Shown piece after piece: positions 1 to 64,000 of a DNA stretch of 64,000 nt. The notes below the pieces were generated by a model. That model did no database searches. It was not told where the DNA came from and worked only from the letters and a program-made list of their open reading frames with translations. The DNA is taken from the NCBI RefSeq assembly GCF_003931915.1, contig NZ_RSAA01000004.1:186001-250000 (forward strand). The letters run 5' to 3'. The translations under genes were made by a program, and so were the position numbers. Numbering within the stretch: position 1 is the stretch's first letter; each line of letters opens with the position of its first letter. This DNA comes from Saccharopolyspora rhizosphaerae (GTDB lineage Bacteria; Actinomycetota; Actinomycetes; Mycobacteriales; Pseudonocardiaceae).

Positions 1-561
1 GATGTACTGGACGATGCCGTCGGGCACGAGGTACCAGACCGGCAGTCCGGCCCGGACGCGGTCGCGGCAGCCGGTCGAGGAGATCGCCATGGCCGGGATC
101 TCCACCAGCGAGACCGCGCCCTCCGGCAGGTGCGCGTCGTCGAGCGAGTAGCCGGGCCGGGTGACGCCGATGAAGTGCGCGAGCTCGAACATCTCCTCGA
201 CGCGGTGCCAGGACAGGATCTGCTCCAGGGCGTCGGCCCCGGTGATGAAGTACAGGTCCGCGTCGGGGTACTCCGCGTGGAGGTCGGTGAGCGTGTCGGC
301 GGTGTAGGTCGGCCCCTTGCGGTCCACGTCCACCCGGCTGACCAGGAACCGCGGGTTGGACGCGGTGGCGATCACGGTCATCAGGTAGCGGTCCTCGGCC
401 GGGGACACGACCTCGTGGCTCTTCTGCCACGGCTGCCCGGTGGGCACGAAGATCACCTGTTCGAGGCCGAACTGCGCCTGCACTTCGCTGGCGGCCACGA
501 GGTGTCCGTGATGAATGGGATCGAAGGTGCCACCCATGACCCCGATCCGGCGACGAGACAT
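1..561 (-). CDS. nadD: Nicotinate-nucleotide adenylyltransferase (3' end outside window)
   Basis: Transfers AMP from ATP to nicotinate mononucleotide in cytoplasmic NAD synthesis. The first residues read [20 protein letters not shown], the GGTFDP-H-GH nucleotidyltransferase signature of NadD. Further on come the usual family stretches around [10 protein letters not shown] and a late [14 protein letters not shown] segment that matches the ISST-R motif. The gene runs off the left edge, so only about 187 residues are present and the extreme C-terminus is missing. The ATG at 561 has no clear Shine-Dalgarno; a TAGGGT box at 570-575 suggests a nearly leaderless transcript. In many actinobacteria nadD follows proA directly. 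Here a P450-ferredoxin unit intervenes. Confidence 0.95.
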
Positions 562-569
562 AGCTGACA

Positions 570-575
570 ACCCTA
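570..575 (-). promoter_or_regulatory. Possible -10 box for nadD
   Basis: TAGGGT read on the minus strand lies 8 nt before the nadD ATG. No ribosome binding site is seen between them, so a leaderless or near-leaderless message is likely. No convincing -35 is visible. Confidence 0.3.
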
Positions 576-681
576 GAGAAGCGCCGCCACCAGGAACATC
601 AACGGGTCGCCCCGGGGTGTCGGAGGCCACGGTCCCAGCGCGGACTCCCCTCGACCCCCGCGCCGGGATCCGTGGCCGGCC

Positions 682-722
682 GCGGGGTCCGGTCCAAGGC
701 TCCCCCCTCGACCGGACCCCGC
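682..722 (-). terminator. Hairpin terminator after the P450-ferredoxin operon
   Basis: GCGGGGTCCGGTC (682-694) is the exact reverse complement of 710-722, with a 15-nt loop. It lies 140 nt downstream of the ferredoxin stop on the minus strand and ahead of nadD. There is no T-run, as is usual for actinobacterial terminators. Confidence 0.6.
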
Positions 723-861
723 AACCCTGCGCGAACCTCGGCGGCTGGGGGTCCACCTCGGAACGCGGGCGCTGCCTCGTGGGCGCGCACGGGTGGGACC
801 CGCGCGTTCCTGAGAACGTGACGCCACCGTGGGCGTGATCTGCGTCACTCGCCCCGGGGGG

Positions 862-1083
862 TCAGTCTTCCGGGGCGACGACCTTCCCGGTCGCGGCCTC
901 CTTCACCACGATCGCCTCCACCGGGCAGGACTCCGCCGCGTCGACGACTTCGTCGGCCGGCTCCACCCGGTCCTGGAGCGGTGTGGAGTAGCCGTCGACC
1001 AGCTCGAAGTGCTCCGGGGCGACCCCGGCGCACATGCCCGACCCGATGCAGGTGTTCGCGTCGACCTCGATCGACCAGCTCAT
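862..1083 (-). CDS. 3Fe-4S ferredoxin, P450 redox partner
   Basis: Small acidic 73-residue electron carrier. It has one cluster-binding set: C-x5-C (CIGSGMC, near residue 11) and a distal CP (ESCPVEA). This is the pattern of the single 3Fe-4S ferredoxins that accompany bacterial class I P450s; the second cysteine of the 4Fe-4S pattern is absent. It starts at ATG 1083, 29 nt downstream of the P450 stop on the same strand, so the two form an operon. The likely role is to pass electrons from a ferredoxin reductase, not encoded here, to the neighbouring P450. Confidence 0.93.
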   Translation of the reverse strand: MSWSIEVDANTCIGSGMCAGVAPEHFELVDGYSTPLQDRVEPADEVVDAAESCPVEAIVVKEAATGKVVAPED

Positions 1084-1112
1084 GAGTTCACCTCTTCTTC
1101 CTCTGAGCGAGA

Positions 1113-2321
1113 TCACCCCACACCTTGCCACGACACCAGCATCCGCTGAGGCCCTCGGACGAGAAGTCCCGTCTTCCACTCGACGTCCTGCTCGGGAGAG
1201 TGCGGGAAACTCAGGCCGGGAAGCCGCTCCAGCAGCGTGCGCAGGGCGACCTGCAGCTCCATCCGGGCCAGCTGGGCGCCCAGGCAGTGGTGCGGCCCGT
1301 GGCCGAAACCCACGTGCGAGGCCTCGGCGCGCAGCAGGTCCAGCTCCTCCGGGTCGCCGAAGACCGCCTCGTCGCGGTTGGCCGAGCCGATGCTGGCGAG
1401 GACCGGTTCGCCCGCGCGGACCAGCACTCCACCGAGCTCCACGTCCTCGGTCGCGTACCGCGCGAAGCCGGCTCCCACGCCCAGCGGCACGAAGCGCAGC
1501 AGCTCCTCCACGGCCGGGGGGACCAGGTCCAGGTCCGCGCGCAGCTGCCGCAGCTGCTCGGGGTGGGTCAGCAGCACGTGGAGGAAGTTCGGGATCTGCG
1601 AGGCGGTGGTCTCGTGCCCGGCGACCAGGATCCCGGTGGCGAGCAGGACCATCTCGTCCTCGCTGAGCTGGTCGTGCTCGTCGCGGGCGGCGATGAGCCC
1701 GGTGATCAGGTCGTCGGCGGGCTCGGCCCGGCGCTGCGCGATCAGGCCCGCGATGTAGTCCAACATCCGCTCGGTGTAGCCGCTGACCTGCTCGTCGGAG
1801 AGCCTGTTGGTGGACAGGAAGGCGTCCGACCACACCCGGAAGTCGGCGCGGTCCTCGACGGGCACGCCGAGCAGTTCGCAGATCACCGTGATGGGCAGCG
1901 GCAGCGCGAACTCCTCGACCAGGTCGACCGGACGACCTCGCTCGACCATCCCGCTCACCAGCTCGTCGGCGATCTCCTGGGTGCGCGGGCGCAGCTGCTC
2001 GACCCGCCGCTGGGTGAAGGCCTTGGCGACCAGCCGGCGCAGCCGGGTGTGATCGGGCGGGTCCATGGACAGGATCCCGCCGGCGGCCGGGCCGGGCCGC
2101 ATCCGCGGTTCATCGCGCCGCTCTGCCTCGGCTCGGCTGAAGCGTGGGTCGCCGAGGACGACCTTGACGTCCGCGTACCGGGTGGCCAGCCACGCCCTCT
2201 CGCCGTAGGGCAACTTCACCCGGGTCAACGGCTCCTGCGCGCGCAACCGCGCGTAGATCGGATCGAGGTCGAGAGCTTCCGCGATGTTGAACGGGTAAGC
2301 CCTGGGCTCCGTGGTGGTCAT
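1113..2321 (-). CDS. Cytochrome P450 monooxygenase
   Basis: A 402-residue soluble bacterial P450. Visible landmarks are the I-helix oxygen-activation motif AGHETT (near residue 233), an ExxR in EELLRF, and the haem loop FGHGPHHCLG with the thiolate ligand at about Cys346. The length and the FGHGPHHCLG loop fit actinobacterial CYP105/CYP107-like enzymes, but the substrate cannot be told. I chose ATG 2321 because GGAG sits 6 nt upstream. An in-frame start at 2360 would add 13 residues but runs through a GTGAG-N2-CTCAC inverted repeat that could be an operator. It is followed by its ferredoxin. No biosynthetic cluster genes surround it, so the role may be catabolic or detoxifying. Confidence 0.93.
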   Translation of the reverse strand: MTTTEPRAYPFNIAEALDLDPIYARLRAQEPLTRVKLPYGERAWLATRYADVKVVLGDPRFSRAEAERRDEPRMRPGPAAGGILSMDPPDHTRLRRLVAKAFTQRRVEQLRPRTQEIADELVSGMVERGRPVDLVEEFALPLPITVICELLGVPVEDRADFRVWSDAFLSTNRLSDEQVSGYTERMLDYIAGLIAQRRAEPADDLITGLIAARDEHDQLSEDEMVLLATGILVAGHETTASQIPNFLHVLLTHPEQLRQLRADLDLVPPAVEELLRFVPLGVGAGFARYATEDVELGGVLVRAGEPVLASIGSANRDEAVFGDPEELDLLRAEASHVGFGHGPHHCLGAQLARMELQVALRTLLERLPGLSFPHSPEQDVEWKTGLLVRGPQRMLVSWQGVG

Positions 2322-2667
2322 GCGCAGCTCCGCGCGAGGCAGCAGTGGGTGAGCACTCACACGTCACGCTACGCCCGGAAAACGCCTGTGCACGAGCCGA
2401 TCAACGCTCATCCGGGAGACCCTGGCGGCGTGGCGGCACGGCTGACTTACCGGTGAGCGGGCTCCTGCCGCGCACCGGGCGGGCCGTGCTACCAGCACCA
2501 GGCGCGCAGCTGGGCGCCGTCGCCACCAACGGGTGCTCGATTGCGAGCGTGGTCAGCAGCTGCCGGGGCAGCTCGTCCGCGGATCGGCGACCACCTGCTC
2601 ACTGGGCGGGTCGGCACCGCCGCGAACAGCGCCTGGTCGGCACCGGCGCGGAGCGAAGTCCCGCTGG
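2322..2667. other. Noncoding region upstream of the P450
   Basis: With the terminator that follows it, this makes a gap of nearly 390 bases between proA and the P450. It should hold the P450 promoter. An inverted repeat GTGAG-CA-CTCAC at 2349-2360, 28 nt before the P450 ATG, is a candidate operator. I see no convincing gene. Confidence 0.4.
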
Positions 2668-2698
2668 GGCCGCCTCGGAGAACAGCTCCGAGGCGGCC
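2668..2698 (-). terminator. Terminator of proA
   Basis: GGCCGCCTCGGAG (2668-2680) pairs perfectly with 2686-2698 around a 5-nt loop. It lies 10 nt beyond the proA stop on the minus strand. Confidence 0.8.
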
Positions 2699-2708
2699 TG
2701 CAGCACGC

Positions 2709-4037
2709 TCAGGACTCCGGCTTGGCCGGGGCCGAGCCGGCGCGCACGTGGCCGTCGCCGTAGGCGATCCACTTGGTGGAGGTCAGCTCCGGCAACCCCA
2801 TCGGGCCGCGCGCGTGGAGCTTCTGGGTGGAGATGCCGATCTCGGCGCCCATGCCGAACTCGCCGCCGTCGGTGAAGGCCGTGCTGGCGTTGACCATCAC
2901 CGCGGCCGCGTCGACCTGCGCGGTGAACTGCTGGGCCGCGCGGACGTCGTTGGTCACGATGGCCTCGGTGTGCCCGGAGCCGTGCTCGCGGATGTGCTCG
3001 ACCGCGCCAGGCATCGAGTCGACGACCTTGGCGGCGATGTCCAGCGACAGGTACTCGGTGTCCCAGTCGTCCTCGGTGACCGGCACGACGTGGGAGCCGC
3101 CGACGGCCACCACCCGCTCGTCGCCGTGCACCGTCACCCCGGCCTCGCGGAGCTCGCTGATGGCGCGCGGCAGGAACTCCTCGGCGATGTCGGCGTGCAC
3201 CAGGAAGCTCTCCGCCGCGTTGCAGACGCTCGGCCGGCGGGCCTTGGAGTTGAGCAGGACGCGCAGCGCCATGTCGATGTCCGCGGCGGAGTCGACGTAG
3301 ACGTGGCAGTTGCCCACGCCGGTCTCGATGGCCGGGACCGTGGACTGCTCGACGACCGCCGAGATCAGGCCCGCTCCACCGCGCGGGATGACCACGTCGA
3401 CCAGGCCGCGAGCGGTGATCAGGTGCTGCACGGAGGCCCGGTCGTGGCAGGGCAGCAGCTGGACGGAGTCAGCGGGCAGGCCGTGCTTCACGACGACCTC
3501 GCGCAGCACCGCCACCAGCGCGGTGTTGGAGTTCTCGGCCGAGGACGAGCCGCGCAGCAGCACCGCGTTGCCCGACTTCAGGGTCAGACCGGCGGCGTCG
3601 ACCGTCACGTTCGGCCGCCCCTCGTAGACGATGCCGACCACGCCGAGCGGCACCCGCACCTGGCGCAGCTGGACGCCGTTGGGCAGCACCTGACCGCGCA
3701 GCACCTCGCCCACCGGGTCCGGCAGTCCGGCGACCGTGCGCAAGCCGTCGGCCATCGCCTCGACCCGGCCTGCGCTCAGGCTCAGCCGGTCGATCAGCGC
3801 CTCGGTCATGCCCGACTCGCGGGCGGCGGCCACGTCGCGCTCGTTGGCGGCCAGGACCTCCGGGACGCGCTTGACCAGCTCGTCGGCCATGTCGTGCAGG
3901 AGGGCGTCCTTGGCACCGCGGGTCGCCTGCGCCAGCCCGGCAGCGGCCTCGCGGGCCCGGCGCGCGGCCTCGCGCACCTGTTCGCGCAGCTCGTCGCCGG
4001 TCGCCTTGTCAGAGGTGGGGAACTCGATGACGGTCAC
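2709..4037 (-). CDS. proA: Gamma-glutamyl phosphate reductase
   Basis: Second step of proline synthesis: NADPH-dependent reduction of gamma-glutamyl phosphate to glutamate-5-semialdehyde in the cytoplasm. The 442-residue protein has the aldehyde dehydrogenase-superfamily fold. Family stretches are visible: [36 protein letters not shown], and the catalytic cysteine region [17 protein letters not shown]. It starts at GTG 4037. Its partner proB lies about 5.3 kb away, whereas in many relatives proB and proA are close, so genes have been inserted between them. It is transcribed divergently from the RecQ-like gene and ends in a strong hairpin. Confidence 0.97.
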
Positions 4038-4244
4038 CCCACCAGCCTAATCCGTGCCGTCGGACCCCCGACAACGCATTTCCCGCTCCTCAGGACGGCG
4101 TCACCCGCAGCCCTGAGGGTCGACGTCGAAGTCATCCGCTGCGAGTTCTTCCACCCGGCACCGCCGGTCACGGTGAGCGGTTCCCGACACGCCCCGCGCG
4201 GCCCCGGGCGCGGCTCGTCAGCGACGTCCGGTAGGAATCGGGTC

Positions 4245-6365
4245 GTGGACGAAGAAGCGCTGCGGGAACTCGCCGAGGAACGACTCCGCGCACTGGCCGG
4301 CCCTCAGGCGGCGCTGCGCGAGGACCAGTGGGCCGCGATCCGCGCCCTGGTGGTCGAACGCCGTCGCGCCCTGGTCGTCCAGCGCACCGGCTGGGGCAAG
4401 TCGGCCGTGTACTTCATCGCCACCGCGCTGCTGCGCGAGCTCGGCGAAGGTCCGACCGTCATCGTGTCGCCGCTGCTGGCGCTGATGCGCAACCAGGTCG
4501 CCGCCGCGGCCGGAGCCGACGTCCACGCCGCCACGATCAACTCGGCCAACCCCGAGGAGTGGGCCGACATCGAGGAGCGCGTCGCCGCAGGTGAGGTCGA
4601 CGTGCTGCTGGTCAGTCCCGAGCGCTTGAACAACCCCGACTTCCGCGACACGATCCTGCCCGAGCTCACCCAGAGCGCCGGGCTGCTGGTCGTCGACGAG
4701 GCGCACTGCATCTCCGACTGGGGCCATGACTTCCGGCCCGACTACCGGCGGCTGCGCACCCTGCTGACCGAGCTGCCCGAGGGCGTGCCGGTGCTGGCCA
4801 CCACGGCCACCGCCAACGACCGGGTGGTCGCCGACGTCTCGGAGCAGCTCGGTGTCGGCGGCGAGTTCACCGACCCGCAGGAGACGCTGGTGCTGCGCGG
4901 CAGCCTCGACCGCGAGAGCCTGCGGCTCGGCGTGGTGCAGCTGCCCACGGTGCAGGCCCGGCTCGGCTGGCTGGCGGGCCGGCTCGCGGAGCTGACCGGC
5001 TCCGGCATCATCTACACGCTCACCGTCGCCACCGCCCACGAGATCACCTCTTACCTGCGCGAACAGGGGTACGAGGTGGCCGCCTACTCGGGTCGCACCG
5101 ATCCGGCCGAGCGGGAACAGGCCGAGGCCGCCCTGCTGAACAACGAGGTCAAGGCGCTCGTGGCGACCTCCGCGCTCGGCATGGGCTTCGACAAGTCCGA
5201 CCTGGGCTTCGTCGTGCACGTGGGCGCACCCTCCTCCCCGATCGCGTACTACCAGCAGATCGGCCGAGCCGGCCGCGGTGTGCAGCGCGCCGACGTGCTG
5301 CTGCTGCCCGGGCCGGAAGACCGCGACATCTGGAGCTACTTCGCGTCGCTGGCGTTCCCGCCGGAGCACACCGTGCGCGCGGTGCTGGACGCGCTGACCG
5401 AGCACGGCAAGCTCTCCACCGCCGCCCTGGAACCGCACGTGGAGCTGGGCCGGAACCGGCTGGAGATGGTGCTCAAGGTGCTCGACGTCGACGGCGCCGT
5501 GAAGCGGGTCAAGGGCGGCTGGGAAGCCACCGGGGAGCCGTGGCACTACGACGCCGAGCGCTACCAGCGGATCGAGGCCGAGCGCCAGTCCGAGCAGAAG
5601 GCGATGATCGAGTACCAGACCACGTCGTCCTGCCGGATGGAGTTCCTGCGCCGCCAGCTCGACGATCCGCACGCGGCACCCTGCGGGCGCTGCGACAACT
5701 GCACCGGGACCGGCTACTCCGCCGAGGTCGACGAGCAGGCCGTGCAGCAGGCCCAGGAGCGGTTGCAGCGTCCGGGCGTGGAGATCGCACCCCGCAAGAT
5801 GTGGCCGAGCGGCATGTCCGCGCTGGGCGTCGAGGTCTCCGGGAAGCTGCCCGAGTCCGAGCAAGCCACCACCGGCCGCGCGATCGGCCGGCTCACCGAC
5901 ATCGGCTGGGGCAACCGGCTGCGCGAACTGCTGGCCACCGGCGCACCTGACCAGGAGCTGCCCAACGACCTGTTCCAGGCGGCGATCAAGGTGCTCGCCG
6001 CCTGGGAGTGGGAGCAGCGCCCGGTCGGTGTGGTCGCGCTGGGGTCGCGGACCCGGCCGAAGCTGGTGCGCAGCCTGGCCGAGCGCATCGCCGGGATCGG
6101 CCGGTTGCCGCTGCTCGGCGAGGTGCTGACCAACCCCCACACGACGCCGAACCGCGCCACCAACAGCGCGCAGCGGGTCGCCTCGCTGTGGCGGCAGTTC
6201 AAGGTCGACGAGGAGCTGGCGGCGAAGTTGTCGCAGCTGGACGGGCCGGTGCTGCTGATGGACGACTACGCCGACACCGGTTGGACCGCAACGGTCGTCG
6301 GCCGCGTGCTGCGTCAGGCCGGTGCGCCAGCAGTGCTGCCGTTCACCCTCGCCTCGACCAGCTAG
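4245..6365 (+). CDS. RecQ-like DNA helicase with C-terminal phosphoribosyltransferase-like domain
   Basis: A 706-residue superfamily 2 helicase. Walker A is GWGKS (49-53), the Walker B box is DEAH (151-154) followed by CISDWGHDFR as in RecQ, and motif VI is QQIGRAGRG. A RecQ-type zinc site (CRMEFLRRQL followed by CGRCDNC) comes next. After a middle region of unclear fold, the last ~110 residues have a type I phosphoribosyltransferase look: a VVALGSRTRPKL strand and a PRPP-loop-like LLMDDYADTGWT with D673-D674. The start is GTG 4245, because the frame upstream is antisense to proA. It converges with the DUF885 pseudogene. The likely role is DNA unwinding in recombination or repair; the function of the fused domain is unknown. 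Confidence 0.88.
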   Translation: MDEEALRELAEERLRALAGPQAALREDQWAAIRALVVERRRALVVQRTGWGKSAVYFIATALLRELGEGPTVIVSPLLALMRNQVAAAAGADVHAATINSANPEEWADIEERVAAGEVDVLLVSPERLNNPDFRDTILPELTQSAGLLVVDEAHCISDWGHDFRPDYRRLRTLLTELPEGVPVLATTATANDRVVADVSEQLGVGGEFTDPQETLVLRGSLDRESLRLGVVQLPTVQARLGWLAGRLAELTGSGIIYTLTVATAHEITSYLREQGYEVAAYSGRTDPAEREQAEAALLNNEVKALVATSALGMGFDKSDLGFVVHVGAPSSPIAYYQQIGRAGRGVQRADVLLLPGPEDRDIWSYFASLAFPPEHTVRAVLDALTEHGKLSTAALEPHVELGRNRLEMVLKVLDVDGAVKRVKGGWEATGEPWHYDAERYQRIEAERQSEQKAMIEYQTTSSCRMEFLRRQLDDPHAAPCGRCDNCTGTGYSAEVDEQAVQQAQERLQRPGVEIAPRKMWPSGMSALGVEVSGKLPESEQATTGRAIGRLTDIGWGNRLRELLATGAPDQELPNDLFQAAIKVLAAWEWEQRPVGVVALGSRTRPKLVRSLAERIAGIGRLPLLGEVLTNPHTTPNRATNSAQRVASLWRQFKVDEELAAKLSQLDGPVLLMDDYADTGWTATVVGRVLRQAGAPAVLPFTLASTS

Positions 6366-7998
6366 CCACACACCGGCCAGCGTCGACAGCGGCAGCGGGC
6401 CGGTCGCCAGCACCCCGTCGTGGAAGCCGCGCAGGTCGACATCGGCCTGCGCGCGCAACCGCTGGAACTCCCAGCGCCCGACCATGTACGACAGCGCCTG
6501 GCCGGGAGCTCCGATGTAGCGGTCGGTTTCGCGCTGCACCTCGACCTCGGCAGTGGGACTGCGGGCTCGCAGGAAGTCCACGACCTGCGGCCGGGTCCAG
6601 CCGAAGGCGTGCAGCCCGGCGTCGACGACGAGCCGGGCGGCGCGCGCGGAGTCCATCGCGAGCATGCCCCACCGGCCGAGATCGTCGCTGTAGCGCCCGA
6701 TCTCGTCGGCCAGCCGCTCGGCGTAGAGACCTCTCCCTCGATGGAGGCGTTGAACCCGGCGACCTTGCGGATCATCGGGACGTCGATGAGCTGCTGGGCG
6801 AGGCTGATCTGGAAGTGGTGCCCGGGAACGGCCTCGTGGAACGCCACCGGCTCGGCGAGGAAGCGGGGCCGCTGCTCTGGGTGTTGGCGAAGTAGGTGCC
6901 CGGCCGCGACCGGTCGACCACTGCTGGGAGGTAGGCGGCACCGACGGCGTCCGGCGCCTGGTCCTCGGGGAACGGTGCGACGCGGCAGCGCTGCTCGGGT
7001 GTCCGGCCGAACCACCGGGCGATACCTCTTCCGCCCTGGTCACGGCGCTTTTCGCGGCGTCCAGGAGTTCCTGGCCGCTGGACCAGTACAGCGCCGGATC
7101 GGTGCGCACCCGGTGGTGGACGTCGGCGACGTCGCGCAGGCCGAAGATGCGGGCGCCGATCTCGGCGTACTCCTCGTCGAGTTCCGCCAGCAGCTCCAGC
7201 CCGGTCCGGTGCAGCCCTGGGGAGTGCGCTCGATCGTGGTGTGCATCCGGACCCACGACGCGTAGGTCCGCTCGCCGTCAGGCAGGAAGCCCAACCCCGG
7301 CTCGTCGTCGGAACGGCCGGGCAGGCCCCGCACGCCCTCGCGGTAGGTCGCGAACGCGGGCCGGATCCGCTTTTCCAGCAGGCGATTCCGCTCGTCCTCC
7401 GAGCTCAGCGGGGGTTTGCGCAGCGGATCGCCCTGCGGTGCGGCCAGGTGCGCGTCGACGTGGTCGGTCGCGGCGCGCACCCGGCGGGCGACCGGGAGCC
7501 GCCCCGCCCGCACCCCGTCCCGGTGCCGCTGTCCGCTCCGGCCGAGGAAGTCCGGGACCGCCTCCAGCAGCCGCAGGCAATCCCGCGCCTGCTCGGGGGT
7601 TTCGGGGTGCTGCTCCGGCACCCTCTCCAGGATCAGGCACAGCGGCGGGACCACTGAGTCGTGCATCGCGTGCTCGACCAGGCGAGACTCGACGCGGGCG
7701 ACCACGCCTTCCGCTTCGGCGGTCACCACCTCGCAGGCGAGGTCGTCACCGTCGAGCTCGCGCGCCCTCCGCGATGCGCAGAGCGCGCGCAGGTCAGACC
7801 GGGTGTCCTCCCGCGGATCGGGGAGCTGGCGGTCGTGCCGGGAAGGCCCTGGAGCAGCTCGTTGAGCGGATTCTCCCCGACCAGCACGTCGAGGAGCCGT
7901 CGGGCACTTCGCGCACCATCCGGGCAGTCTGCCCGAGAACCGGGAGCGGGTTCATCCGGATCCGGTGATCCCAAATCGGACTCGGACCTTTCTCCCAC
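6366..7998 (-). pseudogene. DUF885 family (metallopeptidase-like) gene broken by several frameshifts
   Basis: Joining three minus-strand frames in order gives a near-complete DUF885 protein. The N-terminal piece reads LLDVLVGENPLNELLQGLPG (near 7850-7900). A long middle piece runs from about 7800 to 7225, then LELLAELDEEYAEIGARIFG. Next comes the metal-binding-type motif EPVAFHEAVPGHHFQ (near 6830), then GLYAERLADEIGRY and a C-terminal LSYMVGRWEFQRLRAQAD. At least five frame changes are needed, near 7820, 7220, 7025, 6880 and 6735. All have the same sense and each fits one missing base. No clean stop is found before the convergent helicase gene. It is either a recently inactivated gene or a run of base undercalls. 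DUF885 proteins are secreted or cytoplasmic peptidase-like proteins of poorly known role. Confidence 0.8.
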
Positions 7999-8056
7999 CC
8001 GGTCGAACGCTTACCGTGTCGACACCTCAATTCCCGGGCGCGACACGGAGGTTGCG

Positions 8057-9328
8057 ATGACCCAGGACGAAGCGGTGGCGCACAAGCTACCAGTCCGCAC
8101 ACTGGTCGCGGCCAGCATCGGCAACGCCATCGAGTGGTACGACTGGACCATCTACACGGCGTTCAGCGTCTACTTCGCCTCCGAGTTCTTCCCCGGCGAG
8201 TGGGCCCTGATCAACACGCTGGCGACCTTCGCGCTCGCGTTCTTCTTCCGCCCGCTCGGCGGCTGGCTGCTCGGGCGCTTCGCCGACCTGCACGGGCGCA
8301 AGACGGCGATGCTGGTGACGATCTCGCTGATGGCCGGCGGGTCGTTGATCATCGGCATCCTGCCGACCTTCGCCACCATCGGGTGGCTGGCGTCGATCCT
8401 GCTCGTCCTCGCCCGCATCGGCCAAGGCCTCTCGCTCGGCGGTGAGGTCTCGAACGCCTCGGCCTACCTGGCTGAGATCGCCCCGGCGTCCCGGCGCGGC
8501 CGGTACTCGTCGTTCTTCTACATCTCCACCGGAGCCGCGCTGCTCATCGCCTCGCTGCTGGGCTTCCTGCTCACCTCGGTGCTCAGCGACGAGCAGCTGT
8601 CGGCCTACGGCTGGCGGATCCCGTTCATCCTCGGCGGAGTTCTCGGGCTCATCGGCATGTGGCTGCGGCGCACGCTGGCCGAGACCGAGCAGTACGAGGA
8701 GAACAAGACCAAGGCGCAGGCCTTGAAGAACCCGCTGCTGCAGACGCTGCGCCACCACCCCAAGGCGGTCGGGCAGCTCGTCGGGTTCACGATGCTCTCG
8801 ACGCTCTGCTACTACACGTTCTTCAGCGCGCTGACGCCGTTCGCCGTGAAGAACCGGGGCGCTGACGCGACCGACGTGTTCCTCGCGCTGTCCATCGCCA
8901 CCGCGTTGTTCATCGCGCTGCAGTACCCGCTGGGCGCGGCCTCCGACCGCTACGGCCGCAAACCGCAGCTGCTGGTCTGGTCGGCGGCCGTCGCGGTCCT
9001 CATCGTGCCGCTGTCCTCGCTGGTGAAGCCGGGTTTGGGCAACCTGCTCGTGGTGTTCTGCGTGGGTGTCGGGCTCTACTCGGCGATGACCTCGATCGCC
9101 CCGGCGATCATGTCGGAGCTGTTCCCCACGGAGCTGCGCGGTCTGGGCATCGGCGCCTGGTACAACCTCACCGTCGCCGTCTTCGGCGGCACGGCACCGC
9201 TCGTCATCCAGGCCTTCGCCAAGTTCGACGCCTCGACGGGGTTCTTCTGGTACCTCGTGGTCGGCGCGGTGATCGCCTTCTTCGTCATCCGCACCCTCCC
9301 GGAGACCCGGGCCACCGAGCTGCGCTAA
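8057..9328 (+). CDS. MFS transporter, metabolite:H+ symporter (MHS) type
   Basis: A 423-residue inner membrane carrier with about 12 hydrophobic segments. MHS signatures are GNAIEWYDWTIY in the first membrane helix, then FFFRPLGGWLLGRFADLHGR, the loop 2-3 motif of the superfamily, and RGRYSSFF before helix 5. Relatives move 2-oxoglutarate, shikimate, proline/betaine or citrate with protons; the substrate here is not readable. ATG 8057 is preceded by GGAGG at 8047-8051. It is divergent from the DUF885 pseudogene and stands alone, ending in a bidirectional hairpin shared with proB. Confidence 0.9.
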   Translation: MTQDEAVAHKLPVRTLVAASIGNAIEWYDWTIYTAFSVYFASEFFPGEWALINTLATFALAFFFRPLGGWLLGRFADLHGRKTAMLVTISLMAGGSLIIGILPTFATIGWLASILLVLARIGQGLSLGGEVSNASAYLAEIAPASRRGRYSSFFYISTGAALLIASLLGFLLTSVLSDEQLSAYGWRIPFILGGVLGLIGMWLRRTLAETEQYEENKTKAQALKNPLLQTLRHHPKAVGQLVGFTMLSTLCYYTFFSALTPFAVKNRGADATDVFLALSIATALFIALQYPLGAASDRYGRKPQLLVWSAAVAVLIVPLSSLVKPGLGNLLVVFCVGVGLYSAMTSIAPAIMSELFPTELRGLGIGAWYNLTVAVFGGTAPLVIQAFAKFDASTGFFWYLVVGAVIAFFVIRTLPETRATELR

Positions 9329-9336
9329 CGACACCT

Positions 9337-9379
9337 CGTCCCGCGTGGGCGGTCCGAACTGGACCTCCCGCGCGGGACG
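9337..9379. terminator. Bidirectional terminator between the MHS transporter and proB
   Basis: CGTCCCGCG (9337-9345) pairs with CGCGGGACG (9371-9379). The arms continue inward as GGG/CCC and GGTCC/GGACC around a GAACT loop, with two mismatches. It sits between two convergent stops. Confidence 0.8.
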
Positions 9380-9382
9380 GCG

Positions 9383-10498
9383 TCAGCGGAGGGCGACGAG
9401 GTCGTCCGCGTGCACCACTTCCCGGCGCTGTTCCGCCGGGAGTTCGTGCGTGGAGCGGCCGATGAGGCCGGGGAGCTCGTCCGCGTCGTAGGCGACGACG
9501 CCCCGGGCCACGACCTTGCTGGTGGGGTTGAGCAGTTCGACGACGTCGCCGCTGTCGAAAGCCCCCTCCACAGCGGTGATCCCGGCCGCCAGCAACGATC
9601 GGCGGCGCTTCACCACGGCCGCCACGGCACCGTCGTCGAGCCAGAGACGACCGTTGGCGCCCGCGGCGTGCGCCAGCCAGAAGCGGCGCGCCGACAGGCG
9701 GTCGCCGGTGGCGGCGAACGCCGTGCCCACGTCCGCCTCGCCCAGCGCTCGGGGCGCGTTGTCCGACGAGGTCAGCAGCACCGGGATGCCGGAGGTGCAG
9801 GCGACCTTCGCCGCCGCCACCTTCGAAGCCATGCCGCCGGTGCCCAGTCCGGACGCGCCCGCGCTGCCCGCGTCGACACCGGCCATGTCAGCTGCACCGG
9901 TGACCTCGCGGATCACCGTCGAACCGCCCTTGCGCGGATCCCCGTCGTAGAGGGCGTCCACATCGGACAGCAGCACCAGCGCGTCGGCGCCGACGAGGTG
10001 CGAGACCAGCGCGGCGAGGCGGTCGTTGTCACCGAAGCGGATCTCGGTGGTGGCCACCGTGTCGTTCTCGTTGACCACCGGAACCACGCCCAGCCCGAGC
10101 AGCCGGTTCAGGGTGCGCTGGGCGTTGCGGTAGTTGCTGCGGCGCACCACGTCCTCGGCGGTCAGCAGCACCTGCCCTACGGTGAGGTCGAAGCGGGCGA
10201 ACGACTCGGCGTAGGCGTGCGCGAGCGTCAGCTGGCCCACCGATGCCGCGGCCTGCTGCGTCGCCAGGTCCTTCGGCCGGCGGCGCAGCCCCATCGGGGC
10301 GATGCCCGCCGCGATGGCGCCGGAGGAGACCAGCACGACCTGCCCCCCGGCGGCGACCCGCTTCGCGACCGTGTCCACCAGGCCGGACAGCCGTTCGGCG
10401 TCCAGACCGCCCTCGGTGGTGGTCAACGACGAGGAACCGACCTTCACCACGATCCGCTGCGCTGCAGCGACCGCCTGCCGGGCCGACGAGAGGCTCAC
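9383..10498 (-). CDS. proB: Glutamate 5-kinase
   Basis: First step of proline synthesis: ATP-dependent phosphorylation of glutamate, usually feedback-inhibited by proline. The 371-residue protein has the amino acid kinase domain ([19 protein letters not shown] at the start, then [28 protein letters not shown]). A C-terminal PUA domain of about 90 residues follows ([20 protein letters not shown]). The GTG start at 10498 overlaps the obg stop in GTGA, so translation is probably coupled to obg. Confidence 0.97.
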
Positions 10499-11979
10499 TC
10501 GTCGTCCTCCTCGCCTCCGACGAAGCGGCCGAACTCGTCCAGGCTGCTCCCGCGCCGCGCCTTCCTGGCGGCCTTGCGCTCGTGTGCTGAGATCCGTTCG
10601 TCGGACTCCAGCCGCAGGTCGTGCCCGCGGCGGCCGAGCACGCTGGCCATCCCGGCGGGAGTGGAGGGCTCCCAGTCGAAGGTCACGTCACCGATGGTGA
10701 CCTGGCTGCCCGGCTCGGCGCCCTGCTTGGCCAGCTCGTCCTCGACGCCCAGCTTCGCCAGCCGGTCGGCGAGGAAGCCCACGGCCTCGCTGTTGTTGAA
10801 GTCGGTCTGGCGGATCCAGCGCTCGGGCTTCTCACCGCGCACGAGGAAGGCGTCCTCGTCCTCCGGGTCGGGTTCCACGGTGAACCCACCGTCGTCGACC
10901 GCGGTCGGCCGCACGACCACGCGCGCCGGTTCTGGCTCGGGCAGCGTCTCGCGGTAGCGCTCGACCTCGGCACCCATCGCGAAGCTGAGCTCGCGCAAGC
11001 CCTCTCGGGAGGCGGTGGAGACCTCGAACACCTGCCAACCGCGCTGCTCGACCTCCTCGCGCACGAAGTCGGCGAGCTCGCGGGCCTCCGGCACGTCGAT
11101 CTTGTTCAGCACCACCACGCGCGGGCGGTCGCCGAGGTCGGCACCGCCCTGCTCGGCAGCCAGCGCCGGGGTGTACTGGGCGAGCTCGTTCTCCAGCGCG
11201 TCGATGTCGGAGATCGGGTCGCGGTTCGGCTCCAGCGTCGCGCAGTCGACGACGTGGACCAGGACCGCGCAGCGCTCGATGTGGCGCAGGAAGTCCAGGC
11301 CCAGGCCGCGTCCCTGGCTGGCGCCCGGGATGAGGCCGGGCACGTCGGCGATGGTGAAGACCGTTTCGCCGGCGGTGACCACGCCGAGGTTGGGCACCAG
11401 CGTGGTGAACGGGTAGTCGGCGATCTTGGGCTTGGCGGCTGAGAGCACCGAGATCAGCGAGGACTTGCCGGCCGAGGGGAAGCCGAGCAGGCCGACGTCG
11501 GCGACCGACTTCAGCTCCAGCACCAGCTCCAGCTCTTCACCGGGCTCACCCAGCAGCGCGAAGCCCGGCGCCTTGCGGGCCTTGGACGCCAGCGCGGCGT
11601 TGCCCAGGCCACCGCGGCCGCCGGCCGCCGCGACGAACGTGGTGCCCGGTCCGACCAGGTCGGCCAGCACCTCACCGTCCGGGTTGAGCACCACGGTGCC
11701 GTCCGGCACCGGCAGCACCAGGTCTTCGCCCTGCGCGCCGTTGCGGTGGCCGCCCTTGCCGGGTTGGCCCTTCTCCGCGCGCGCGTTCGGCCGGTAGTGG
11801 AAGTCGAGCAGGGTGTGCACGCCGGGGTCGACGACGAGCTGGACGTCGCCGCCCTTGCCACCGTTGCCGCCGTCCGGACCGCCCAGCGGCTTGAACTTCT
11901 CCCTGTGCACCGAGGCGCAGCCATTTCCCCCGTCGCCCGCGGCGACGTTGATGGTCACGCGGTCGACGAACCGCGACAC
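10495..11979 (-). CDS. obg: GTPase Obg/CgtA
   Basis: Essential ribosome-associated GTPase involved in 50S assembly and stress control. The 494-residue protein starts [19 protein letters not shown] (glycine-rich Obg fold). The G domain has [11 protein letters not shown] (G1), DVPGLIPGA (G3) and NKID (G4). An OCT domain follows, then a charged actinobacterial tail. I chose GTG 11979 because GGAGG precedes it by 5 nt; a longer frame reaching 12042 lacks such a site. It is co-transcribed with proB through a GTGA overlap and is separated from rpmA by a terminator. Confidence 0.96.
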
Positions 11980-12103
11980 GAATGCCTCCAGGAAGATCAA
12001 GCCGAGCCGGGGCCCGGCGGGTGGTGCTCTCGACGAGTGCAACAGCGACGGAGCGCGTGCGCTTCCCGGCCGCGGCGCAGCTCACCCAGGACGACGCACA
12101 AAG

Positions 12104-12140
12104 CGAGGGGCGGTCCGGACATGCCGGTTTCCGCCCCTCG
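12104..12140 (-). terminator. Terminator of rplU-rpmA
   Basis: CGAGGGGCGG (12104-12113) pairs perfectly with 12131-12140. It begins 33 nt after the rpmA stop and precedes obg on the same strand, so obg may have its own promoter or depend on readthrough. Confidence 0.7.
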
Positions 12141-12173
12141 CCGGGAAGTTGCTGGCCTGCGTCGAGAGCCGGG

Positions 12174-12431
12174 TCAGGCCTCGACCGACTGCACGCTGAC
12201 GGCCTTGCGGCCGCGGTAACGCCCGAACTCGACGGTTCCGGCGGACAGCGCGAACAGGGTGTCGTCCTTGCCGCGGCCGACGTTCAGACCCGGGTGGAAC
12301 TTGGTCCCACGCTGGCGGATCAGGATTTCACCGGCCTTGACGACCTGGCCGCCGTAGCGCTTCACCCCGAGGTACTTGGGGTTCGAGTCGCGGCCGTTCC
12401 GAGAGCTGGATGCGCCCTTCTTGTGTGCCAT
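12174..12431 (-). CDS. rpmA: 50S ribosomal protein L27
   Basis: An 85-residue ribosomal protein at the peptidyl transferase centre. It begins [20 protein letters not shown], with the extended basic N-terminal arm typical of L27, followed by [15 protein letters not shown]. It lies 14 nt after rplU in a two-gene operon and ends at a hairpin. The N-terminus shows no Firmicutes-type cleavable leader. Confidence 0.98.
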
Positions 12432-12445
12432 GACTACTCAGGTCC

Positions 12446-12754
12446 TCACTTGTTGATGCCGGTGACCTTCACGCGGGTCAGCTTCTGACGGTGACCCTGG
12501 CGCTTCTGGTAGCCGGTCTTGTTCTTGAACTTGTGGATGCGGATCTTGGGGCCCTTGGTCTGCTCGACCAGCTCGCCGGTGACCGACACCTTGGCCAGCG
12601 CGTCGGCGTCGGTCGTGACCTCGGAGCCATCGACGACCAGAACCGCCGGGAGCGCGACCTCGGAGCCCAGCTCGCCATCGAGCTTCTCGACCTGGACGAC
12701 GTCCCCGACAGCCACCTTGTACTGCTTGCCGCCGGTCTTGACGATCGCGTACAT
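12446..12754 (-). CDS. rplU: 50S ribosomal protein L21
   Basis: A 102-residue 23S rRNA-binding protein. It starts [18 protein letters not shown] and has the L21 signature in [20 protein letters not shown] near the C-terminus. It is first gene of the rplU-rpmA operon, with the promoter expected in the 434-bp divergent region upstream. Confidence 0.98.
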
Positions 12755-13188
12755 GAGTCGGAAGTCTCCTGCTGCTCGGTTTCGCTAATTCACCAGTGTG
12801 CGGCGGACGTCCGCCCAGCCACGAGGACCGGGCTTCCTACCACGCCGCCGGTGCAGCGTCTCGGTGGGTTCCTGTCTCAGCAGCGAGGACCGCGCGGGGC
12901 CGCACTCGAAACAGGCGTTTCATCTCTCCGCCCGTCCGGCGGCGAGAAGTTCTCACCCATCATACAGACCGGGTCTCCACCCCCGATCGACAGGGGCGGC
13001 CACCAGTGCGGATCCTCGCGGACCCCGCGCTGACGGGCGAGCCGGGACAGCATAAGCGAGCTCGTCCGCGCTCGGCGAACCGCCCCGTCCCGTGGCGGGT
13101 TCCGGCCGGGTCACCCCGTTCCACCCCTCGTCGTGACCTGCTCTTGCTACCGTCGGTCGCCGCTCGTGATGATCTGGGGAAACGCAGA
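12755..13188. other. Divergent promoter region between rplU and the envelope cassette
   Basis: A 434-bp stretch without a credible gene. It must drive rplU leftward and probably the membrane protein gene rightward. A short palindrome GAGAAGTTCTC lies at 12944-12954. I see no recognisable ribosomal leader or riboswitch. Confidence 0.5.
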
Positions 13189-14889
13189 GTGACCAACACC
13201 GCTTCGGAGACCGGCCGCCAGGCCCCGGCGCCCTCGACACCACCGCTGCCGGGGCTCGCGCGGCGCTTCGGTCCGCTCCTGCTGGCGCTGTCGGCGGTCG
13301 TGCCGCCGCTGATGATGCTGCGGGAGGTCCTGCGCTACCCGCAGATGCACTTCTACGACTACTGGTGGGTGCTGCTCGACATCACCGACGCCGACGGCTC
13401 GCTGCGGCCGGAAGCGCTGGTGGGCTTCCGCAACGAGCACCCCTTCGTGCTGCCGAGCCTGCTGTTCTGGCTCAGCGCCCGCTTCGGCCACGGCCTCAAC
13501 CAGCCGCTCGGCCTGGTGGTGCTGGCGATGGGCGTCGGGTGCGTGCTGCTGGTCGCGCTGATGCTGCCGCGGCACCTGACCGCCTGGCAGCGGGCCGGCC
13601 TGGTCGCGGCGACCTCGACGCTGGTGTTCAACCCGCACGGCATCCACAACTACGTGCGCTCGATGAGCGGCGCCTCGTGGGTCCTGGCGATGCTGCTGGT
13701 GCTGGGCGCGCTGCTCGCGGCACACCGGGGGCGCCGGGTGGTCGCAGTGGTTCTGGGCCTCCTGGCCTCGATCAGCTACGGCACCTCCTTCGCGGTGTGG
13801 CCGGCGCTGGCGCTGGTCGCCTGGCTGCGCGGGGACCGGCGGAAGTGGATCGCGACGCCGCTGGTGGTCGGCTTCGTGGTGGTCGCGACGTGGCTGGTGC
13901 TGCGCGGGCCGCAGGGCGGCGGCGGGGACTCGCCGACCGACGACCCGGCGCAGGCGCTGCTGGCCGGGCTGAGCATGCTCGGCATGGTGTGGACCGGCAC
14001 CGAACCGTCGGTCGCACTGCTGGCGGGAGTGGCCGGTCTCGGCGTGCTGGTGCTGCACGTGCACCAGAGCGAGTCCGAGCGCCGGGTCGCCGCGCCGTGG
14101 TGGGGGCTCGCGCTGCACGCGCTGGGCTGCGCGGTGATGATCTCCGGTTCGCGGGCGGCGTTCGGCGAGTCGGCCGGCCTGCAGAGCCGCTACAACAGCA
14201 TGGCCGCGGCGCTGTGGATCGCGGTGCTGGTCATCGTCGTGGCCTGGGCGCGCTGGCCTCGGTTCCGCGCGGTAGCGGTGGGCGGCACGGTGCTGGCCAC
14301 GGTCGCCCTCGGCGCGCCGATGGCGCAGAGCGTGCGGGCCGACGCGCCCCGCCAACAGCTGCTGGCGGTGGCCGCGCGGATCGGGCACCCGGACGCCTTC
14401 ACCGACCGGTTCCCCTCGCCCGGCGCGCTGCTGCCGCGGTTGCGGGCGCTCGGGCACTACCCCTTCTCCCCCACGTTCTCGCTGGGCTGCCCGGACGGGC
14501 TCACCGTCGACGACCGGGTCAGCACCGCGGGCTGGCGCTCCCCCAGCGTCGACTCCCTGCGCGAACCGCGCCCGGACGGCCGGGACGTCGTGCTCAACGT
14601 CGAGACCGACCAGGTCCAGGGCGGCGCGCGGATGCTCGAGGGCTGGGCGATCTCGGGGATCGAACGCGCCCGCTGCGTGGCGGTGCTCGACCAGGAGGGG
14701 ACGGTCGTCGGCGGTGGCGTGGTCGACCTCCCGCGCTCGGACGCCGAGGCGGCCACACCGGGCATCGAGAGCGGGCTCGGGTTCCAGGCCGTCGCCCCGG
14801 CGCGACCGGGCCTTCTGCGCGTGGCCTTCCAGTTCCCCGACGGCTGGTGGATCCGGCCGCTGACCGAGAAACCGCAGGTGGCGCGATGA
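13189..14889 (+). CDS. Polytopic membrane protein, possible GT-C-like glycosyltransferase
   Basis: Not assigned to a named family. The 566-residue protein has a short polar N-terminus and roughly ten hydrophobic segments between residues 25 and 390. A soluble C-terminal part of about 170 residues follows (from TDRFPSPGALLP), probably extracytoplasmic. An early acidic stretch, HFYDYWW then LLDITDADGSLRPE, precedes the second helix, as acidic residues do in many GT-C enzymes. The start GTG 13189 is the best choice, with a weak GGGGA upstream. Its stop overlaps the GT2 start in ATGA, so the two are coupled. With the GT2 enzyme next door it may use or make a polyprenyl-phosphate sugar for the envelope. 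That role is inference. Confidence 0.6.
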   Translation: MTNTASETGRQAPAPSTPPLPGLARRFGPLLLALSAVVPPLMMLREVLRYPQMHFYDYWWVLLDITDADGSLRPEALVGFRNEHPFVLPSLLFWLSARFGHGLNQPLGLVVLAMGVGCVLLVALMLPRHLTAWQRAGLVAATSTLVFNPHGIHNYVRSMSGASWVLAMLLVLGALLAAHRGRRVVAVVLGLLASISYGTSFAVWPALALVAWLRGDRRKWIATPLVVGFVVVATWLVLRGPQGGGGDSPTDDPAQALLAGLSMLGMVWTGTEPSVALLAGVAGLGVLVLHVHQSESERRVAAPWWGLALHALGCAVMISGSRAAFGESAGLQSRYNSMAAALWIAVLVIVVAWARWPRFRAVAVGGTVLATVALGAPMAQSVRADAPRQQLLAVAARIGHPDAFTDRFPSPGALLPRLRALGHYPFSPTFSLGCPDGLTVDDRVSTAGWRSPSVDSLREPRPDGRDVVLNVETDQVQGGARMLEGWAISGIERARCVAVLDQEGTVVGGGVVDLPRSDAEAATPGIESGLGFQAVAPARPGLLRVAFQFPDGWWIRPLTEKPQVAR

Positions 14890-15848
14890 GCGTTCCGCAC
14901 GTCTCCCTGCTGGCACCGGCCAAGGACGAACGCGACAGCCTGCCCGAGCTGATCGCCCAGGTCCAGCAGGCCATGGACGGCCAGCACCGCGCGTGGGAGC
15001 TGGTGGTCGTCGACGACGGCAGCAGCGACGACAGCTGGCGGGTCATCACCGAGCACGCCGCGCGGGACCCGCGGATCCGGGGCATCCGGCTGCGCCGGAA
15101 CTTCGGCAAGGCCGCTGCGCTGGCGGCCGGAGTCGCCCAGCTGCGCGGCGAGCTGGTGGTCACCCTGGACGCCGACCTGCAGGACGACCCGGCCGAGATC
15201 CCGCGGTTGCTGGCCGAGCTCGACGACGGGGCGGACCTGGTCAGCGGGCACAAGGCGCAGCGCAAGGACCCGCTGGGCAAGCGGCTGCCGTCGAAGGTGT
15301 TCAACTGGATCACCGGCTTGATCACCGGGTTGCGGCTGTCGGACCACAACTGCGGGCTCAAGGCCGCGCGCACCGAGGTGTACCGGCGGGTTCCGCTGTA
15401 CGGCGAGCTGCACCGCTACATCCCGGCGCTGGCGCACCAGCTGGGCTACCGGGTCGTGGAACGCACGGTCAAACACCGCCCCCGGCAGCACGGGGTGTCC
15501 AAGTACGGGCTGGAGCGCTACGCGCGGGGTGCGCTGGACCTGCTCACGGTCATGGCGCTGACCCGCTACGGGCGTCGTCCGGCGCACCTGTTCGGCGGGC
15601 TCGGCATGATCGCCGAAACGCTCGGAACCCTGGTGCTGGTGCACCTGACCGGGGTGTGGTTGTTCACCGAGGAATCGATCGGAACGCGCCCACTGCTGAC
15701 GCTCGGGATCCTGTTGGAAATTCTCGGTGTGCAGATGGTCTCGTTAGGTCTTCTGGCGGAACTCGTGCTGCACCGGACGGGCCGGGAACACGATGTGACA
15801 GTGCTGGTGGCGGACCAGACCAGAAATGCCGGACAACACGCATCGTGA
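14886..15848 (+). CDS. Family 2 glycosyltransferase (DPM1/GtrB-like)
   Basis: A 320-residue enzyme likely to move a sugar from a nucleotide donor onto polyprenyl phosphate at the cytoplasmic membrane. The GT2 domain shows VVVDDGSSDDSW near residue 40, LRRNFGKAAALAAG, and the metal-binding TLDADLQDDP near residue 95. A KFGVSKYG-type loop is present as QHGVSKYGLERYARGALDLL. Two C-terminal membrane helices (about 235-300) anchor it, as in GtrB/ArnC relatives. The ATG lies inside the ATGA overlap with the upstream membrane protein gene. The emb-type gene follows after 132 nt, suggesting an envelope polysaccharide pathway. Confidence 0.88.
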   Translation: MSVPHVSLLAPAKDERDSLPELIAQVQQAMDGQHRAWELVVVDDGSSDDSWRVITEHAARDPRIRGIRLRRNFGKAAALAAGVAQLRGELVVTLDADLQDDPAEIPRLLAELDDGADLVSGHKAQRKDPLGKRLPSKVFNWITGLITGLRLSDHNCGLKAARTEVYRRVPLYGELHRYIPALAHQLGYRVVERTVKHRPRQHGVSKYGLERYARGALDLLTVMALTRYGRRPAHLFGGLGMIAETLGTLVLVHLTGVWLFTEESIGTRPLLTLGILLEILGVQMVSLGLLAELVLHRTGREHDVTVLVADQTRNAGQHAS

Positions 15849-15967
15849 CGGAACATTTCAATTCGGAACACAGCGCGGTAACGAGATCCTGACACCGCCA
15901 TTGCCCAATACCTGACGCATTTGCGAAATAGGGCGGGGGGCGGCAGAACACACCCCGTCATCGCACG

Positions 15968-15973
15968 TAGGGT
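15968..15973 (+). promoter_or_regulatory. Possible -10 box giving a leaderless emb transcript
   Basis: TAGGGT is followed by exactly 7 nt and then the GTG start of the arabinosyltransferase. No Shine-Dalgarno precedes that GTG. This spacing is typical of leaderless actinobacterial messages. No clear -35 is visible. Confidence 0.4.
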
Positions 15974-15980
15974 CTCCCCC

Positions 15981-18900
15981 GTGCAGCAAGAGTCGGCGAA
16001 GAAATTGCGGTTGCTCGCCACGCTCCTCGGGCTGGTCGGCACCGTGTTGGCGCTCATGGTTCCGTTCCTCCCCGTCAACCACAAGGTGGGGACGTTGCGG
16101 TGGCCGACGGCGGAAGGGACGAAACCCGTTTCCGCCCCACTGGTGACCTACGAACCGGTGTGGCTGGACGCGAAGATCCCGTGCGCCTCGGCGAGGAGTC
16201 TCGACGCGCGCTCCGAAGGCCCCGGTCTTCTGCTGAGCACCAACTCGCCCGATTCGGATTCGGGTCAGCTCACCGGTCTGGTGATGCAGGTCCGCGACGG
16301 GCAGGCGGAGCTCTACAACAAGGGCCAGCAGGTCGGCACCACGCCGCTGCCCACCGGTGACTGCACCCTGGAGGTGCGCGCCGACGCCGCGGGCACCAAG
16401 GCCTCCGTCGGCGGCGAGCGGTGGGTCAACCTGACCGGCGACCAGCGCCCGCAGGTGACCGGCATCTACTCCGGGCTCGAGGACGGTCGTGACGACGTCC
16501 GCGGCCTGGACTTCCAGGCCCGGGTGGACAACCGGTTCAGCTCGTGGGCCACGCCGCTGAAGACGGTCGTCATCCTGCTGACCCTGGCCTCGTTCATCGG
16601 CTCGGTGCTGTGCCTGCGCCGACTGGACGTGCTGGCCGGCCGACGAGCACCACGGCTGGCTCCACGACGCTGGTGGCGGCCGACGCTGCGCGATCTCTCG
16701 GTCTTCGTGGCGCTGGGCATCTGGTGGCTGATCGGGGCGATGACCTCCGACGACGGCTACGTGCTGAGCATGGTGCGCTCGGAGCAGAGCGCCGGGTACG
16801 TCAGCAACTACTACCGGTGGTTCGCCAACCCGGAATCACCGTTCGGCTGGTTCTACGAGGTCTACTCGTTGTGGGTGCGCGTCTCGACCGCGACCCCGTG
16901 GGTGCGGTTGCCGGCCCTGCTGATGGGCATCATCAGCTGGTTGCTGATCTCCCGCGAGGTCCTGCCCCGGCTGGGCCAGCAGGTGCGGCGCTCGCACGCC
17001 GCGGGTTGGGCCGCTGCCGCCGTGTTCCTCGCCTTCTGGCTGCCCTACAACAACGGCCTGCGCGCCGAGCCGGTCGTGGTGCTGTTCTCGCTGCTGGCGC
17101 TGTGCGCGGTGGAGCGTGCGGTGGCCACCGAGAGGCTGACGCCCGCCGCCCTGGGCCTGGTCGCCGCCGCGCTGTCGGTGGGCGTGAACCCGCACGGTCT
17201 GATCGCCGTGCTCCCCTACGTGGCCGGGTTCAAGCCGCTGCACCGGATGGTGCGCAAGCGAGCCCAGGAGTTCGGCTGGCTCCCGGTGCTCGCCCCGCTG
17301 TCCGCGTCCGGGTTCGTGATCCTCACGCTGGTCTTCTACGACCAGACGTGGCGTTCGGTGATGGACGCGATGGAGCTCAAGACCACCTTCGGCCCCAACG
17401 GGCACTGGTACGAGGAGCTCAGCCGCTACCTGATGCTGTTCAGCGAGAGCGCGGACGGGTCGCTGAGCAGGCGGTTCCCCGTGCTTCTGGTGATCTTGTG
17501 CGTGGTGACCTGCGGCGTCGTGCTGCTGCGCCGCGGCCGGATCCGCGGCGCGGGACTGGGCCCGAGCAGGCGCCTGCTCGCGGTGGCCGCGATGTCCTTC
17601 GCGGTGCTGGCCCTGACCCCCACCAAGCACACCCACCACTTCGGCATCTTCGCCGCGGTCGGCGGTGCCCTGGCGGCGCTCACGGCGCTGGCCACGAGCA
17701 CCACGGTGCTGCGCTCGCGACGCAACCGGATGGCGTTCGTGACCGGCCTGCTGGTGATCCTGGCCTTCGCCGCCACCGGCCCGAACGCGTGGTGGTACGT
17801 CTCCGGCTGGGGCGTCCCGTGGTTCGACAAGCCACCGTCGATCAAGGGCTACCGGGCCAGCACGTTGATCCTGGGGCTCGCCGCGATCACCGCCGTGGTG
17901 GCCGTGGTCGAGCACCTGCGGATCGACGAGCGCAACCCGAAGGTCGTCGACGAGAGCTTCCACGCCAAGGAGAAGCGCAACCTCGCGTTGCGCTGGGGCA
18001 CGGCTCCGCTGTCGGTGCTGTGCGCGCTGCTGGTGCTCGGTGAGCTCGCCGCGTTCGGCAAGGGCATCGTCGCGCAGGGGCACAGCTACACGCTGGGCAC
18101 CGACAACATCAAGCAGCTCACCCAGAGCAGCTGCGGGCTGTCCGACGCGGTCGGGGTGGAGACCAACCCGCGCGAGGGCGTGCTGAAGGCGTCGGCGCAG
18201 CAACCGACGAAGGCCGCACCCGCGAAGCGACCCGACCTGCAGCTGCCGCCGCAGCGACTGGCGAACCAGGAGAACGCGGAGCAGTACCTGCAGCCCAAGC
18301 AGGTCGGGTTCACCGACCCGGGCGTGCCGCCGACCGACGAGTCCTCGCCCGACTCGCCGAACTGGCGTCCGCCGAACCAGTTCGGCGGACCAGAGGCCCC
18401 GGTGTGGGGCAGCTACGAGGAGGAAGGCCGGGGCACCGGCGAACTGCGCACCCCTTGGTACGACATCCCGGCGGAGGCCAAGAGCGGCAAGCTGCCGGTC
18501 GCGGTGAGCATCGCCGGCGCGGAGTCGGGTGCCAACCAGGTCTACTTCGAGCTGGGCAAGGACACGCCGCAGGGCTTCCAGGTCACGCACCGCTACCCGG
18601 TCCAGCAGGGCCCGCCGCCGGGGTGGCGCGATCACCGCTACATGCTCGGTGGTGAGGCCGAGGACGCCACGAAGCTGCGGATGGTGCTCGTCGACCAGTC
18701 GCTGGGCCAGACCGGGTGGCTGGCGGTGTCGGCGCCGCGCGTGCCGAAGCTGACGCAGCTCACCCGGTTCGTCGGCGACGACCCGACGTTCGTGGAGTGG
18801 CCCGCCGGGCTGGTGCACCCGTGCCTGGAGATCTCGGGCTTGTACAACGGCATCGCCGAGATCCCGAGGTTCCGGGTCAGCGGTGGCGAGCAGGTCCGGG

Positions 18901-19208
18901 ACACCGGTGCGGGCTGGTCCTCGCCGGACGCCGGCGGACCGTTCGGCTGGCTGACGGTGTCCTCCAGCGCCCGGAACCTGCCGACGTACATGGAGAACGA
19001 CCCGCAGAAGGACTGGGGCTCGCTGTACGAGGTGCACCCCTACACACCGAACGCCCTGCCGGCGTCGAAGGCGCTGGAGCTCCACACCGAGACGCACTCG
19101 GGTCTGTGGTCACCCGGCCCGCTCACGCAGGGCCTGGTGCTGCCGGGTGGCATGCCCAGCTCCGACGAGCGGACGGACGTCCCGGAGTTCGGCAGCGACG
19201 AGAACTGA
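15981..19208 (+). CDS. Arabinosyltransferase of the Emb family (GT53)
   Basis: A 1,075-residue polytopic enzyme that adds arabinofuranose from decaprenyl-phosphoarabinose to cell-wall arabinan outside the membrane. The signature region reads TSDDGYVLSMVRSEQSAGYV, then YYRWFANPESPFGWFYEVYS, and ends LLISREVLPRLG. This matches the EmbA/B/C loop with the catalytic acidic pair DDGY. About 13 hydrophobic segments are followed by a large soluble C-terminal half (from about residue 700) of the carbohydrate-binding type, including a Pro/Gln-rich linker. The start GTG 15981 is supported by the -10 box 7 nt upstream. Only one emb gene is in this window, so EmbA, B or C identity cannot be assigned. Ethambutol targets this family. 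It ends in a strong hairpin. Confidence 0.93.
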   Translation: MQQESAKKLRLLATLLGLVGTVLALMVPFLPVNHKVGTLRWPTAEGTKPVSAPLVTYEPVWLDAKIPCASARSLDARSEGPGLLLSTNSPDSDSGQLTGLVMQVRDGQAELYNKGQQVGTTPLPTGDCTLEVRADAAGTKASVGGERWVNLTGDQRPQVTGIYSGLEDGRDDVRGLDFQARVDNRFSSWATPLKTVVILLTLASFIGSVLCLRRLDVLAGRRAPRLAPRRWWRPTLRDLSVFVALGIWWLIGAMTSDDGYVLSMVRSEQSAGYVSNYYRWFANPESPFGWFYEVYSLWVRVSTATPWVRLPALLMGIISWLLISREVLPRLGQQVRRSHAAGWAAAAVFLAFWLPYNNGLRAEPVVVLFSLLALCAVERAVATERLTPAALGLVAAALSVGVNPHGLIAVLPYVAGFKPLHRMVRKRAQEFGWLPVLAPLSASGFVILTLVFYDQTWRSVMDAMELKTTFGPNGHWYEELSRYLMLFSESADGSLSRRFPVLLVILCVVTCGVVLLRRGRIRGAGLGPSRRLLAVAAMSFAVLALTPTKHTHHFGIFAAVGGALAALTALATSTTVLRSRRNRMAFVTGLLVILAFAATGPNAWWYVSGWGVPWFDKPPSIKGYRASTLILGLAAITAVVAVVEHLRIDERNPKVVDESFHAKEKRNLALRWGTAPLSVLCALLVLGELAAFGKGIVAQGHSYTLGTDNIKQLTQSSCGLSDAVGVETNPREGVLKASAQQPTKAAPAKRPDLQLPPQRLANQENAEQYLQPKQVGFTDPGVPPTDESSPDSPNWRPPNQFGGPEAPVWGSYEEEGRGTGELRTPWYDIPAEAKSGKLPVAVSIAGAESGANQVYFELGKDTPQGFQVTHRYPVQQGPPPGWRDHRYMLGGEAEDATKLRMVLVDQSLGQTGWLAVSAPRVPKLTQLTRFVGDDPTFVEWPAGLVHPCLEISGLYNGIAEIPRFRVSGGEQVRDTGAGWSSPDAGGPFGWLTVSSSARNLPTYMENDPQKDWGSLYEVHPYTPNALPASKALELHTETHSGLWSPGPLTQGLVLPGGMPSSDERTDVPEFGSDEN

Positions 19209-19218
19209 CCCCGGTCGC

Positions 19219-19254
19219 GCGAGCCCCCGGTCCCGCAGCGGACCGGGGGCTCGC
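19219..19254 (+). terminator. Terminator of the emb gene
   Basis: A 15-bp perfect stem: 19219-19233 (GCGAGCCCCCGGTCC) pairs with 19240-19254 around a 6-nt loop, beginning 11 nt after the emb stop. Confidence 0.85.
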
Positions 19255-19300
19255 TGCGTTCCCGGCGCCTGTGTCGGGGTGAGGCCGCACACTGGGTGCC

Positions 19301-20005
19301 GTGGGGTACTGGGAAGCGGCACCCCCCGCCGAACTGCGGGGTCTCGTCGCGTGCGTGTGGGGGCACCGGGACGTGCACGGTGGCGCGCAGCTGGTCGTGC
19401 CCGACGGGTGCGTGGACCTGGTCTGGCGCTCCGGCCGTTGCGAGCTCGTGGGGCCGGACACCGGGTCGTGGGTGTCGGACCTGGAGACCGGGAAGGCGGT
19501 CGTCGGGATCCGGGCACGGCCCGGGATGGCGCGGTTGCTGCTCGGCATCCCGGCCGGTGAGGTGCGGGACCAGCGGCTCGACGCCGTCGAGGTCTGGGGC
19601 TCCCGGGGACGAGCGCTCGCCGAGCAGCTCGGTGACCGTTCCGCCCCGGACCCCGCGCTGCTCGTGGAGTTCGCCCGGCAGCGGCTGGCCGAGTGGGAGC
19701 CGGACCGGGCCGCGGCCGCAGCCGTGGCCGCGCTGGACGACCCGCGACCTCCCTCGATCTCCGCTCTGGCGAGCCGCATCGGGGTGTCCGAGCGGCAGCT
19801 GCGGCGGCGGATCGGTGACGCGGTCGGGTACGGGCCGCAGACGCTCGTCGGCGTGCTGCGGTTCCAGCGGGCCGCGCGCAGCGGCGGCCGAGGCGGCCTC
19901 GCGGACCTCGCCCACCACTGCGGCTACGCCGACCAGGCCCACCTGACCAGGGAGTTCCGCAGGTTGTCCGGCACGACGCCGAAGCGCTACTTCGCCTCGT
20001 CGTAG
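19301..20005 (+). CDS. AraC-family transcriptional regulator
   Basis: A 234-residue regulator. The N-terminal half is a small sensor domain of the kind often found in actinobacterial AraC proteins (QLVVPDGCVDLVWRSGRCEL near residue 30). The C-terminal part holds two helix-turn-helix motifs: SISALASRIGVSERQLRRRI near 150 and LADLAHHCGYADQAHLTREF near 200, then RRLSGTTPKRY. GTG 19301 is preceded by a CACACT box 7 nt upstream and no Shine-Dalgarno, so it may be leaderless. It overlaps the convergent terpenoid-cyclase-like gene by 19 bp. Target genes are unknown. Confidence 0.88.
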   Translation: MGYWEAAPPAELRGLVACVWGHRDVHGGAQLVVPDGCVDLVWRSGRCELVGPDTGSWVSDLETGKAVVGIRARPGMARLLLGIPAGEVRDQRLDAVEVWGSRGRALAEQLGDRSAPDPALLVEFARQRLAEWEPDRAAAAAVAALDDPRPPSISALASRIGVSERQLRRRIGDAVGYGPQTLVGVLRFQRAARSGGRGGLADLAHHCGYADQAHLTREFRRLSGTTPKRYFASS

Positions 20006-20895
20006 GCCTGGAGCACCCGCAGCGCGTCGAGCGTGACCCGCGGCCTGCCCTCCAGGGCGGTGCTCGGCGACCACTCCCGCCAGTGGATCGGCCACCCGCC
20101 GTCCTCGCGCTGCTGGGCTGCCAGGTGGTCCAGCCCCCGCTCGACCTCGGCGTCGGTGAACCACTCCCGCGCCAGGCTCGTCGGGCTCGCCGCGTAGTCG
20201 CAGACCCCGGGGACCTCGCCGGAGGCGTAACCCGGGGCCACCCGCGCCTGCTCGGGGTGGTCGGGGTCGAGCAGCACGTACCCGGCTTCGCGGATCATCG
20301 CGCCGATCCGGGCCGCGGTCCGACGGGCGCGGTCCCTGTCGGGCACGTGGTCGAGGAACGCGATCGCGGCGGTGGCCTCGTACGGGTGGGTCTCGGTGAG
20401 CGCGTCGACGCGCTTCCAGCAGAAGTCGGTGGCGCCCGCCAGCCAGGGGTGCTCGACGGCGTTCTTGTGCAGCACACCGGCCAGCAGCGCGGTGGTCAGC
20501 AGCATGCCCTCGGGCTCCTCGGCGACGGGGATCCACGGGGCGTGCGGGTAGTCCCGCAGCCGGACGTCACCGCCCGGGACGCCGCCGTCGGGCCGGGTGA
20601 TCGTGGTGAGGTGGTCGCAGATGCCCGGAGCGGCTTCAGCGCAGCACCCGATCTCGTCGAGGGTCGTCAGCGCCGTCCAGGTCTGCAGCGGCTGGCTGAT
20701 CGGGCCGCGCGCGTCGGGCTCGAGGCCGTAGCCGTAGCCGCCGTCGGCGCAGCGGTAGGCCTCCAGCGCGGTGCGCACCGGCTCAGCCGGGCCACCGGCG
20801 TGGAGGTGTTCGAAGCGGCGTTGTTCGAGCACCCGCGCGGTGAGCCAGATGAAGTGCTCGGCGTCGGCCAGGCGCTGAGGTGTGCAACGAGTCAT
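19987..20895 (-). CDS. Prenyltransferase/squalene-cyclase-fold repeat protein
   Basis: A 302-residue protein built from alpha-alpha barrel repeats. Glycine/aspartate turns recur: CADGGYGYGLEPDARGP near residue 50, TRPDGGVPGG near 100 and QREDGGWPIHWREWS near 265. These resemble the turns of terpenoid cyclase and prenyltransferase beta-subunit repeats. At this length it is much shorter than true squalene-hopene cyclases (about 630), and no DxDD catalytic motif is seen, so a binding or unrelated hydrolytic role is possible. It is convergent and overlapping with the AraC gene. Its promoter must share the region of the rne terminator. Confidence 0.7.
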   Translation of the reverse strand: MTRCTPQRLADAEHFIWLTARVLEQRRFEHLHAGGPAEPVRTALEAYRCADGGYGYGLEPDARGPISQPLQTWTALTTLDEIGCCAEAAPGICDHLTTITRPDGGVPGGDVRLRDYPHAPWIPVAEEPEGMLLTTALLAGVLHKNAVEHPWLAGATDFCWKRVDALTETHPYEATAAIAFLDHVPDRDRARRTAARIGAMIREAGYVLLDPDHPEQARVAPGYASGEVPGVCDYAASPTSLAREWFTDAEVERGLDHLAAQQREDGGWPIHWREWSPSTALEGRPRVTLDALRVLQAYDEAK

Positions 20896-20910
20896 ACGCC
20901 GACGCTAAGC

Positions 20911-20950
20911 GCAGATGGCCGACCCGTTCTTGAACGGATCGGCCATCTGC
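20911..20950 (-). terminator. Terminator of rne
   Basis: Near-perfect 40-bp palindrome: GCAGATGGCCGA (20911-20922) pairs with 20939-20950. After one mismatch, CCGTTC and GAACGG continue the stem to a 2-nt loop. It starts 13 nt past the RNase stop. Confidence 0.85.
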
Positions 20951-20963
20951 AGCGGGGATCGGG

Positions 20964-23900
20964 TCAGTCCTCGACCGGTGGACCGGACGGACGCGAGACC
21001 GCGCGGCGCCGCACCCGGCGGGCCGGGGCGGCCGGCTCGACGTTGGCGAGGCCGTCGTCGGTGGCCTGCGGCTGAGCCGGCTTGGAAACCACCAACGGCT
21101 GGGCCGGAGTCCCCGCGCTGCCGGCCGACCGGACGGCCTTCCGGCGGGGACGGGTGCCGTTGGCTGAGGGCTCCTGCGCGGCGTCCGGCTCCGGCTGCGT
21201 CGCGACCGGGGCCGCCGGGGCCTCGCTGACCTGCTGCTTCGCGGCAGCGGGCTCGGCCTTCTCGGTCGTCTCGACCGGCTCGGGCTTCGCCTCGGTCTTG
21301 GGCTCCTCGGCCTTCTGCTGCTGCTTGGCTTCGGCCTTGGGCTCGGGCTTGCGCTCCTCCGCCTTCGGCTCCTGCTCGGCCTTGGGCTGGGGCTTCTGCT
21401 CCTGCTCCGGCTTGGCCTCGGCCTTGGGCTCGGCCTTGGGCTCGGCCTTGGGCTCCGCCTTCGGCTCCTGCTCGGCCTCGGCCTTGCGCTCGGGCTTGGA
21501 CTCCTCGACCTTCTGCTGCTGCTTGGCCTCGGCCTTCTGGTCGGTCTTCGTCTCCGAGGCCTGCTGCTCGGTGTCCTGCTGCTTGCCCCGGTTGCGGTTG
21601 CGGCGGCCACCGCCGTTGCCGCCACCGTTCTGGCCGCCGCCACCGCTGTTGCCGTGCTGGTGGGTGATCGGCTCGGTGGAGACCATCAGGCCGCGCCCGC
21701 GGCAGTGCTCGCAGGTGCTGCTGTAGGCCTCCAGCAGGCCGGTACCGACCCGCTTGCGGGTCATCTGCACCAGGCCCAGCGAGGTCACCTCGGCGACCTG
21801 GTGGCGGGTGCGGTCGCGGCCCAGGCACTCGGTGAGGCGCCGCAGCACCAGGTCGCGGTTGGACTCGAGCACCATGTCGATGAAGTCGATGACGATGATG
21901 CCGCCGATGTCGCGCAGCCGGAGCTGGCGGACGATCTCCTCGGCCGCTTCGAGGTTGTTGCGGGTGACCGTCTCCTCGAGGTTGCCCCCGGAACCGGTGA
22001 ACTTGCCGGTGTTGACGTCGATCACCGTCATGGCCTCGGTGCGGTCGATCACGAGGTAACCGCCGGAGGGCAGCCAGACCTTGCGGTCCAGGGCCTTGGC
22101 GATCTGCTCGTTGATCCGCTTCTCGTGGAAGACGTCGTTCTTGCCGACGTGCTTCTCCAGCCGGTCGGCCAGGTCGGGCGCGACGTGCTGGACGTAGGCC
22201 TCGATCGTCTCCCACGCGTCGTTGCCCTGGATGGTCATCGACGAGAAGTCCTCGGTGAACAGGTCGCGGACGACCTTGATCAGCAGGTCGGGCTCCTCGT
22301 AGAGCAGCTGCGGGGCGTTCGCGCCGGAGCTCTCCGACTTCTCCTTGATGACCTCCCACTGCGCCTGCAGCCGCCGCACATCGCGGTCCAGGGCTTCCTC
22401 GCTGGTGCCCTCGGAGGCGGTGCGGATGATCACGCCGGCGTTCTCCGGCACGATCCGCTTGAGGATCTCCTTGAGCCGCTTGCGCTCGGTGTCGGGCAGC
22501 TTGCGGCTGATGCCGGTGGCACCACCGCCGGGCACGTAGACCAGGAACCGGCCGGGCAGGCTGATCTGGGTGGTCAGGCGCGCGCCCTTGTGGCCGACCG
22601 GGTCCTTGGTGACCTGAACCAGGACGCTGTCGCCGGTCTGCAGCGCCTGCTCGATGCGACGGGCCTTGCCCGCCAGCCCGGCGGCGTCCCAGTCGACCTC
22701 ACCGGCGTAGAGGACCGCGTTGCGGCCCCGGCCGATGTCGACGAAGGCGGCCTCCATGCTGGGCAGCACGTTCTGCACGCGGCCCAGGTAGACGTTGCCG
22801 ACCAGCGAGCCGCTGCCCGAGGAGGTCACGAAGTTCTCGACGAGGACGTTGTCCTCGAGGACCGCGATCTGGGTCTGCTCGCCGTTCTGGCGGACGACCA
22901 TCTTGCGGTCGACCGACTCGCGGCGGGCCAGGAACTCCGACTCCGACAGCACCGGAGCGCGGCGGCGACCGGCCTCGCGGCCGTCCCGGCGGCGCTGGCG
23001 CTTGGCCTCCAGGCGGGTCGAACCCTTGACCGCGCGGACCTCGTCATCGCTGGAGTCCTGCCGCGACGGCTCGGGCGCGGGCTCGCGGACGTGCACCACC
23101 GTGTTCGGCGGGTCGTCCTCGCGGGTACCGCTCTCGTCGTCGGACGAGCCCTTGCGGCGGCGACGACGGCGACGACGGCGGGTGCCCTCCGACGGGCCTT
23201 CGGAGTCGGAGGACTGCTCGTCTGCGGACTCCTCCGAGCTCTCGCCCGAGGAGTCGGTCTGGGTGGTCTCGGACCGGGTGTCCTCGGAGCCGTCCTCGCC
23301 ACCGGTCTCAGTGTCGGAGTCGGCTCCGCGGCCACGACCGCGTCCGCGACGACCGCGGCGGCGACGACGGCGGCCACCGGCATCACCCGACTCCTCGTCG
23401 CCCTCGCTCGACGACTCGGTGCGGCCCTCGTCGGAGGCGGACTTCTCCGCGGGCTCCTCGGTGGACTCCGCCTCGGCTTCGGGCTCGGGTTCAGGCTTGG
23501 CCGGAGCGGGCTGCTGCGCCGGCGGCTGCGGGGGCAGGAACATCGCCTCCGGGGCCGCGAACATCGGTGTCAGGCCTGCGGAGGCGGGCTCCTGCGCGTC
23601 GGCCGCCTGGGCCGGGGTGAAGTCCGCAGCGGGCACCCCGGGGCTCTGCTCGCTCTCGGCCGCCTGAGCGGTCTCGGCCGCCCCGGCCGCCTGAGCGGTC
23701 TTTGACGCTCCGGTGGTCCCGGCCGCCCCTGTGGCCTCTGACGCCCCGGTGGTCCCGGCCGCCCCGGTGGCCTCTGACGCCCCGGTGGCCTCTGACGCCC
23801 CGGTGGTCCCGGACGCGGTGGTCCCGGCGGCCTCTTCGGAGGCGGGAGCGGACTCGGCCGCGTCCTCGCCTTCCTCGGCGACCATCTCCGGGTTCAGCGT

Positions 23901-24131
23901 CTGCACGACGCGCAGGGCGACGTCCCGGTTGATGTTCGACTGAGCGCTGCGGACGGGCTCACCGATCTCGTCGAGCGCCTTGATGACCTCCCGGCTGCTG
24001 GCGCCCAGCAGCTTGGCCAGTGCGTGGACCCTGAGCTTGGCGGGCAGCTCGATCGTGCCCTGCTCCTCCTGGGTAGGTGTGGGCGATTGCCCGCTGGCGT
24101 TGTTCCCAGCGGGCGTGTCCATGTTCAACAT
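20964..24131 (-). CDS. rne: Ribonuclease E/G family endoribonuclease
   Basis: Single-strand endonuclease for mRNA decay and rRNA/tRNA processing. The 1,055-residue protein begins with an IF2-N-like domain (LRVHALAKLLGASSREVIKA, near residue 35). A disordered Ala/Thr/Glu-rich part with repeated TGASEATGA-like units follows, then basic Arg clusters near 270-300. The catalytic core starts with an S1 domain (GSLVGNVYLGRVQNVLP). The catalytic acids are D705 in IDVNTGK and D752 in IDFIDM, and the Zn-link is CEHCRGRG. A long tail of EPKAEPKAE-type repeats follows. ATG 24131 is chosen because GGAGGAGC precedes it by about 6 nt. It lies in the conserved neighbourhood upstream of rplU, but here 8 kb away from it. 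Confidence 0.95.
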   Translation of the reverse strand: MLNMDTPAGNNASGQSPTPTQEEQGTIELPAKLRVHALAKLLGASSREVIKALDEIGEPVRSAQSNINRDVALRVVQTLNPEMVAEEGEDAAESAPASEEAAGTTASGTTGASEATGASEATGAAGTTGASEATGAAGTTGASKTAQAAGAAETAQAAESEQSPGVPAADFTPAQAADAQEPASAGLTPMFAAPEAMFLPPQPPAQQPAPAKPEPEPEAEAESTEEPAEKSASDEGRTESSSEGDEESGDAGGRRRRRRGRRGRGRGRGADSDTETGGEDGSEDTRSETTQTDSSGESSEESADEQSSDSEGPSEGTRRRRRRRRRKGSSDDESGTREDDPPNTVVHVREPAPEPSRQDSSDDEVRAVKGSTRLEAKRQRRRDGREAGRRRAPVLSESEFLARRESVDRKMVVRQNGEQTQIAVLEDNVLVENFVTSSGSGSLVGNVYLGRVQNVLPSMEAAFVDIGRGRNAVLYAGEVDWDAAGLAGKARRIEQALQTGDSVLVQVTKDPVGHKGARLTTQISLPGRFLVYVPGGGATGISRKLPDTERKRLKEILKRIVPENAGVIIRTASEGTSEEALDRDVRRLQAQWEVIKEKSESSGANAPQLLYEEPDLLIKVVRDLFTEDFSSMTIQGNDAWETIEAYVQHVAPDLADRLEKHVGKNDVFHEKRINEQIAKALDRKVWLPSGGYLVIDRTEAMTVIDVNTGKFTGSGGNLEETVTRNNLEAAEEIVRQLRLRDIGGIIVIDFIDMVLESNRDLVLRRLTECLGRDRTRHQVAEVTSLGLVQMTRKRVGTGLLEAYSSTCEHCRGRGLMVSTEPITHQHGNSGGGGQNGGGNGGGRRNRNRGKQQDTEQQASETKTDQKAEAKQQQKVEESKPERKAEAEQEPKAEPKAEPKAEPKAEAKPEQEQKPQPKAEQEPKAEERKPEPKAEAKQQQKAEEPKTEAKPEPVETTEKAEPAAAKQQVSEAPAAPVATQPEPDAAQEPSANGTRPRRKAVRSAGSAGTPAQPLVVSKPAQPQATDDGLANVEPAAPARRVRRRAVSRPSGPPVED

Positions 24132-24300
24132 CCAGCTCCTCCGCCCCCGGGCGCGTCCGGGTGGACGCGGCCGCACAGAGGCATGTGCGATCTTCTTGTC
24201 TCCGCCGCCCGCAGGCGACGGCAATTCTTCGTGGTCCCCTCCGCCCCGGACCCTGCAGGCCGGGAAGCCGTACGGCGGGTCGACGACGTCACGCCGTCCG

Positions 24301-25182
24301 TCACCCGCCCGCGGGCTCTCCCGCCGGAGTCCGGTCGCCGTCTGAGTCCTGGGCCAACGGGTCGGCAATGCCTCCCCCGTCGTCGAGCCGACCCTGTTCC
24401 AGCCGGGTCGCGCTCACGGCGGCCGACGGTGCCAGACCGGCGACGACACGCAGGGCGCTCAGTACGTCGTCGGGCCGTACGACGGGTGTTGTCTGCCGCA
24501 CGACCGTTACGAGTATCCCATACGGTGCGGACGCCTCGGGCCAATCGTCCACCCGGGCGGTCGCGTCGCGAGTTTGATCACGCTGCGCAATCGGCCGACG
24601 ACCCTCCCAGACCTCGGCGCTGAGCAGCGCGGAGCGGGCGTCGATGGTGCGCCTGCCGTCCTTGGTCATGCGCTCGACCAGGGCACTTTCAGCGTCCATC
24701 AGCTGCTGCGCGGCCCGGCGCAGCTCGTCCACACCGGTGCCGGGCACGTCGATGCGCCACTTGCTGACCTCGAGCCGATCAGCGAGCGCTCCGGGACGTG
24801 CCTGGACCGCTTGGAGCAGGTCGATCCCGTCGGGCAGCGCGGTGTCGAGCTCCACGCGCAGCGCCTCGGGGTCGACCTCTTCCACCAGCTGCAGCTCGAC
24901 GTACTCGGCCTCGCTGGACACGCCTGTCGGCACTGCTCCGGCCCACGACACCTTCGGGTGAGGGCTGAAGCCTTGGGAGTAGGCCATCGGGACGCCGGCC
25001 CGGCGCAGCGCGCGCTCGAAGGTGCGCGCCACGTCGCGGTGCGAGGTGAACCGCAGCCTGCCCCTCTTGGCGTAGCGCACGCGCAGCTTCTGCACCGGCG
25101 GCGCCGAAGGATTGGGGTGATCTCGCCTACTCAGAATGCCTCCCCGACCATGATCGTCACCGCCGGCCCCCGGACCGCTCAC
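24301..25182 (-). CDS. Radical-SAM-linked DUF2344 (TIGR03936) protein
   Basis: Partner protein of the adjacent radical SAM enzyme; in some bacteria the two are fused. The family start is visible as KLRVRYAKRGRLRFTSHRD followed by FERALRRAGVPMAYSQGFSP. The rest matches the family's predicted RNA-modification-associated fold. Exact function is unknown. The start is uncertain: GTG 25182 has no ribosome binding site, while a CTG at 25134 follows GGGGAGG closely. Either way the conserved domain begins near residue 30. The C-terminal tail is Asp/Gly-rich and probably disordered. It lies 132 nt after the radical SAM gene on the same strand. Confidence 0.85.
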   Translation of the reverse strand: MSGPGAGGDDHGRGGILSRRDHPNPSAPPVQKLRVRYAKRGRLRFTSHRDVARTFERALRRAGVPMAYSQGFSPHPKVSWAGAVPTGVSSEAEYVELQLVEEVDPEALRVELDTALPDGIDLLQAVQARPGALADRLEVSKWRIDVPGTGVDELRRAAQQLMDAESALVERMTKDGRRTIDARSALLSAEVWEGRRPIAQRDQTRDATARVDDWPEASAPYGILVTVVRQTTPVVRPDDVLSALRVVAGLAPSAAVSATRLEQGRLDDGGGIADPLAQDSDGDRTPAGEPAGG

Positions 25183-25314
25183 GATGTCGATGCTTGCTCG
25201 CTCAACCGCGCGGTGACAACACCCGCGGGAAGTTTTTTCATCTTGGACCGTACCCGGCCAGTAGTGGCGCGCACGTCCGTGCGCGGTCGTGCGCGCCGCC
25301 GCGGGAAGCGCAGA

Positions 25315-27279
25315 TCAGCCCTGGGTGAAGGCCGGGTTCTGCACCGGCGAGCCCTGTCCGACCGGTGAGATCGGGAGCAGTTTTCGCCCGGTCGGGCCCA
25401 CCTCGATGTCGGTGCCCATGGTCGGGCACACGCCGCAGTCGAAGCACGGCGTCCACCGGCAGTCGTCCTGCTCACGGGCGTCGAGGGCGTCCTGCCAGTC
25501 CGCCCACAGCCACTCCTTGTCCAGCCCGGAGTCCAGGTGGTCCCAGGGCAGGACCTCGTTCTCGGTGCGCTCGCGGGTGGTGAACCAGGCCAGGTCGACG
25601 CCGAACTCCGCGAGCTCGGCCTCGGCGCAGTCCACCCAGCGCTCGTAGGAGAAGTGCTCGTTCCAGCCGTCGAACCGGCCGCCCTCGCGCCACACGCGTT
25701 CGATCACCCGGCCGAGCCTGCGGTCACCGCGCGAGAGCAGGCCTTCGACCAGCGAGGGCTTGCCGTCGTGGTAGCGCATGCCGATGTTGCGGCCCAGCGA
25801 GCGGTCGGTGTTGATCGCCTCGCGGAGCTTGCGCAGCCGGTCGTCGATGGTCTCGGGATCGGTCTGCGAGGCCCACTGGAACGGGGTGTGCGGCTTGGGC
25901 ACGAACCCGCCGATGGAGATCGTGCACCGGATGTCCTTGCGCCCGGAAGCCGCGCGACCCGCGCGGATGACCTCCTTGGCCATCTCGGCGATCTGCAGGA
26001 CGTCGGAGTCCTCCTCGGTGGGCAGACCGCACATGAAGTACAACTTGACCTGCCGCCAGCCGTTGGCGAAGGCCGCCGAGACCGTGCGGATCAGGTCCTC
26101 CTCGGAGACCATCTTGTTGATCACCCGGCGGATCCGCTCGCTGCCGCCCTCGGGCGCGAAGGTCAGCCCCGAGCGGCGGCCGTTGCGGGACAGCTCGTTC
26201 GCCAGGTCGATGTTGAAGGCGTCGACCCGGGTCGACGGCAGCGACAGGCCGGTGTTGGTGCCCTCGTAGCGGTCCGCGAGGCCCTTGGTGATCTCGGCGA
26301 TCTCGGAGTGGTCGGCGGAGGACAGCGACAGCAGGCCGACCTCCTCGAAGCCGGTGTTCTCCAGCCCCCGCTGGACCATCTCGCCGATGCCCTCGATGGA
26401 GCGTTCGCGCACCGGACGGGTGATCATGCCGGCCTGGCAGAAGCGGCAACCCCGGGTGCAGCCGCGGAAGATCTCCACGCTCATCCGCTCGTGCACGCTC
26501 TCGGCCAGCGGGACCAGCGGCTGCTTCGGGTACGGCCAGTCGTCGAGCTCCATCGTGGTGCGCTTGAACACCCGGTGCGGTGCGCGCTCGCAGCGGGGCA
26601 CGACGTCGGTGATCGCACCATCCGCGCCGTAGGAGACGTCGTAGAACTTGGGGACGTAGACGCCGCCGGACTCGGCCAGCCGCATCAGCAGCTCGTCACG
26701 CCCACCCGGGCAGCCCTCGCCCTTCCAGCGGCGGATCGCCTCGGTGATCTCCAGGACGGCTTCCTCGCCGTCGCCGAGCACGGCGGCGTCGAGGAAGTCG
26801 GCGATCGGTTCGGGGTTGAACGCGGCGTGCCCGCCGGCCAGCACGATCGGGTGGTCGTCGGTGCGGTCCACCGCGTGCAGCGGGATGCCCGCCAGGTCCA
26901 GCGCGCTGAGCAGGTTCGTGTAGCCCAGCTCGGTGGCGAAGCTGACGCCCAGGACGTCGAAGGCGCCCACCGGCCGGTGCGCGTCCACGGTGAACTGCGG
27001 GATGCCGTGCTCGCGCATCAGCTCTTCGAGGTCCGGCCACACGGCGTAGGTGCGCTCGGCCAGCACGTCGGCCTGCTCGTTGAGCACCTCGTAGAGGATC
27101 TGGACGCCCTGGTTCGGCAGCCCGACCTCGTAGGCGTCGGGGTACATGAGGCACCACCGGACGGTGGCGTCCTCCCACGCCTTCACGCTCGAGTTGAGCT
27201 CGCCGCCCACGTACTGCACGGGCTTGGAAACCCGCGGCAGCAAGGGCTCCAACCTGTCGAAAACGGACTCCACAGCCAC
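25315..27279 (-). CDS. B12-binding radical SAM protein (TIGR03960)
   Basis: A 654-residue predicted RNA- or protein-modifying radical SAM enzyme. An N-terminal cobalamin-binding-like domain includes YPDAYEVGLPNQGVQILYEV near 50 and VLAGGHAAFNPEP near 145. The radical SAM core has IFRGCTRGCRFCQAGMITRP, with the CxxxCxxC cluster near residue 270. A Cys-rich end (CRWTPCFDCGVCP) suggests a second metal site. Candidate GTG starts lie at 27279 and 27273; the longer frame upstream reads into noncoding DNA. It is followed by its DUF2344 partner, an association conserved across actinobacteria beside rne. Confidence 0.9.
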   Translation of the reverse strand: MAVESVFDRLEPLLPRVSKPVQYVGGELNSSVKAWEDATVRWCLMYPDAYEVGLPNQGVQILYEVLNEQADVLAERTYAVWPDLEELMREHGIPQFTVDAHRPVGAFDVLGVSFATELGYTNLLSALDLAGIPLHAVDRTDDHPIVLAGGHAAFNPEPIADFLDAAVLGDGEEAVLEITEAIRRWKGEGCPGGRDELLMRLAESGGVYVPKFYDVSYGADGAITDVVPRCERAPHRVFKRTTMELDDWPYPKQPLVPLAESVHERMSVEIFRGCTRGCRFCQAGMITRPVRERSIEGIGEMVQRGLENTGFEEVGLLSLSSADHSEIAEITKGLADRYEGTNTGLSLPSTRVDAFNIDLANELSRNGRRSGLTFAPEGGSERIRRVINKMVSEEDLIRTVSAAFANGWRQVKLYFMCGLPTEEDSDVLQIAEMAKEVIRAGRAASGRKDIRCTISIGGFVPKPHTPFQWASQTDPETIDDRLRKLREAINTDRSLGRNIGMRYHDGKPSLVEGLLSRGDRRLGRVIERVWREGGRFDGWNEHFSYERWVDCAEAELAEFGVDLAWFTTRERTENEVLPWDHLDSGLDKEWLWADWQDALDAREQDDCRWTPCFDCGVCPTMGTDIEVGPTGRKLLPISPVGQGSPVQNPAFTQG

Positions 27280-27533
27280 GCGACCAGGGTAGAGGTCCTT
27301 CGACCGAGCGCCGAGCGGGGGCGATCCCAGCCGGGGGCGCTGTGCTGCACACCCGCAGGCGGCGCAGCCGCGAGGCGTGAGGACCACCCTCGCAGCTTGC
27401 ACCGCCGCGGGTTGTGACACGTCGTCTGGCGAGCACGCCGTGACGCCGTGCGGGTCGTGCATCGGGAGCGGCGCGCGGAGTCCAGACGGCGTGTCAGGTT
27501 CCGCTACCCGCACCGACGAGCGAGGTGACCGGC

Positions 27534-27950
27534 TCAGGCCCCCAGCTCGGGGAACCAGAGCTTGAGCTCTCGGGCTGCGGACTCGGGCGAGTCCGAGCCG
27601 TGGACCAGGTTGTACTGGACCTCCAGGCCGTAGTCGCCGCGGATGGAGCCCGGGGCGGCCTTCTCGACCGGGTCGGTGCCACCGGCGAGCTGGCGGAAGG
27701 CCGCGATGGCCTTCGGGCCCTCGACGCAGGCCGCCACGACCGGGCCGCCGGTGATGAACTCGATCAGGCTCTCGAAGAACGGCTTGCCGTCGTGCTCGGC
27801 GTAGTGCTGCTCGGCGAGCTGGCGGTCGACGTTCTTGAGCTCCAGCGCGACCAGCTTCAGGCCCTTGCGCTCGATCCGGCTGATGACCTCGCCGACGAGT
27901 CCCCGCTCGACACCGTCGGGCTTGACCAGCACCAGAGTGCGCTCGCTCAC
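27534..27950 (-). CDS. ndk: Nucleoside diphosphate kinase
   Basis: Balances NTP and dNTP pools by phosphate transfer through a histidine intermediate. The 138-residue protein begins with [20 protein letters not shown]. The active-site segment is [20 protein letters not shown], with the usual NxxHGSDS catalytic histidine. GTG 27950 is supported by GAGGAGAG about 5 nt upstream. Downstream, a 14-bp interrupted repeat with one mismatch (27416-27429 with 27482-27495) could end the transcript, but its 52-nt loop makes this doubtful. Confidence 0.97.
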
Positions 27951-28140
27951 GTTCTCTCTCCTCACGTCACGGTTGCGCCGAGCGAGAAGACCCGGCGCCC
28001 GAATTGACCGTCAGCGTATCGATGCAGGTGAACCCACCTCTCCCGGGGTTCGGACCACTGACGTCCGCCCTGCCGCACTCCGGGGGTGGAGTTCTTCCGC
28101 CGCATCCGCGCGGACCCTGGTGCGAGTCCGCTCGGGCCGC

Positions 28141-28146
28141 TAGCTT
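28141..28146 (+). promoter_or_regulatory. Possible -10 box of the alcohol dehydrogenase gene
   Basis: TAGCTT lies about 40 nt before the start codon, leaving room for a short leader with GAGGAGG at 28176-28182. No good -35 is seen. Confidence 0.3.
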
Positions 28147-28187
28147 CACGGCCGAACCGACTGGCCGTGTCCGACGAGGAGGTCATG

Positions 28188-29288
28188 ATGCGCGCCGCCG
28201 TGCACACCGCCGCCAACGCACCACTGCGGATCGAGGACCTGGACGATCCCACCCCGAGGGCCGGCGAGGTCGCCATCGACGTGCGCTCCTGCGGCGCGTG
28301 CCACAGCGACCTGCACGTCATCAAGGGTGAGCTGCCGTTCCCCACGCCGGCCGTGCTCGGCCACGAGGTCGCCGGGGTGGTCTCCGAGCTCGGGTCCGGG
28401 GTCAGCGGGCTGTCCGTGGGCGACCCGGTCGTGACCAGCTTCATCATGCCGTGCGGCCAGTGCGGGCAGTGCTCGCGCGGCAACGAGGAGATCTGCGAGC
28501 GCTTCTTCCGGTTCAACCGGGGCCAGGGCAAGCTCTACGACGACGACACGCGGCTGCACAGGCCCGGCGGCGAGCCGGTCTGGATGTACTCGCAGGGCGG
28601 CATGGCCGAACGCTGCGTCACCCCGGCCAGCTCGGTGTACCGGGTGCCAGACGGGGTCGAGCTCTCCGACGTCGCCTCGGTCGGCTGCTCGACGATGACG
28701 GCTTACGGCGCGCTGCGGCACGCGGCGAACGTGAAGGTCGGTGACACCGTGGCGGTGGTGGCCGCCGGTGGTGTCGGCTCCGCGCTGATCCAGCTGGCGG
28801 CGGTGTTCGGCGCGTCGATGATCATCGCGGTGGACATCAACGACGCCAAGCTGGAAGGCGCCCGCGAGCTGGGGGCCACCCACGTGGTCAACTCGTCCGA
28901 AGTGGACGCTCCCGCGGTGATCCGCGAGCTGACCGGCGGGCGCGGCGTGGACGTCGCCTTCGAGGCGCTGGGCGCGGTCCCGACGTTCAACGTCGCCCGG
29001 GACTCGGTCGTCGAAGGCGGCCAGGTGGTGGTCGTCGGCATCGCCGCCAAGGGCACCACCGGTGAGTTCGACCTCGCCACGATCGCCCGGCGCAAGCTGC
29101 AGATCAAGGGTTCCTACGGCGCCAAGCCCCGCCGCGACATGCCGGTCCTGCTCGACCTCGTCGCCCGCGGCCAGCTGCGCCCGCAGGACGCGATCAGCCG
29201 CCGCTACCCGTTCGAGAAGGTGCAGGACGCCTTCGACGCCCTCAACCGAGGCGAGATCCTCGGCCGAGCCGTCGTCGACCTCGCCTGA
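28188..29288 (+). CDS. Zinc-dependent alcohol dehydrogenase (MDR superfamily)
   Basis: A 366-residue NAD(P)-dependent oxidoreductase. The catalytic zinc ligands lie in RSCGACHSDLHV and LGHEVAGVV. The structural zinc site is reduced to PCGQCGQC plus a later cysteine (EICERF), matching the four-Cys lobe. The Rossmann nucleotide loop is AAGGVGSALIQLAAVFGA, with an acidic VDIN after it, favouring NAD(H). Two adjacent ATGs (28185, 28188) follow GAGGAGG; the second has the better spacing. The substrate is unknown. It is a stand-alone gene facing the repeat-filled convergent region. Confidence 0.9.
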   Translation: MRAAVHTAANAPLRIEDLDDPTPRAGEVAIDVRSCGACHSDLHVIKGELPFPTPAVLGHEVAGVVSELGSGVSGLSVGDPVVTSFIMPCGQCGQCSRGNEEICERFFRFNRGQGKLYDDDTRLHRPGGEPVWMYSQGGMAERCVTPASSVYRVPDGVELSDVASVGCSTMTAYGALRHAANVKVGDTVAVVAAGGVGSALIQLAAVFGASMIIAVDINDAKLEGARELGATHVVNSSEVDAPAVIRELTGGRGVDVAFEALGAVPTFNVARDSVVEGGQVVVVGIAAKGTTGEFDLATIARRKLQIKGSYGAKPRRDMPVLLDLVARGQLRPQDAISRRYPFEKVQDAFDALNRGEILGRAVVDLA

Positions 29289-29310
29289 TCGAGGAACGGA
29301 ATTCGAATGT

Positions 29311-29400
29311 CGCGCGAAGTTCGAAGACTCTCCGTCGGAGTCGAACTTCGCGCGCACGTCGAACGCTCTCCACGGGAGTTCAACTTCGCGCGAAGTTCGA
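29311..29400. repeat. Cluster of palindromic repeats around CGCGCGAAGTTCGA
   Basis: CGCGCGAAGTTCGA occurs at 29311-29324 and 29387-29400. It is present as its exact complement at 29341-29354 and once more, with one mismatch, at 29379-29392. The first inverted pair forms a 14-bp stem. AACTTCGCGCGAAGTT at 29382-29397 is a perfect 16-bp palindrome. Read on the minus strand the block resolves into degenerate units of about 38 bp. It begins 23 nt after the dehydrogenase stop, so it may end that transcript, but the multiplicity suggests a REP-like extragenic element. Confidence 0.7.
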
Positions 29401-29480
29401 CCGGGCCCTGTTCCCGGAGGAGGAGTTCCCCACCTGAGAGATTTCCGATGGTGGGGTTTCGGCAGAGCCACTCCCGCGCA

Positions 29481-29630
29481 GGAGGGCTCCCCGCAGGAGG
29501 GCTCCCCGCAGGAGGAGTCCCCGCAGGAGGAGTCCCCGCAGGAGGAGTCCCCGCAGGAGGAGTCCCCGCAGGAGGAGTCCCCGCAGGAGGAGTCCCCGCA
29601 GGAGGGCTCCCCGCAGGAGGGCTCCCCGCA
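29481..29630. repeat. Ten-copy 15-bp tandem repeat
   Basis: Ten units in perfect register. Units 1-2 and 9-10 are GGAGGGCTCCCCGCA; units 3-8 are GGAGGAGTCCCCGCA. The array is noncoding, between two convergent stops, although 15 bp keeps any frame open. A hybrid stretch (GGAGAGGTTCCAGCC) follows the last unit. Confidence 0.9.
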
Positions 29631-29667
29631 GGAGAGGTTCCAGCCGGTGGGGCCCGGCCGGGGATGG

Positions 29668-30132
29668 TCAGTCTGAGCCCTCGGGGTAGCCCGGGGGGTG
29701 GCCGAGCTGGTCGTAGAGCCGGCCCTCGCGCATCCGCGTGGCGATGTCCTTGCGCAGGTGCAGGATGTAGGCCCAGATCAGCGCGAAGATCACGCCCATG
29801 ATGCCGATCGACGGGTGGATGAACGCGCACACGATCATCGCCGCCTGCAGCGCGAGCGCGAAGCCCAGGCCCCACGGACGGCGCTGCACGAAGGCCGCCA
29901 CCAGCATCAGCACCGACAGCACGATGACGACCACGAAGCCGGCGCTGGACACCCCGCCGCCGAACTTCCACACCACCGGCAGCGCCAGCAGGAACGTGAT
30001 GAACTCCAGCGCCAGGGTGGCCGCCATGATGCCGCGCAGGCCCTTCCACGGGTCGCGCACGCCTTCCGGCGCCTCCGGCAGGCCCTTCTCGGGCCGGGAC
30101 TCCTCCGCCACGTCCGCTCCCGTCTCGCTCAC
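29668..30132 (-). CDS. DUF4233 membrane protein
   Basis: A 154-residue inner membrane protein of unknown role that commonly sits beside folC in actinobacteria. After a charged N-terminus of about 30 residues, four hydrophobic helices follow (GIMAATLALEFITFLLALPV, then near 62-82, 88-105 and 108-125). It ends with a charged tail RKDIATRMREGRLYDQLGHP. The GTG start overlaps the folC stop in GTGA, so the genes are translationally coupled. Downstream lies the tandem repeat array. Confidence 0.85.
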   Translation of the reverse strand: MSETGADVAEESRPEKGLPEAPEGVRDPWKGLRGIMAATLALEFITFLLALPVVWKFGGGVSSAGFVVVIVLSVLMLVAAFVQRRPWGLGFALALQAAMIVCAFIHPSIGIMGVIFALIWAYILHLRKDIATRMREGRLYDQLGHPPGYPEGSD

Positions 30133-31496
30133 GCGGGCTCCTTGCCGAACAGGGCGCGGGCCTCGCCCGCGGTCACCACGGACCCGGTGATCACCACACC
30201 ACCGCCGGACATCGACTCACCAGGGTCTTCGGTCTCCTCCGCGAGCTGGATCGCCTGCTCGACGGCGTTGTCCAGGCGCGGCTCGACCATGATCCGGTCC
30301 TGCCCGAAGATGTCGAGCGCGATGCCGGCCAGCTCGTCGGGGTCCATCGAGCGCGGCGAGGAGTTGCGGGTCAGCACCAGCTCCTCCACCACCGGCTCCA
30401 GCTCGGCGAGGATGCCGCGCGCGTCCTTCTCGCCCAGCACGCCGACCACCGCGACCAGCTTGCGGAAGGAGAACTCCGATGTGAGCCCCTCGGCCAGGGC
30501 GCGGGCGCCGTGCGGGTTGTGGGCGGCGTCGACCAGCACCGCGGGCGCCGCGCGCACGCGCTCCAGCCTGCCGGGCACGATGACCGAGGCGAACCCGGCC
30601 CGGATCCGCTCGACGTCGAGCTGCCGGTCCGCGCCCGCCCCGAAGAAGGCCTCCACGGCGGCCAGCGCGAGGGCGGCGTTGCGGGCCTGGTGCTCGCCGT
30701 GCAGCGGCAGGAAGATCTCGTCGTAGACACCGCCGAGCCCTTGCAGCTTGAGCACCTGGCCGCCGACCGCGACCGTGCGCTCCAGCACGCCGAACTCCTG
30801 ACCTTCGCGCGCCACGGTGGCGTCGACCTCGGCGACCCGCTTCATGATCTCCTGCTGCGCCTCGACCGGCTGGGAGGCCATGACCACGACGGAGTTGGAC
30901 TTGATGATCCCGGCCTTCTCCCGGGCGATCCCGGCGAGGTCGGTGCCGAGGTACTCGGCGTGGTCGAGCGCGACCGGGCAGATCACCGCGACGTGGGCGT
31001 CGACGACGTTGGTGGCGTCCCAACTGCCGCCGAGACCGACCTCGACCACGCCGACGTCGACCGGCGCCTCGGCGAACGCCGCGAAGGCCATGCCGGTGAG
31101 CACCTCGAACTTGCTCATCTTGACGTCGCTCTGGGAGTCCACGATGGACACGTAGGGCGCGACGTCGCGGTAGGCCTCGACGTAGCCCTCGGGGCTGATC
31201 GGGCCGCCGTCGACACCGATGCGCTCGGTGGCCAGCTGCAGGTGCGGGCTGGTGTAGCGGCCGGTGCGCAGTTCGAGCGCGGTCAGCAGGGCGTCGACGA
31301 TGCGCGTCGTCGAGGACTTCCCGTTGGTGCCCGCGACGTGCACGACCGGGTAGCCGCGCTGCGGCTCGGCGAGCAGGTCGGTGAGCGCGCGGATGCGGTC
31401 CAGCGACGGCTCGATCTTGGTCTCCGGCCAGCGTTCGTTGAGCTCGGCCTCCACCACGCGCAGCTCGTGCAGCGCGGCCGGATCCATGCCGGTCAC
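30129..31496 (-). CDS. folC: Bifunctional dihydrofolate/folylpolyglutamate synthase
   Basis: Adds glutamate to dihydropteroate and to folates. The 455-residue Mur-ligase-family enzyme shows the P-loop VVHVAGTNGKSSTTRIVDAL near residue 50. Further signatures are VEVGLGGSWDATNVV and the folate-binding-type ARAAPAVLVDAAHNPHGARA near 325. GTG 31496 is the outer start; ATG 31487 is also possible. It follows valS on the same strand but is separated by a strong hairpin, and it is coupled to the DUF4233 gene. Confidence 0.96.
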   Translation of the reverse strand: MTGMDPAALHELRVVEAELNERWPETKIEPSLDRIRALTDLLAEPQRGYPVVHVAGTNGKSSTTRIVDALLTALELRTGRYTSPHLQLATERIGVDGGPISPEGYVEAYRDVAPYVSIVDSQSDVKMSKFEVLTGMAFAAFAEAPVDVGVVEVGLGGSWDATNVVDAHVAVICPVALDHAEYLGTDLAGIAREKAGIIKSNSVVVMASQPVEAQQEIMKRVAEVDATVAREGQEFGVLERTVAVGGQVLKLQGLGGVYDEIFLPLHGEHQARNAALALAAVEAFFGAGADRQLDVERIRAGFASVIVPGRLERVRAAPAVLVDAAHNPHGARALAEGLTSEFSFRKLVAVVGVLGEKDARGILAELEPVVEELVLTRNSSPRSMDPDELAGIALDIFGQDRIMVEPRLDNAVEQAIQLAEETEDPGESMSGGGVVITGSVVTAGEARALFGKEPA

Positions 31497-31582
31497 GTAC
31501 CCACTCCCCTACCAACGACGGAATGCCGAGGGTGAAGTCTACGTCTCCCCAGGTGGACGGGGTGTCCAGGCCCGTCGAGGGG

Positions 31583-31611
31583 CGAGGGGCCCTCCCGCGG
31601 AGGGCCCCTCG
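31583..31611 (-). terminator. Terminator of valS
   Basis: CGAGGGGCCCTC (31583-31594) pairs perfectly with 31600-31611 around CCGCG. It lies 14 nt beyond the valS stop. Confidence 0.85.
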
Positions 31612-31624
31612 TCCACGATGTGCG

Positions 31625-34276
31625 TCAGCCCTGCGGGAGCGCCTCCAGGCGGGCGGTGATGCGGGCGATGTCGGCCTCGGCGACCTCGCGGCGGGACTTG
31701 ATCTTGTCGACGACCTCGGCCGGCGCCTTCTCCAGGAACGCCTGGTTGCCGAGCTTCTTGTCGGCCCCGGCCAGCTCCTTCTCAGCCGCGGCGAGGTCCT
31801 TGGTCAGCCGCTTGCGCTCGGCCTCGACGTCGATGGCACCGGAGAGGTCCAGCTCGACGTTCACCGTGCCGCCGGTCAGGCCGACTTCGATGGAAGCGGA
31901 GGAGGTGAACTCCTCGCCCGGCTCGGTCACCTTCGCCAGCGACCGCACCGCGGGCACGTGCTCGCCCAGACCCAGCTCCTCGACCCCGCTGAGCCGCGCC
32001 GCGACCTTCTGGCCGGGCTTGAGCCCCTGGTCGGAGCGGAACCGGCGGATCTCGGTGATCAGCTTCTGGGTCGCCGCGATCCGGTCGGCGGCGGCGCTGT
32101 CGGCCTCCCCTCCGGTGGGTTTCGGCCAGTCGGCGATCACCACGGACTCGCGCCCGGTCAGCGCCGTCCACAGGGTCTCGGTGAGGAACGGGATGATCGG
32201 GTGCAGCAACCGCAGCAGCACGTCGAGGACGTGGCCGAGCACCTCGCGGGTGCGCTCGGCGCGCTCCTCGGAGACGTCCACCTGGACCTTGGACAGCTCC
32301 AGGTACCAGTCGCAGAACTCGTCCCAGGTGAAGTGGTAGAGCGCCTCGGTGGCCTTGGCGAACTGGAAGTCCTCCAGCATCTCGTCCACGTAGGACACCA
32401 ACGCGTCGGCGCGGTCCAGGATCCACCGGTCGGCGTCGGTCAGCGCGTCGTGGTCGAGCGGCTCGGACGGCACGCGCGCACCGTTCATCAGCGCGAACTT
32501 GGTGGCGTTGAACAGCTTCGTGCCGAAGCTGCGCGACGCCGAGACCCACTCCTCGCTGATCGGCGAGTCGGTGCCCGGGTTCGCCCCGCGCGCCAGGGTG
32601 AACCGCAGCGCGTCGGTGCCGTAGGTGTCCATCCACTCCAGCGGATCGACGGTGTTGCCCGCGGACTTCGACATCTTCTTGCCGTGCGCGTCGCGGACCA
32701 TGCCGTGCAGCGCGATGGTCTTGAACGGGATCGCCTCCTCCGGGTCCCGGTCCTTCATCGCGTACAGGCCCATCATCATCATCCGGACGACCCAGAAGAA
32801 GAGGATGTCGTAGCCGGTGACCAGCACGGACGTCGGGTAGAACTTGTCCAGGTCCGGGGTTTCCTCGGGCCAACCCATGGTCGAGAACGGCCACAGGCCC
32901 GAGGAGAACCAGGTGTCGAGGACGTCCTCGTCCTGGTGCCAGCCCTCGCCCGAGGGCGGCTCCTCGTCCGGTCCGACGCAGACGACCTCGCCGTTGGGGC
33001 CGTACCAGATCGGGATCCGGTGACCCCACCACAGCTGCCGCGAGATGGCCCAGTCGTGCAGGTTGTCGACCCAGTCGAAGTAGCGCTTGGCCATCTCCGG
33101 CGGGTGCACCGCGACGCGGCCGTCGCGGACGGCGTCCCCCGCCGCCTTGGCCAGCGGGCCGACCTTGACGAACCACTGCAGCGACAGGCGCGGCTCGATC
33201 GGCTCCTTGGAGCGCGAGCTGTGCCCGACGCTGTGCACGTAGGGACGCTTCTCGGCGACGATGCGGTCCTGCTCGCGCAGCGCCTCGCGCACCGCCACCC
33301 GGGCCTCGAAGCGGTCCATGCCGTCGAAGCGCGTGCCGGTGTGGGCGATCCGGCCCTGCTCGTCCATGATCGTGAGCATCGGCAGGTCGTGCCGCTTGCC
33401 GATCTCGAAGTCGTTCGGGTCGTGGGCCGGGGTCACCTTGACCGCGCCGGTGCCGAACTCGGGGTCGACGTGCTCGTCGGGAACGACAGGGATCTTGCGG
33501 CCGGTGAGCGGCAGCTCCACCTCGGTGCCGACGACGTGCTTGTAGCGCTCGTCGGCGGGGTGCACCGCGATGGCGGTGTCACCGAGCATCGTCTCGACAC
33601 GCGTGGTGGCCACCACGATCGAGTTCTCGCCGTTGCCGTAGCGCATGGAGACGAGCTCGCCCTCGACCTCCTTGTGCTCCACCTCGATGTCGGAGATCGC
33701 GGTGCGCATCTCCGGCGACCAGTTGACCAGCCGCTCGGCGCGGTAGATCAGGCCGTCGTCGTAGAGGTTCTTGAAGATCGTCTGGACGGCGCGGGACAGC
33801 CCGTCGTCCATGGTGAAGCGCTGGCGGGACCAGTCGACGCTGTCACCGAGACGACGCATCTGGGACAGGATGGCCCCGCCGTGCTTCTCCTTCCACTGCC
33901 AGACGCGCTCCAGGAACTTCTCGCGGCCCAGCTCCCGGTGGTCGATGCCCTCGTCGCGCAGCTGCTTCTCCACGAGCGCCTGCACGGCGATGCTGGCGTG
34001 GTCCATGCCCGGCAGCCACAGGGCTTCGTAGCCCTGCATCCGGCGGCGCCGGGTGAGGACGTCCATCAGCGTGTGCTCGAAGGCGTGGCCGATGTGCAGG
34101 CTGCCGGTGACGTTCGGCGGCGGGATGACGATCGAGAACGGCGGCTTGTCGCTGTTCGCGTCGGCGGTGAAGTACTCGGCGGCTACCCAGCGCTCGTACA
34201 GCTCGGCCTCTACGTCGGCCGGGTTCCAGGTCGACGGGAGTTCACGGTTCGCTGCGGCTGCACGGGTCTGTGTCAC
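31625..34276 (-). CDS. valS: Valyl-tRNA synthetase
   Basis: Class I synthetase of 883 residues that charges tRNA-Val and edits threonine. The HIGH motif is in [20 protein letters not shown] and the KMSKS motif in [15 protein letters not shown]. An editing domain lies between them, and the C-terminal part ends in the valine-type coiled coil ([20 protein letters not shown]). GTG 34276 has no Shine-Dalgarno, but a TAGAAT box lies 7 nt upstream, suggesting a leaderless message. No T-box leader is visible. Confidence 0.97.
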
Positions 34277-34283
34277 ACGTCGG

Positions 34284-34289
34284 ATTCTA
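34284..34289 (-). promoter_or_regulatory. -10 box for leaderless valS
   Basis: TAGAAT on the minus strand ends 7 nt before the valS GTG. No ribosome binding site lies between. The spacing places transcription start at or next to the start codon. Confidence 0.45.
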
Positions 34290-34363
34290 CGAGTGCCCGG
34301 ACAGCGGTTTTCCCGGGCATACCACCGGCCCGGACCAGCGGCGACGTGACCCTGGCATGCAGC

Positions 34364-34395
34364 GAGGGGGCGCGGCTCAGCAGCCGCGCCCCCTC
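34364..34395 (-). terminator. Terminator of the OFA transporter operon
   Basis: A 14-bp perfect stem: GAGGGGGCGCGGCT (34364-34377) pairs with 34382-34395 around CAGC. It lies 14 nt beyond the small-subunit stop. Confidence 0.85.
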
Positions 34396-34409
34396 AGCGG
34401 AGCCCGAGG

Positions 34410-34526
34410 TCAGCCGGTGAAGAGCTTGGTGACCTTGGCGATGAGCTCGTAGAGGCCGTAGAGGAACGGAACACCCACCCAGAGCCAGGCGATGACCAGG
34501 AGGACCTTGCGGTTCGCGGTCGTCAC
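34410..34526 (-). CDS. 38-residue MFS transporter small partner
   Basis: A one-helix membrane peptide. It begins MTTANRKVLLVIAWLWVGVP (GTG start), with a hydrophobic core over about residues 8-23, and ends in a short Lys-containing tail (ELIAKVTKLFTG). Its GTG start overlaps the stop of the OFA-family transporter in GTGA, and a strong terminator follows. Tiny single-pass proteins of this kind are known immediately downstream of OFA-family MFS genes. It probably assembles with or stabilises the transporter; that role is inference. The coding capacity is supported by the overlap, length and hydrophobic pattern. Confidence 0.75.
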   Translation of the reverse strand: MTTANRKVLLVIAWLWVGVPFLYGLYELIAKVTKLFTG

Positions 34527-35860
34527 TTGTCCCCTCCTTCCGCCGGTTCGTGGAACTTCGGGTTGACCGGGCGGACCAGCTCGTTGGCGATGAAGCCCAC
34601 CACCAGCAGGCCGATCATGATGGAGAGGGAGGCCGCGTACAGGTCCGGTCCTTCAGCACCGCCGGCTTCCTGCGCGTCGGCGACGGCGTTGACGATCAGC
34701 GGACCGAACACGCCCGCCGCCGACCACGCGGTGAGCAGCCGCCCGTGGATCGCGCCGACCTGCAGGCTGCCGAACAGGTCCTTCAGGTAGGCCGGGATGG
34801 TGGAGAACCCACCACCGTAGAAGGACAGGATCAGGATCGCGCACAGCACGAACACCGGGACGCCGACCGAGCCGAACAGCAGGATCCCCAGGTAGAGCAG
34901 GGCTCCTCCGCCCAGGTACAGGCGGTAGATGTTCTTCCGACCCACGACGTCCGATGTGGACGACCAGACGAACCGCCCGGCCATGTTGGTCAACGACAGC
35001 AGCGCCACGAACCCGGCCGCCGCACCGGTCGCCACCGGGGTCGGGCTGGCCTCGAAGAAGTCCACGATCATCGGCGCGGCCTTCTCCAGGATGCCGATGC
35101 CCGCGGTGACGTTGCAGCACAGGACCACCCACAGCAGCCAGAACTGCGGGGTGCGGATGGCGTTGTTGGCCGTCACCTCGGCCGAGGTGACCATCGGCTT
35201 GGCGACCTGCTCGGGCATCGACTTCGGCTTCCAGTCCGGAGCCGGAACCCGGACGAGCAGCGCGCCCAACGACATGAACACCGCGTAGACCACGCCGTGC
35301 ACCAGGAAGGTCTGGGCGATCCCGGACCGGTCCTCGCCGAAGGTGTCCAGCATCTGCGTCGACCACGGCGAGGCGATCAGCGCACCGCCGCCGAAGCCCA
35401 TGATCGCGATGCCGGTGGCCATCCCCGGGCGGTCCGGGAACCACTTCATCAACGTCGACACCGGCGAGATGTAGCCGATGCCCAGACCGATGCCGCCGAC
35501 GAAACCGTAGCCGAGCACCACGAGCCAGTACTGGCCCAGCGCCACGCCCAGCGAGGAGATCAAGAAACCGAGCGAGAAGCAGGTCGCCGACACCGTCATC
35601 GCCCAGCGCGGCCCGCGCTTCTCCACCGTCGTGCCGCCCAGCGCGGCCGAGAGCCCGAGCATCACGATGCCCAGCTGGAACGGCAGGGCGCTCAGGGTCC
35701 CGGACAGGCCGAGCGCGTCCTCGAGCGGAGGCTTGAACACGCTCCACGCGTAGACCTGGCCGATCGACAGGTGCACCGCCAGCGCTGCCGGTGGGATCAG
35801 CCACCTGCTCCAATCTGGTGGAGCGACGATTCGACTGGGCGAAAGCAGCCCTGAAACCAT
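34523..35860 (-). CDS. OFA-family MFS transporter (oxalate/formate antiporter type)
   Basis: A 445-residue, 12-helix carrier. OFA features include SIGQVYAWSVFKPPLEDALG in the first helix, GLGIGYISPVSTLMKWFPDR after helix 4, and the polar MIVDFFEASPTP loop near mid-protein. Members exchange oxalate and formate or related monocarboxylates; the substrate is not proven here. ATG 35860 is chosen for GGGAGG four nt upstream; a longer frame reaches into the fdhD promoter region. It is coupled to a 38-residue small partner downstream and divergent from fdhD, which also points to formate metabolism. Confidence 0.9.
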   Translation of the reverse strand: MVSGLLSPSRIVAPPDWSRWLIPPAALAVHLSIGQVYAWSVFKPPLEDALGLSGTLSALPFQLGIVMLGLSAALGGTTVEKRGPRWAMTVSATCFSLGFLISSLGVALGQYWLVVLGYGFVGGIGLGIGYISPVSTLMKWFPDRPGMATGIAIMGFGGGALIASPWSTQMLDTFGEDRSGIAQTFLVHGVVYAVFMSLGALLVRVPAPDWKPKSMPEQVAKPMVTSAEVTANNAIRTPQFWLLWVVLCCNVTAGIGILEKAAPMIVDFFEASPTPVATGAAAGFVALLSLTNMAGRFVWSSTSDVVGRKNIYRLYLGGGALLYLGILLFGSVGVPVFVLCAILILSFYGGGFSTIPAYLKDLFGSLQVGAIHGRLLTAWSAAGVFGPLIVNAVADAQEAGGAEGPDLYAASLSIMIGLLVVGFIANELVRPVNPKFHEPAEGGDK

Positions 35861-35967
35861 TGGGCCTCCCGGCTTCGCGACGTTGATCAGCGCGCCGAGC
35901 ATACTGTTGGCGACGGCCCGGAACGAGCCATCTCCTTCAAACCGCAATGAAGTTCCGAGGAGGCGTG

Positions 35968-36804
35968 ATGGGACGTGTCACGGTACGTCGGCCAGTGCTG
36001 CGCATCACCGAGAGCAGCCACCGGACCAGGCCGGACGCGCTGGCCGCCGAGGAGCCGCTGGAAGTCCGGGTCAACGGCAAGCCGCTGTCGGTGACGATGC
36101 GCACGCCCGGTCACGACGTGGAGCTGGCGCACGGGTTCCTGCTCACCGAGGGTGTCATCGGCGAACCCGACGAGCTGGCCACGGCCCGCTACTGCGACAG
36201 CCCCGGACCCGACGGCCGCAACACCTACAACGTGCTCGACGTCGCACTGGCCCCGGGCGTGCCGATGCCGGACGCCTCGGTGGAGCGCAACTTCTACACG
36301 ACCTCCTCGTGCGGCGTGTGCGGCAAGGCCGCGCTGGATTCCGTCAAGCTCCGCACCCACCACTCGCCCGCCACCGACCCGGTGAGCGTCGGGTCGACCA
36401 CCCTCATCGGACTGCCGGACGCGTTGCGCGCGGCCCAGCGCGTGTTCGACTCGACCGGCGGCCTGCACGCGGCCGGTTTGTTCGACTCGGACGGTGAGCT
36501 GCTGGTCGTGCGCGAGGACGTGGGCAGGCACAACGCGGTGGACAAGGCGCTGGGCTGGGCCCTGATGCAACGCCGGGTGCCGCTGGCGGGGTGCGTGCTG
36601 ATGGTCTCGGGCCGGGCGTCGTTCGAGCTCGTGCAGAAGGCGGCGATGGCCGGCGTGCCGGTGCTCGCGGCGGTCTCCGCACCGTCGTCGCTGGCCGTGG
36701 ACCTGGCCGAGGAGCAGGGCATGACGCTCGTCGGCTTCCTGCGCGGGTCCTCGATGAACGTCTACACCGGAGCCGAGCGGATCTCGATCGCCGGGACCGG
36801 GTGA
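35968..36804 (+). CDS. fdhD: Formate dehydrogenase accessory sulfurtransferase FdhD
   Basis: Moves sulfur from a cysteine desulfurase to the molybdenum cofactor of formate dehydrogenase, which is needed for its activity. The 278-residue protein shows the catalytic CxxC loop in [16 protein letters not shown]. Family blocks are [38 protein letters not shown] and [16 protein letters not shown] 35968 has GAGGAGG upstream. No formate dehydrogenase subunit gene is in the window. A TACTGT box at 35902-35907 may be its -10. Confidence 0.96.
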
Positions 36805-36858
36805 CGAACAGCTGGAGCCTTGGCAGGATTGCGGCCGGTGTCGAGGAGGAGGGATGGA

Positions 36859-37713
36859 TTGCCGCATCGGAGATCGTTCGGAAGCGCGCTGTCGAGGCGC
36901 GCTCTGCTGACCTCGGGAGTGGCCGGCATCACAGCGGCCGGGCTCGGGCTGAGCACCGACAGCGCAGGCGGACCCGTCGAGCAACGGGTGTCGCTGGCCT
37001 CGAACGTCTCGGTCGAGCGGATCTACTCGCACGCCCGCAACCAGGCCATCGACATGGTCGCCATCCACCCCAGGAACGTGTCGTCGCGGGGGCTCCCGGT
37101 GTGCCTGATGCTGCACGGGCGCTTCGGCGACGCGCTGGACTCGGTCGCCGGCCTTCCCGCGTGGTTGTCGAACTCCGTTGCCGCCGGGCGCGTTCCCCCC
37201 TTCACGCTGCTCTCCGTGGACGGTGGTTCGAACAACTACTGGCACCGCCGCCCCGGAGACGACGCGATGACCATGCTCCTCGACGAGGTGCCGCAGTGGT
37301 TGTCCGAGCGCGGTCTGGGCGAACCGATCGCGGCGGCGGGCATCTCGATGGGCGGCTTCGGGGCCCTGGTGTACGCCCGGCGGCGCCGCGAGCTCGGCGA
37401 CCCGATCCAGACGGCCGGCGTGATCGCTCCCGCGCTGCACACCAGCTGGCGGGAGATGCGCAAGCGGCGCGCGTTCACCAACGAGGCGGAGTGGCGGGCC
37501 ATCGACCCCCTCCGCCACGTCGACGCCCACGGTGACCTGCCCCTCGGGGTCTGGTGCGGCAACGGCGACAAGTTCATCGAGGGCACCCGCCGCTTCATCC
37601 GCCTCGCCCGGCCGACCTACGCCTCGACGAGCCCGGGGCGCCACAACAAGACCTACTTCCGCAAGGCCCTCCCGGAACTCGTCGACTTCATCGGCGGCCA
37701 CATCCGCACCTGA
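36859..37713 (+). CDS. Exported esterase, alpha/beta hydrolase (esterase D/antigen 85 superfamily)
   Basis: About 284 residues. The N-terminus carries a twin-arginine-type signal: SRRALLTSGVAGITAAGLGL near residue 12. The mature part has VCLMLHGRFGD (oxyanion region) and the nucleophile elbow AAAGISMGGFGAL. Acidic and histidine candidates lie in LGVWCGNGDKFIEG and SPGRHNKTYF. This order fits the putative esterase family that includes esterase D and antigen 85. I chose TTG 36859 because GAGGAGGGA precedes it at good distance; another TTG at 36820 would add 13 residues. It begins 55 nt after fdhD on the same strand and may be co-transcribed. The substrate is unknown. Confidence 0.8.
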   Translation: MPHRRSFGSALSRRALLTSGVAGITAAGLGLSTDSAGGPVEQRVSLASNVSVERIYSHARNQAIDMVAIHPRNVSSRGLPVCLMLHGRFGDALDSVAGLPAWLSNSVAAGRVPPFTLLSVDGGSNNYWHRRPGDDAMTMLLDEVPQWLSERGLGEPIAAAGISMGGFGALVYARRRRELGDPIQTAGVIAPALHTSWREMRKRRAFTNEAEWRAIDPLRHVDAHGDLPLGVWCGNGDKFIEGTRRFIRLARPTYASTSPGRHNKTYFRKALPELVDFIGGHIRT

Positions 37714-37877
37714 GTCCCCGGGGATTCGGCGAGCCACGCGGGTGATCGGTGATCGCCGAACCTCGTCCGCTGCTCACACGGAACCCGGCGTAGTCCGGCC
37801 ACCTCGGCCGCGGCAGCGGACTCGGTCGAGGTGCGAGGCCCTGGCGGGGTGGTGCGGTGGAGCCGGCTCGTGGAGGG

Positions 37878-38516
37878 TCAGACCAGCCGGAGCTGCTCCT
37901 GGGAGCGACCGGCGGTGTAGGCGTCGGAGTCGAAGCGGTCGTGCAGGGGAACCGTTCCGTAGAGCGCCCAGCGCAGGACCGAGGGCCAGGGCCCGTAGCC
38001 GGCGTCGGTGTTGAGGTGACCGCCGTCGAGGACGACGTCCATCTCCACCTGCAGGTCCTCCGCCAGCGCGTGCGCGCGGTGCATCGGGAGGTAGGCGTCG
38101 CCGGTGCCGACGACCAGGCGCGTCATGCCCGCCGCGCGGCGCAGCGCGGTCGCGTCGACCGGGTACGGCGTGAGGTCGCGGGCGTCGGGGTGGTCCCACT
38201 CCGCGTCCGGCGGTGCCACCAGCAGCACCCGGTCCGCGCGCGGGTCGTCCGAGCCGGTGGTGGCGGCGTGGTGCAGCCACAGGGCCACTCCGCAGGAATG
38301 CGCGGCGACCACCAGCTCCGCCTCTGGTGGCACGGCCGCCAGGCGCTCGCGCAGCACCGGGAGCCACCGCTGGAGATCAGGCCGGTCCGGGTCCGGCAGC
38401 ACCGGAGCGTCGACCTGGACGCCGTGCTCCGCGAGCTGGCCCGCCAACCACTGCTGCCAGTGCCACGGACCGGCACCGGTCATCCCGTGGACCAGCAGAA
38501 CATGCATGTCGCTCAT
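37878..38516 (-). CDS. Alpha/beta hydrolase, RBBP9/YdeN-like
   Basis: A 212-residue serine hydrolase-like protein. It starts MSDMHVLLVHGMTGAGPWHW. The nucleophile region is VVAAHSCGVALWLHH, which gives an HSCG elbow as in the RBBP9/YdeN group. Acid and His candidates lie in VVGTGDAYLPMHRAHALAED and LDGGHLNTDAGYGPWP. ATG 38516 is chosen; a longer frame to 38567 lacks a ribosome binding site. It is convergent with the exported esterase. The function is not known. Confidence 0.85.
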   Translation of the reverse strand: MSDMHVLLVHGMTGAGPWHWQQWLAGQLAEHGVQVDAPVLPDPDRPDLQRWLPVLRERLAAVPPEAELVVAAHSCGVALWLHHAATTGSDDPRADRVLLVAPPDAEWDHPDARDLTPYPVDATALRRAAGMTRLVVGTGDAYLPMHRAHALAEDLQVEMDVVLDGGHLNTDAGYGPWPSVLRWALYGTVPLHDRFDSDAYTAGRSQEQLRLV

Positions 38517-38649
38517 GCCAGGCACTCCCGGACTCGTCGTCTCGCCACCCCGTCCCTCCACCATCAACTATTCACCTGACCGCCGCGGGACGTGGCACCG
38601 GGTGCCCGCGACATGCCCTGAATGACCGCATCGGGTGGCCGAACGCACG

Positions 38650-38679
38650 AGCACCCCGCGCCGAGCGGCACGGGGTGCT
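38650..38679 (-). terminator. Terminator of clpX
   Basis: AGCACCCCG (38650-38658) pairs with CGGGGTGCT (38671-38679), with a 12-nt loop. It lies about 15 nt past the clpX stop. Confidence 0.75.
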
Positions 38680-38693
38680 GGTGGAGTGACAGC

Positions 38694-39974
<1,281 letters not shown>

Positions 39975-40200
39975 GACCGCTGACCCCGTCCCCTCCGGCA
40001 CGCCTCCGATCGGCGCGCCTGACCGTATGTGCCTTCGACGGTACCTGTCGTTCCCCGCGTTCGGGGAGACTCACAGTGTCCGCCATCGCCGTGCGTGCTG
40101 TGACCAGCGTCGCGTTCGGCGTGTCGCGGTCCCGGCAGCCGGGCGTGGCGCCCGCTCCACCGCCGGACCTGCGACCGGAACTCACGCTGCGGAAACGCCT

Positions 40201-40222
40201 CCGGGGGCCCTGAGGCCCCCGG
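40201..40222 (-). terminator. Terminator of clpP1-clpP2
   Basis: CCGGGGGCC (40201-40209), CTGA loop, GGCCCCCGG (40214-40222). It lies 10 nt after the clpP2 stop. Confidence 0.85.
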
Positions 40223-40232
40223 GGACGCCACA

Positions 40233-40865
40233 TCAGGACTGCTGCTGCGACAGCTTCCGGTACGGCACGACCTCGTCGATGATGCCGTACTCCTTGGCCT
40301 GCTCCGAGGTGAGGATCTTGTCGCGGTCGACGTCCTCGTGCACCTGCTCCTGGGAGCGCTTGGTGTGCTTGGCCAGCGAGGACTCCATCAGGTCGCGCAT
40401 CCGCTGGACCTCGTTGGCCTGGATCTCGAGGTCGGAGACCTGGCCGTAGATGCCCTCGACCGACGGCTGGTGGATCAGCACGCGGGAGTTCGGCAGTGCC
40501 TGGCGCTTGCCCTCGGTGCCGGCGGCGAGCAGCACCGCGGCCGCCGAGGCCGCCTGGCCCAGGCAGATGGTGCGCACGTCAGGACGCACGTACTGGATCG
40601 TGTCGTAGATGGCCATCATCGCGGTGAAGGAACCACCGGGGGAGTTGATGTACATCTGGATCTCGCGGTCCGGGTCGTCGGACTCCAGGAACAGCAGCTG
40701 CGCCATCACGTCGTTGGCCGAGGCGTCGTCGACCTGGACGCCGAGGAAGACGATGCGCTCCTCGAACAGCTTGTTGTACGGGTTGGACTCCTTGACCCCG
40801 TACGCGGTGCGCTCGACGAACGACGGCAGCACGTACCGGGACTGCAACGACTGGTAAGGGTTCAC
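40233..40865 (-). CDS. clpP2: ATP-dependent Clp protease proteolytic subunit ClpP2
   Basis: A 210-residue serine protease subunit. It shows [20 protein letters not shown], the catalytic Ser in [16 protein letters not shown], the catalytic His in [10 protein letters not shown] and the Asp in the DVDRDK region. It is second in a clpP1-clpP2 operon with a 43-nt gap. In actinobacteria the two paralogues form a mixed ClpP1P2 complex. GTG 40865 start. Confidence 0.96.
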
Positions 40866-40908
40866 GATGGGTGACTCCTCGTAACTAGGTCCGGGTGCGG
40901 GAGGGTGA

Positions 40909-41532
40909 TCAGCTGGTCGGCAGGTTCGCCGCGCTCGCCACGTGGTCCACGAGCCCGTAGTCGCGGGCCTCCTCGGCGGTGAACCACCGGTCCCGGTCGA
41001 AGTCCGCCATGATCGTCTCGGGCGACTTGCCGGTCTGCCCGGCGATCAGGGCTGCCATCTCCTCCTTGTGCTTGGAGAACATCTTGGCCTGGATCGCGAT
41101 GTCGGCCGCGGTACCACCCAGACCGGCCGAGGGCTGGTGCATCATGATCCGCGCGTGCGGCAGCGCGAAGCGCTTGCCCTTGGCGCCCGCCGACAGCAGG
41201 AACTGCCCCATCGAAGCCGCCATGCCCATCGCCACGGTGGCCACGTCCGGCTTGACCAGCTCCATCGTGTCGTAGATCGCCATGCCGGCCGTGACCGAAC
41301 CACCCGGCGAGTTGATGTAGAGCTGGATGTCGCGGTCCGGGTCCTCGGCCGCCAGCAGCAAGAGCTGCGAGCAGATCTGGTTCGAGATGTTCTCCTCGAC
41401 CTGGGACCCGAGGACGATGATCCGCTCCCGCAGCAGCCGCTCGAAAACCGAGTCGTTGAGCGAGAGCCCGTTCGTGCCCGTCCGCATGGACGGAGCCTGC
41501 GCGTTGGACGCCGGAGTCAGGTGCTGCGTCAC
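40909..41532 (-). CDS. clpP1: ATP-dependent Clp protease proteolytic subunit ClpP1
   Basis: A 207-residue paralogue of the next gene. The triad regions are [20 protein letters not shown] (Ser), [12 protein letters not shown] (His) and [13 protein letters not shown] (Asp). I chose GTG 41532, preceded by AGGGGAG; ATG 41487 would shorten it by 15 residues, close to the mature form expected after propeptide removal. It is first gene of the operon and follows tig on the same strand after a terminator. Confidence 0.95.
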
Positions 41533-41703
41533 GTCTCCCCTGCCTTCTCCCACAATGGGCCCTTGTCCACCCTGGCCGGTCGGGTCTGCCCGGAGCTCGT
41601 CGCAGCCCTTCCAAAGTGGACCCGACGAACCACCGGGCGTCCTCGACGACCGCAGGTGATGTCCTGCTTCCCTACTCGGGTGATCCGCTACGACAGACCC
41701 TAA

Positions 41704-41745
41704 CGAACGTGGACGGCACCAGCTTCCCAGTACCGCCCACGTTCG
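41704..41745 (-). terminator. Terminator of tig
   Basis: CGAACGTGG (41704-41712) pairs with CCACGTTCG (41737-41745). CGG/CCG extends the stem after one mismatch. It lies 38 nt past the tig stop. Confidence 0.7.
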
Positions 41746-41783
41746 CTCAGAGCTTGCGTATCAAGTTTTCGGCGAGAGCCGGA

Positions 41784-43196
41784 TCACTGCTTGGACGACT
41801 CCGCCTTCGCGTCGTCGGCCTCGACCTCGGCGGACTCGGACTCACCCTCGACGACCTCGGGGGTCTCCTCGCCCTCCTGCGGGCCGAACAGCTCGTCCAT
41901 GTCCAGCGTGTTGCCCGACCCGTCGGTCACGGTGGCCTGGCGGACCACCGAGAACAGCGCCTTGCTGCGGCGGACGTCGGCGTACAGGGCGCCGATCTGG
42001 CCCGACTCCTGGGCCTGCTGCACGAACTGGTCCGGGCTCATGCCGAAGCGCTGCGCCTGGTAGATGATGCGCTGCGTCAGCTCCTCGTCGGAAACCGACA
42101 CGCCCTCTTCATCGGCGATGGTGTCCAGCACCAGCTGGGTGCGGACGGCCTTCTCGGCCTCTTCGCGGGTCTCGGTGTCGAACTGCTCGCGGGTCTTGTC
42201 CTGCGTCTCGAGCCACGCTTCGAAGGCCTTCTCGTCGTGGTCGAAGGGGTGGATGGCGTCGTGCTGACGCGCTTCCACCTCCTGCTCGACGACCTTCTCC
42301 GGCAGCGGGACGTCGATGGTCTCCAGCAGCACGTCCAGGACCTTGTCCCGGGCCTGCATGCCCTGCTCCATCTTCTTGACCCGGCCCAGGCGCTCGCGCA
42401 GGTCGGCGATCAGCTCGTCGATCGTGTCGAACTCGCTGGCCATCTGCGCGAACTCGTCGTCGGCCTCCGGCAGCTGGCGCTCCTTGATGGAGTTGACCGT
42501 GACCGAGACCTCGGCGTCCTTGCCGGCGTGCTCGCCGGCCACCAGCTTGGTGGTGAAGCTCTTGGTCTCGCCTTCGGTCGCGCCGATCACCGCGTCGTCG
42601 ATGCCCTCGACGAGCTGTCCCGAACCGATCTCGTACGACAGGCCGGAGGTCTGGGCGTCCTCGACCTCTTCACCGTCGACCTTGGCCGACAGGTCGATGC
42701 TCAGGAAGTCGCCCTGCTGCGCGGGGCGGTCAACGCCGGCCAGCGTGCCGAAGCGGGCACGCAGCGAGTCGAGCTGCTCGTTGACGTCCTCCTCCGCGAC
42801 CTCGACGTCGTCGACGCTCACCGACAGCTCGCCGAAGGCGGGCACGGTGATCTCGGGGCGGACGTCGACCTCGGCGGTGAACGCGATCTCCGCACCGTCC
42901 TCGATCTTGGTCACCTCGATGTCCGGGCGACCGAGGGTGCGCAGCTCGTCGCTGTTGACAGCCTCCAGGTACTTGGCCGGAACCGCCTCGTTGACGACCT
43001 CGTCGAGCACGGGCCCACGACCGATGCGGCTCTCCAGCACCCGCGCCGGGACCTTGCCCGGCCGGAAGCCGGGGATGCGGACCTGCTGGGCCAGTGCCTT
43101 GTACGCGCGGTCGAAGTTCGGCTTGAGCTCGTCGAACGGCACCTCGACGTTGATCCGGACGCGCGTCGGGCTCAGGTGCTCGACGGTGCTCTTCAC
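41784..43196 (-). CDS. tig: Trigger factor
   Basis: Ribosome-bound chaperone with peptidyl-prolyl isomerase domain. The 470-residue protein starts MKSTVEHLSPTRVRINVEVP. The ribosome-binding signature is QQVRIPGFRPGKVPARVLES (near residue 40), the FKBP-like domain covers about 160-240, and an acidic, Glu/Ser-rich tail is typical of actinobacteria. GTG 43196 follows AGGAGA by 4 nt; the longer frame to 43337 is not credible. It precedes clpP1-clpP2, a standard order. Confidence 0.96.
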   Translation of the reverse strand: MKSTVEHLSPTRVRINVEVPFDELKPNFDRAYKALAQQVRIPGFRPGKVPARVLESRIGRGPVLDEVVNEAVPAKYLEAVNSDELRTLGRPDIEVTKIEDGAEIAFTAEVDVRPEITVPAFGELSVSVDDVEVAEEDVNEQLDSLRARFGTLAGVDRPAQQGDFLSIDLSAKVDGEEVEDAQTSGLSYEIGSGQLVEGIDDAVIGATEGETKSFTTKLVAGEHAGKDAEVSVTVNSIKERQLPEADDEFAQMASEFDTIDELIADLRERLGRVKKMEQGMQARDKVLDVLLETIDVPLPEKVVEQEVEARQHDAIHPFDHDEKAFEAWLETQDKTREQFDTETREEAEKAVRTQLVLDTIADEEGVSVSDEELTQRIIYQAQRFGMSPDQFVQQAQESGQIGALYADVRRSKALFSVVRQATVTDGSGNTLDMDELFGPQEGEETPEVVEGESESAEVEADDAKAESSKQ

Positions 43197-43341
43197 GTGG
43201 TCTCCTAGTGCGAACGTGCTTGATTCCCCGGCGCTAGCTGAGGGCGCGGCTGCACCACGTCCGATGCCGGGCTGACCACCGAGTCTATTGCTTCCCGCCC
43301 GGGCACGGGGTGTGGGGTTGCGAGAAACGGCCCGCACCCGC

Positions 43342-43566
43342 TCAGCGAACCGGCGGAACGCCGAGGTCGGTCGGCGTGACCGCGGTGACGATGCCCGCCG
43401 CCGGGGACGAGCCGGGGGCCGTCGGCGGGCCCGGTACCCACAGGGAGACGGCGATCAGCGCCACGACGGCCGCGCCCAGCGCCGCGCACACCGCGGCGGC
43501 GGACCGCTGCAGCCCTGGACCGGTCTGGATCGCACCTCGCACGTCGGGGGAATCGGACGGGTTCAC
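43342..43566 (-). CDS. Small single-pass membrane protein
   Basis: Unrecognised 74-residue protein. Residues about 24-44 (AAVCAALGAAVVALIAVSLW) form one hydrophobic helix. A Pro/Gly/Ala-rich outer segment ends TPTDLGVPPVR. Codon third positions are strongly GC-rich, like real genes here. It starts at GTG 43566, between tRNA-Pro and tig on the same strand. It could instead be a chance frame, but the composition argues for coding. Confidence 0.5.
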   Translation of the reverse strand: MNPSDSPDVRGAIQTGPGLQRSAAAVCAALGAAVVALIAVSLWVPGPPTAPGSSPAAGIVTAVTPTDLGVPPVR

Positions 43567-43663
43567 CAGGTCGTTACCGGGAGCTGCGCCTCACGCGGCG
43601 GGGATCACCCGTGGGAATGCGAAACCGGCCACCCGCGAGTCCTGCGAGCGGCCGGCTGACACG

Positions 43664-43737
43664 TCGGGGTGGCGGGATTTGAACCCACGACCCCTCGCAC
43701 CCAAAGCGAGTGCGCTACCAAACTGCGCCACACCCCG
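43664..43737 (-). tRNA. tRNA-Pro (anticodon TGG)
   Basis: 74 nt on the minus strand. Acceptor arms CGGGGTG and CACCCCG pair perfectly. The D-arm contains GGCGCAGTTTGGTAGCGC. The anticodon arm is CTCGC-TTTGGGT-GCGAG with TGG at 34-36. The T-arm is CGTGGGTTCAAATCCCG. No CCA is encoded. Confidence 0.95.
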
Positions 43738-43863
43738 TCCGACGTGCGACACACCCGGGTACCCCGGGTGCGTTGCGAAGAGCCTATCGCGACCGGTTAA
43801 GCTGGGGCACGCAAGGTCACCAACGGACCGCGGCTGCGCCGCGGACTCAGGTGCGGCTTGCAC

Positions 43864-43934
43864 GCGGGCGTAGCTCAATGGTAGAGCCCCAGTCTTCCAA
43901 ACTGGCTACGCGGGTTCGATTCCCGTCGCCCGCT
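43864..43934 (+). tRNA. tRNA-Gly (anticodon TCC)
   Basis: 71 nt. The acceptor GCGGGCG pairs with CGCCCGC; the D-arm contains AGCTCAATGGTAGAGC; the anticodon stem-loop is CCAGT-CTTCCAA-ACTGG with TCC; the T-loop region is GGGTTCGATTCCC. No encoded CCA. It is divergent from tRNA-Pro and followed by a hairpin. Confidence 0.95.
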
Positions 43935-43940
43935 CCGAAC

Positions 43941-43980
43941 AGGGCGGAGACCCCGGCTGACCGGCTGGGATCTCCGCCCT
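43941..43980 (+). terminator. Terminator of tRNA-Gly
   Basis: AGGGCGGAGA (43941-43950) pairs perfectly with TCTCCGCCCT (43971-43980), 6 nt after the tRNA, followed by TCTG. Confidence 0.75.
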
Positions 43981-44119
43981 TCTGCGTGCCCGCCCCGTGC
44001 TGCGCGTGGTGCGACACCAGGCTCCTGCGACGCCTGTGACCAGCGGCAGGAACCGTTTTGGGGTTTGTCGCGGGCTGGGGGATGCTGAAGGTGTTTCCGG
44101 TGTTGGAGCGGGGGGTTCT

Positions 44120-45583
44120 GTGCGGCGGCTCGAGTACAAGTGGCTGGTCGGCATCACGTTCGTGCTGGCGCTGATCATGCAGATCCTGGACGTCACGATC
44201 CTCAACGTGGCGCTGGCCACGCTGGGCCGCGAGTTCCAGGCCGAGCCCGCTCAGCTCCAGTGGGTGCTGACCGGCTACATGATCAGCCTCGCGGTGTTCA
44301 TCCCGTCGTCCGGCTGGATCGCCGACCGCTTCGGCAGCAAGAAGACCTTCCAGGCCGCGGTGATCATCTTCACCCTCGCCTCGATGCTGTGCGGGCTGGC
44401 GACCTCGATGTGGATGCTCGTCGGGTCGCGCGTCCTGCAAGGCGTCGGCGGCGGCATGCTCGTCCCGGTCGGCCAGGCGATGATGTTCCGCGCCTTCCCC
44501 GCCAACGAGCGCGCGAAGGCCGGGGCGGTGCTGTCCATCCCGATCACCGTCGCCCCGATGCTGGGACCGCTGCTCGGCGGCGTCCTGGTCGAGTTCGCGA
44601 GCTGGCGGTGGATCTTCTTCATCAACCTGCCGGTCGGCGCCATCGCGCTGCTGTTCACGGTCCTGTTCCTCCGGGAGGAGACGACCCGCGACCCGGGCCG
44701 CTTCGACCTGCCGGGGTTCGTGCTGGCCGGAGCCGGCCTGGCCACGCTGCTGGTCGGCCTGGACCAGGGGGCGCAGGTCGGCTGGGCTCAGCCCGCGGTG
44801 TGGCTCAGCCTGGCCGCGTCCGTGCTGCTCCTCGGCGGTCTCGTGTGGCGGGAGCTGTCGGTGCGGTCGCCGATGCTGGACCTGCGCCTGCTGGGCGACC
44901 GGCTGTTCGGCACCGGCAACCTGCTGCTGCTGTGCATGACCGGCGCGATGTTCGGCGTGCTCTTCCTGATCCCGCTCTACCTGCAGACGCTGCGCGGGGT
45001 GTCGCCGATGTTCGCGGGGCTGACGATGATGCCGCAGGCCGTGGCGATGCTGGCGACCACGCAGGTGGTGAGCCGCGTCTACGGCCGCATCGGACCCAAG
45101 CGGCTGGTGCTGGCGGGCTTCGGCGTCCAGCTGCTCATCGGCGGGCTGCTGCAGCTGCAGGACCTGTCCACGCCGCTGTGGGCGCTCGGCCTGATCCTGG
45201 CCACCCAGGGCGTGGCGATGGGTCTGCTGATGACGCCGGTGCAGACCGCCACCTTCGCCGCGGTGTCCGGCCCGGCGATGGGGATGGCCAGCTCCATGTT
45301 CAACGTCACCCGCCAGGTCGCCACCGCCTTGGGCACCGCGGTCGTCGCGACCGTGCTCACCGCGCTCATGCAGCACAACCAATCCACAGTGGACAGCAGT
45401 GTGCCTGCGATGGCGGCCGAGGCGCAGCTGAGCGCCTTCCACGGCGCGTTCCTGGTCTCGGTGGTCTTCGCGGTGCTGGGTATCGTGCTGGCACTGCGGG
45501 TGCGCGACGCCGATGCCGCGGCCAGTCTCGATCGCCCGGATGCCGCCGCACGGCAGGGTGAACCCGAGCCGTCGAAACCGTGA
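44120..45583 (+). CDS. DHA2-family MFS drug efflux transporter
   Basis: A 487-residue exporter with about 14 hydrophobic segments. The motifs are ILDVTILNVALATLGREF in the first helix (the DHA2 D1-type motif LDxTIVNVA), GWIADRFGSKK between helices 2 and 3, and RVLQGVGGGMLVPVGQAMMF before helix 5. Relatives (EmrB/QacA type) expel hydrophobic drugs and dyes with protons. GTG 44120 is the first sensible start; the frame upstream reads from the tRNA region. No regulator is adjacent. Confidence 0.9.
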   Translation: MRRLEYKWLVGITFVLALIMQILDVTILNVALATLGREFQAEPAQLQWVLTGYMISLAVFIPSSGWIADRFGSKKTFQAAVIIFTLASMLCGLATSMWMLVGSRVLQGVGGGMLVPVGQAMMFRAFPANERAKAGAVLSIPITVAPMLGPLLGGVLVEFASWRWIFFINLPVGAIALLFTVLFLREETTRDPGRFDLPGFVLAGAGLATLLVGLDQGAQVGWAQPAVWLSLAASVLLLGGLVWRELSVRSPMLDLRLLGDRLFGTGNLLLLCMTGAMFGVLFLIPLYLQTLRGVSPMFAGLTMMPQAVAMLATTQVVSRVYGRIGPKRLVLAGFGVQLLIGGLLQLQDLSTPLWALGLILATQGVAMGLLMTPVQTATFAAVSGPAMGMASSMFNVTRQVATALGTAVVATVLTALMQHNQSTVDSSVPAMAAEAQLSAFHGAFLVSVVFAVLGIVLALRVRDADAAASLDRPDAAARQGEPEPSKP

Positions 45584-45634
45584 GATAGGTCAAGCGCGCC
45601 CCACTTCCGGACACGTCCGGGCACTATGTGAGGG

Positions 45635-46270
45635 GTGACCGACATGCCGCATGCCGATCAGGTTCGCAACCACACCCGCTGGCGCACCGACTGGCACGCC
45701 GGCCGCACCGGGTACGCCTGGGTGTTGCCGCTGGCGGACCAGTCCGGGCTGCGCAAACTGGTCAACGACTACCAGTACGCGCTGCGCGACCTGCCCGGGT
45801 TCGACCTGGTGCCGCTGGAATGGATGCACATCCTGGTCCAGGAGATCGGTTTCACCGACGAGGTGGACGAATCCCAGGTCGAGCCCCTCCTCGAGGCGAC
45901 CCGGCCGAAGCTGGCCGAGATCATGCCGCTGACGTTGGCGTTCCACCACGCGGTGGTGCTGCCCGAGTCGCTGTCGCTGCCCGCCGAGCCGCAGTCCAGC
46001 GTGCTCGACCTGCGCGCCGCCGTGCGCGAAGCCACCTCCGAGGTGCTGGGCGCCGACGCGGTCCCCTCGGAGCCCGAGGACATCGACAAGCACGTCAGCC
46101 TCGCCCACTCGACCACGGACGGACCGGCGATCTTCGCCATCGCCACGCTGCAGGCCACCCAGGTCGAGTCGGCCACCGCCAAGGTCTCGGCCCTCTCGCT
46201 GGTCAAGATGAGCCGCGACCACTCCAGCACGGAGTGGGAGACCATCGCCGAGGTCCCGCTCGGCGGCTGA
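45635..46270 (+). CDS. 2'-5' RNA ligase/2H phosphoesterase-like protein
   Basis: A 211-residue protein with two 2H-type motifs: MHILVQ near residue 68 and HVSLAHS near 153. The second motif fits H-x-S; the first has a leucine at the Thr/Ser position, so activity is uncertain. Members act on 2'-5' linkages or cyclic phosphates of RNA. GTG 45635 is preceded by CACTAT and 7 nt, a leaderless pattern, while ATG 45644 is an alternative. It is followed 43 nt later by the Eis-type gene on the same strand. Confidence 0.78.
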   Translation: MTDMPHADQVRNHTRWRTDWHAGRTGYAWVLPLADQSGLRKLVNDYQYALRDLPGFDLVPLEWMHILVQEIGFTDEVDESQVEPLLEATRPKLAEIMPLTLAFHHAVVLPESLSLPAEPQSSVLDLRAAVREATSEVLGADAVPSEPEDIDKHVSLAHSTTDGPAIFAIATLQATQVESATAKVSALSLVKMSRDHSSTEWETIAEVPLGG

Positions 46271-46313
46271 AAAAACGGTCGCTCCACCTCGGGTCGGGCG
46301 GTACCAATGGTCC

Positions 46314-47489
46314 ATGGGGAATCTTGAGGCGAGGAAGCTCGACGCTGCGGAGCACGAGGAGTTCCCGGCCGTGTTCGCGGCCGCGTTCCTGGAGGACTCC
46401 GAGGAGGAGCTGGCCCGGTTCCGCCCGATCGTCCCGCACGTCACGGCGCTGGGTGTCTTCGACGGCCCGGAGATGATCGGCACCGCCGGTCACCACGACC
46501 TCACGATCACGCTGCCCGGCGGACGCAGCTCGCCGGTGGCCGGGGTGACGACCGTCGGCGTCAAGCCCGGTCACCGCCGTCGCGGCGTGCTGACCGCGCT
46601 GATGCGCGAGCAGCTCGACCAGGTGCGCGGTTCGGCCGTCCCGCTGGCCGTGCTCTACGCCTCCGAAGGCGCGATCTACGGCCGCTTCGGCTACGGCGTG
46701 GCGACCTTCGAGAACCACCTCGCCCTGCCCGCAGGCGCTCGGTTCCGGGCCGACGTCGAGGTCGACGAGCGCCCGGTGCGCGAGGTCGACCGGGACCGCG
46801 CGTTGCCGGTCGTCCACGAGCAGCACACCCGGATCGCGGCGACCCGGGTCGGCTGGACCGGCCGCGGTGACGGGTCGTGGGAAGCCCTGGAGCTGATGCG
46901 CCAGAAGCGCGACGGCCTTCGGTCGCGCTACGCCCTGCACCCCGACGGCCACGTGATCTACCGCGCGGTCAAGAAGTGGACCGACCGCGGCCCGGACTAC
47001 GGGCTGGTGGTCACCCACCTGATGGCCGAGACACCGCGGGCCTACGCCGCGCTGTGGCGCTACCTGGTGGAGTTCGACCTGGTCAGGGAGGTGGCGTGGA
47101 AGAAGGCGGCCGTCGACGAGCCGATCGTGCACCTGCTGACCGACCCGCGCGCCGCCGACCAGCGGGTCGTCGACGGGCTCTGGCTGCGGCTGGTCGACGT
47201 GCCCGCCGCGCTGGCCGCCCGCGGCCTCCCGGACGACGTGGTCGTGGAGGTCGGCGACTCCTTCTGCCCGTGGAACCAGGGGCGCTGGCGGCTGAACGGA
47301 GAGCCCGCGACTGCCCCGGCGCAGCTGTCCCTGGACGTGGCCGACCTCGCCGCGGCCTACCTGGGCGGCACCACCCTGGTGCAACTCGCCGCGGCCGGCC
47401 GCGTGCGCGAACTCGAACCGGGCGCCTTGGCCGCCGCCTCCCGCGCCCTCGCAACCGACCGCGCCCCGAACTGCCCGGACGCCTTCTAG
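46314..47489 (+). CDS. eis: Eis-type GNAT N-acetyltransferase
   Basis: A 391-residue two-GNAT plus sterol-carrier-fold protein. The acetyl-CoA loop is GVTTVGVKPGHRRRGVLTAL near residue 80. The Eis-family stretch LYASEGAIYGRFGYGVAT follows, and the chain ends in a phenylalanine whose carboxylate is catalytic in Eis. The length matches mycobacterial Eis (about 400). Such enzymes acetylate several amines of aminoglycosides or other polyamines; the substrate here is unknown. ATG 46314 follows the previous gene by 43 nt. Confidence 0.9.
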   Translation: MGNLEARKLDAAEHEEFPAVFAAAFLEDSEEELARFRPIVPHVTALGVFDGPEMIGTAGHHDLTITLPGGRSSPVAGVTTVGVKPGHRRRGVLTALMREQLDQVRGSAVPLAVLYASEGAIYGRFGYGVATFENHLALPAGARFRADVEVDERPVREVDRDRALPVVHEQHTRIAATRVGWTGRGDGSWEALELMRQKRDGLRSRYALHPDGHVIYRAVKKWTDRGPDYGLVVTHLMAETPRAYAALWRYLVEFDLVREVAWKKAAVDEPIVHLLTDPRAADQRVVDGLWLRLVDVPAALAARGLPDDVVVEVGDSFCPWNQGRWRLNGEPATAPAQLSLDVADLAAAYLGGTTLVQLAAAGRVRELEPGALAAASRALATDRAPNCPDAF

Positions 47490-47499
47490 GAGCCGCCTT

Positions 47500-47564
47500 C
47501 TCACCCTTTCGAGAGAGGGCGCGACATGTCGCGCGACATGTCGGCCACCACTCGGAAGGGTGAG
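47500..47564. repeat. Inverted repeat enclosing two tandem CGACATGTCG palindromes
   Basis: CTCACCCTT (47500-47508) pairs with AAGGGTGAG (47556-47564), so it may act as the eis terminator. Inside, the 10-bp palindrome CGACATGTCG occurs at 47522-47531 and 47534-47543, a 12-bp spacing that would put two dimeric protein sites on nearly the same helix face. It lies about 140 bp before the next gene. Confidence 0.55.
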
Positions 47565-47643
47565 AGGTTCGCTCGGGGTCCGTCGGCGGCAGCGCTGCTC
47601 GGAGCACTTCCCTCGACAGGGGCCCAGCGCCTCCCCGGGGCGG

Positions 47644-47649
47644 GTACTG
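47644..47649 (+). promoter_or_regulatory. Possible -10 box of the 254-residue protein gene
   Basis: TACTGT lies 31 nt before the ATG, which has GGGGAGGCAGGG upstream. A TCGACA at 47613-47618 is too far (25 nt) to be a standard -35. Confidence 0.3.
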
Positions 47650-47680
47650 TCGAACACAACGGGGTCCCGGGGAGGCAGGG

Positions 47681-48445
47681 ATGACCAGTGCACTCGTAGT
47701 TCTGCTGATCGCGCTCGTCGTGCTGGGCACCGCGGTGTGGTGGTCCCGGCAGAAGGTCCTGGCCCACCAGCGCGAGCAGCTGGAGGACGACAAGGCCGAG
47801 GCTCGTCGCTGGGTGGAGCGGCTGGGCGGGCAGGTCCTCAACCTGGTCGGCACCAACGAGGCCGCGAAGCAGGCGCTGGCCGACGCCTCCGAGCGGCACG
47901 CCGCCGCGCTCACCCAGCTCGAGCAGGCCACCACCTCCACGCAGGCCCGGCTGACGACCCAGTCCGCGATGGAGGGGCTCTACTACGTGCGCGCCGCGCG
48001 CATGGCGATGGACGTGGATCCCGGACCCGAGCTCCCCTCGCTCACCGGCCAGCGCTACGCCGGGCACGTCAGCGAGGAGCGCGAGGTCGAGGTCGACGGC
48101 ACGACGCAGGTGGCCTCGCCGAACCCGAGCGAACGCACCCCGCACTACTACCCGGGCGGCACCGTGGCGGGCAGGCCGGTGCCGGAGGGCTGGTACAGCG
48201 ACCCGTGGTGGAAGCCGGCGATGGCCACCGGGATGTGGACCGCGGGGTCGTACGCGCTGATGTCGGCGATGTTCATCGGGATGGCGACCGTCCCCACCGA
48301 AGCCGCGTACGCCGACGGCTTCGCCGACGGAGCCGCGGTCGGCGACGTCCCCGGCCCGGGCGGCGACCCCGGGCTGATCGACGACTCGGAGGCCTTCAAC
48401 GACGGAGGCATGGGCGGGTTCGACTTCGGGGGCTTCGGCTTCTGA
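47681..48445 (+). CDS. Membrane-anchored coiled-coil protein with Gly/Asp/Phe-rich tail
   Basis: Unrecognised 254-residue protein. The N-terminal helix SALVVLLIALVVLGTAVWW anchors it. A charged, Ala/Gln/Glu-rich coiled-coil-like part follows (about 25-100). The middle has Tyr/Pro-rich stretches (TPHYYPGGTVAG, EGWYSDPWWKPAM) and a second hydrophobic patch (about 190-205, LMSAMFIGMAT). The C-terminus is acidic and ends GGMGGFDFGGFGF, like the Gly/Phe tails of some envelope proteins. ATG 47681 has a strong ribosome binding site. It is convergent with the TPR-like gene. The function is unknown. Confidence 0.75.
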   Translation: MTSALVVLLIALVVLGTAVWWSRQKVLAHQREQLEDDKAEARRWVERLGGQVLNLVGTNEAAKQALADASERHAAALTQLEQATTSTQARLTTQSAMEGLYYVRAARMAMDVDPGPELPSLTGQRYAGHVSEEREVEVDGTTQVASPNPSERTPHYYPGGTVAGRPVPEGWYSDPWWKPAMATGMWTAGSYALMSAMFIGMATVPTEAAYADGFADGAAVGDVPGPGGDPGLIDDSEAFNDGGMGGFDFGGFGF

Positions 48446-48466
48446 CCTGGCCCGCCGCACGACGTC

Positions 48467-49417
48467 TCAGCGCGACGCGAATGCGATCAGCAGGTCGTCG
48501 AGGCCGCCCGGGGCGCGGGAGCGTCGGGCGGCGAGCGCGGCGTCGCGCAGCCGCGCGCTCGCGCGGGCCGACCTCACCCCGGTCGCCAGGGCCGCGACCT
48601 GCGCCGCCGCACGTTCGGCTTCCGCCCAGGAGCGGACCTCCACCAGCACCGAGACCAGGTGGGCCGCGGCGAGGTAGGACGCCCACGGGTAGTCGTCGGG
48701 CGCCGCGTCCAGGGCGGCCGCGTAGCAGTCGACCGCTCGGTCCGGACGTCCGAGCGCGCTCCAGACACCGGCCTCGTGGTGGGTGACCTCGCGCAGGTCC
48801 ACCCACCAGGCCCACGCCGGGTCCGTGCTCCGGACGCTCGAACCCACCTCGGTTCTGGCCCGGTGGAGGAGCTCGGCCGCTCGTTCGTCGCCCAGCGATG
48901 CTGTGGCGCGGGCGCGGCGCAGCGCGGTCATGATCCGCACCCGCGGGCTGAGCGGCAACCGCTCCACGAGCTCGACCGTGCGCAGCGCGTCCCGCGCTCG
49001 CCCGGTCTCCTGCTCCATCAGGGCCAGGTTGCCCAGCAGGAACAGCTCCATGCTCGTGTCCCCGGCCCGCCTCGCCAGGCGCAGCGCCGCCGAGGACAGC
49101 CGCCGGGCTCGTCCGTGCTGCCCGGCGTCGAAAGCGAGCCAGGCGGCCACTTCTCCGAGCTCCGCAACGGTGGCGGTGCAGTCGGCCTCGAGCGACGACG
49201 GGACGTTCCCGGCGGCCAGCCGAGCGGACGCTTCCCGGAACGCCCGTGCGGCCACCGGGACGAGTGCGGTGCCCCCGCTCTCGCCGTCGAGCCGCACCAG
49301 GTGCGCGGTGCTCGCCCGCAGCTGGTCGATGTCGTCACTGGCCAGAGGCTCGCGGCTGGGCTTCAGGACCAGGTCGTCCGGCGAGGGAAAGCGCCCCGCG
49401 TGCGCTCCGTCCGCCAT
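48467..49417 (-). CDS. TPR-like helical repeat protein resembling the sensor half of XRE regulators
   Basis: A 316-residue protein made of paired helices. The opening DDIDQLRASTAHLVRLDGES and the TPR-like helices (GQHGRARRLSSAALRLARRA, TSMELFLLGNLALMEQETGR, DRAVDCYAAALDAAPDDYPW) resemble the C-terminal part of Streptomyces-type XRE/TPR regulators. No helix-turn-helix precedes them. ATG 49417 follows GGGGAGG by 7 nt, so the lack of a DNA-binding domain is not a start error: the upstream frame to 49510 contains no HTH either. Its role is unclear, perhaps protein-protein signalling. Confidence 0.7.
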   Translation of the reverse strand: MADGAHAGRFPSPDDLVLKPSREPLASDDIDQLRASTAHLVRLDGESGGTALVPVAARAFREASARLAAGNVPSSLEADCTATVAELGEVAAWLAFDAGQHGRARRLSSAALRLARRAGDTSMELFLLGNLALMEQETGRARDALRTVELVERLPLSPRVRIMTALRRARATASLGDERAAELLHRARTEVGSSVRSTDPAWAWWVDLREVTHHEAGVWSALGRPDRAVDCYAAALDAAPDDYPWASYLAAAHLVSVLVEVRSWAEAERAAAQVAALATGVRSARASARLRDAALAARRSRAPGGLDDLLIAFASR

Positions 49418-49549
49418 CGCACCGCCTCCCCAACCGCTGACCTCCCGTGATCCCAGGTTACCGAGCCGCAGGACCGTCCTCCGCGGTGGAAGGAACTTCC
49501 CCACCACCACCGGAAGGGGCCAGTCGCAGGAGTTCCCGTCCTCGTGGGG

Positions 49550-50359
49550 TCACGCGGGCTGGCAGGTGGGGCACCAGTAGAGCTTGCGGGCGACCAGGTC
49601 GGCCGTGGCGACCTCGTCCCCGCAGACCAGGCAGGGCATCCCAGCTCTGCGGTAGACGTAGACCTCACCGCCGTGGCGGTCCTGGCGCGGTGCCCGGCCG
49701 GTGACCTCGGGGAGGTGTTCGTCGCGGACGGTGTCGATGCGGCCGACCTCGACCCCGTCTGCCATGAGCTCCACCAGATCGGCCCAGATGCGCTCCCACC
49801 GCTCACGCCCCAGCTCGCGGCCGGGCGTCAACGGCGGAACGCCGTGCCGGAACAGCACCTCAGCCCGGTAGACGTTGCCGACCCCCGCGAGGACCGCCTG
49901 GTCCATCAGCAGCGCGGCGATGCTCGTGCGCGACTTCGAGATCCGCTGCCACGCGCGTTCCGGGTCGGCGTCGGCGCGCAGCGGGTCGGGGCCCAGCCGG
50001 TCGCGGACGGCGGCGACCTCGTCGGGCGTGAGCAGTTCGCACTTGGTGGGCCCGCGCAGGTCGGTGAAGTGGGTGCGGCCGACCACGCGCATCCGCACCT
50101 GGCCGCGCGGTTCGGTCGCCGGGAGCTCGCTCTCGGCGAAGGTGCCGTAGAGGCCGAGGTGGACGTGCACGACCCGGTCGGCCTCGTAGAAGTGGAACAG
50201 GTGTTTGCCGTGCGCTTCGGCCCGCTCGTACACGGTTCCGTCCAGGACCGAAGCGCCCGAGGCGAAGCGCCCCTGCGGACTGCTGACCCGAACCGCGGTG
50301 CCGGCGAAGAGCTCCTGGTGCACCCCGGCCAGCCGGTGCAACGTGTGGCCCTCCGGCAA
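49550..50359 (-). CDS. nei: Fpg/Nei-family DNA glycosylase (endonuclease VIII type)
   Basis: Removes oxidised pyrimidines and nicks the abasic site. The 269-residue protein begins (M)PEGHTLHRLAG. The family uses Pro2 as nucleophile and Glu3, so the start must be the TTG at 50359 directly before PEGHT. GGGAGGA lies 5 nt upstream and supports this. The H2TH region includes LLMDQAVLAGVGNVYRAEVL, and the zinc finger is CLVCGDEV with YWCPTC at the end. A longer frame to 50404 would bury the catalytic proline. Confidence 0.93.
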   Translation of the reverse strand: MPEGHTLHRLAGVHQELFAGTAVRVSSPQGRFASGASVLDGTVYERAEAHGKHLFHFYEADRVVHVHLGLYGTFAESELPATEPRGQVRMRVVGRTHFTDLRGPTKCELLTPDEVAAVRDRLGPDPLRADADPERAWQRISKSRTSIAALLMDQAVLAGVGNVYRAEVLFRHGVPPLTPGRELGRERWERIWADLVELMADGVEVGRIDTVRDEHLPEVTGRAPRQDRHGGEVYVYRRAGMPCLVCGDEVATADLVARKLYWCPTCQPA

Positions 50360-50434
50360 ACCCGTCCTCCCGAGGTCGTCGTGCGCGGGAGGAGAGTCAA
50401 GCACACCGGCACCGCCGGGCCCGTGCCGGGAGCC

Positions 50435-50740
50435 TCAGAGGAGGATCCAGACCACAACCGATTCGAGCAGGTAGATCGCCGTGCAGCACAGCGCGATCCA
50501 CAGGCCGCGGCGGACCGGGCGCTCGGTCCGCCGGAAGAACCCGGCGAGCAACGCGACCAGCACCACGGCCACCGCTCCGGCGATCAGCCACAGCCCGGCA
50601 CCCAGCGCGCAGTCGGGCTCGGGGCAGGTCGACCCGGGCCCGCCGATGAGCACCGGCGACAGCAGGCTGTTCAGGAAGAACAGCACGCCCGCGCCGAGGG
50701 CGGTCGCGGCCAGCGCGGTCAGGGCGACGTGGAGACGCAT
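50435..50740 (-). CDS. Small three-helix membrane protein
   Basis: Unrecognised 101-residue protein. Hydrophobic helices lie at about 5-27 (ALTALAATALGAGVLFFLNS), 48-67 (LWLIAGAVAVVLVALLAGFF) and 78-100. A loop with two cysteines (STCPEPDCALG) lies between the first two, and an Arg-rich cytoplasmic loop between the last two. ATG 50740 is chosen. It lies 75 nt upstream of nei on the same strand and is divergent from the MBL-fold gene. Confidence 0.7.
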   Translation of the reverse strand: MRLHVALTALAATALGAGVLFFLNSLLSPVLIGGPGSTCPEPDCALGAGLWLIAGAVAVVLVALLAGFFRRTERPVRRGLWIALCCTAIYLLESVVVWILL

Positions 50741-50788
50741 CGTCGAAGTCTTGCAGAGATCGCCGCGCCTCCGCACTAAGCTCCACCC

Positions 50789-51565
50789 GTGGGCAACGCG
50801 TGGATCGAGGTGGCGGACCGGGTCTTCGCCCGTCGCCACACCGAGCTCGACCTCACCACGGGTCTCGTCGTCGGCGAGGAGTCCGCACTGGTGGTCGACA
50901 CCCGCGGCGACCACCGGCAGGGCGCCGACCTGGCCGAGGCGGTGCGCGCGATCACCCGGCTCCCGGTGCAGGTCGCGATCACCCACGGCCACTTCGACCA
51001 CTGCTTCGGCACCTCCGCGTTCCTGCCCGCACCGGTCTGGGCGCACGAGCGCTGCCCTGAGTTCCTCACCCGGACCGCGGCTGAGCAGCGCCGGCACTGG
51101 GTCGAGCACTACCGCGAGCGAGGCGACACCGGCACTGCCGAGGCGCTGGCGACCTCCACGCCCGCGCAGCCCGACCACCTCGTCACCGGCACCGCTTCCC
51201 TGAACCTCGGCGGCCGGGAGGTGCACCTGCACCACTTCGGCCCCGGCCACACCGACCACGACCTCGTGGCCGAGGTCCCCGACGCCGCAGTGGTCTTCGC
51301 GGGCGACCTGGTCGAGCACGGCGCTCCCCCGGACTTCGAGGACGCCCGCCCCGCGCACTGGCCCTCCACAGTGGACGCCGTGCTCGCGCTGCACCCCACC
51401 ACCGTCGTCCCGGGCCACGGCGACCCGGTCGGCCCGGGGTTCGTGCACGAGCAAGCGGCGGACCTGGCGCGACTCGCGGAGGTCTGCGCGGGGCTGCGCC
51501 CACCGGCGGAATCGCCCTTCCCCGACGAAACCACCCAGGCAGCGCTAGACCGTTCGGCTCAGTGA
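50789..51565 (+). CDS. MBL-fold metallohydrolase
   Basis: A 258-residue metallo-beta-lactamase-fold enzyme. The metal site is ITHGHFDHCFGT (HxHxDH) near residue 68. Further ligands are in HHFGPGHTDHD near 150, FAGDLVEHGAP and VVPGHGDPVG. Relatives hydrolyse thioesters, lactones or phosphodiesters; the substrate is unknown. GTG 50789 has TAAGCT 6 nt upstream and no Shine-Dalgarno, so it may be leaderless. It precedes the toxin operon by 121 nt on the same strand but shares no evident role. Confidence 0.88.
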   Translation: MGNAWIEVADRVFARRHTELDLTTGLVVGEESALVVDTRGDHRQGADLAEAVRAITRLPVQVAITHGHFDHCFGTSAFLPAPVWAHERCPEFLTRTAAEQRRHWVEHYRERGDTGTAEALATSTPAQPDHLVTGTASLNLGGREVHLHHFGPGHTDHDLVAEVPDAAVVFAGDLVEHGAPPDFEDARPAHWPSTVDAVLALHPTTVVPGHGDPVGPGFVHEQAADLARLAEVCAGLRPPAESPFPDETTQAALDRSAQ

Positions 51566-51686
51566 AATGCGCCGTTGAGCCGCATTGTGCTGGGCGAGGG
51601 CACCGACGACCCCGGCGACACGTCAAACTGGTCGAAGCCATCACATCCGCACTGCAACGTGCTGTTGAGCCGGGGGAAGGCTGGAG

Positions 51687-52247
51687 ATGCCTGGACGGGA
51701 CTTCGACGCGTCGAGCGAGGAGAAGGCCGCGCGGAACTCCGCGTTGCGGAACCAGATCGACGACATGCTCGACGACCTGCGCAAGCGCACTGCCGACATC
51801 CAGGAGAAGCAGGCCACCGCCGCGCAGCAGACCTTCGAGGTGGCCTCCGACGACGGCATGATCACCGTGCGGGTCGACGCCACCGGGACAGTGCAGGAAG
51901 TCCGCTTGTCGGACAAGGCGTTCGAGCGCACGAACCCGGAGAAGCTCGCGCGGGCGATCACCAGCGTGATCCGCGAAGCCTCCGGCACCGCGCAGCGGCA
52001 GTTGCACTCCGAGTTCGCGCCGCTGGCCGACACCTCCAACGTGCCCGAGGTGCCGGGAATGCCGTCGCTGCAGGGGCTTCTCAACAGCGGGCCTTTCCTC
52101 ACGCCGCCCGACCCGGCGGCCGAACGCGCGCAGCGCCGCAGCGAGGAGTCCACCTCGAGCCGGTCCGCGTCCGCACCGCAGGTGCAGGCCGGGCCCGACG
52201 ACTGGGACGACGACTGGGAGAGCAACCGCCGAGGGGGCCGCCGATGA
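51687..52247 (+). CDS. YbaB/EbfC-family protein of a type VII effector operon
   Basis: A 186-residue protein. The YbaB-like part covers about residues 15-115: a first long helix (LRNQIDDMLDDLRKRTADIQ), a three-strand sheet (GMITVRVDATGTVQEVRLSD) and a second helix. The C-terminal 70 residues are Pro/Ser-rich and acidic (DDWDDDWES). In actinobacteria such proteins often open operons with WXG100 proteins, as EspL-like chaperones do. ATG 51687 follows GGAAGGCTGGAG. Its stop overlaps the WXG100 start in ATGA. Confidence 0.85.
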   Translation: MPGRDFDASSEEKAARNSALRNQIDDMLDDLRKRTADIQEKQATAAQQTFEVASDDGMITVRVDATGTVQEVRLSDKAFERTNPEKLARAITSVIREASGTAQRQLHSEFAPLADTSNVPEVPGMPSLQGLLNSGPFLTPPDPAAERAQRRSEESTSSRSASAPQVQAGPDDWDDDWESNRRGGRR

Positions 52248-52573
52248 GCGGGAAGATGCGGATGCAGCCCGAGGAGATCCGCTCGGGCGGCAAGAAGATC
52301 GGCGACGCGGGGGACGACCTCGACCAGGTCCTCACGACCCTCAAGTCCGGTTTGGACGCTGAAGGTGAGTGCTGGGGCAACGACGAGGCCGGCCAGCAGT
52401 TCGGCGGCGACTACACCAAGGGCCGCGACAGCGTTCTGGAGAGCCTGAAGAAGGTCGTCAAGGCGCTCGGTGACATCAACGACAACCTCAAGGCCACCGC
52501 CGACGACACCGAATCCGGCGACCAGCAGGGCGCGAGCGGGATCGGCAAGGCCGGCTCGAACATGCCTCGGTAG
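52244..52573 (+). CDS. WXG100/ESX-like small secreted protein
   Basis: A 109-residue helical hairpin protein. The first helix runs about 7-40 and ends at ECWGNDEAGQQF, where the turn carries W-G in the WXG position. A second helix includes SLKKVVKALGDINDNLKATA. The C-terminal tail is Gly/Asp-rich. It is coupled to the YbaB gene by an ATGA overlap and lies 14 nt before the toxin gene. It is likely the ESX partner of the toxin. No secretion ATPase or membrane component is encoded in the window. Confidence 0.85.
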   Translation: MSGKMRMQPEEIRSGGKKIGDAGDDLDQVLTTLKSGLDAEGECWGNDEAGQQFGGDYTKGRDSVLESLKKVVKALGDINDNLKATADDTESGDQQGASGIGKAGSNMPR

Positions 52574-52587
52574 GGAGTTGACTTCAC

Positions 52588-55500
52588 GTGAGCATCGAGA
52601 TGCCCGACGAGGTCAAGTGGCTGTTGCCGATCGTCGTCGGACAGTCCTGGCCCGAGGGTGATGAAGACGCCATGCGCCGGATGGCCGACGCGTGGCGCAC
52701 GGCCGGCGAAGGCATCGCGAACGTCCAGGACGCGGGCAACGCGGGCGCGAACCAGGTCAACCTCGCGGTGGAGGGAGAGACCGGCGAGGCGTTCTCCAAG
52801 CTGTGGAAGGACGTCGGCGGCAGCGGCGACTCCGCTCTGGCGAAGCTCGAGGAAGCGTGCGAGAAGCTCGCCAAGTCCTGCGAGGACGCCGCGCTGGACG
52901 TCGAGCACACCAAGCTGACGATCATCGCGTCGCTGATCGCGCTGGCCATCCAGATCGCCGCGATGATCGCCGCCGCGCCCGCCACCTTCGGCGCCTCCAC
53001 CGCCGGTATCGCCGCAGCTCAGGGCATCACCCGGGCCGTGGTGCTGCAGATCTTCAAGCAACTCGTCTTCAGCATCCTCAAGAACGTGGCCATCGAGGTC
53101 GCCACCTCGGTCGCGATCGAGTTCGCCGTGCAGGGCACGCAGGTCGCCATGGGCACCCGCGACGGCCTCGACGGTGGGAAGTTCAAGGACGCGGCGATCA
53201 GCGGCGCCATCGGGGGTGCCGTGGGCGGTGTCTTCGAGGGCGCGGGCAAGGCGTTCAGCAAGGGGGCCGGTGACGCCATCGGCGACGCGGCCGGGGACGC
53301 CGCGGGCAGCGCGGGCACCGCAGCCGGGCGCGCCGCGGGTGACGCCGCAGGCGACGCGGCCGGTGAAGCCGCCGAGAGCGCCGCGAAGACCATCGGCAAG
53401 GAAGCCGTCAAGGAAGGCGCGCTCGGTGCCGCCGAGGGTGCGGTGGGCAGCGCCGCCGAGCAGCTCATCACCGAGGGCAAGCTCGACTGGGAAGACGTCG
53501 GCACGGGCGCGGTGTCGGGCGGTGCCACCGGCTCCGTCATGGGGGGCATCGGCGGGGCCAAGGAGCACTTCGGCGGGGACGTGGACGTCCCCGACACCGA
53601 CGGAGGTTCGTCGGGGTCGAACGGCTCCTCCTCGGGCGGTTCGTCGTCCGACCCGAGTTCTTCCTCCGACAGCTCAGGCAGTTCGACGTCCGACTCGAGC
53701 TCTTCCTCCGACAGCTCAGGCAGTTCGACGTCCGACTCGAGCTCTTCCTCCGACAGCTCAGGCAGTTCGACGTCCGACTCGAGCTCTTCCTCCGACAGCT
53801 CAGGCAGCTCGACGTCCGACCCGAGCTCTTCCTCCGACAGCTCAGGCAGCTCGACGTCCGACCCGAGCTCTTCCTCCGACAGCTCAGGCAGCTCGACGTC
53901 CGACCCGAGCTCTTCCTCCGACAGCTCCGGCAGCTCGACGTCCGACCCGAGCTCTTCCTCCGACAGCTCAGGCAGCTCGACGTCCGAGTCCGGCTCCTCC
54001 TCGGGTGGTTCGTCATCGGGCTCCGGTTCGAGCTCGAGCTCCACCTCGTCGGACCCGTCGGCTCCCGGCTCGGGCGCGGGCGGTTCCGAGGGTTCGACGT
54101 CCACCTCCGGAAGCAGTTCCTCGTCGGACCCCGGCACGTCCACGTCCTCCGACAGCGGTTCTTCCAGCACGTCCTCGTCGGGGTCGAGCACCTCCGCCGA
54201 TTCGGGCTCGAGCCGCTCCTCGGACTCCGGCGTCTCGACCGCGAGCACCGCGGATCCCAGCGGCTCGGACAGCGGCTCCCGTTCGTCGGAGAGCGGTTCC
54301 TCGTCATCCGGCGGTTCGTCGGAGGGCTCGTCCTCGGGCGGGTCCGATGGCCGGTCCCACTCCGACACCACTTCGTCCACGTCGGAGTCGTCGGGTCCGT
54401 CCACCACCTCGGAGTCCGGTTCGTCCGACGTGCGGTCGGGTTCGGACGGAAGTGGCGACACCACAGGCGGTTCCAGCCGTTCCGACTCCGGGTCCTCTTC
54501 GGACTCCAGTGGTTCGGCCTCCAGTGGTGACGGCTCTCGCTCCACTGACTCCGACGACAACGGCTCGCGCGGCGGCGGAGGCGTGGCCGGAGCAGGCGCC
54601 GCGCACGCAGGTGGTGGCGGGTCGTCGAGCTCGTCCCCGGGCGGGTCGGGTGGCACCTCGCTCAGCGGCACGCTGCCCACCGACGCGGACCGCGGCCCGA
54701 GCACTCCGGCCGGCACCTCGGCAGCCAACGTCGACGCCCCCGCAGCCCCTGCTGCCTCGGCCGCGCCGGGAGCGGCAGGCCCGACAGCACCGCGCACCGA
54801 CCAGCCCGCCTCGGGCGGAGCGGTCGGCGGGGGCATGGCCGGCGCCCCCGGATCGGCCGGCGTGGGTGGCTCGACACCGTCCGCAGGCGGCGGTCGCCCC
54901 GGCGGCGGGTGGACCGGCACCGCCGGATCCCCGGGCGCCGCAGCCCGCCCAGCTGGTGGTGACCCAGGTCCACGCCCGGAGCGCGCCGCCCCCCGCGGCT
55001 CAGCCACCCCGGACGCCCCGTCCCGCCCGAACACCAGGCCGGACAGCGGAGTCCCGCAGCACCGCGCCCCGCAAGGACCGGGCACCAGCTCCCCGCGTCC
55101 CGACGGTTCGGCGCCGCGCCCAGCCGGACCTGCTCAGCGCCCGGACACCCCAGGACCGGGCGGCACGCGGCCCGACAGCTCCACGCCACGTCCGGACGGG
55201 CCCGCCCAGCGCCCGGACGCGGGGTCGCCACACCCCGACGGGCCTGGTCAGCGGCCAGACGGCACGAGCCCGGAGGGCGCTCAGCGCCCGGGCGGCTCCG
55301 ACCCGAACGGATCCCGCCACGACGGCGACCGTCCCGACTCCCACAGCGACCGCGACGGCAACCAGGACGGCCAGGACCGCCACGACGGCGACCGGCCGCA
55401 GGACGGCGAGCCGGGCACCCCGGAGCGCCAGGAGCAGATCGACAACGCGGAGTCCACCCGCCAGGACACCCCGGCCGGGTCGTCGTTCCACACCGATCCG

Positions 55501-57870
55501 AACATGCGCGACCTGGCCAGCCGGGTCCCGGACGACGGCGTGCACCACACCGTCGACGTCCACGCCTTGCCCGACGGCCGCGTCCGCGTCGGCGACCACA
55601 CCTTCTCCGCGAAGGAGTTCGCCGACATGCTCCGCCGCGACCCGAACTGGGACGGCAGCAAGCCCGTCCGCCTGCTCTCCTGCGACGCAGGTACCAGCGG
55701 CCTGGCGCGGGACCTCTCGAACGAGCTCGGAGTCCCGGTCACCGCACCTCGAGGACTCGCCTGGACCGACGGCAACGGCCGCGTCTTCGCCTCCGACATG
55801 GGCCCCGACGGCCGCCCGGGCTGGCCCCCGAACGGCGGCTGGGACACCCACCACCCCGACGGCACACGAACCCCGGCCAGCAACGACGGCTTCCACCCCA
55901 CCCGCGACGGCGAGGACGCAGGACAGCAGCCGGATGGCAGCGAAGCTTCCCGGAAGGACGGCCTCTCGGAAGAGGACAGGCGGCAGCGCCAGGAAGCGTT
56001 GGTCGACGAGCTCAATTCACTTCCACGGGACAAGGCGCAAGCCATCTTCGACAGGTACTACCGTCAAGACTCCAACGGGGTGGTGTACCGGCGCGACGGA
56101 TACGCGAACGACCCGAACCTCTGGCACCAGGGTGCCACCGTTCCCCCGCTCCGCCTCGGTTCTGACGGCCGCTTCTCCATCAACGAGGGGCAGCGGGAAC
56201 TCACCGCTAGAGCTGACTACGTCGGAGAGCCTCGGCGGCAAAGCGGTCCGCTCCCGCAGGAATGGGCCCAGACGGCCGATGACCTCGCGCGCGGTAGACC
56301 TGGGATCCAGCAGTCCACCATGGAGGCGGCCGAGTCCGCGAAGGGCAACCCCGATCCGAACTCGCGGTGGACCGAATCTGGTGGGCAACCGCTTGACGAC
56401 ATCGATCGCAGCGGTTTCAACCACGCTCGCTCCGTGACCGGAGAGGCGCTGGGCGACCTGGCGCAGACGCACTTCTTCAGCGAACTGGAGCAGCGCGGCT
56501 ACCGCTTCGACGACGAACGCATCGCGACCGGCAACGCAGGCCACTTCGACGGGTTCAGGCGGGGCATCGACCCCGACGGGAACTCGGTCTACGTCGTCAC
56601 CGAGGCGAAGGGGCCGAGCGCCGGCCTCGGCGCTCGGCAAGGCTTCGAGCAGGGAACGCCTGAATACTTCAAGTCCGTCTTAGACGCGATGGACAAGCGA
56701 GGCGGTCACGAAGCCGTCATCGCCCGGGAGCTCTCCGATGCTCTCGGCGATGGCCGGGTCGAGTACCACCTCGTCCAGGCGAACGTCGAGCCCGTCGGCA
56801 CCAACTCCACAGACGCTCCGTCCTCTGGTACATCGGTGCCGCACGAGCGGTACTCCGGGTACACCGAGAAGCAGTTCGACCTGAACCCCGATCGTCCGCT
56901 CCACGAGCCACCGAGCTCGCGCCCGGACGCAGATGGCCCTGAAGCGCCTCCGGAGAACGCCGAAGCACGCGGAGGCGCCCCGGATGAGGACACGGGGACC
57001 GCTGAACACGAACAACGGGATGGCGCAGAGGCCCAAGAACCGTCGGACTACAAGCCACCGGCGGCCGAAGGGCCGGCAGCCCATCCTGTTGACTTCTCGC
57101 ACACACCGCTGGAGGACCCAGGCGCCACCCCTGACTTCTCCGAGAGCGGGCCTTCTGACCGCACTCGCGGCTCAGCTGTGGAATCGCTCCCAGAAGACCG
57201 CGTCAAGCGGAACGACAACGGCCTCATCGCCGAAGTCAAGGACGCCGAGGGGAACTTCGTCCCCATCCACGACTACGTCCAACAGCTCTCCCAAGAACGG
57301 GCCGAAGCCATCGCCCCGGGAACGCACAAGAAGGAAGGGCCATGTTCGGCGGTCGCCATCGACCTCCAAACTGGGTTGATCACCGAAGGCGTGAACGGAC
57401 GCCCGAACGATGTGCTGAAACCCGAGAACGTCCACCCGCTGCTGCGGGAGAACCTCGAGTCGCTCGGCCAGTGGCAGTACCCGGTTCGGGAGTCCGAAAC
57501 CACCCTCGCGACCAACCACGACGGGGAGGCGGTCGTGCTCGACGGGCAGCCCCATTTCGACAAGCCGCTACGGCATGCCGAGGTCAAGGCCGTCAACGAA
57601 CTGCTGTGGGCGCGCGAGCGAAGCGGCGATCCGCTGACACGGGAGGCTCTGGAACAGCTGCGCATCGATCCGCGCTGGGTTCGCGACGGCAGGAACATGG
57701 CCGTCGGCCAGGAGGCCCCTGCCTGCGCGAACTGCGATTCCGTGCTTCGCGGTGTGCCCAGCTACACCGGGCGCTTCTCGTACAACCCGTTCGACTATCG
57801 GTACCCTGACAAGCACTCGGTAGAGAACGACAACGGTTTGCGGCGGGACAGCGAGGACTCCGGTGGATAA
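52588..57870 (+). CDS. Polymorphic toxin: WXG100-like head, repeat linker, protease-like module, nuclease-like module, YwqJ-type deaminase
   Basis: 1,760 residues. Residues 1-110 form a WXG100-like helical head as in CpnT-type effectors; about 115-205 are hydrophobic helices; about 210-330 are Gly/Ala-rich with GDAAGDAAG repeats. Eight 14-residue Ser/Asp repeats (356-467) and a long Ser- then Pro/Arg-rich disordered stretch follow. Residues about 970-1110 resemble a His/Cys protease-like domain (VHALPDGRVRVGD with H992; LLSCDAGTSG with C1032). About 1290-1400 look PD-(D/E)XK-like (D1321, E1339-A-K1341). The last 220 residues match YwqJ deaminases: C1586 SAVAID, H1663-A-E1665 and P1711-A-C-A-N-C1716. 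Probably an interbacterial effector using the type VII route. It overlaps the immunity gene by 8 nt. Confidence 0.87.
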   Translation: MSIEMPDEVKWLLPIVVGQSWPEGDEDAMRRMADAWRTAGEGIANVQDAGNAGANQVNLAVEGETGEAFSKLWKDVGGSGDSALAKLEEACEKLAKSCEDAALDVEHTKLTIIASLIALAIQIAAMIAAAPATFGASTAGIAAAQGITRAVVLQIFKQLVFSILKNVAIEVATSVAIEFAVQGTQVAMGTRDGLDGGKFKDAAISGAIGGAVGGVFEGAGKAFSKGAGDAIGDAAGDAAGSAGTAAGRAAGDAAGDAAGEAAESAAKTIGKEAVKEGALGAAEGAVGSAAEQLITEGKLDWEDVGTGAVSGGATGSVMGGIGGAKEHFGGDVDVPDTDGGSSGSNGSSSGGSSSDPSSSSDSSGSSTSDSSSSSDSSGSSTSDSSSSSDSSGSSTSDSSSSSDSSGSSTSDPSSSSDSSGSSTSDPSSSSDSSGSSTSDPSSSSDSSGSSTSDPSSSSDSSGSSTSESGSSSGGSSSGSGSSSSSTSSDPSAPGSGAGGSEGSTSTSGSSSSSDPGTSTSSDSGSSSTSSSGSSTSADSGSSRSSDSGVSTASTADPSGSDSGSRSSESGSSSSGGSSEGSSSGGSDGRSHSDTTSSTSESSGPSTTSESGSSDVRSGSDGSGDTTGGSSRSDSGSSSDSSGSASSGDGSRSTDSDDNGSRGGGGVAGAGAAHAGGGGSSSSSPGGSGGTSLSGTLPTDADRGPSTPAGTSAANVDAPAAPAASAAPGAAGPTAPRTDQPASGGAVGGGMAGAPGSAGVGGSTPSAGGGRPGGGWTGTAGSPGAAARPAGGDPGPRPERAAPRGSATPDAPSRPNTRPDSGVPQHRAPQGPGTSSPRPDGSAPRPAGPAQRPDTPGPGGTRPDSSTPRPDGPAQRPDAGSPHPDGPGQRPDGTSPEGAQRPGGSDPNGSRHDGDRPDSHSDRDGNQDGQDRHDGDRPQDGEPGTPERQEQIDNAESTRQDTPAGSSFHTDPNMRDLASRVPDDGVHHTVDVHALPDGRVRVGDHTFSAKEFADMLRRDPNWDGSKPVRLLSCDAGTSGLARDLSNELGVPVTAPRGLAWTDGNGRVFASDMGPDGRPGWPPNGGWDTHHPDGTRTPASNDGFHPTRDGEDAGQQPDGSEASRKDGLSEEDRRQRQEALVDELNSLPRDKAQAIFDRYYRQDSNGVVYRRDGYANDPNLWHQGATVPPLRLGSDGRFSINEGQRELTARADYVGEPRRQSGPLPQEWAQTADDLARGRPGIQQSTMEAAESAKGNPDPNSRWTESGGQPLDDIDRSGFNHARSVTGEALGDLAQTHFFSELEQRGYRFDDERIATGNAGHFDGFRRGIDPDGNSVYVVTEAKGPSAGLGARQGFEQGTPEYFKSVLDAMDKRGGHEAVIARELSDALGDGRVEYHLVQANVEPVGTNSTDAPSSGTSVPHERYSGYTEKQFDLNPDRPLHEPPSSRPDADGPEAPPENAEARGGAPDEDTGTAEHEQRDGAEAQEPSDYKPPAAEGPAAHPVDFSHTPLEDPGATPDFSESGPSDRTRGSAVESLPEDRVKRNDNGLIAEVKDAEGNFVPIHDYVQQLSQERAEAIAPGTHKKEGPCSAVAIDLQTGLITEGVNGRPNDVLKPENVHPLLRENLESLGQWQYPVRESETTLATNHDGEAVVLDGQPHFDKPLRHAEVKAVNELLWARERSGDPLTREALEQLRIDPRWVRDGRNMAVGQEAPACANCDSVLRGVPSYTGRFSYNPFDYRYPDKHSVENDNGLRRDSEDSGG
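53653..53988 (+). repeat. Eight 42-bp tandem repeats inside the toxin gene
   Basis: Eight copies encode PSSSSDSSGSSTSD or the variant starting with Ser. The DNA units are nearly identical, with third-base changes such as TCA/TCC and TTC/CTC. The block is a disordered acidic linker, and copy number is likely to vary among strains. Confidence 0.92.
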
Positions 57871-58231
57871 TGTGCGCGTCAACCGGGCGGACACGTCGAT
57901 GGACGACCGCATGATCACGACGTACCAGGGATCTCCGTTCACCGGCGAGGTGGTCGACTTCGCCGCGGACGGGACGGTGATCGAGCTCACCAGCTACGAG
58001 AACGGCATCGAGCACGGTCCGCAGGTGGAGTGGTTCCCGAACGGCACCAAGCAGCTGGAAGGACGGTGCGACCGCGGGAAGGCCGTGGGTGAATGGCGCG
58101 AGTGGCACTCGAACGGCCGGCTCGCCCGGTACGAGGAGTTCGACGAGTTCGGCGAGCTGCTCAAGCGGCAGCGTTGGAGCGAAGCCGGCGAGTTGACCGA
58201 GGACCACACCGGCACACCTCCCCGCCGCTGA
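57863..58231 (+). CDS. YwqK-family immunity protein (MORN-like repeats)
   Basis: A 122-residue cytoplasmic protein with MORN_2-type repeats. The turns read GEVVDFAADGTVIELTSYEN, GPQVEWFPNGTKQLEGRC and GEWREWHSNGRLARYEEF. This is the pattern of the YwqK antitoxins that pair with YwqJ deaminase toxins. The GTG at 57863 overlaps the toxin stop by 8 nt; GTG 57872 is an alternative. The overlap ensures that toxin and immunity are made together. Its likely role is to block the C-terminal deaminase; protection against the internal nuclease-like module is not explained. Confidence 0.85.
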   Translation: MDNVRVNRADTSMDDRMITTYQGSPFTGEVVDFAADGTVIELTSYENGIEHGPQVEWFPNGTKQLEGRCDRGKAVGEWREWHSNGRLARYEEFDEFGELLKRQRWSEAGELTEDHTGTPPRR

Positions 58232-58276
58232 GAGCGCGCCAGGTCCCGGGTTCAGCCGAGGGTTGCACCCGCCGCG

Positions 58277-58378
58277 GTGAACTTCACCATCGACCTGGAG
58301 CGACACCCGCGCTTCACCGACACCACCCCGGACTGGTTCCGAGCGCACGTGCCTGGCGGACGAAGCGCAGGACCGTGA
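58277..58378 (+). CDS. Short 33-residue frame after the immunity gene, possible remnant
   Basis: From GTG 58277 the frame reads MNFTIDLERHPRFTDTTPDW and ends at a TGA inside the hairpin arm. The sequence has a protein-like mix of residues and no ribosome binding site. It is in the same frame as the immunity gene beyond its stop. It may be the degraded tail of a former toxin tip or immunity gene, or chance. Confidence 0.2.
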   Translation: MNFTIDLERHPRFTDTTPDWFRAHVPGGRSAGP

Positions 58379-58389
58379 GGGTCCTGCGC
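58365..58389. terminator. Bidirectional terminator of the toxin operon and endonuclease V gene
   Basis: GCGCAGGACC (58365-58374) pairs perfectly with GGTCCTGCGC (58380-58389) around a 5-nt loop. It lies between the convergent immunity and nfi genes. Confidence 0.75.
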
Positions 58390-58458
58390 GCAGGAACGGG
58401 GTTGTGACGCGGTGGGCAGGTGACCTGGAAAGCGCTGCACACGGCTGGGCGCCGCTGG

Positions 58459-59130
58459 TCAGGAGCGACGGGACAGGTGGTCCGCGGATCTCGTCGTCTC
58501 TGGGAGGCGGTACTTCGGTGCCAGGTCGAGAACCAGGTCGCAGGCGTCGTCGAGGGTGTAGCGGTGGCCGATGGAGACGAACACCGGCTTGACGCCGGTC
58601 TGCGTGCGGAGGGCTCTGCCGACCTCCTCTCCGTCCATGGTCACGGGTGACCACGAGCCTCGTGGTTCTGCGGGTGGCTCGTAGTGGCCCATCGCGGTCT
58701 TGCCGACGCCGATCGACGGCAGGTCGGTGAGGACGCCGAGGTGGCAGGCGAGGCCGCAGCGCCGGGGATGAGCGAGGCCGTGGCCGTCGCAGACGAGGAC
58801 GTCCGGGACCACCCTCAGCTCCTGCAAGGCCTTGAGCAGAGCGGGCGCCTCGCGGAAGGCGAACAACCCTGGGACGTACGGGAATTCGGCGCGGCCTCGG
58901 ACCGCTGCGCTGTCCACCAGGGACAACGTGGCGACGTCCAGGACCGTCACCGCGGCGACGAGCTCGTCCGAGGACTCGCGGTAGTCCACGTCCAGGCCGG
59001 CTGCGGTGCGCACCTCCGCCGGCTGCTCGTCCGTGCGGACCAGCGACCGGAGCCGCTCCTGGATCGACACGGCTTCGGACTCGGTCGTCGGCCAGTCGTG
59101 CAGCTCGCGCACCTCGATCACGGACGTCAT
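58459..59130 (-). CDS. nfi: Endonuclease V
   Basis: Cuts DNA one base 3' of deaminated bases such as hypoxanthine. The 223-residue protein has GLDVDYRE near residue 45 (first catalytic Asp), then VPGLFAFREAPALLKAL, LVCDGHGLAHPRRCGLACHL (second Asp) and IGVGKTAMG. ATG 59130 start. It is convergent with a deaminase toxin operon, and endonuclease V repairs deaminated adenine; this closeness may be chance. It lies 52 nt downstream of the racemase gene on the same strand. Confidence 0.95.
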   Translation of the reverse strand: MTSVIEVRELHDWPTTESEAVSIQERLRSLVRTDEQPAEVRTAAGLDVDYRESSDELVAAVTVLDVATLSLVDSAAVRGRAEFPYVPGLFAFREAPALLKALQELRVVPDVLVCDGHGLAHPRRCGLACHLGVLTDLPSIGVGKTAMGHYEPPAEPRGSWSPVTMDGEEVGRALRTQTGVKPVFVSIGHRYTLDDACDLVLDLAPKYRLPETTRSADHLSRRS

Positions 59131-59182
59131 CCTATGGCCCCGACTCCCGCGCCTGGCGCCAGCAGGCGGCGCACCTCCTGCC

Positions 59183-59827
59183 TCAGCGGGCGGGTGTTCC
59201 GCCGAGCGCGCCGAGGACTCCGAGGCCGGTGCGGATCGGGTCGAGGACCAGAGGTAGTCCCGGTTCCTGCTCGGCGGTGTCGACCGCGGAGCAGCCGTTG
59301 ACCACCGCCGTGACCCCGGCGGCGCGGGCCGCGATCAGAGCGGGGCGCATGGCCGCCGACCAGCGGGCGGGGTCGGTGATGTCCTCCACGTCGAGGTCGA
59401 GGACGCTGACCTCGTGGAACGCGGAGTTCCAGCCGTAGGCGGAGATGCGGTCGCGCAGCTCGGTGGCGATCGCCGTGTTCCGGGTGATGGCGCCGACGCG
59501 GTGCCCGGCGGCGACCGCGGCACCGACGGTCAGGCGGAGCAGGCCCAGCGCGGGACGGCCGCCCAGCGTGCCGCCGTCGTCGGGCACCGCGGGGTCCAGG
59601 ACGCAGTCCGGCAGGACCGCGTCGCAGCCGGGCGCGTCGGCGAGGGCCTCGGCGACCAGGGCCTCGGACCGGCGCACCTCCTCGGCGGTGTTGAGGGCGC
59701 GCGGGCCGTCCTGGAGGTCTCGCAGCACCACCTGGATCCCGGGCGGGGCCAGCGAGTCGTAGCGGGCTTGGCGGCGGGCCACTTCGGCTGGTCCGACGGT
59801 GATCGGGGTGACGGCGTGGATGAGCAC
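59183..59827 (-). CDS. Aspartate/glutamate/hydantoin racemase family protein
   Basis: A 214-residue cofactor-independent racemase-like protein. It starts MLIHAVTPITVGPAEVARRQ. The two cysteine regions expected for this family are CDAVLPDCVLDPAV near residue 80 and VVNGCSAVDTAEQ near 185, giving the acid/base Cys pair. GTG 59827 is chosen because AGGAGG lies 6 nt upstream. It is last gene of the cyclic-amidohydrolase operon, 11 nt after the MmgE/PrpD gene. It may epimerise a hydantoin- or carbamoyl-type intermediate. Confidence 0.82.
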   Translation of the reverse strand: MLIHAVTPITVGPAEVARRQARYDSLAPPGIQVVLRDLQDGPRALNTAEEVRRSEALVAEALADAPGCDAVLPDCVLDPAVPDDGGTLGGRPALGLLRLTVGAAVAAGHRVGAITRNTAIATELRDRISAYGWNSAFHEVSVLDLDVEDITDPARWSAAMRPALIAARAAGVTAVVNGCSAVDTAEQEPGLPLVLDPIRTGLGVLGALGGTPAR

Positions 59828-59838
59828 GTGGTTCCTCC

Positions 59839-61194
59839 TCATCGGAAGCGGGTCGCCGACCCGAGCGCGCGCAGCACGTCCCCGGCGTCGGCCGCGTCCG
59901 GCAGGGCGGCGCACTGCTCCCGCACCGCCGCGACCACCTCGGGCGCGCCCAGCAGGTCCCCGAGGACGCGCACCCGGTCCTCGGCGGTGAACGGGTGGTA
60001 CGCGGCGTCCCCGACCGGGTTCGGGCGTTCTTCGACGAGCTTCCCGGCAGGTGTGTCCACCGTGACGCGGACCGGGCGTTCACCCGGCAGCCGGGCGTCC
60101 AGGTCGGCGGCCGCACGAACCGTCACGCGCCGGGCGAGATCGGCCGTGGCGGGATCGCCCAGCGCGTCCGATGAGAGGTCAGCCGGGACGACGTGCCCTC
60201 GCAACAGCGCGGTGGCGACGACGAAGGGCAGCGAGAACATCGCGGCCAGCGGCGTCGGCCACGTCGTGCGGTCCAGTTGCGCACCGAGGGAGTGGATCTC
60301 GACCACGACGTCCCCGGCTTCACCGTCGAAGCGCTCCCGCAGCCCCAGCGCCGCGTCGATCGCGGCGTGGGTGAACGAGCAGGACGAGTGCTGCTTGAAG
60401 TAGCCGCCGAGGACCTCCCAGCGCTCCCCCAGGCTCTCGTCGAGCGCGGCCGGGTCGAGGGCGCCGAGCAGGTCCCCGAGCGATGCGGCGGCGACGCCGG
60501 TGAGGTGGCCGGTCCGGGAGGAGGCCAGTCGCGCCGCGGCCAGGCCGGACTGGTTCGACGCGCCCACCCAGTGGTCGCGGACCGGGTTCCCGTCCAGGGC
60601 GGCGGAGAACGGCCCGGCGACCGGCAGCCCGCTCGCGGCGTCCACCGCGACCGCGGTCTCGTCACCCCGCAGGCCCAGGACGCGGGCGCACCCCGCTCCG
60701 GCTCCGACCACGCCCCAGTTGCCGTGCGGGTGGACGCCCTGGCGGAGCCGGGTCGCCCGGCCGAACCGGGCGGCGACCTCGTAGGCGGCCAGCAGCGCGC
60801 TGCCCAGGTCCGCTCCCGTCGTCCTCGTTCGCGACGCCAGCGCCAGCACCGCCGGGAACCCGTGCGCGGCGGGGTGTCCGCCTGCGAGCCGGTGGCCGTC
60901 GTCGAGTTCGAGCCGGACGGAGGCGGTGGCGTTCAACCACGCTGCGGCGTCGACCGCGACCGAGCGGCCGGTGCCGAGCAGGGGCGCCGGACCACCAGGC
61001 GGGTCCCAGGCGTCGACGACCGCGCGCTGCGCGGGTTCGCGCGAGCCGAGCGCGGTGACCGCGACGGCGTCGACGAGCACGGTCAGCAGTCGTTCCTGGA
61101 CCTCGGTCGGGACGTCTGACCAGCGCAGACCGGCCACCCACTCGCCCAGCCGCCGCACGGCCGCGCGGACGCGGTCCTGCCGGGGCGCGGTCAC
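59839..61194 (-). CDS. MmgE/PrpD family protein
   Basis: A 451-residue protein of the 2-methylcitrate dehydratase/aconitate decarboxylase fold. Family marks are LELDDGHRLAGGHPAAHGFP near 95, HPHGNWGVVGAGAGCARVLG near 155 and GGYFKQHSSCSFTHAAIDAA near 285. Many operons use this fold for dehydration or decarboxylation of organic acids. The prp partners are missing, so methylcitrate is unlikely as substrate. GTG 61194 starts 2 nt after the transporter stop, so translation is probably coupled. Confidence 0.87.
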   Translation of the reverse strand: MTAPRQDRVRAAVRRLGEWVAGLRWSDVPTEVQERLLTVLVDAVAVTALGSREPAQRAVVDAWDPPGGPAPLLGTGRSVAVDAAAWLNATASVRLELDDGHRLAGGHPAAHGFPAVLALASRTRTTGADLGSALLAAYEVAARFGRATRLRQGVHPHGNWGVVGAGAGCARVLGLRGDETAVAVDAASGLPVAGPFSAALDGNPVRDHWVGASNQSGLAAARLASSRTGHLTGVAAASLGDLLGALDPAALDESLGERWEVLGGYFKQHSSCSFTHAAIDAALGLRERFDGEAGDVVVEIHSLGAQLDRTTWPTPLAAMFSLPFVVATALLRGHVVPADLSSDALGDPATADLARRVTVRAAADLDARLPGERPVRVTVDTPAGKLVEERPNPVGDAAYHPFTAEDRVRVLGDLLGAPEVVAAVREQCAALPDAADAGDVLRALGSATRFR

Positions 61195-61196
61195 GC

Positions 61197-62477
61197 TCAG
61201 ACCCCGGTTGCGGCGGTCGCCGCCTCCGGGCTGCTCGTGCGCTCGCGCGGCACCAGCAGCATGAGCAGCGCGCCGGCCACGGCGAGCCCGGCCATGACGA
61301 CGAAGCCGCTGGTGAAGCTCCCCGTGCTGGACACGATGAAGCCCATCACCGAGGGGGCCACGATGCCGGAGGACGCGAACGCCGCGTCGGCGAAACCCGC
61401 CGCGCTGCCGGGCTGGTCGGGAGCCGCGTCGATGGACGCGACCCACCAGATCCCGCCGGTGACGAACCCGAAGCCGACGCCCAGCGAGATCGAGATCACC
61501 GCGACGGTCAGGGTCGGCGCGATCGCCAGCGGCACCAGCGAGCAGCCGGCGAGCAGCAGCGCCACGCCCATCACTCCGAACCGGCTGCGGATCTTCGGGC
61601 TGCGCCGGTAGACGCGGTCGACGATCACCCCGCCCGCCAGCGCGCCCACGATGCCGCACGCCCACGGCGCGATCGAGAACGCCCCGGCCTGCTTGACGCT
61701 GAGCCCGTAGGCGTGGGACAGGAACGAGGGCAGCCAGTACATGAAGCCCCAGAACATGAAGCCCCACGCGAAGTAGCCGCCCGCGACTACCCACAGGTTC
61801 CGGTTGGTCAGCAGCGGACGCCAGCGCACCGGCGCGCGGCCCGAACCGGCCTCGGCCTCCTGGCCCGAGGCGATCAGCTCGCGCTCGGCGGCGTTCACCC
61901 GCCGCGACTCCTGCGGCAGGTCGCGCAGCAGCGCCGTCGCGATCACGGCCCACACGACGCCGAAGACCGCCAGGGTCCAGAACATGCCACGCCAGCCGAT
62001 GACGTCCATCAGCCCGGTCAGCAGCGGACCGGAGATGAGCAGGCTGCCCGAGACGGCGACACCGCCGCAGAGCGCCAGCGCGACGCCGCGCTCGCGGACC
62101 GGCAGCCAGCGGCTGACGGTCCTGGTCGCCGCCGGGAACGCCGGTGCCTCACCGATCCCGAGGAGTAGCCGGATGACCAGGAGGCCGGCGAACGACCCGG
62201 CCACCGGGATCAGGGCGGTGGTGATCGAGAACAGCACGACGGCGGTCAGCAGCACCCGGCGGCACCCGAACCGGTCCACCAGCGGTCCGGACAGGAACGC
62301 GGCGACCATGTAGCCGACGGAGAAGACGGAGCTGATGATCCCGTACTGCGCGGTGGTGATCCCGAAGGCCTCCTCCAGCGGTCCGACCGCGTAGGAGACC
62401 GCGCTGCGGTCGATGTAGTTGATGACGATGAGGCTGACGACCAGCCCCAGCGTCACGAAGCGGAACCGTGTGCTCAT
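61197..62477 (-). CDS. ACS-type MFS transporter (anion:cation symporter family)
   Basis: A 426-residue carrier with 12 predicted helices. The first helix holds the family-type LIVINYIDRSAVSYAVGPLE. Then come VGYMVAAFLSGPLVDRFGCR and RLLLGIGEAPAFPAATRTVS, the signature of the hexuronate/tartrate/phthalate permease group. The second half starts RNLWVVAGGYFAWGFMFWGF. It lies between the amidohydrolase and MmgE genes in the operon and probably imports their substrate. Confidence 0.9.
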   Translation of the reverse strand: MSTRFRFVTLGLVVSLIVINYIDRSAVSYAVGPLEEAFGITTAQYGIISSVFSVGYMVAAFLSGPLVDRFGCRRVLLTAVVLFSITTALIPVAGSFAGLLVIRLLLGIGEAPAFPAATRTVSRWLPVRERGVALALCGGVAVSGSLLISGPLLTGLMDVIGWRGMFWTLAVFGVVWAVIATALLRDLPQESRRVNAAERELIASGQEAEAGSGRAPVRWRPLLTNRNLWVVAGGYFAWGFMFWGFMYWLPSFLSHAYGLSVKQAGAFSIAPWACGIVGALAGGVIVDRVYRRSPKIRSRFGVMGVALLLAGCSLVPLAIAPTLTVAVISISLGVGFGFVTGGIWWVASIDAAPDQPGSAAGFADAAFASSGIVAPSVMGFIVSSTGSFTSGFVVMAGLAVAGALLMLLVPRERTSSPEAATAATGV

Positions 62478-62522
62478 GTGGGCTTCCTTCGAACAGGGAC
62501 TGCTCTCACGGTGGGGTGGGCA

Positions 62523-63989
62523 TCAGCGTCCGGTCGGGCGGTGCAGGTAGGTGCCGCGCGGTTCACCGAGCACCTTGCCGTCGTCGAAGATCCGCTGTCC
62601 CCGGAGGAACGTCGTCTCGACCGTCGCCCCGACTTCCAGGCCGCGGAAGGGCGTGTACTCCTGGGTGGATTCGGAGTCCGCCGGGTCCACCACGAACGAC
62701 CGGTCCGGGTCCACCAGCGCGATGTCGGCGTCGAAACCCGGTGCGACGTCGCCCTTCGTGGGCAAGCCGAGGCGCCGGGCCGGGTTCGTCGAGACGAGCT
62801 CGGCGACGGTCGACATCGGCAGTCCGCGCTTGCGCCCCTCGCCGACGAGACCGGGCAGCAGGTACTCGGTGCCGCCGAACCCGGACTTGGCGGCGAACAC
62901 GTCGTCGCGGTCCTGCCCGAACTTCTTCTCCTCGCGGCAGCAGGCGTGGTCGGACACCACCCAGCTGACGTCGCCGGCGAGCAGGTGCTCCCACAACTTC
63001 TCGACGTCCGCCCTCGGGCGCAGCGGCGGGTTGACCTTGCCGCCGACCCCGTCGGCCGTGGTGACGTCGGCGAGCAGGTGGCCGATGGTGACCTCCCGCC
63101 GGAAGTCGACGTGCGGGAAGGTCTTCGCCATCAGCATCGCCGCTTCCATCGCCTTCGCCGACGACAGGTGCAGCAGGTTGATGGTGGGCAGGCCGGTCTC
63201 GTGCGCGAGGTAGGAGGCGATGGTGACCGCCAGGCCTTCCGAGTGCGGCGGGCGGGACGCGCTGTAGGCCTCCAGGCCGGACAGCGAGCCCTCCTCCTCG
63301 ACCATCCGCGTGTAGGCGGTCATGATCTCGGCCGTCTCGCAGTGCAGGGACAGCGAGATCTGGTCGGCGATCTCCGGGTTCGCCTCGCGCGCGGCTTGGA
63401 TGCCGCGCATCACGAACTCGAAGTGGGCGATGTCGTAGCGCTCGCCCTCCGGGATCATCAGGAAGTCGCTCTGGTCGGTGGACCGTCCGTGCAGCCCGTG
63501 GCTGCCGTAGAACATGAAGATCTTGAACGAGGTCACGCCGTGATCGCGCACGAGGGACGGGATCTCGTCGATGTGCGAGGCCTGCATGGGCGCGAGGTGG
63601 AACGCGTAGTCCACGTAGGACTTGCCCTCGGCGGCGTCGAGCACCTCCGGGAAGACCTCGGAGTAGGGGCCGCCGCGGTTGAGGTAGTACTGACCGGTCC
63701 GCATGTAGGTCAGCGAGGTCGTCACCCCGCCCTGCGCGCACGCCCGGCTCTCCGTGGTGGTGTCGTCGGAGAGCGGGTTGTAGATCCCCCAGTGCTGGTG
63801 GGCGTCGACGACACCGGGGAACGCCAGCAGCCCGCGTCCTTCGTGGACCTCGGTCCCGTCCGGGACGGTCAGCCCGGGGCCGACTTCGGAGATCACGCCG
63901 TCGGTGACGGCGATGTCGGCGGCGACGGGTTCGCCGCCGCCCGGGCGGACCACGCGGACGTCGCGGAGGATCAAGTCGGGCCGGGTCAT
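62523..63989 (-). CDS. Cyclic amidohydrolase (hydantoinase/dihydropyrimidinase/allantoinase type)
   Basis: A 488-residue zinc enzyme of the amidohydrolase superfamily. Metal ligands: VVDAHQHWGIYNP (here HxHW where dihydropyrimidinases have HxH), the probably carboxylated Lys in VTSFKIFMFYGSHG, His in SLHCETAEIM and in NLLHLSSAKAME, and Asp in WVVSDHACCREEKK. The end has the beta-sandwich metal-independent domain (PGFDADIALVDPDRSFVVDP). It opens cyclic amide or ureide rings. It is first gene of the operon, with ATG 63989 eleven bases from the window edge, so the promoter lies mostly outside. Confidence 0.88.
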   Translation of the reverse strand: MTRPDLILRDVRVVRPGGGEPVAADIAVTDGVISEVGPGLTVPDGTEVHEGRGLLAFPGVVDAHQHWGIYNPLSDDTTTESRACAQGGVTTSLTYMRTGQYYLNRGGPYSEVFPEVLDAAEGKSYVDYAFHLAPMQASHIDEIPSLVRDHGVTSFKIFMFYGSHGLHGRSTDQSDFLMIPEGERYDIAHFEFVMRGIQAAREANPEIADQISLSLHCETAEIMTAYTRMVEEEGSLSGLEAYSASRPPHSEGLAVTIASYLAHETGLPTINLLHLSSAKAMEAAMLMAKTFPHVDFRREVTIGHLLADVTTADGVGGKVNPPLRPRADVEKLWEHLLAGDVSWVVSDHACCREEKKFGQDRDDVFAAKSGFGGTEYLLPGLVGEGRKRGLPMSTVAELVSTNPARRLGLPTKGDVAPGFDADIALVDPDRSFVVDPADSESTQEYTPFRGLEVGATVETTFLRGQRIFDDGKVLGEPRGTYLHRPTGR

Positions 63990-64000
63990 CTGGCACCTTC

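Follow-up and report, generated by a model that had tools for sequence, protein, structure and literature searches.

The window analyzed here, a 64,000-nucleotide stretch of Saccharopolyspora rhizosphaerae DNA, encodes what is probably an antibacterial WXG100/type VII polymorphic toxin whose trunk carries two complete tips in tandem, a Tox-REase-6-like module followed by a YwqJ-family deaminase. As judged from sequence comparison, the origin of this two-tip stack is traceable, since congeners display both the empty and the replaced state at the same locus. The features of the locus are as follows (window positions, strand).

51575..52573 (+): 332-aa ORF with WXG100 at its C-terminus (Pfam PF06013, E 2.3e-8), which stops 14 bp upstream of the toxin gene
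52588..57870 (+): polymorphic toxin gene, 1,760 aa, two stacked tips (GTG start, ORF)
52600..53034 (+): WXG100_2 head, aa 5-149 (Pfam PF25547, E 1.7e-31)
53641..54002 (+): Ser/Asp linker, 42-bp tandem repeat (TRF, 8.6 copies, 96% match)
55426..55917 (+): cysteine protease module modelled as C80/MARTX-like (clan CD), H992 and C1032, about aa 947-1110 (alignment, model, Foldseek)
55975..56190 (+): pre-toxin segment, about aa 1130-1201 (sequence comparison)
56353..56886 (+): Tox-REase-6-like module, about aa 1256-1433, with YxGYxxxxFDL, the C-terminal signature of its relatives, at its end (sequence comparison, alignment)
57193..57867 (+): YwqJ-family deaminase tip, about aa 1536-1760, HAE and CxxC (Pfam PF14431)
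57863..58231 (+): MORN_2 protein, 122 aa, predicted YwqK-type antidote (Pfam PF07661, 30.3 bits against a cut-off of 29.6)
58459..59130 (-): endonuclease V gene, convergent neighbour (Pfam PF04493, E 6e-69)

The first-pass annotation had described a single 1,760-residue chain composed of a head, helices, a Ser/Asp linker and three modules, and this was confirmed by the ORF, Pfam, TRF and the sequence. The order along the chain is WXG100_2 head, hydrophobic helices (visible in the sequence), Ser/Asp linker, His/Cys module, PD-(D/E)XK-like module and YwqJ-family deaminase tip, and Pfam recognized the two ends alone (WXG100_2 and YwqJ-deaminase). GC3 values of the toxin gene ranged from 0.65 to 0.94 across all segments, as expected for coding sequence in this genome. 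The 332-aa WXG100 ORF, which is retained in two congeners (L080 and L152), is the probable export partner of the toxin. EccC was found above the cut-off in the genome, which speaks for our explanation; its position on a contig other than that of the toxin counts against it. PADLOC gave no result, no matching record was found among annotated phages, and annotated plasmids yielded one, a Streptomyces YwqJ-related deaminase (29%).

The YwqJ-deaminase match (PF14431, aa 1654-1720) had an E of 8e-9 and 36.2 bits against a cut-off of 25.9, and the C-terminal part alone gave an E of 5.5e-11. The deaminase motifs are intact (H1663-A-E1665 and C1713-x2-C1716), and HAE and CxxC were invariant in 10/10 rows of alignment A4, which omitted four of 14 deaminase rows, two of them with HGE. 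From its Pfam score and zinc motifs, the tip is assigned to the YwqJ-family deaminases, and its dN/dS of 0.14 relative to the syntenic congener L152 indicates purifying selection. In a congener, a deaminase match (G549:C23:467473-468417) contains one in-frame stop. The MORN_2 gene starts 8 bp before the end of the toxin gene, and its relatives lie directly downstream of 13 of the 15 deaminase-bearing toxins, the two exceptions (L112 and L116) carrying the deaminase inside the chain; it is the predicted immunity gene behind the deaminase tip, in keeping with a WXG100 polymorphic toxin. The first-pass annotation had read the chain as a polymorphic toxin tipped by a YwqJ-type deaminase, which was borne out by Pfam, by tips that vary behind a conserved trunk (see below) and by the overlapping MORN_2 (YwqK-type) gene.

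The B. subtilis YwqJ/YwqK LXG pair, as described in excerpts of two papers (PMC8321402, PMC6562991), likewise combines a deaminase-type tip, an antidote gene directly behind it and a head of the WXG/LXG kind; YwqJ has 602 aa and one tip, whereas the window chain has 1,760 aa, a C80-like protease and a second tip. YwqJ is toxic, and mutants were rescued by ectopic antitoxins (excerpts of Kobayashi 2021, PMC8321402).

The His/Cys module had no Pfam match. Its model (pLDDT 85.6, pTM 0.82) found as best PDB match by Foldseek the V. cholerae RTX cysteine protease domain (3gcd, E 8.7e-4, TM-score 0.45), followed by legumains, SAVED-CHAT and the TcdB protease domain, a fold match that upheld an earlier CHAT/C80 guess. 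Both H992 and C1032 were invariant in 16/16 rows of alignment A3, chosen out of 41 His/Cys-module rows; five omitted rows, which are degenerate repeats (four in one giant chain, one in L128), lack the His, and one of them also lacks the Cys. Model and alignment together place a His and Cys dyad on a caspase-like fold, as in the C80-like members of clan CD. Besides the best fold match, the module resembles the MARTX/C80 domain in that His precedes Cys and in its position upstream of the effector part; it differs in its identity of 16%, in its length of about 165 aa and in that autocleavage is here a prediction. PMC3482391 describes caspase-like domains of this sort, lying within the chain shortly before the toxin tip, as likely releasing peptidases. 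The dN/dS of the module relative to L152 (0.13) indicates purifying selection.

Nine other loci from the family search carry this module at 84-89% identity with differing tips, namely an HNH/GH-E nuclease (L077, L079), a BURPS668_1122 deaminase (L084), an REase (L080) and, as weak matches of 24-33%, YwqJ-like deaminases (L081, L082, L083, L085); no tip was recognized in the ninth (L078). Remoter chains ended in a NucA/NucB-like tip (L086, under the Pfam cut-off) or Endonuclea_NS_2 (L091 over and L115 under the cut-off). In both the family and the His/Cys searches, loci of matches from the 31st rank on were fetched only in part. Tips have thus been swapped behind a conserved trunk, to which the His/Cys module, modelled as a C80/MARTX-like (clan CD) protease, belongs. 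Behind the deaminase-bearing toxins of two of these loci (L081, L082), further Imm49-type genes were observed as orphan antidotes.

According to excerpts of PMC3482391, Tox-REase-6 domains have the motif E, D, ExK, Q, Y, occur in T7SS (WXG) toxins and are partnered by Imm49. The window module has all of these residues (E1286, D1321, E1339, K1341, Q1355 and Y1360). D1321, E1339, K1341, Q1355, G1356 and Y1360 were invariant in 16/16 selected REase rows, and the omitted rows, inspected by eye, keep D, E, K, Q, G and Y too; the first E is missing in the Amycolatopsis giants. The model (pLDDT 85.1, pTM 0.77) had no significant Foldseek match in the PDB (best E 0.14) or in BFVD (best E 0.014, an R354-like nuclease), known PD-(D/E)XK proteins (lambda exonuclease, EndoMS, SwaI, R354) appearing among the weak structural matches only. 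Pfam searches of 16 REase members gave scattered weak matches and nothing further, and PDB sequence searches with profiles of the His/Cys, REase and deaminase modules gave nothing useful. The earlier PD-(D/E)XK guess therefore held as far as motifs and the Imm49 genes beside relatives are concerned and found no backing in the structure searches, a point that also counts against a two-tip toxin; we regard both the restriction endonuclease fold and membership of Tox-REase-6 as probable. FDG and EAK in the window sequence pointed to Tox-REase-5 as an alternative, which was rejected: relatives do not keep FDG, and there was no Tox-REase Pfam match.

We checked the position of the REase in 21 other chains (11 of the 21 other genomes of the family search, and 10 new loci from a set of 13, the remaining three having already been counted). 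It lay at most 80 residues from the stop in 17 of them, often ending in YxGYxxxxFDL, and was internal in L102, L103, L128 and L132. With L155 added to these 17, there were 18 C-terminal REases, and the next gene belonged to the Imm49 family in 12 cases and was SseB-like in four, neither being found in two; Imm49 was identified by Pfam on the L096 protein (E 9.4e-61). Because the module usually stands near the stop and is then followed by Imm49, it looks like a complete second warhead. The window module shares with the Tox-REase-6/Imm49 system its motif, its WXG-type toxins and its occurrence in actinobacteria, and differs in being non-C-terminal and in lacking an Imm49 gene. REase modules were also observed in open frames of 12,149 aa (G113:C1:140868) and 12,536 aa (G092:C1:1413930), where they are C-terminal with an SseB-like gene next, and in frames of 18,658 aa (G064:C1:3518543) and 23,843 aa (G018:C4:194853).

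Congeners bear on how the second tip arrived. The syntenic congener L152 lacks the REase, and its toxin gene, deaminase, antidote and neighbouring endonuclease V gene correspond to those of the window. It aligned with window positions 55344-55947 (82%), 57037-58214 (75%) and the endonuclease V gene (77%); in place of 1.09 kb in the window it has about 0.38 kb. No REase match was found in L152, and the two share the pre-toxin segment. This segment also stands ahead of the REase in two giant chains. In the congener L080, the same slot holds an REase tip (32% identical to that of the window) and Imm49, followed by a MORN copy that is split over two frames and whose DNA is 80% identical to window positions 57823-58236. 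A further congener (L155) has REase and Imm49 at this locus. Read most simply, these sequences indicate a deaminase-bearing locus that received REase cassettes on more than one occasion. The insert in the window has neither a stop nor Imm49, and the old deaminase tip would therefore have stayed in the chain.

The first-pass annotation had called two candidate toxic activities in one effector unusual, and within the family this was upheld. Among 150 family genomes (E 1e-3), the REase was found in 22, the deaminase in 22 and both in four, three of which (G029, G032, G115) have them on different contigs; the genome of the window alone (1/150) has both in one frame. None of 21 other genomes of the genus had both modules in a less sensitive search, which missed the REase of G063. 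That the stack is known from one genome is a point against our explanation, and a combination unique in the data set is also what an assembly error joining two tips in one open frame would produce. Such an error is very improbable, as homology and reading frame hold on both flanks of the insert, the contig measures 330 kb, and GC3 is that of coding sequence in all segments.

Multi-toxin chains are already in print; excerpts of PMC3482391 describe a 13,652-aa Streptomyces protein and a Wolbachia chain with a deaminase and a latrotoxin tip. Those chains resemble ours in having more than one toxin domain and caspase-like domains inside; the window chain differs from them in its order of protease, REase and deaminase on a short WXG trunk and in having a congener that shows the pre-insert state. 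Another multi-toxin chain, cut by the locus end, was found in Actinomadura kijaniata (L128:2641-12573), with a WXG100_2 head, a C80-like module, an REase, two ADP-ribosyltransferase stretches and two more C80-like modules. An Imm49 gene probably lies about 4 kb beyond the fetched part of this locus, on the other strand.

We further searched for an antidote to the REase. No Imm49 was found over the cut-off in the genome (best 12.8 bits; none at E 1e-3) or in the window by tblastn at E 1, and a remnant of it between the two tips was rejected on the same search. A relative of the SseB-like gene of the giants was likewise not found (best E 0.09). A weak SseB match (G000:C29:139109-139381, 26.9 bits against a cut-off of 21) falls within an open frame of 1,608 aa, at a distance of about 104 kb from the toxin. 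A 205-aa ORF (58684-59301, +) was rejected as second antidote, being antisense inside the endonuclease V gene. As no REase antidote was found, which also weighs against two working tips, the REase may have lost its toxicity or be silent in the producing strain. Along this line, the module could be a former tip, buried in frame and now a structural or translocation spacer, with only the deaminase killing. The absence of Imm49 or any other recognized antidote, the retention of the MORN gene alone and the single occurrence of the stack in 150 family genomes fit such a spacer, which we nevertheless consider unlikely, given that no motif residue (first E, D, ExK, Q, Y) is lost, that the reading frame is open, and that REase modules are also internal in the giant chains L102 and L103 and in L128.

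It is also conceivable, if somewhat doubtful, that both tips act, with the MORN_2 protein or the trunk serving as a block to both or an unrecognized antidote elsewhere covering the REase. Four giant-chain REase tips have an SseB-like neighbour in place of Imm49, so that REases of this kind are not tied to one immunity protein, and the window REase grouped weakly with the giant-chain REases (75/86) in a tree that is too weak to place it. However, the MORN protein is of the usual size (115-125 aa) with no added domain, and no candidate antidote stands next door. The two-tip toxin is our preferred explanation. The locus swaps tips, and an REase tip would have been inserted in frame, without its Imm49 gene, between the trunk and the older deaminase tip, which would have been kept rather than displaced. 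The chain would be exported with WXG100 partners, and the clan-CD protease would cut it near or inside the target, freeing a fragment with both tips. The deaminase would then attack bases of nucleic acid or nucleotides, the REase would cleave DNA, and the MORN_2 protein would shield the producer from the deaminase; the producer would also have to be resistant to the REase, if this is active.

The endonuclease V gene was single-copy in 33/33 genomes examined. It lies at most 4 kb from a deaminase match in 11/20 other family genomes (of 21 with a match, G096 being left out) and 6.0 kb from one in G353, and was not near a deaminase match in 11/11 genomes of genus g53; by our own arithmetic, the chance expectation is about 0.001 per genome, the relatives not being independent. 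Four of the 11 close cases (G129, G101, G137, G072) are of the syntenic type of the window, in which the convergent endonuclease V gene is kept irrespective of the tip (L077, L079, L084). The other seven loci (L109, L110, L111, L165-L168; five of genus g20, plus g31 and g45) are non-syntenic, sharing no other tested neighbour of the window. In these seven, the deaminase, MORN gene(s) and endonuclease V are on one strand, and the last MORN stop overlaps or lies at most 49 bp from the endonuclease V match or start. At one of them, seven or eight MORN_2-type matches stand in a row between the deaminase gene and endonuclease V (L167:8649-12380), an antidote array.

In B. subtilis, ywqJ, ywqK and ywqL lie in one set (excerpts of PMC8321402). 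This set, ywqH-L, closes with the gene for YwqL, a homologue of endonuclease V that acts on uracil, hypoxanthine and AP sites (excerpts of PMC6364969). The window locus thus resembles this set in having an endonuclease V homologue, and differs in that its gene faces the other way. A literature search, which excluded a 2011 deaminase survey, found no paper linking YwqJ and endonuclease V as toxin and repair gene. As a speculation that we rate as rather improbable, YwqJ-type toxins could be DNA base deaminases, with endonuclease V as a second, repair-type self-protection beside MORN; deaminase and nuclease tips would be delivered together, base damage and cutting would reinforce each other, and the producer would rely on antidote and repair. 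Against a protective role, excerpts of PMC8321402 report that the antitoxin rescued a B. subtilis strain without ywqH-L and that YwqJ had no effect on chromosome or rRNA, small molecules being suggested as its target. Endonuclease V could also simply mark the site where such toxins settle.

Overall, these results describe a known kind of effector, a WXG polymorphic toxin with a YwqJ tip, in an unusual two-tip form, and pose the question of how the producer survives a second warhead without its usual antidote. The recurring order of deaminase, MORN and endonuclease V suggests a testable guess at the target of YwqJ-type toxins. The locus itself, as far as its sequences can be read, shows the addition of a tip to a polymorphic toxin rather than the replacement of the old one.
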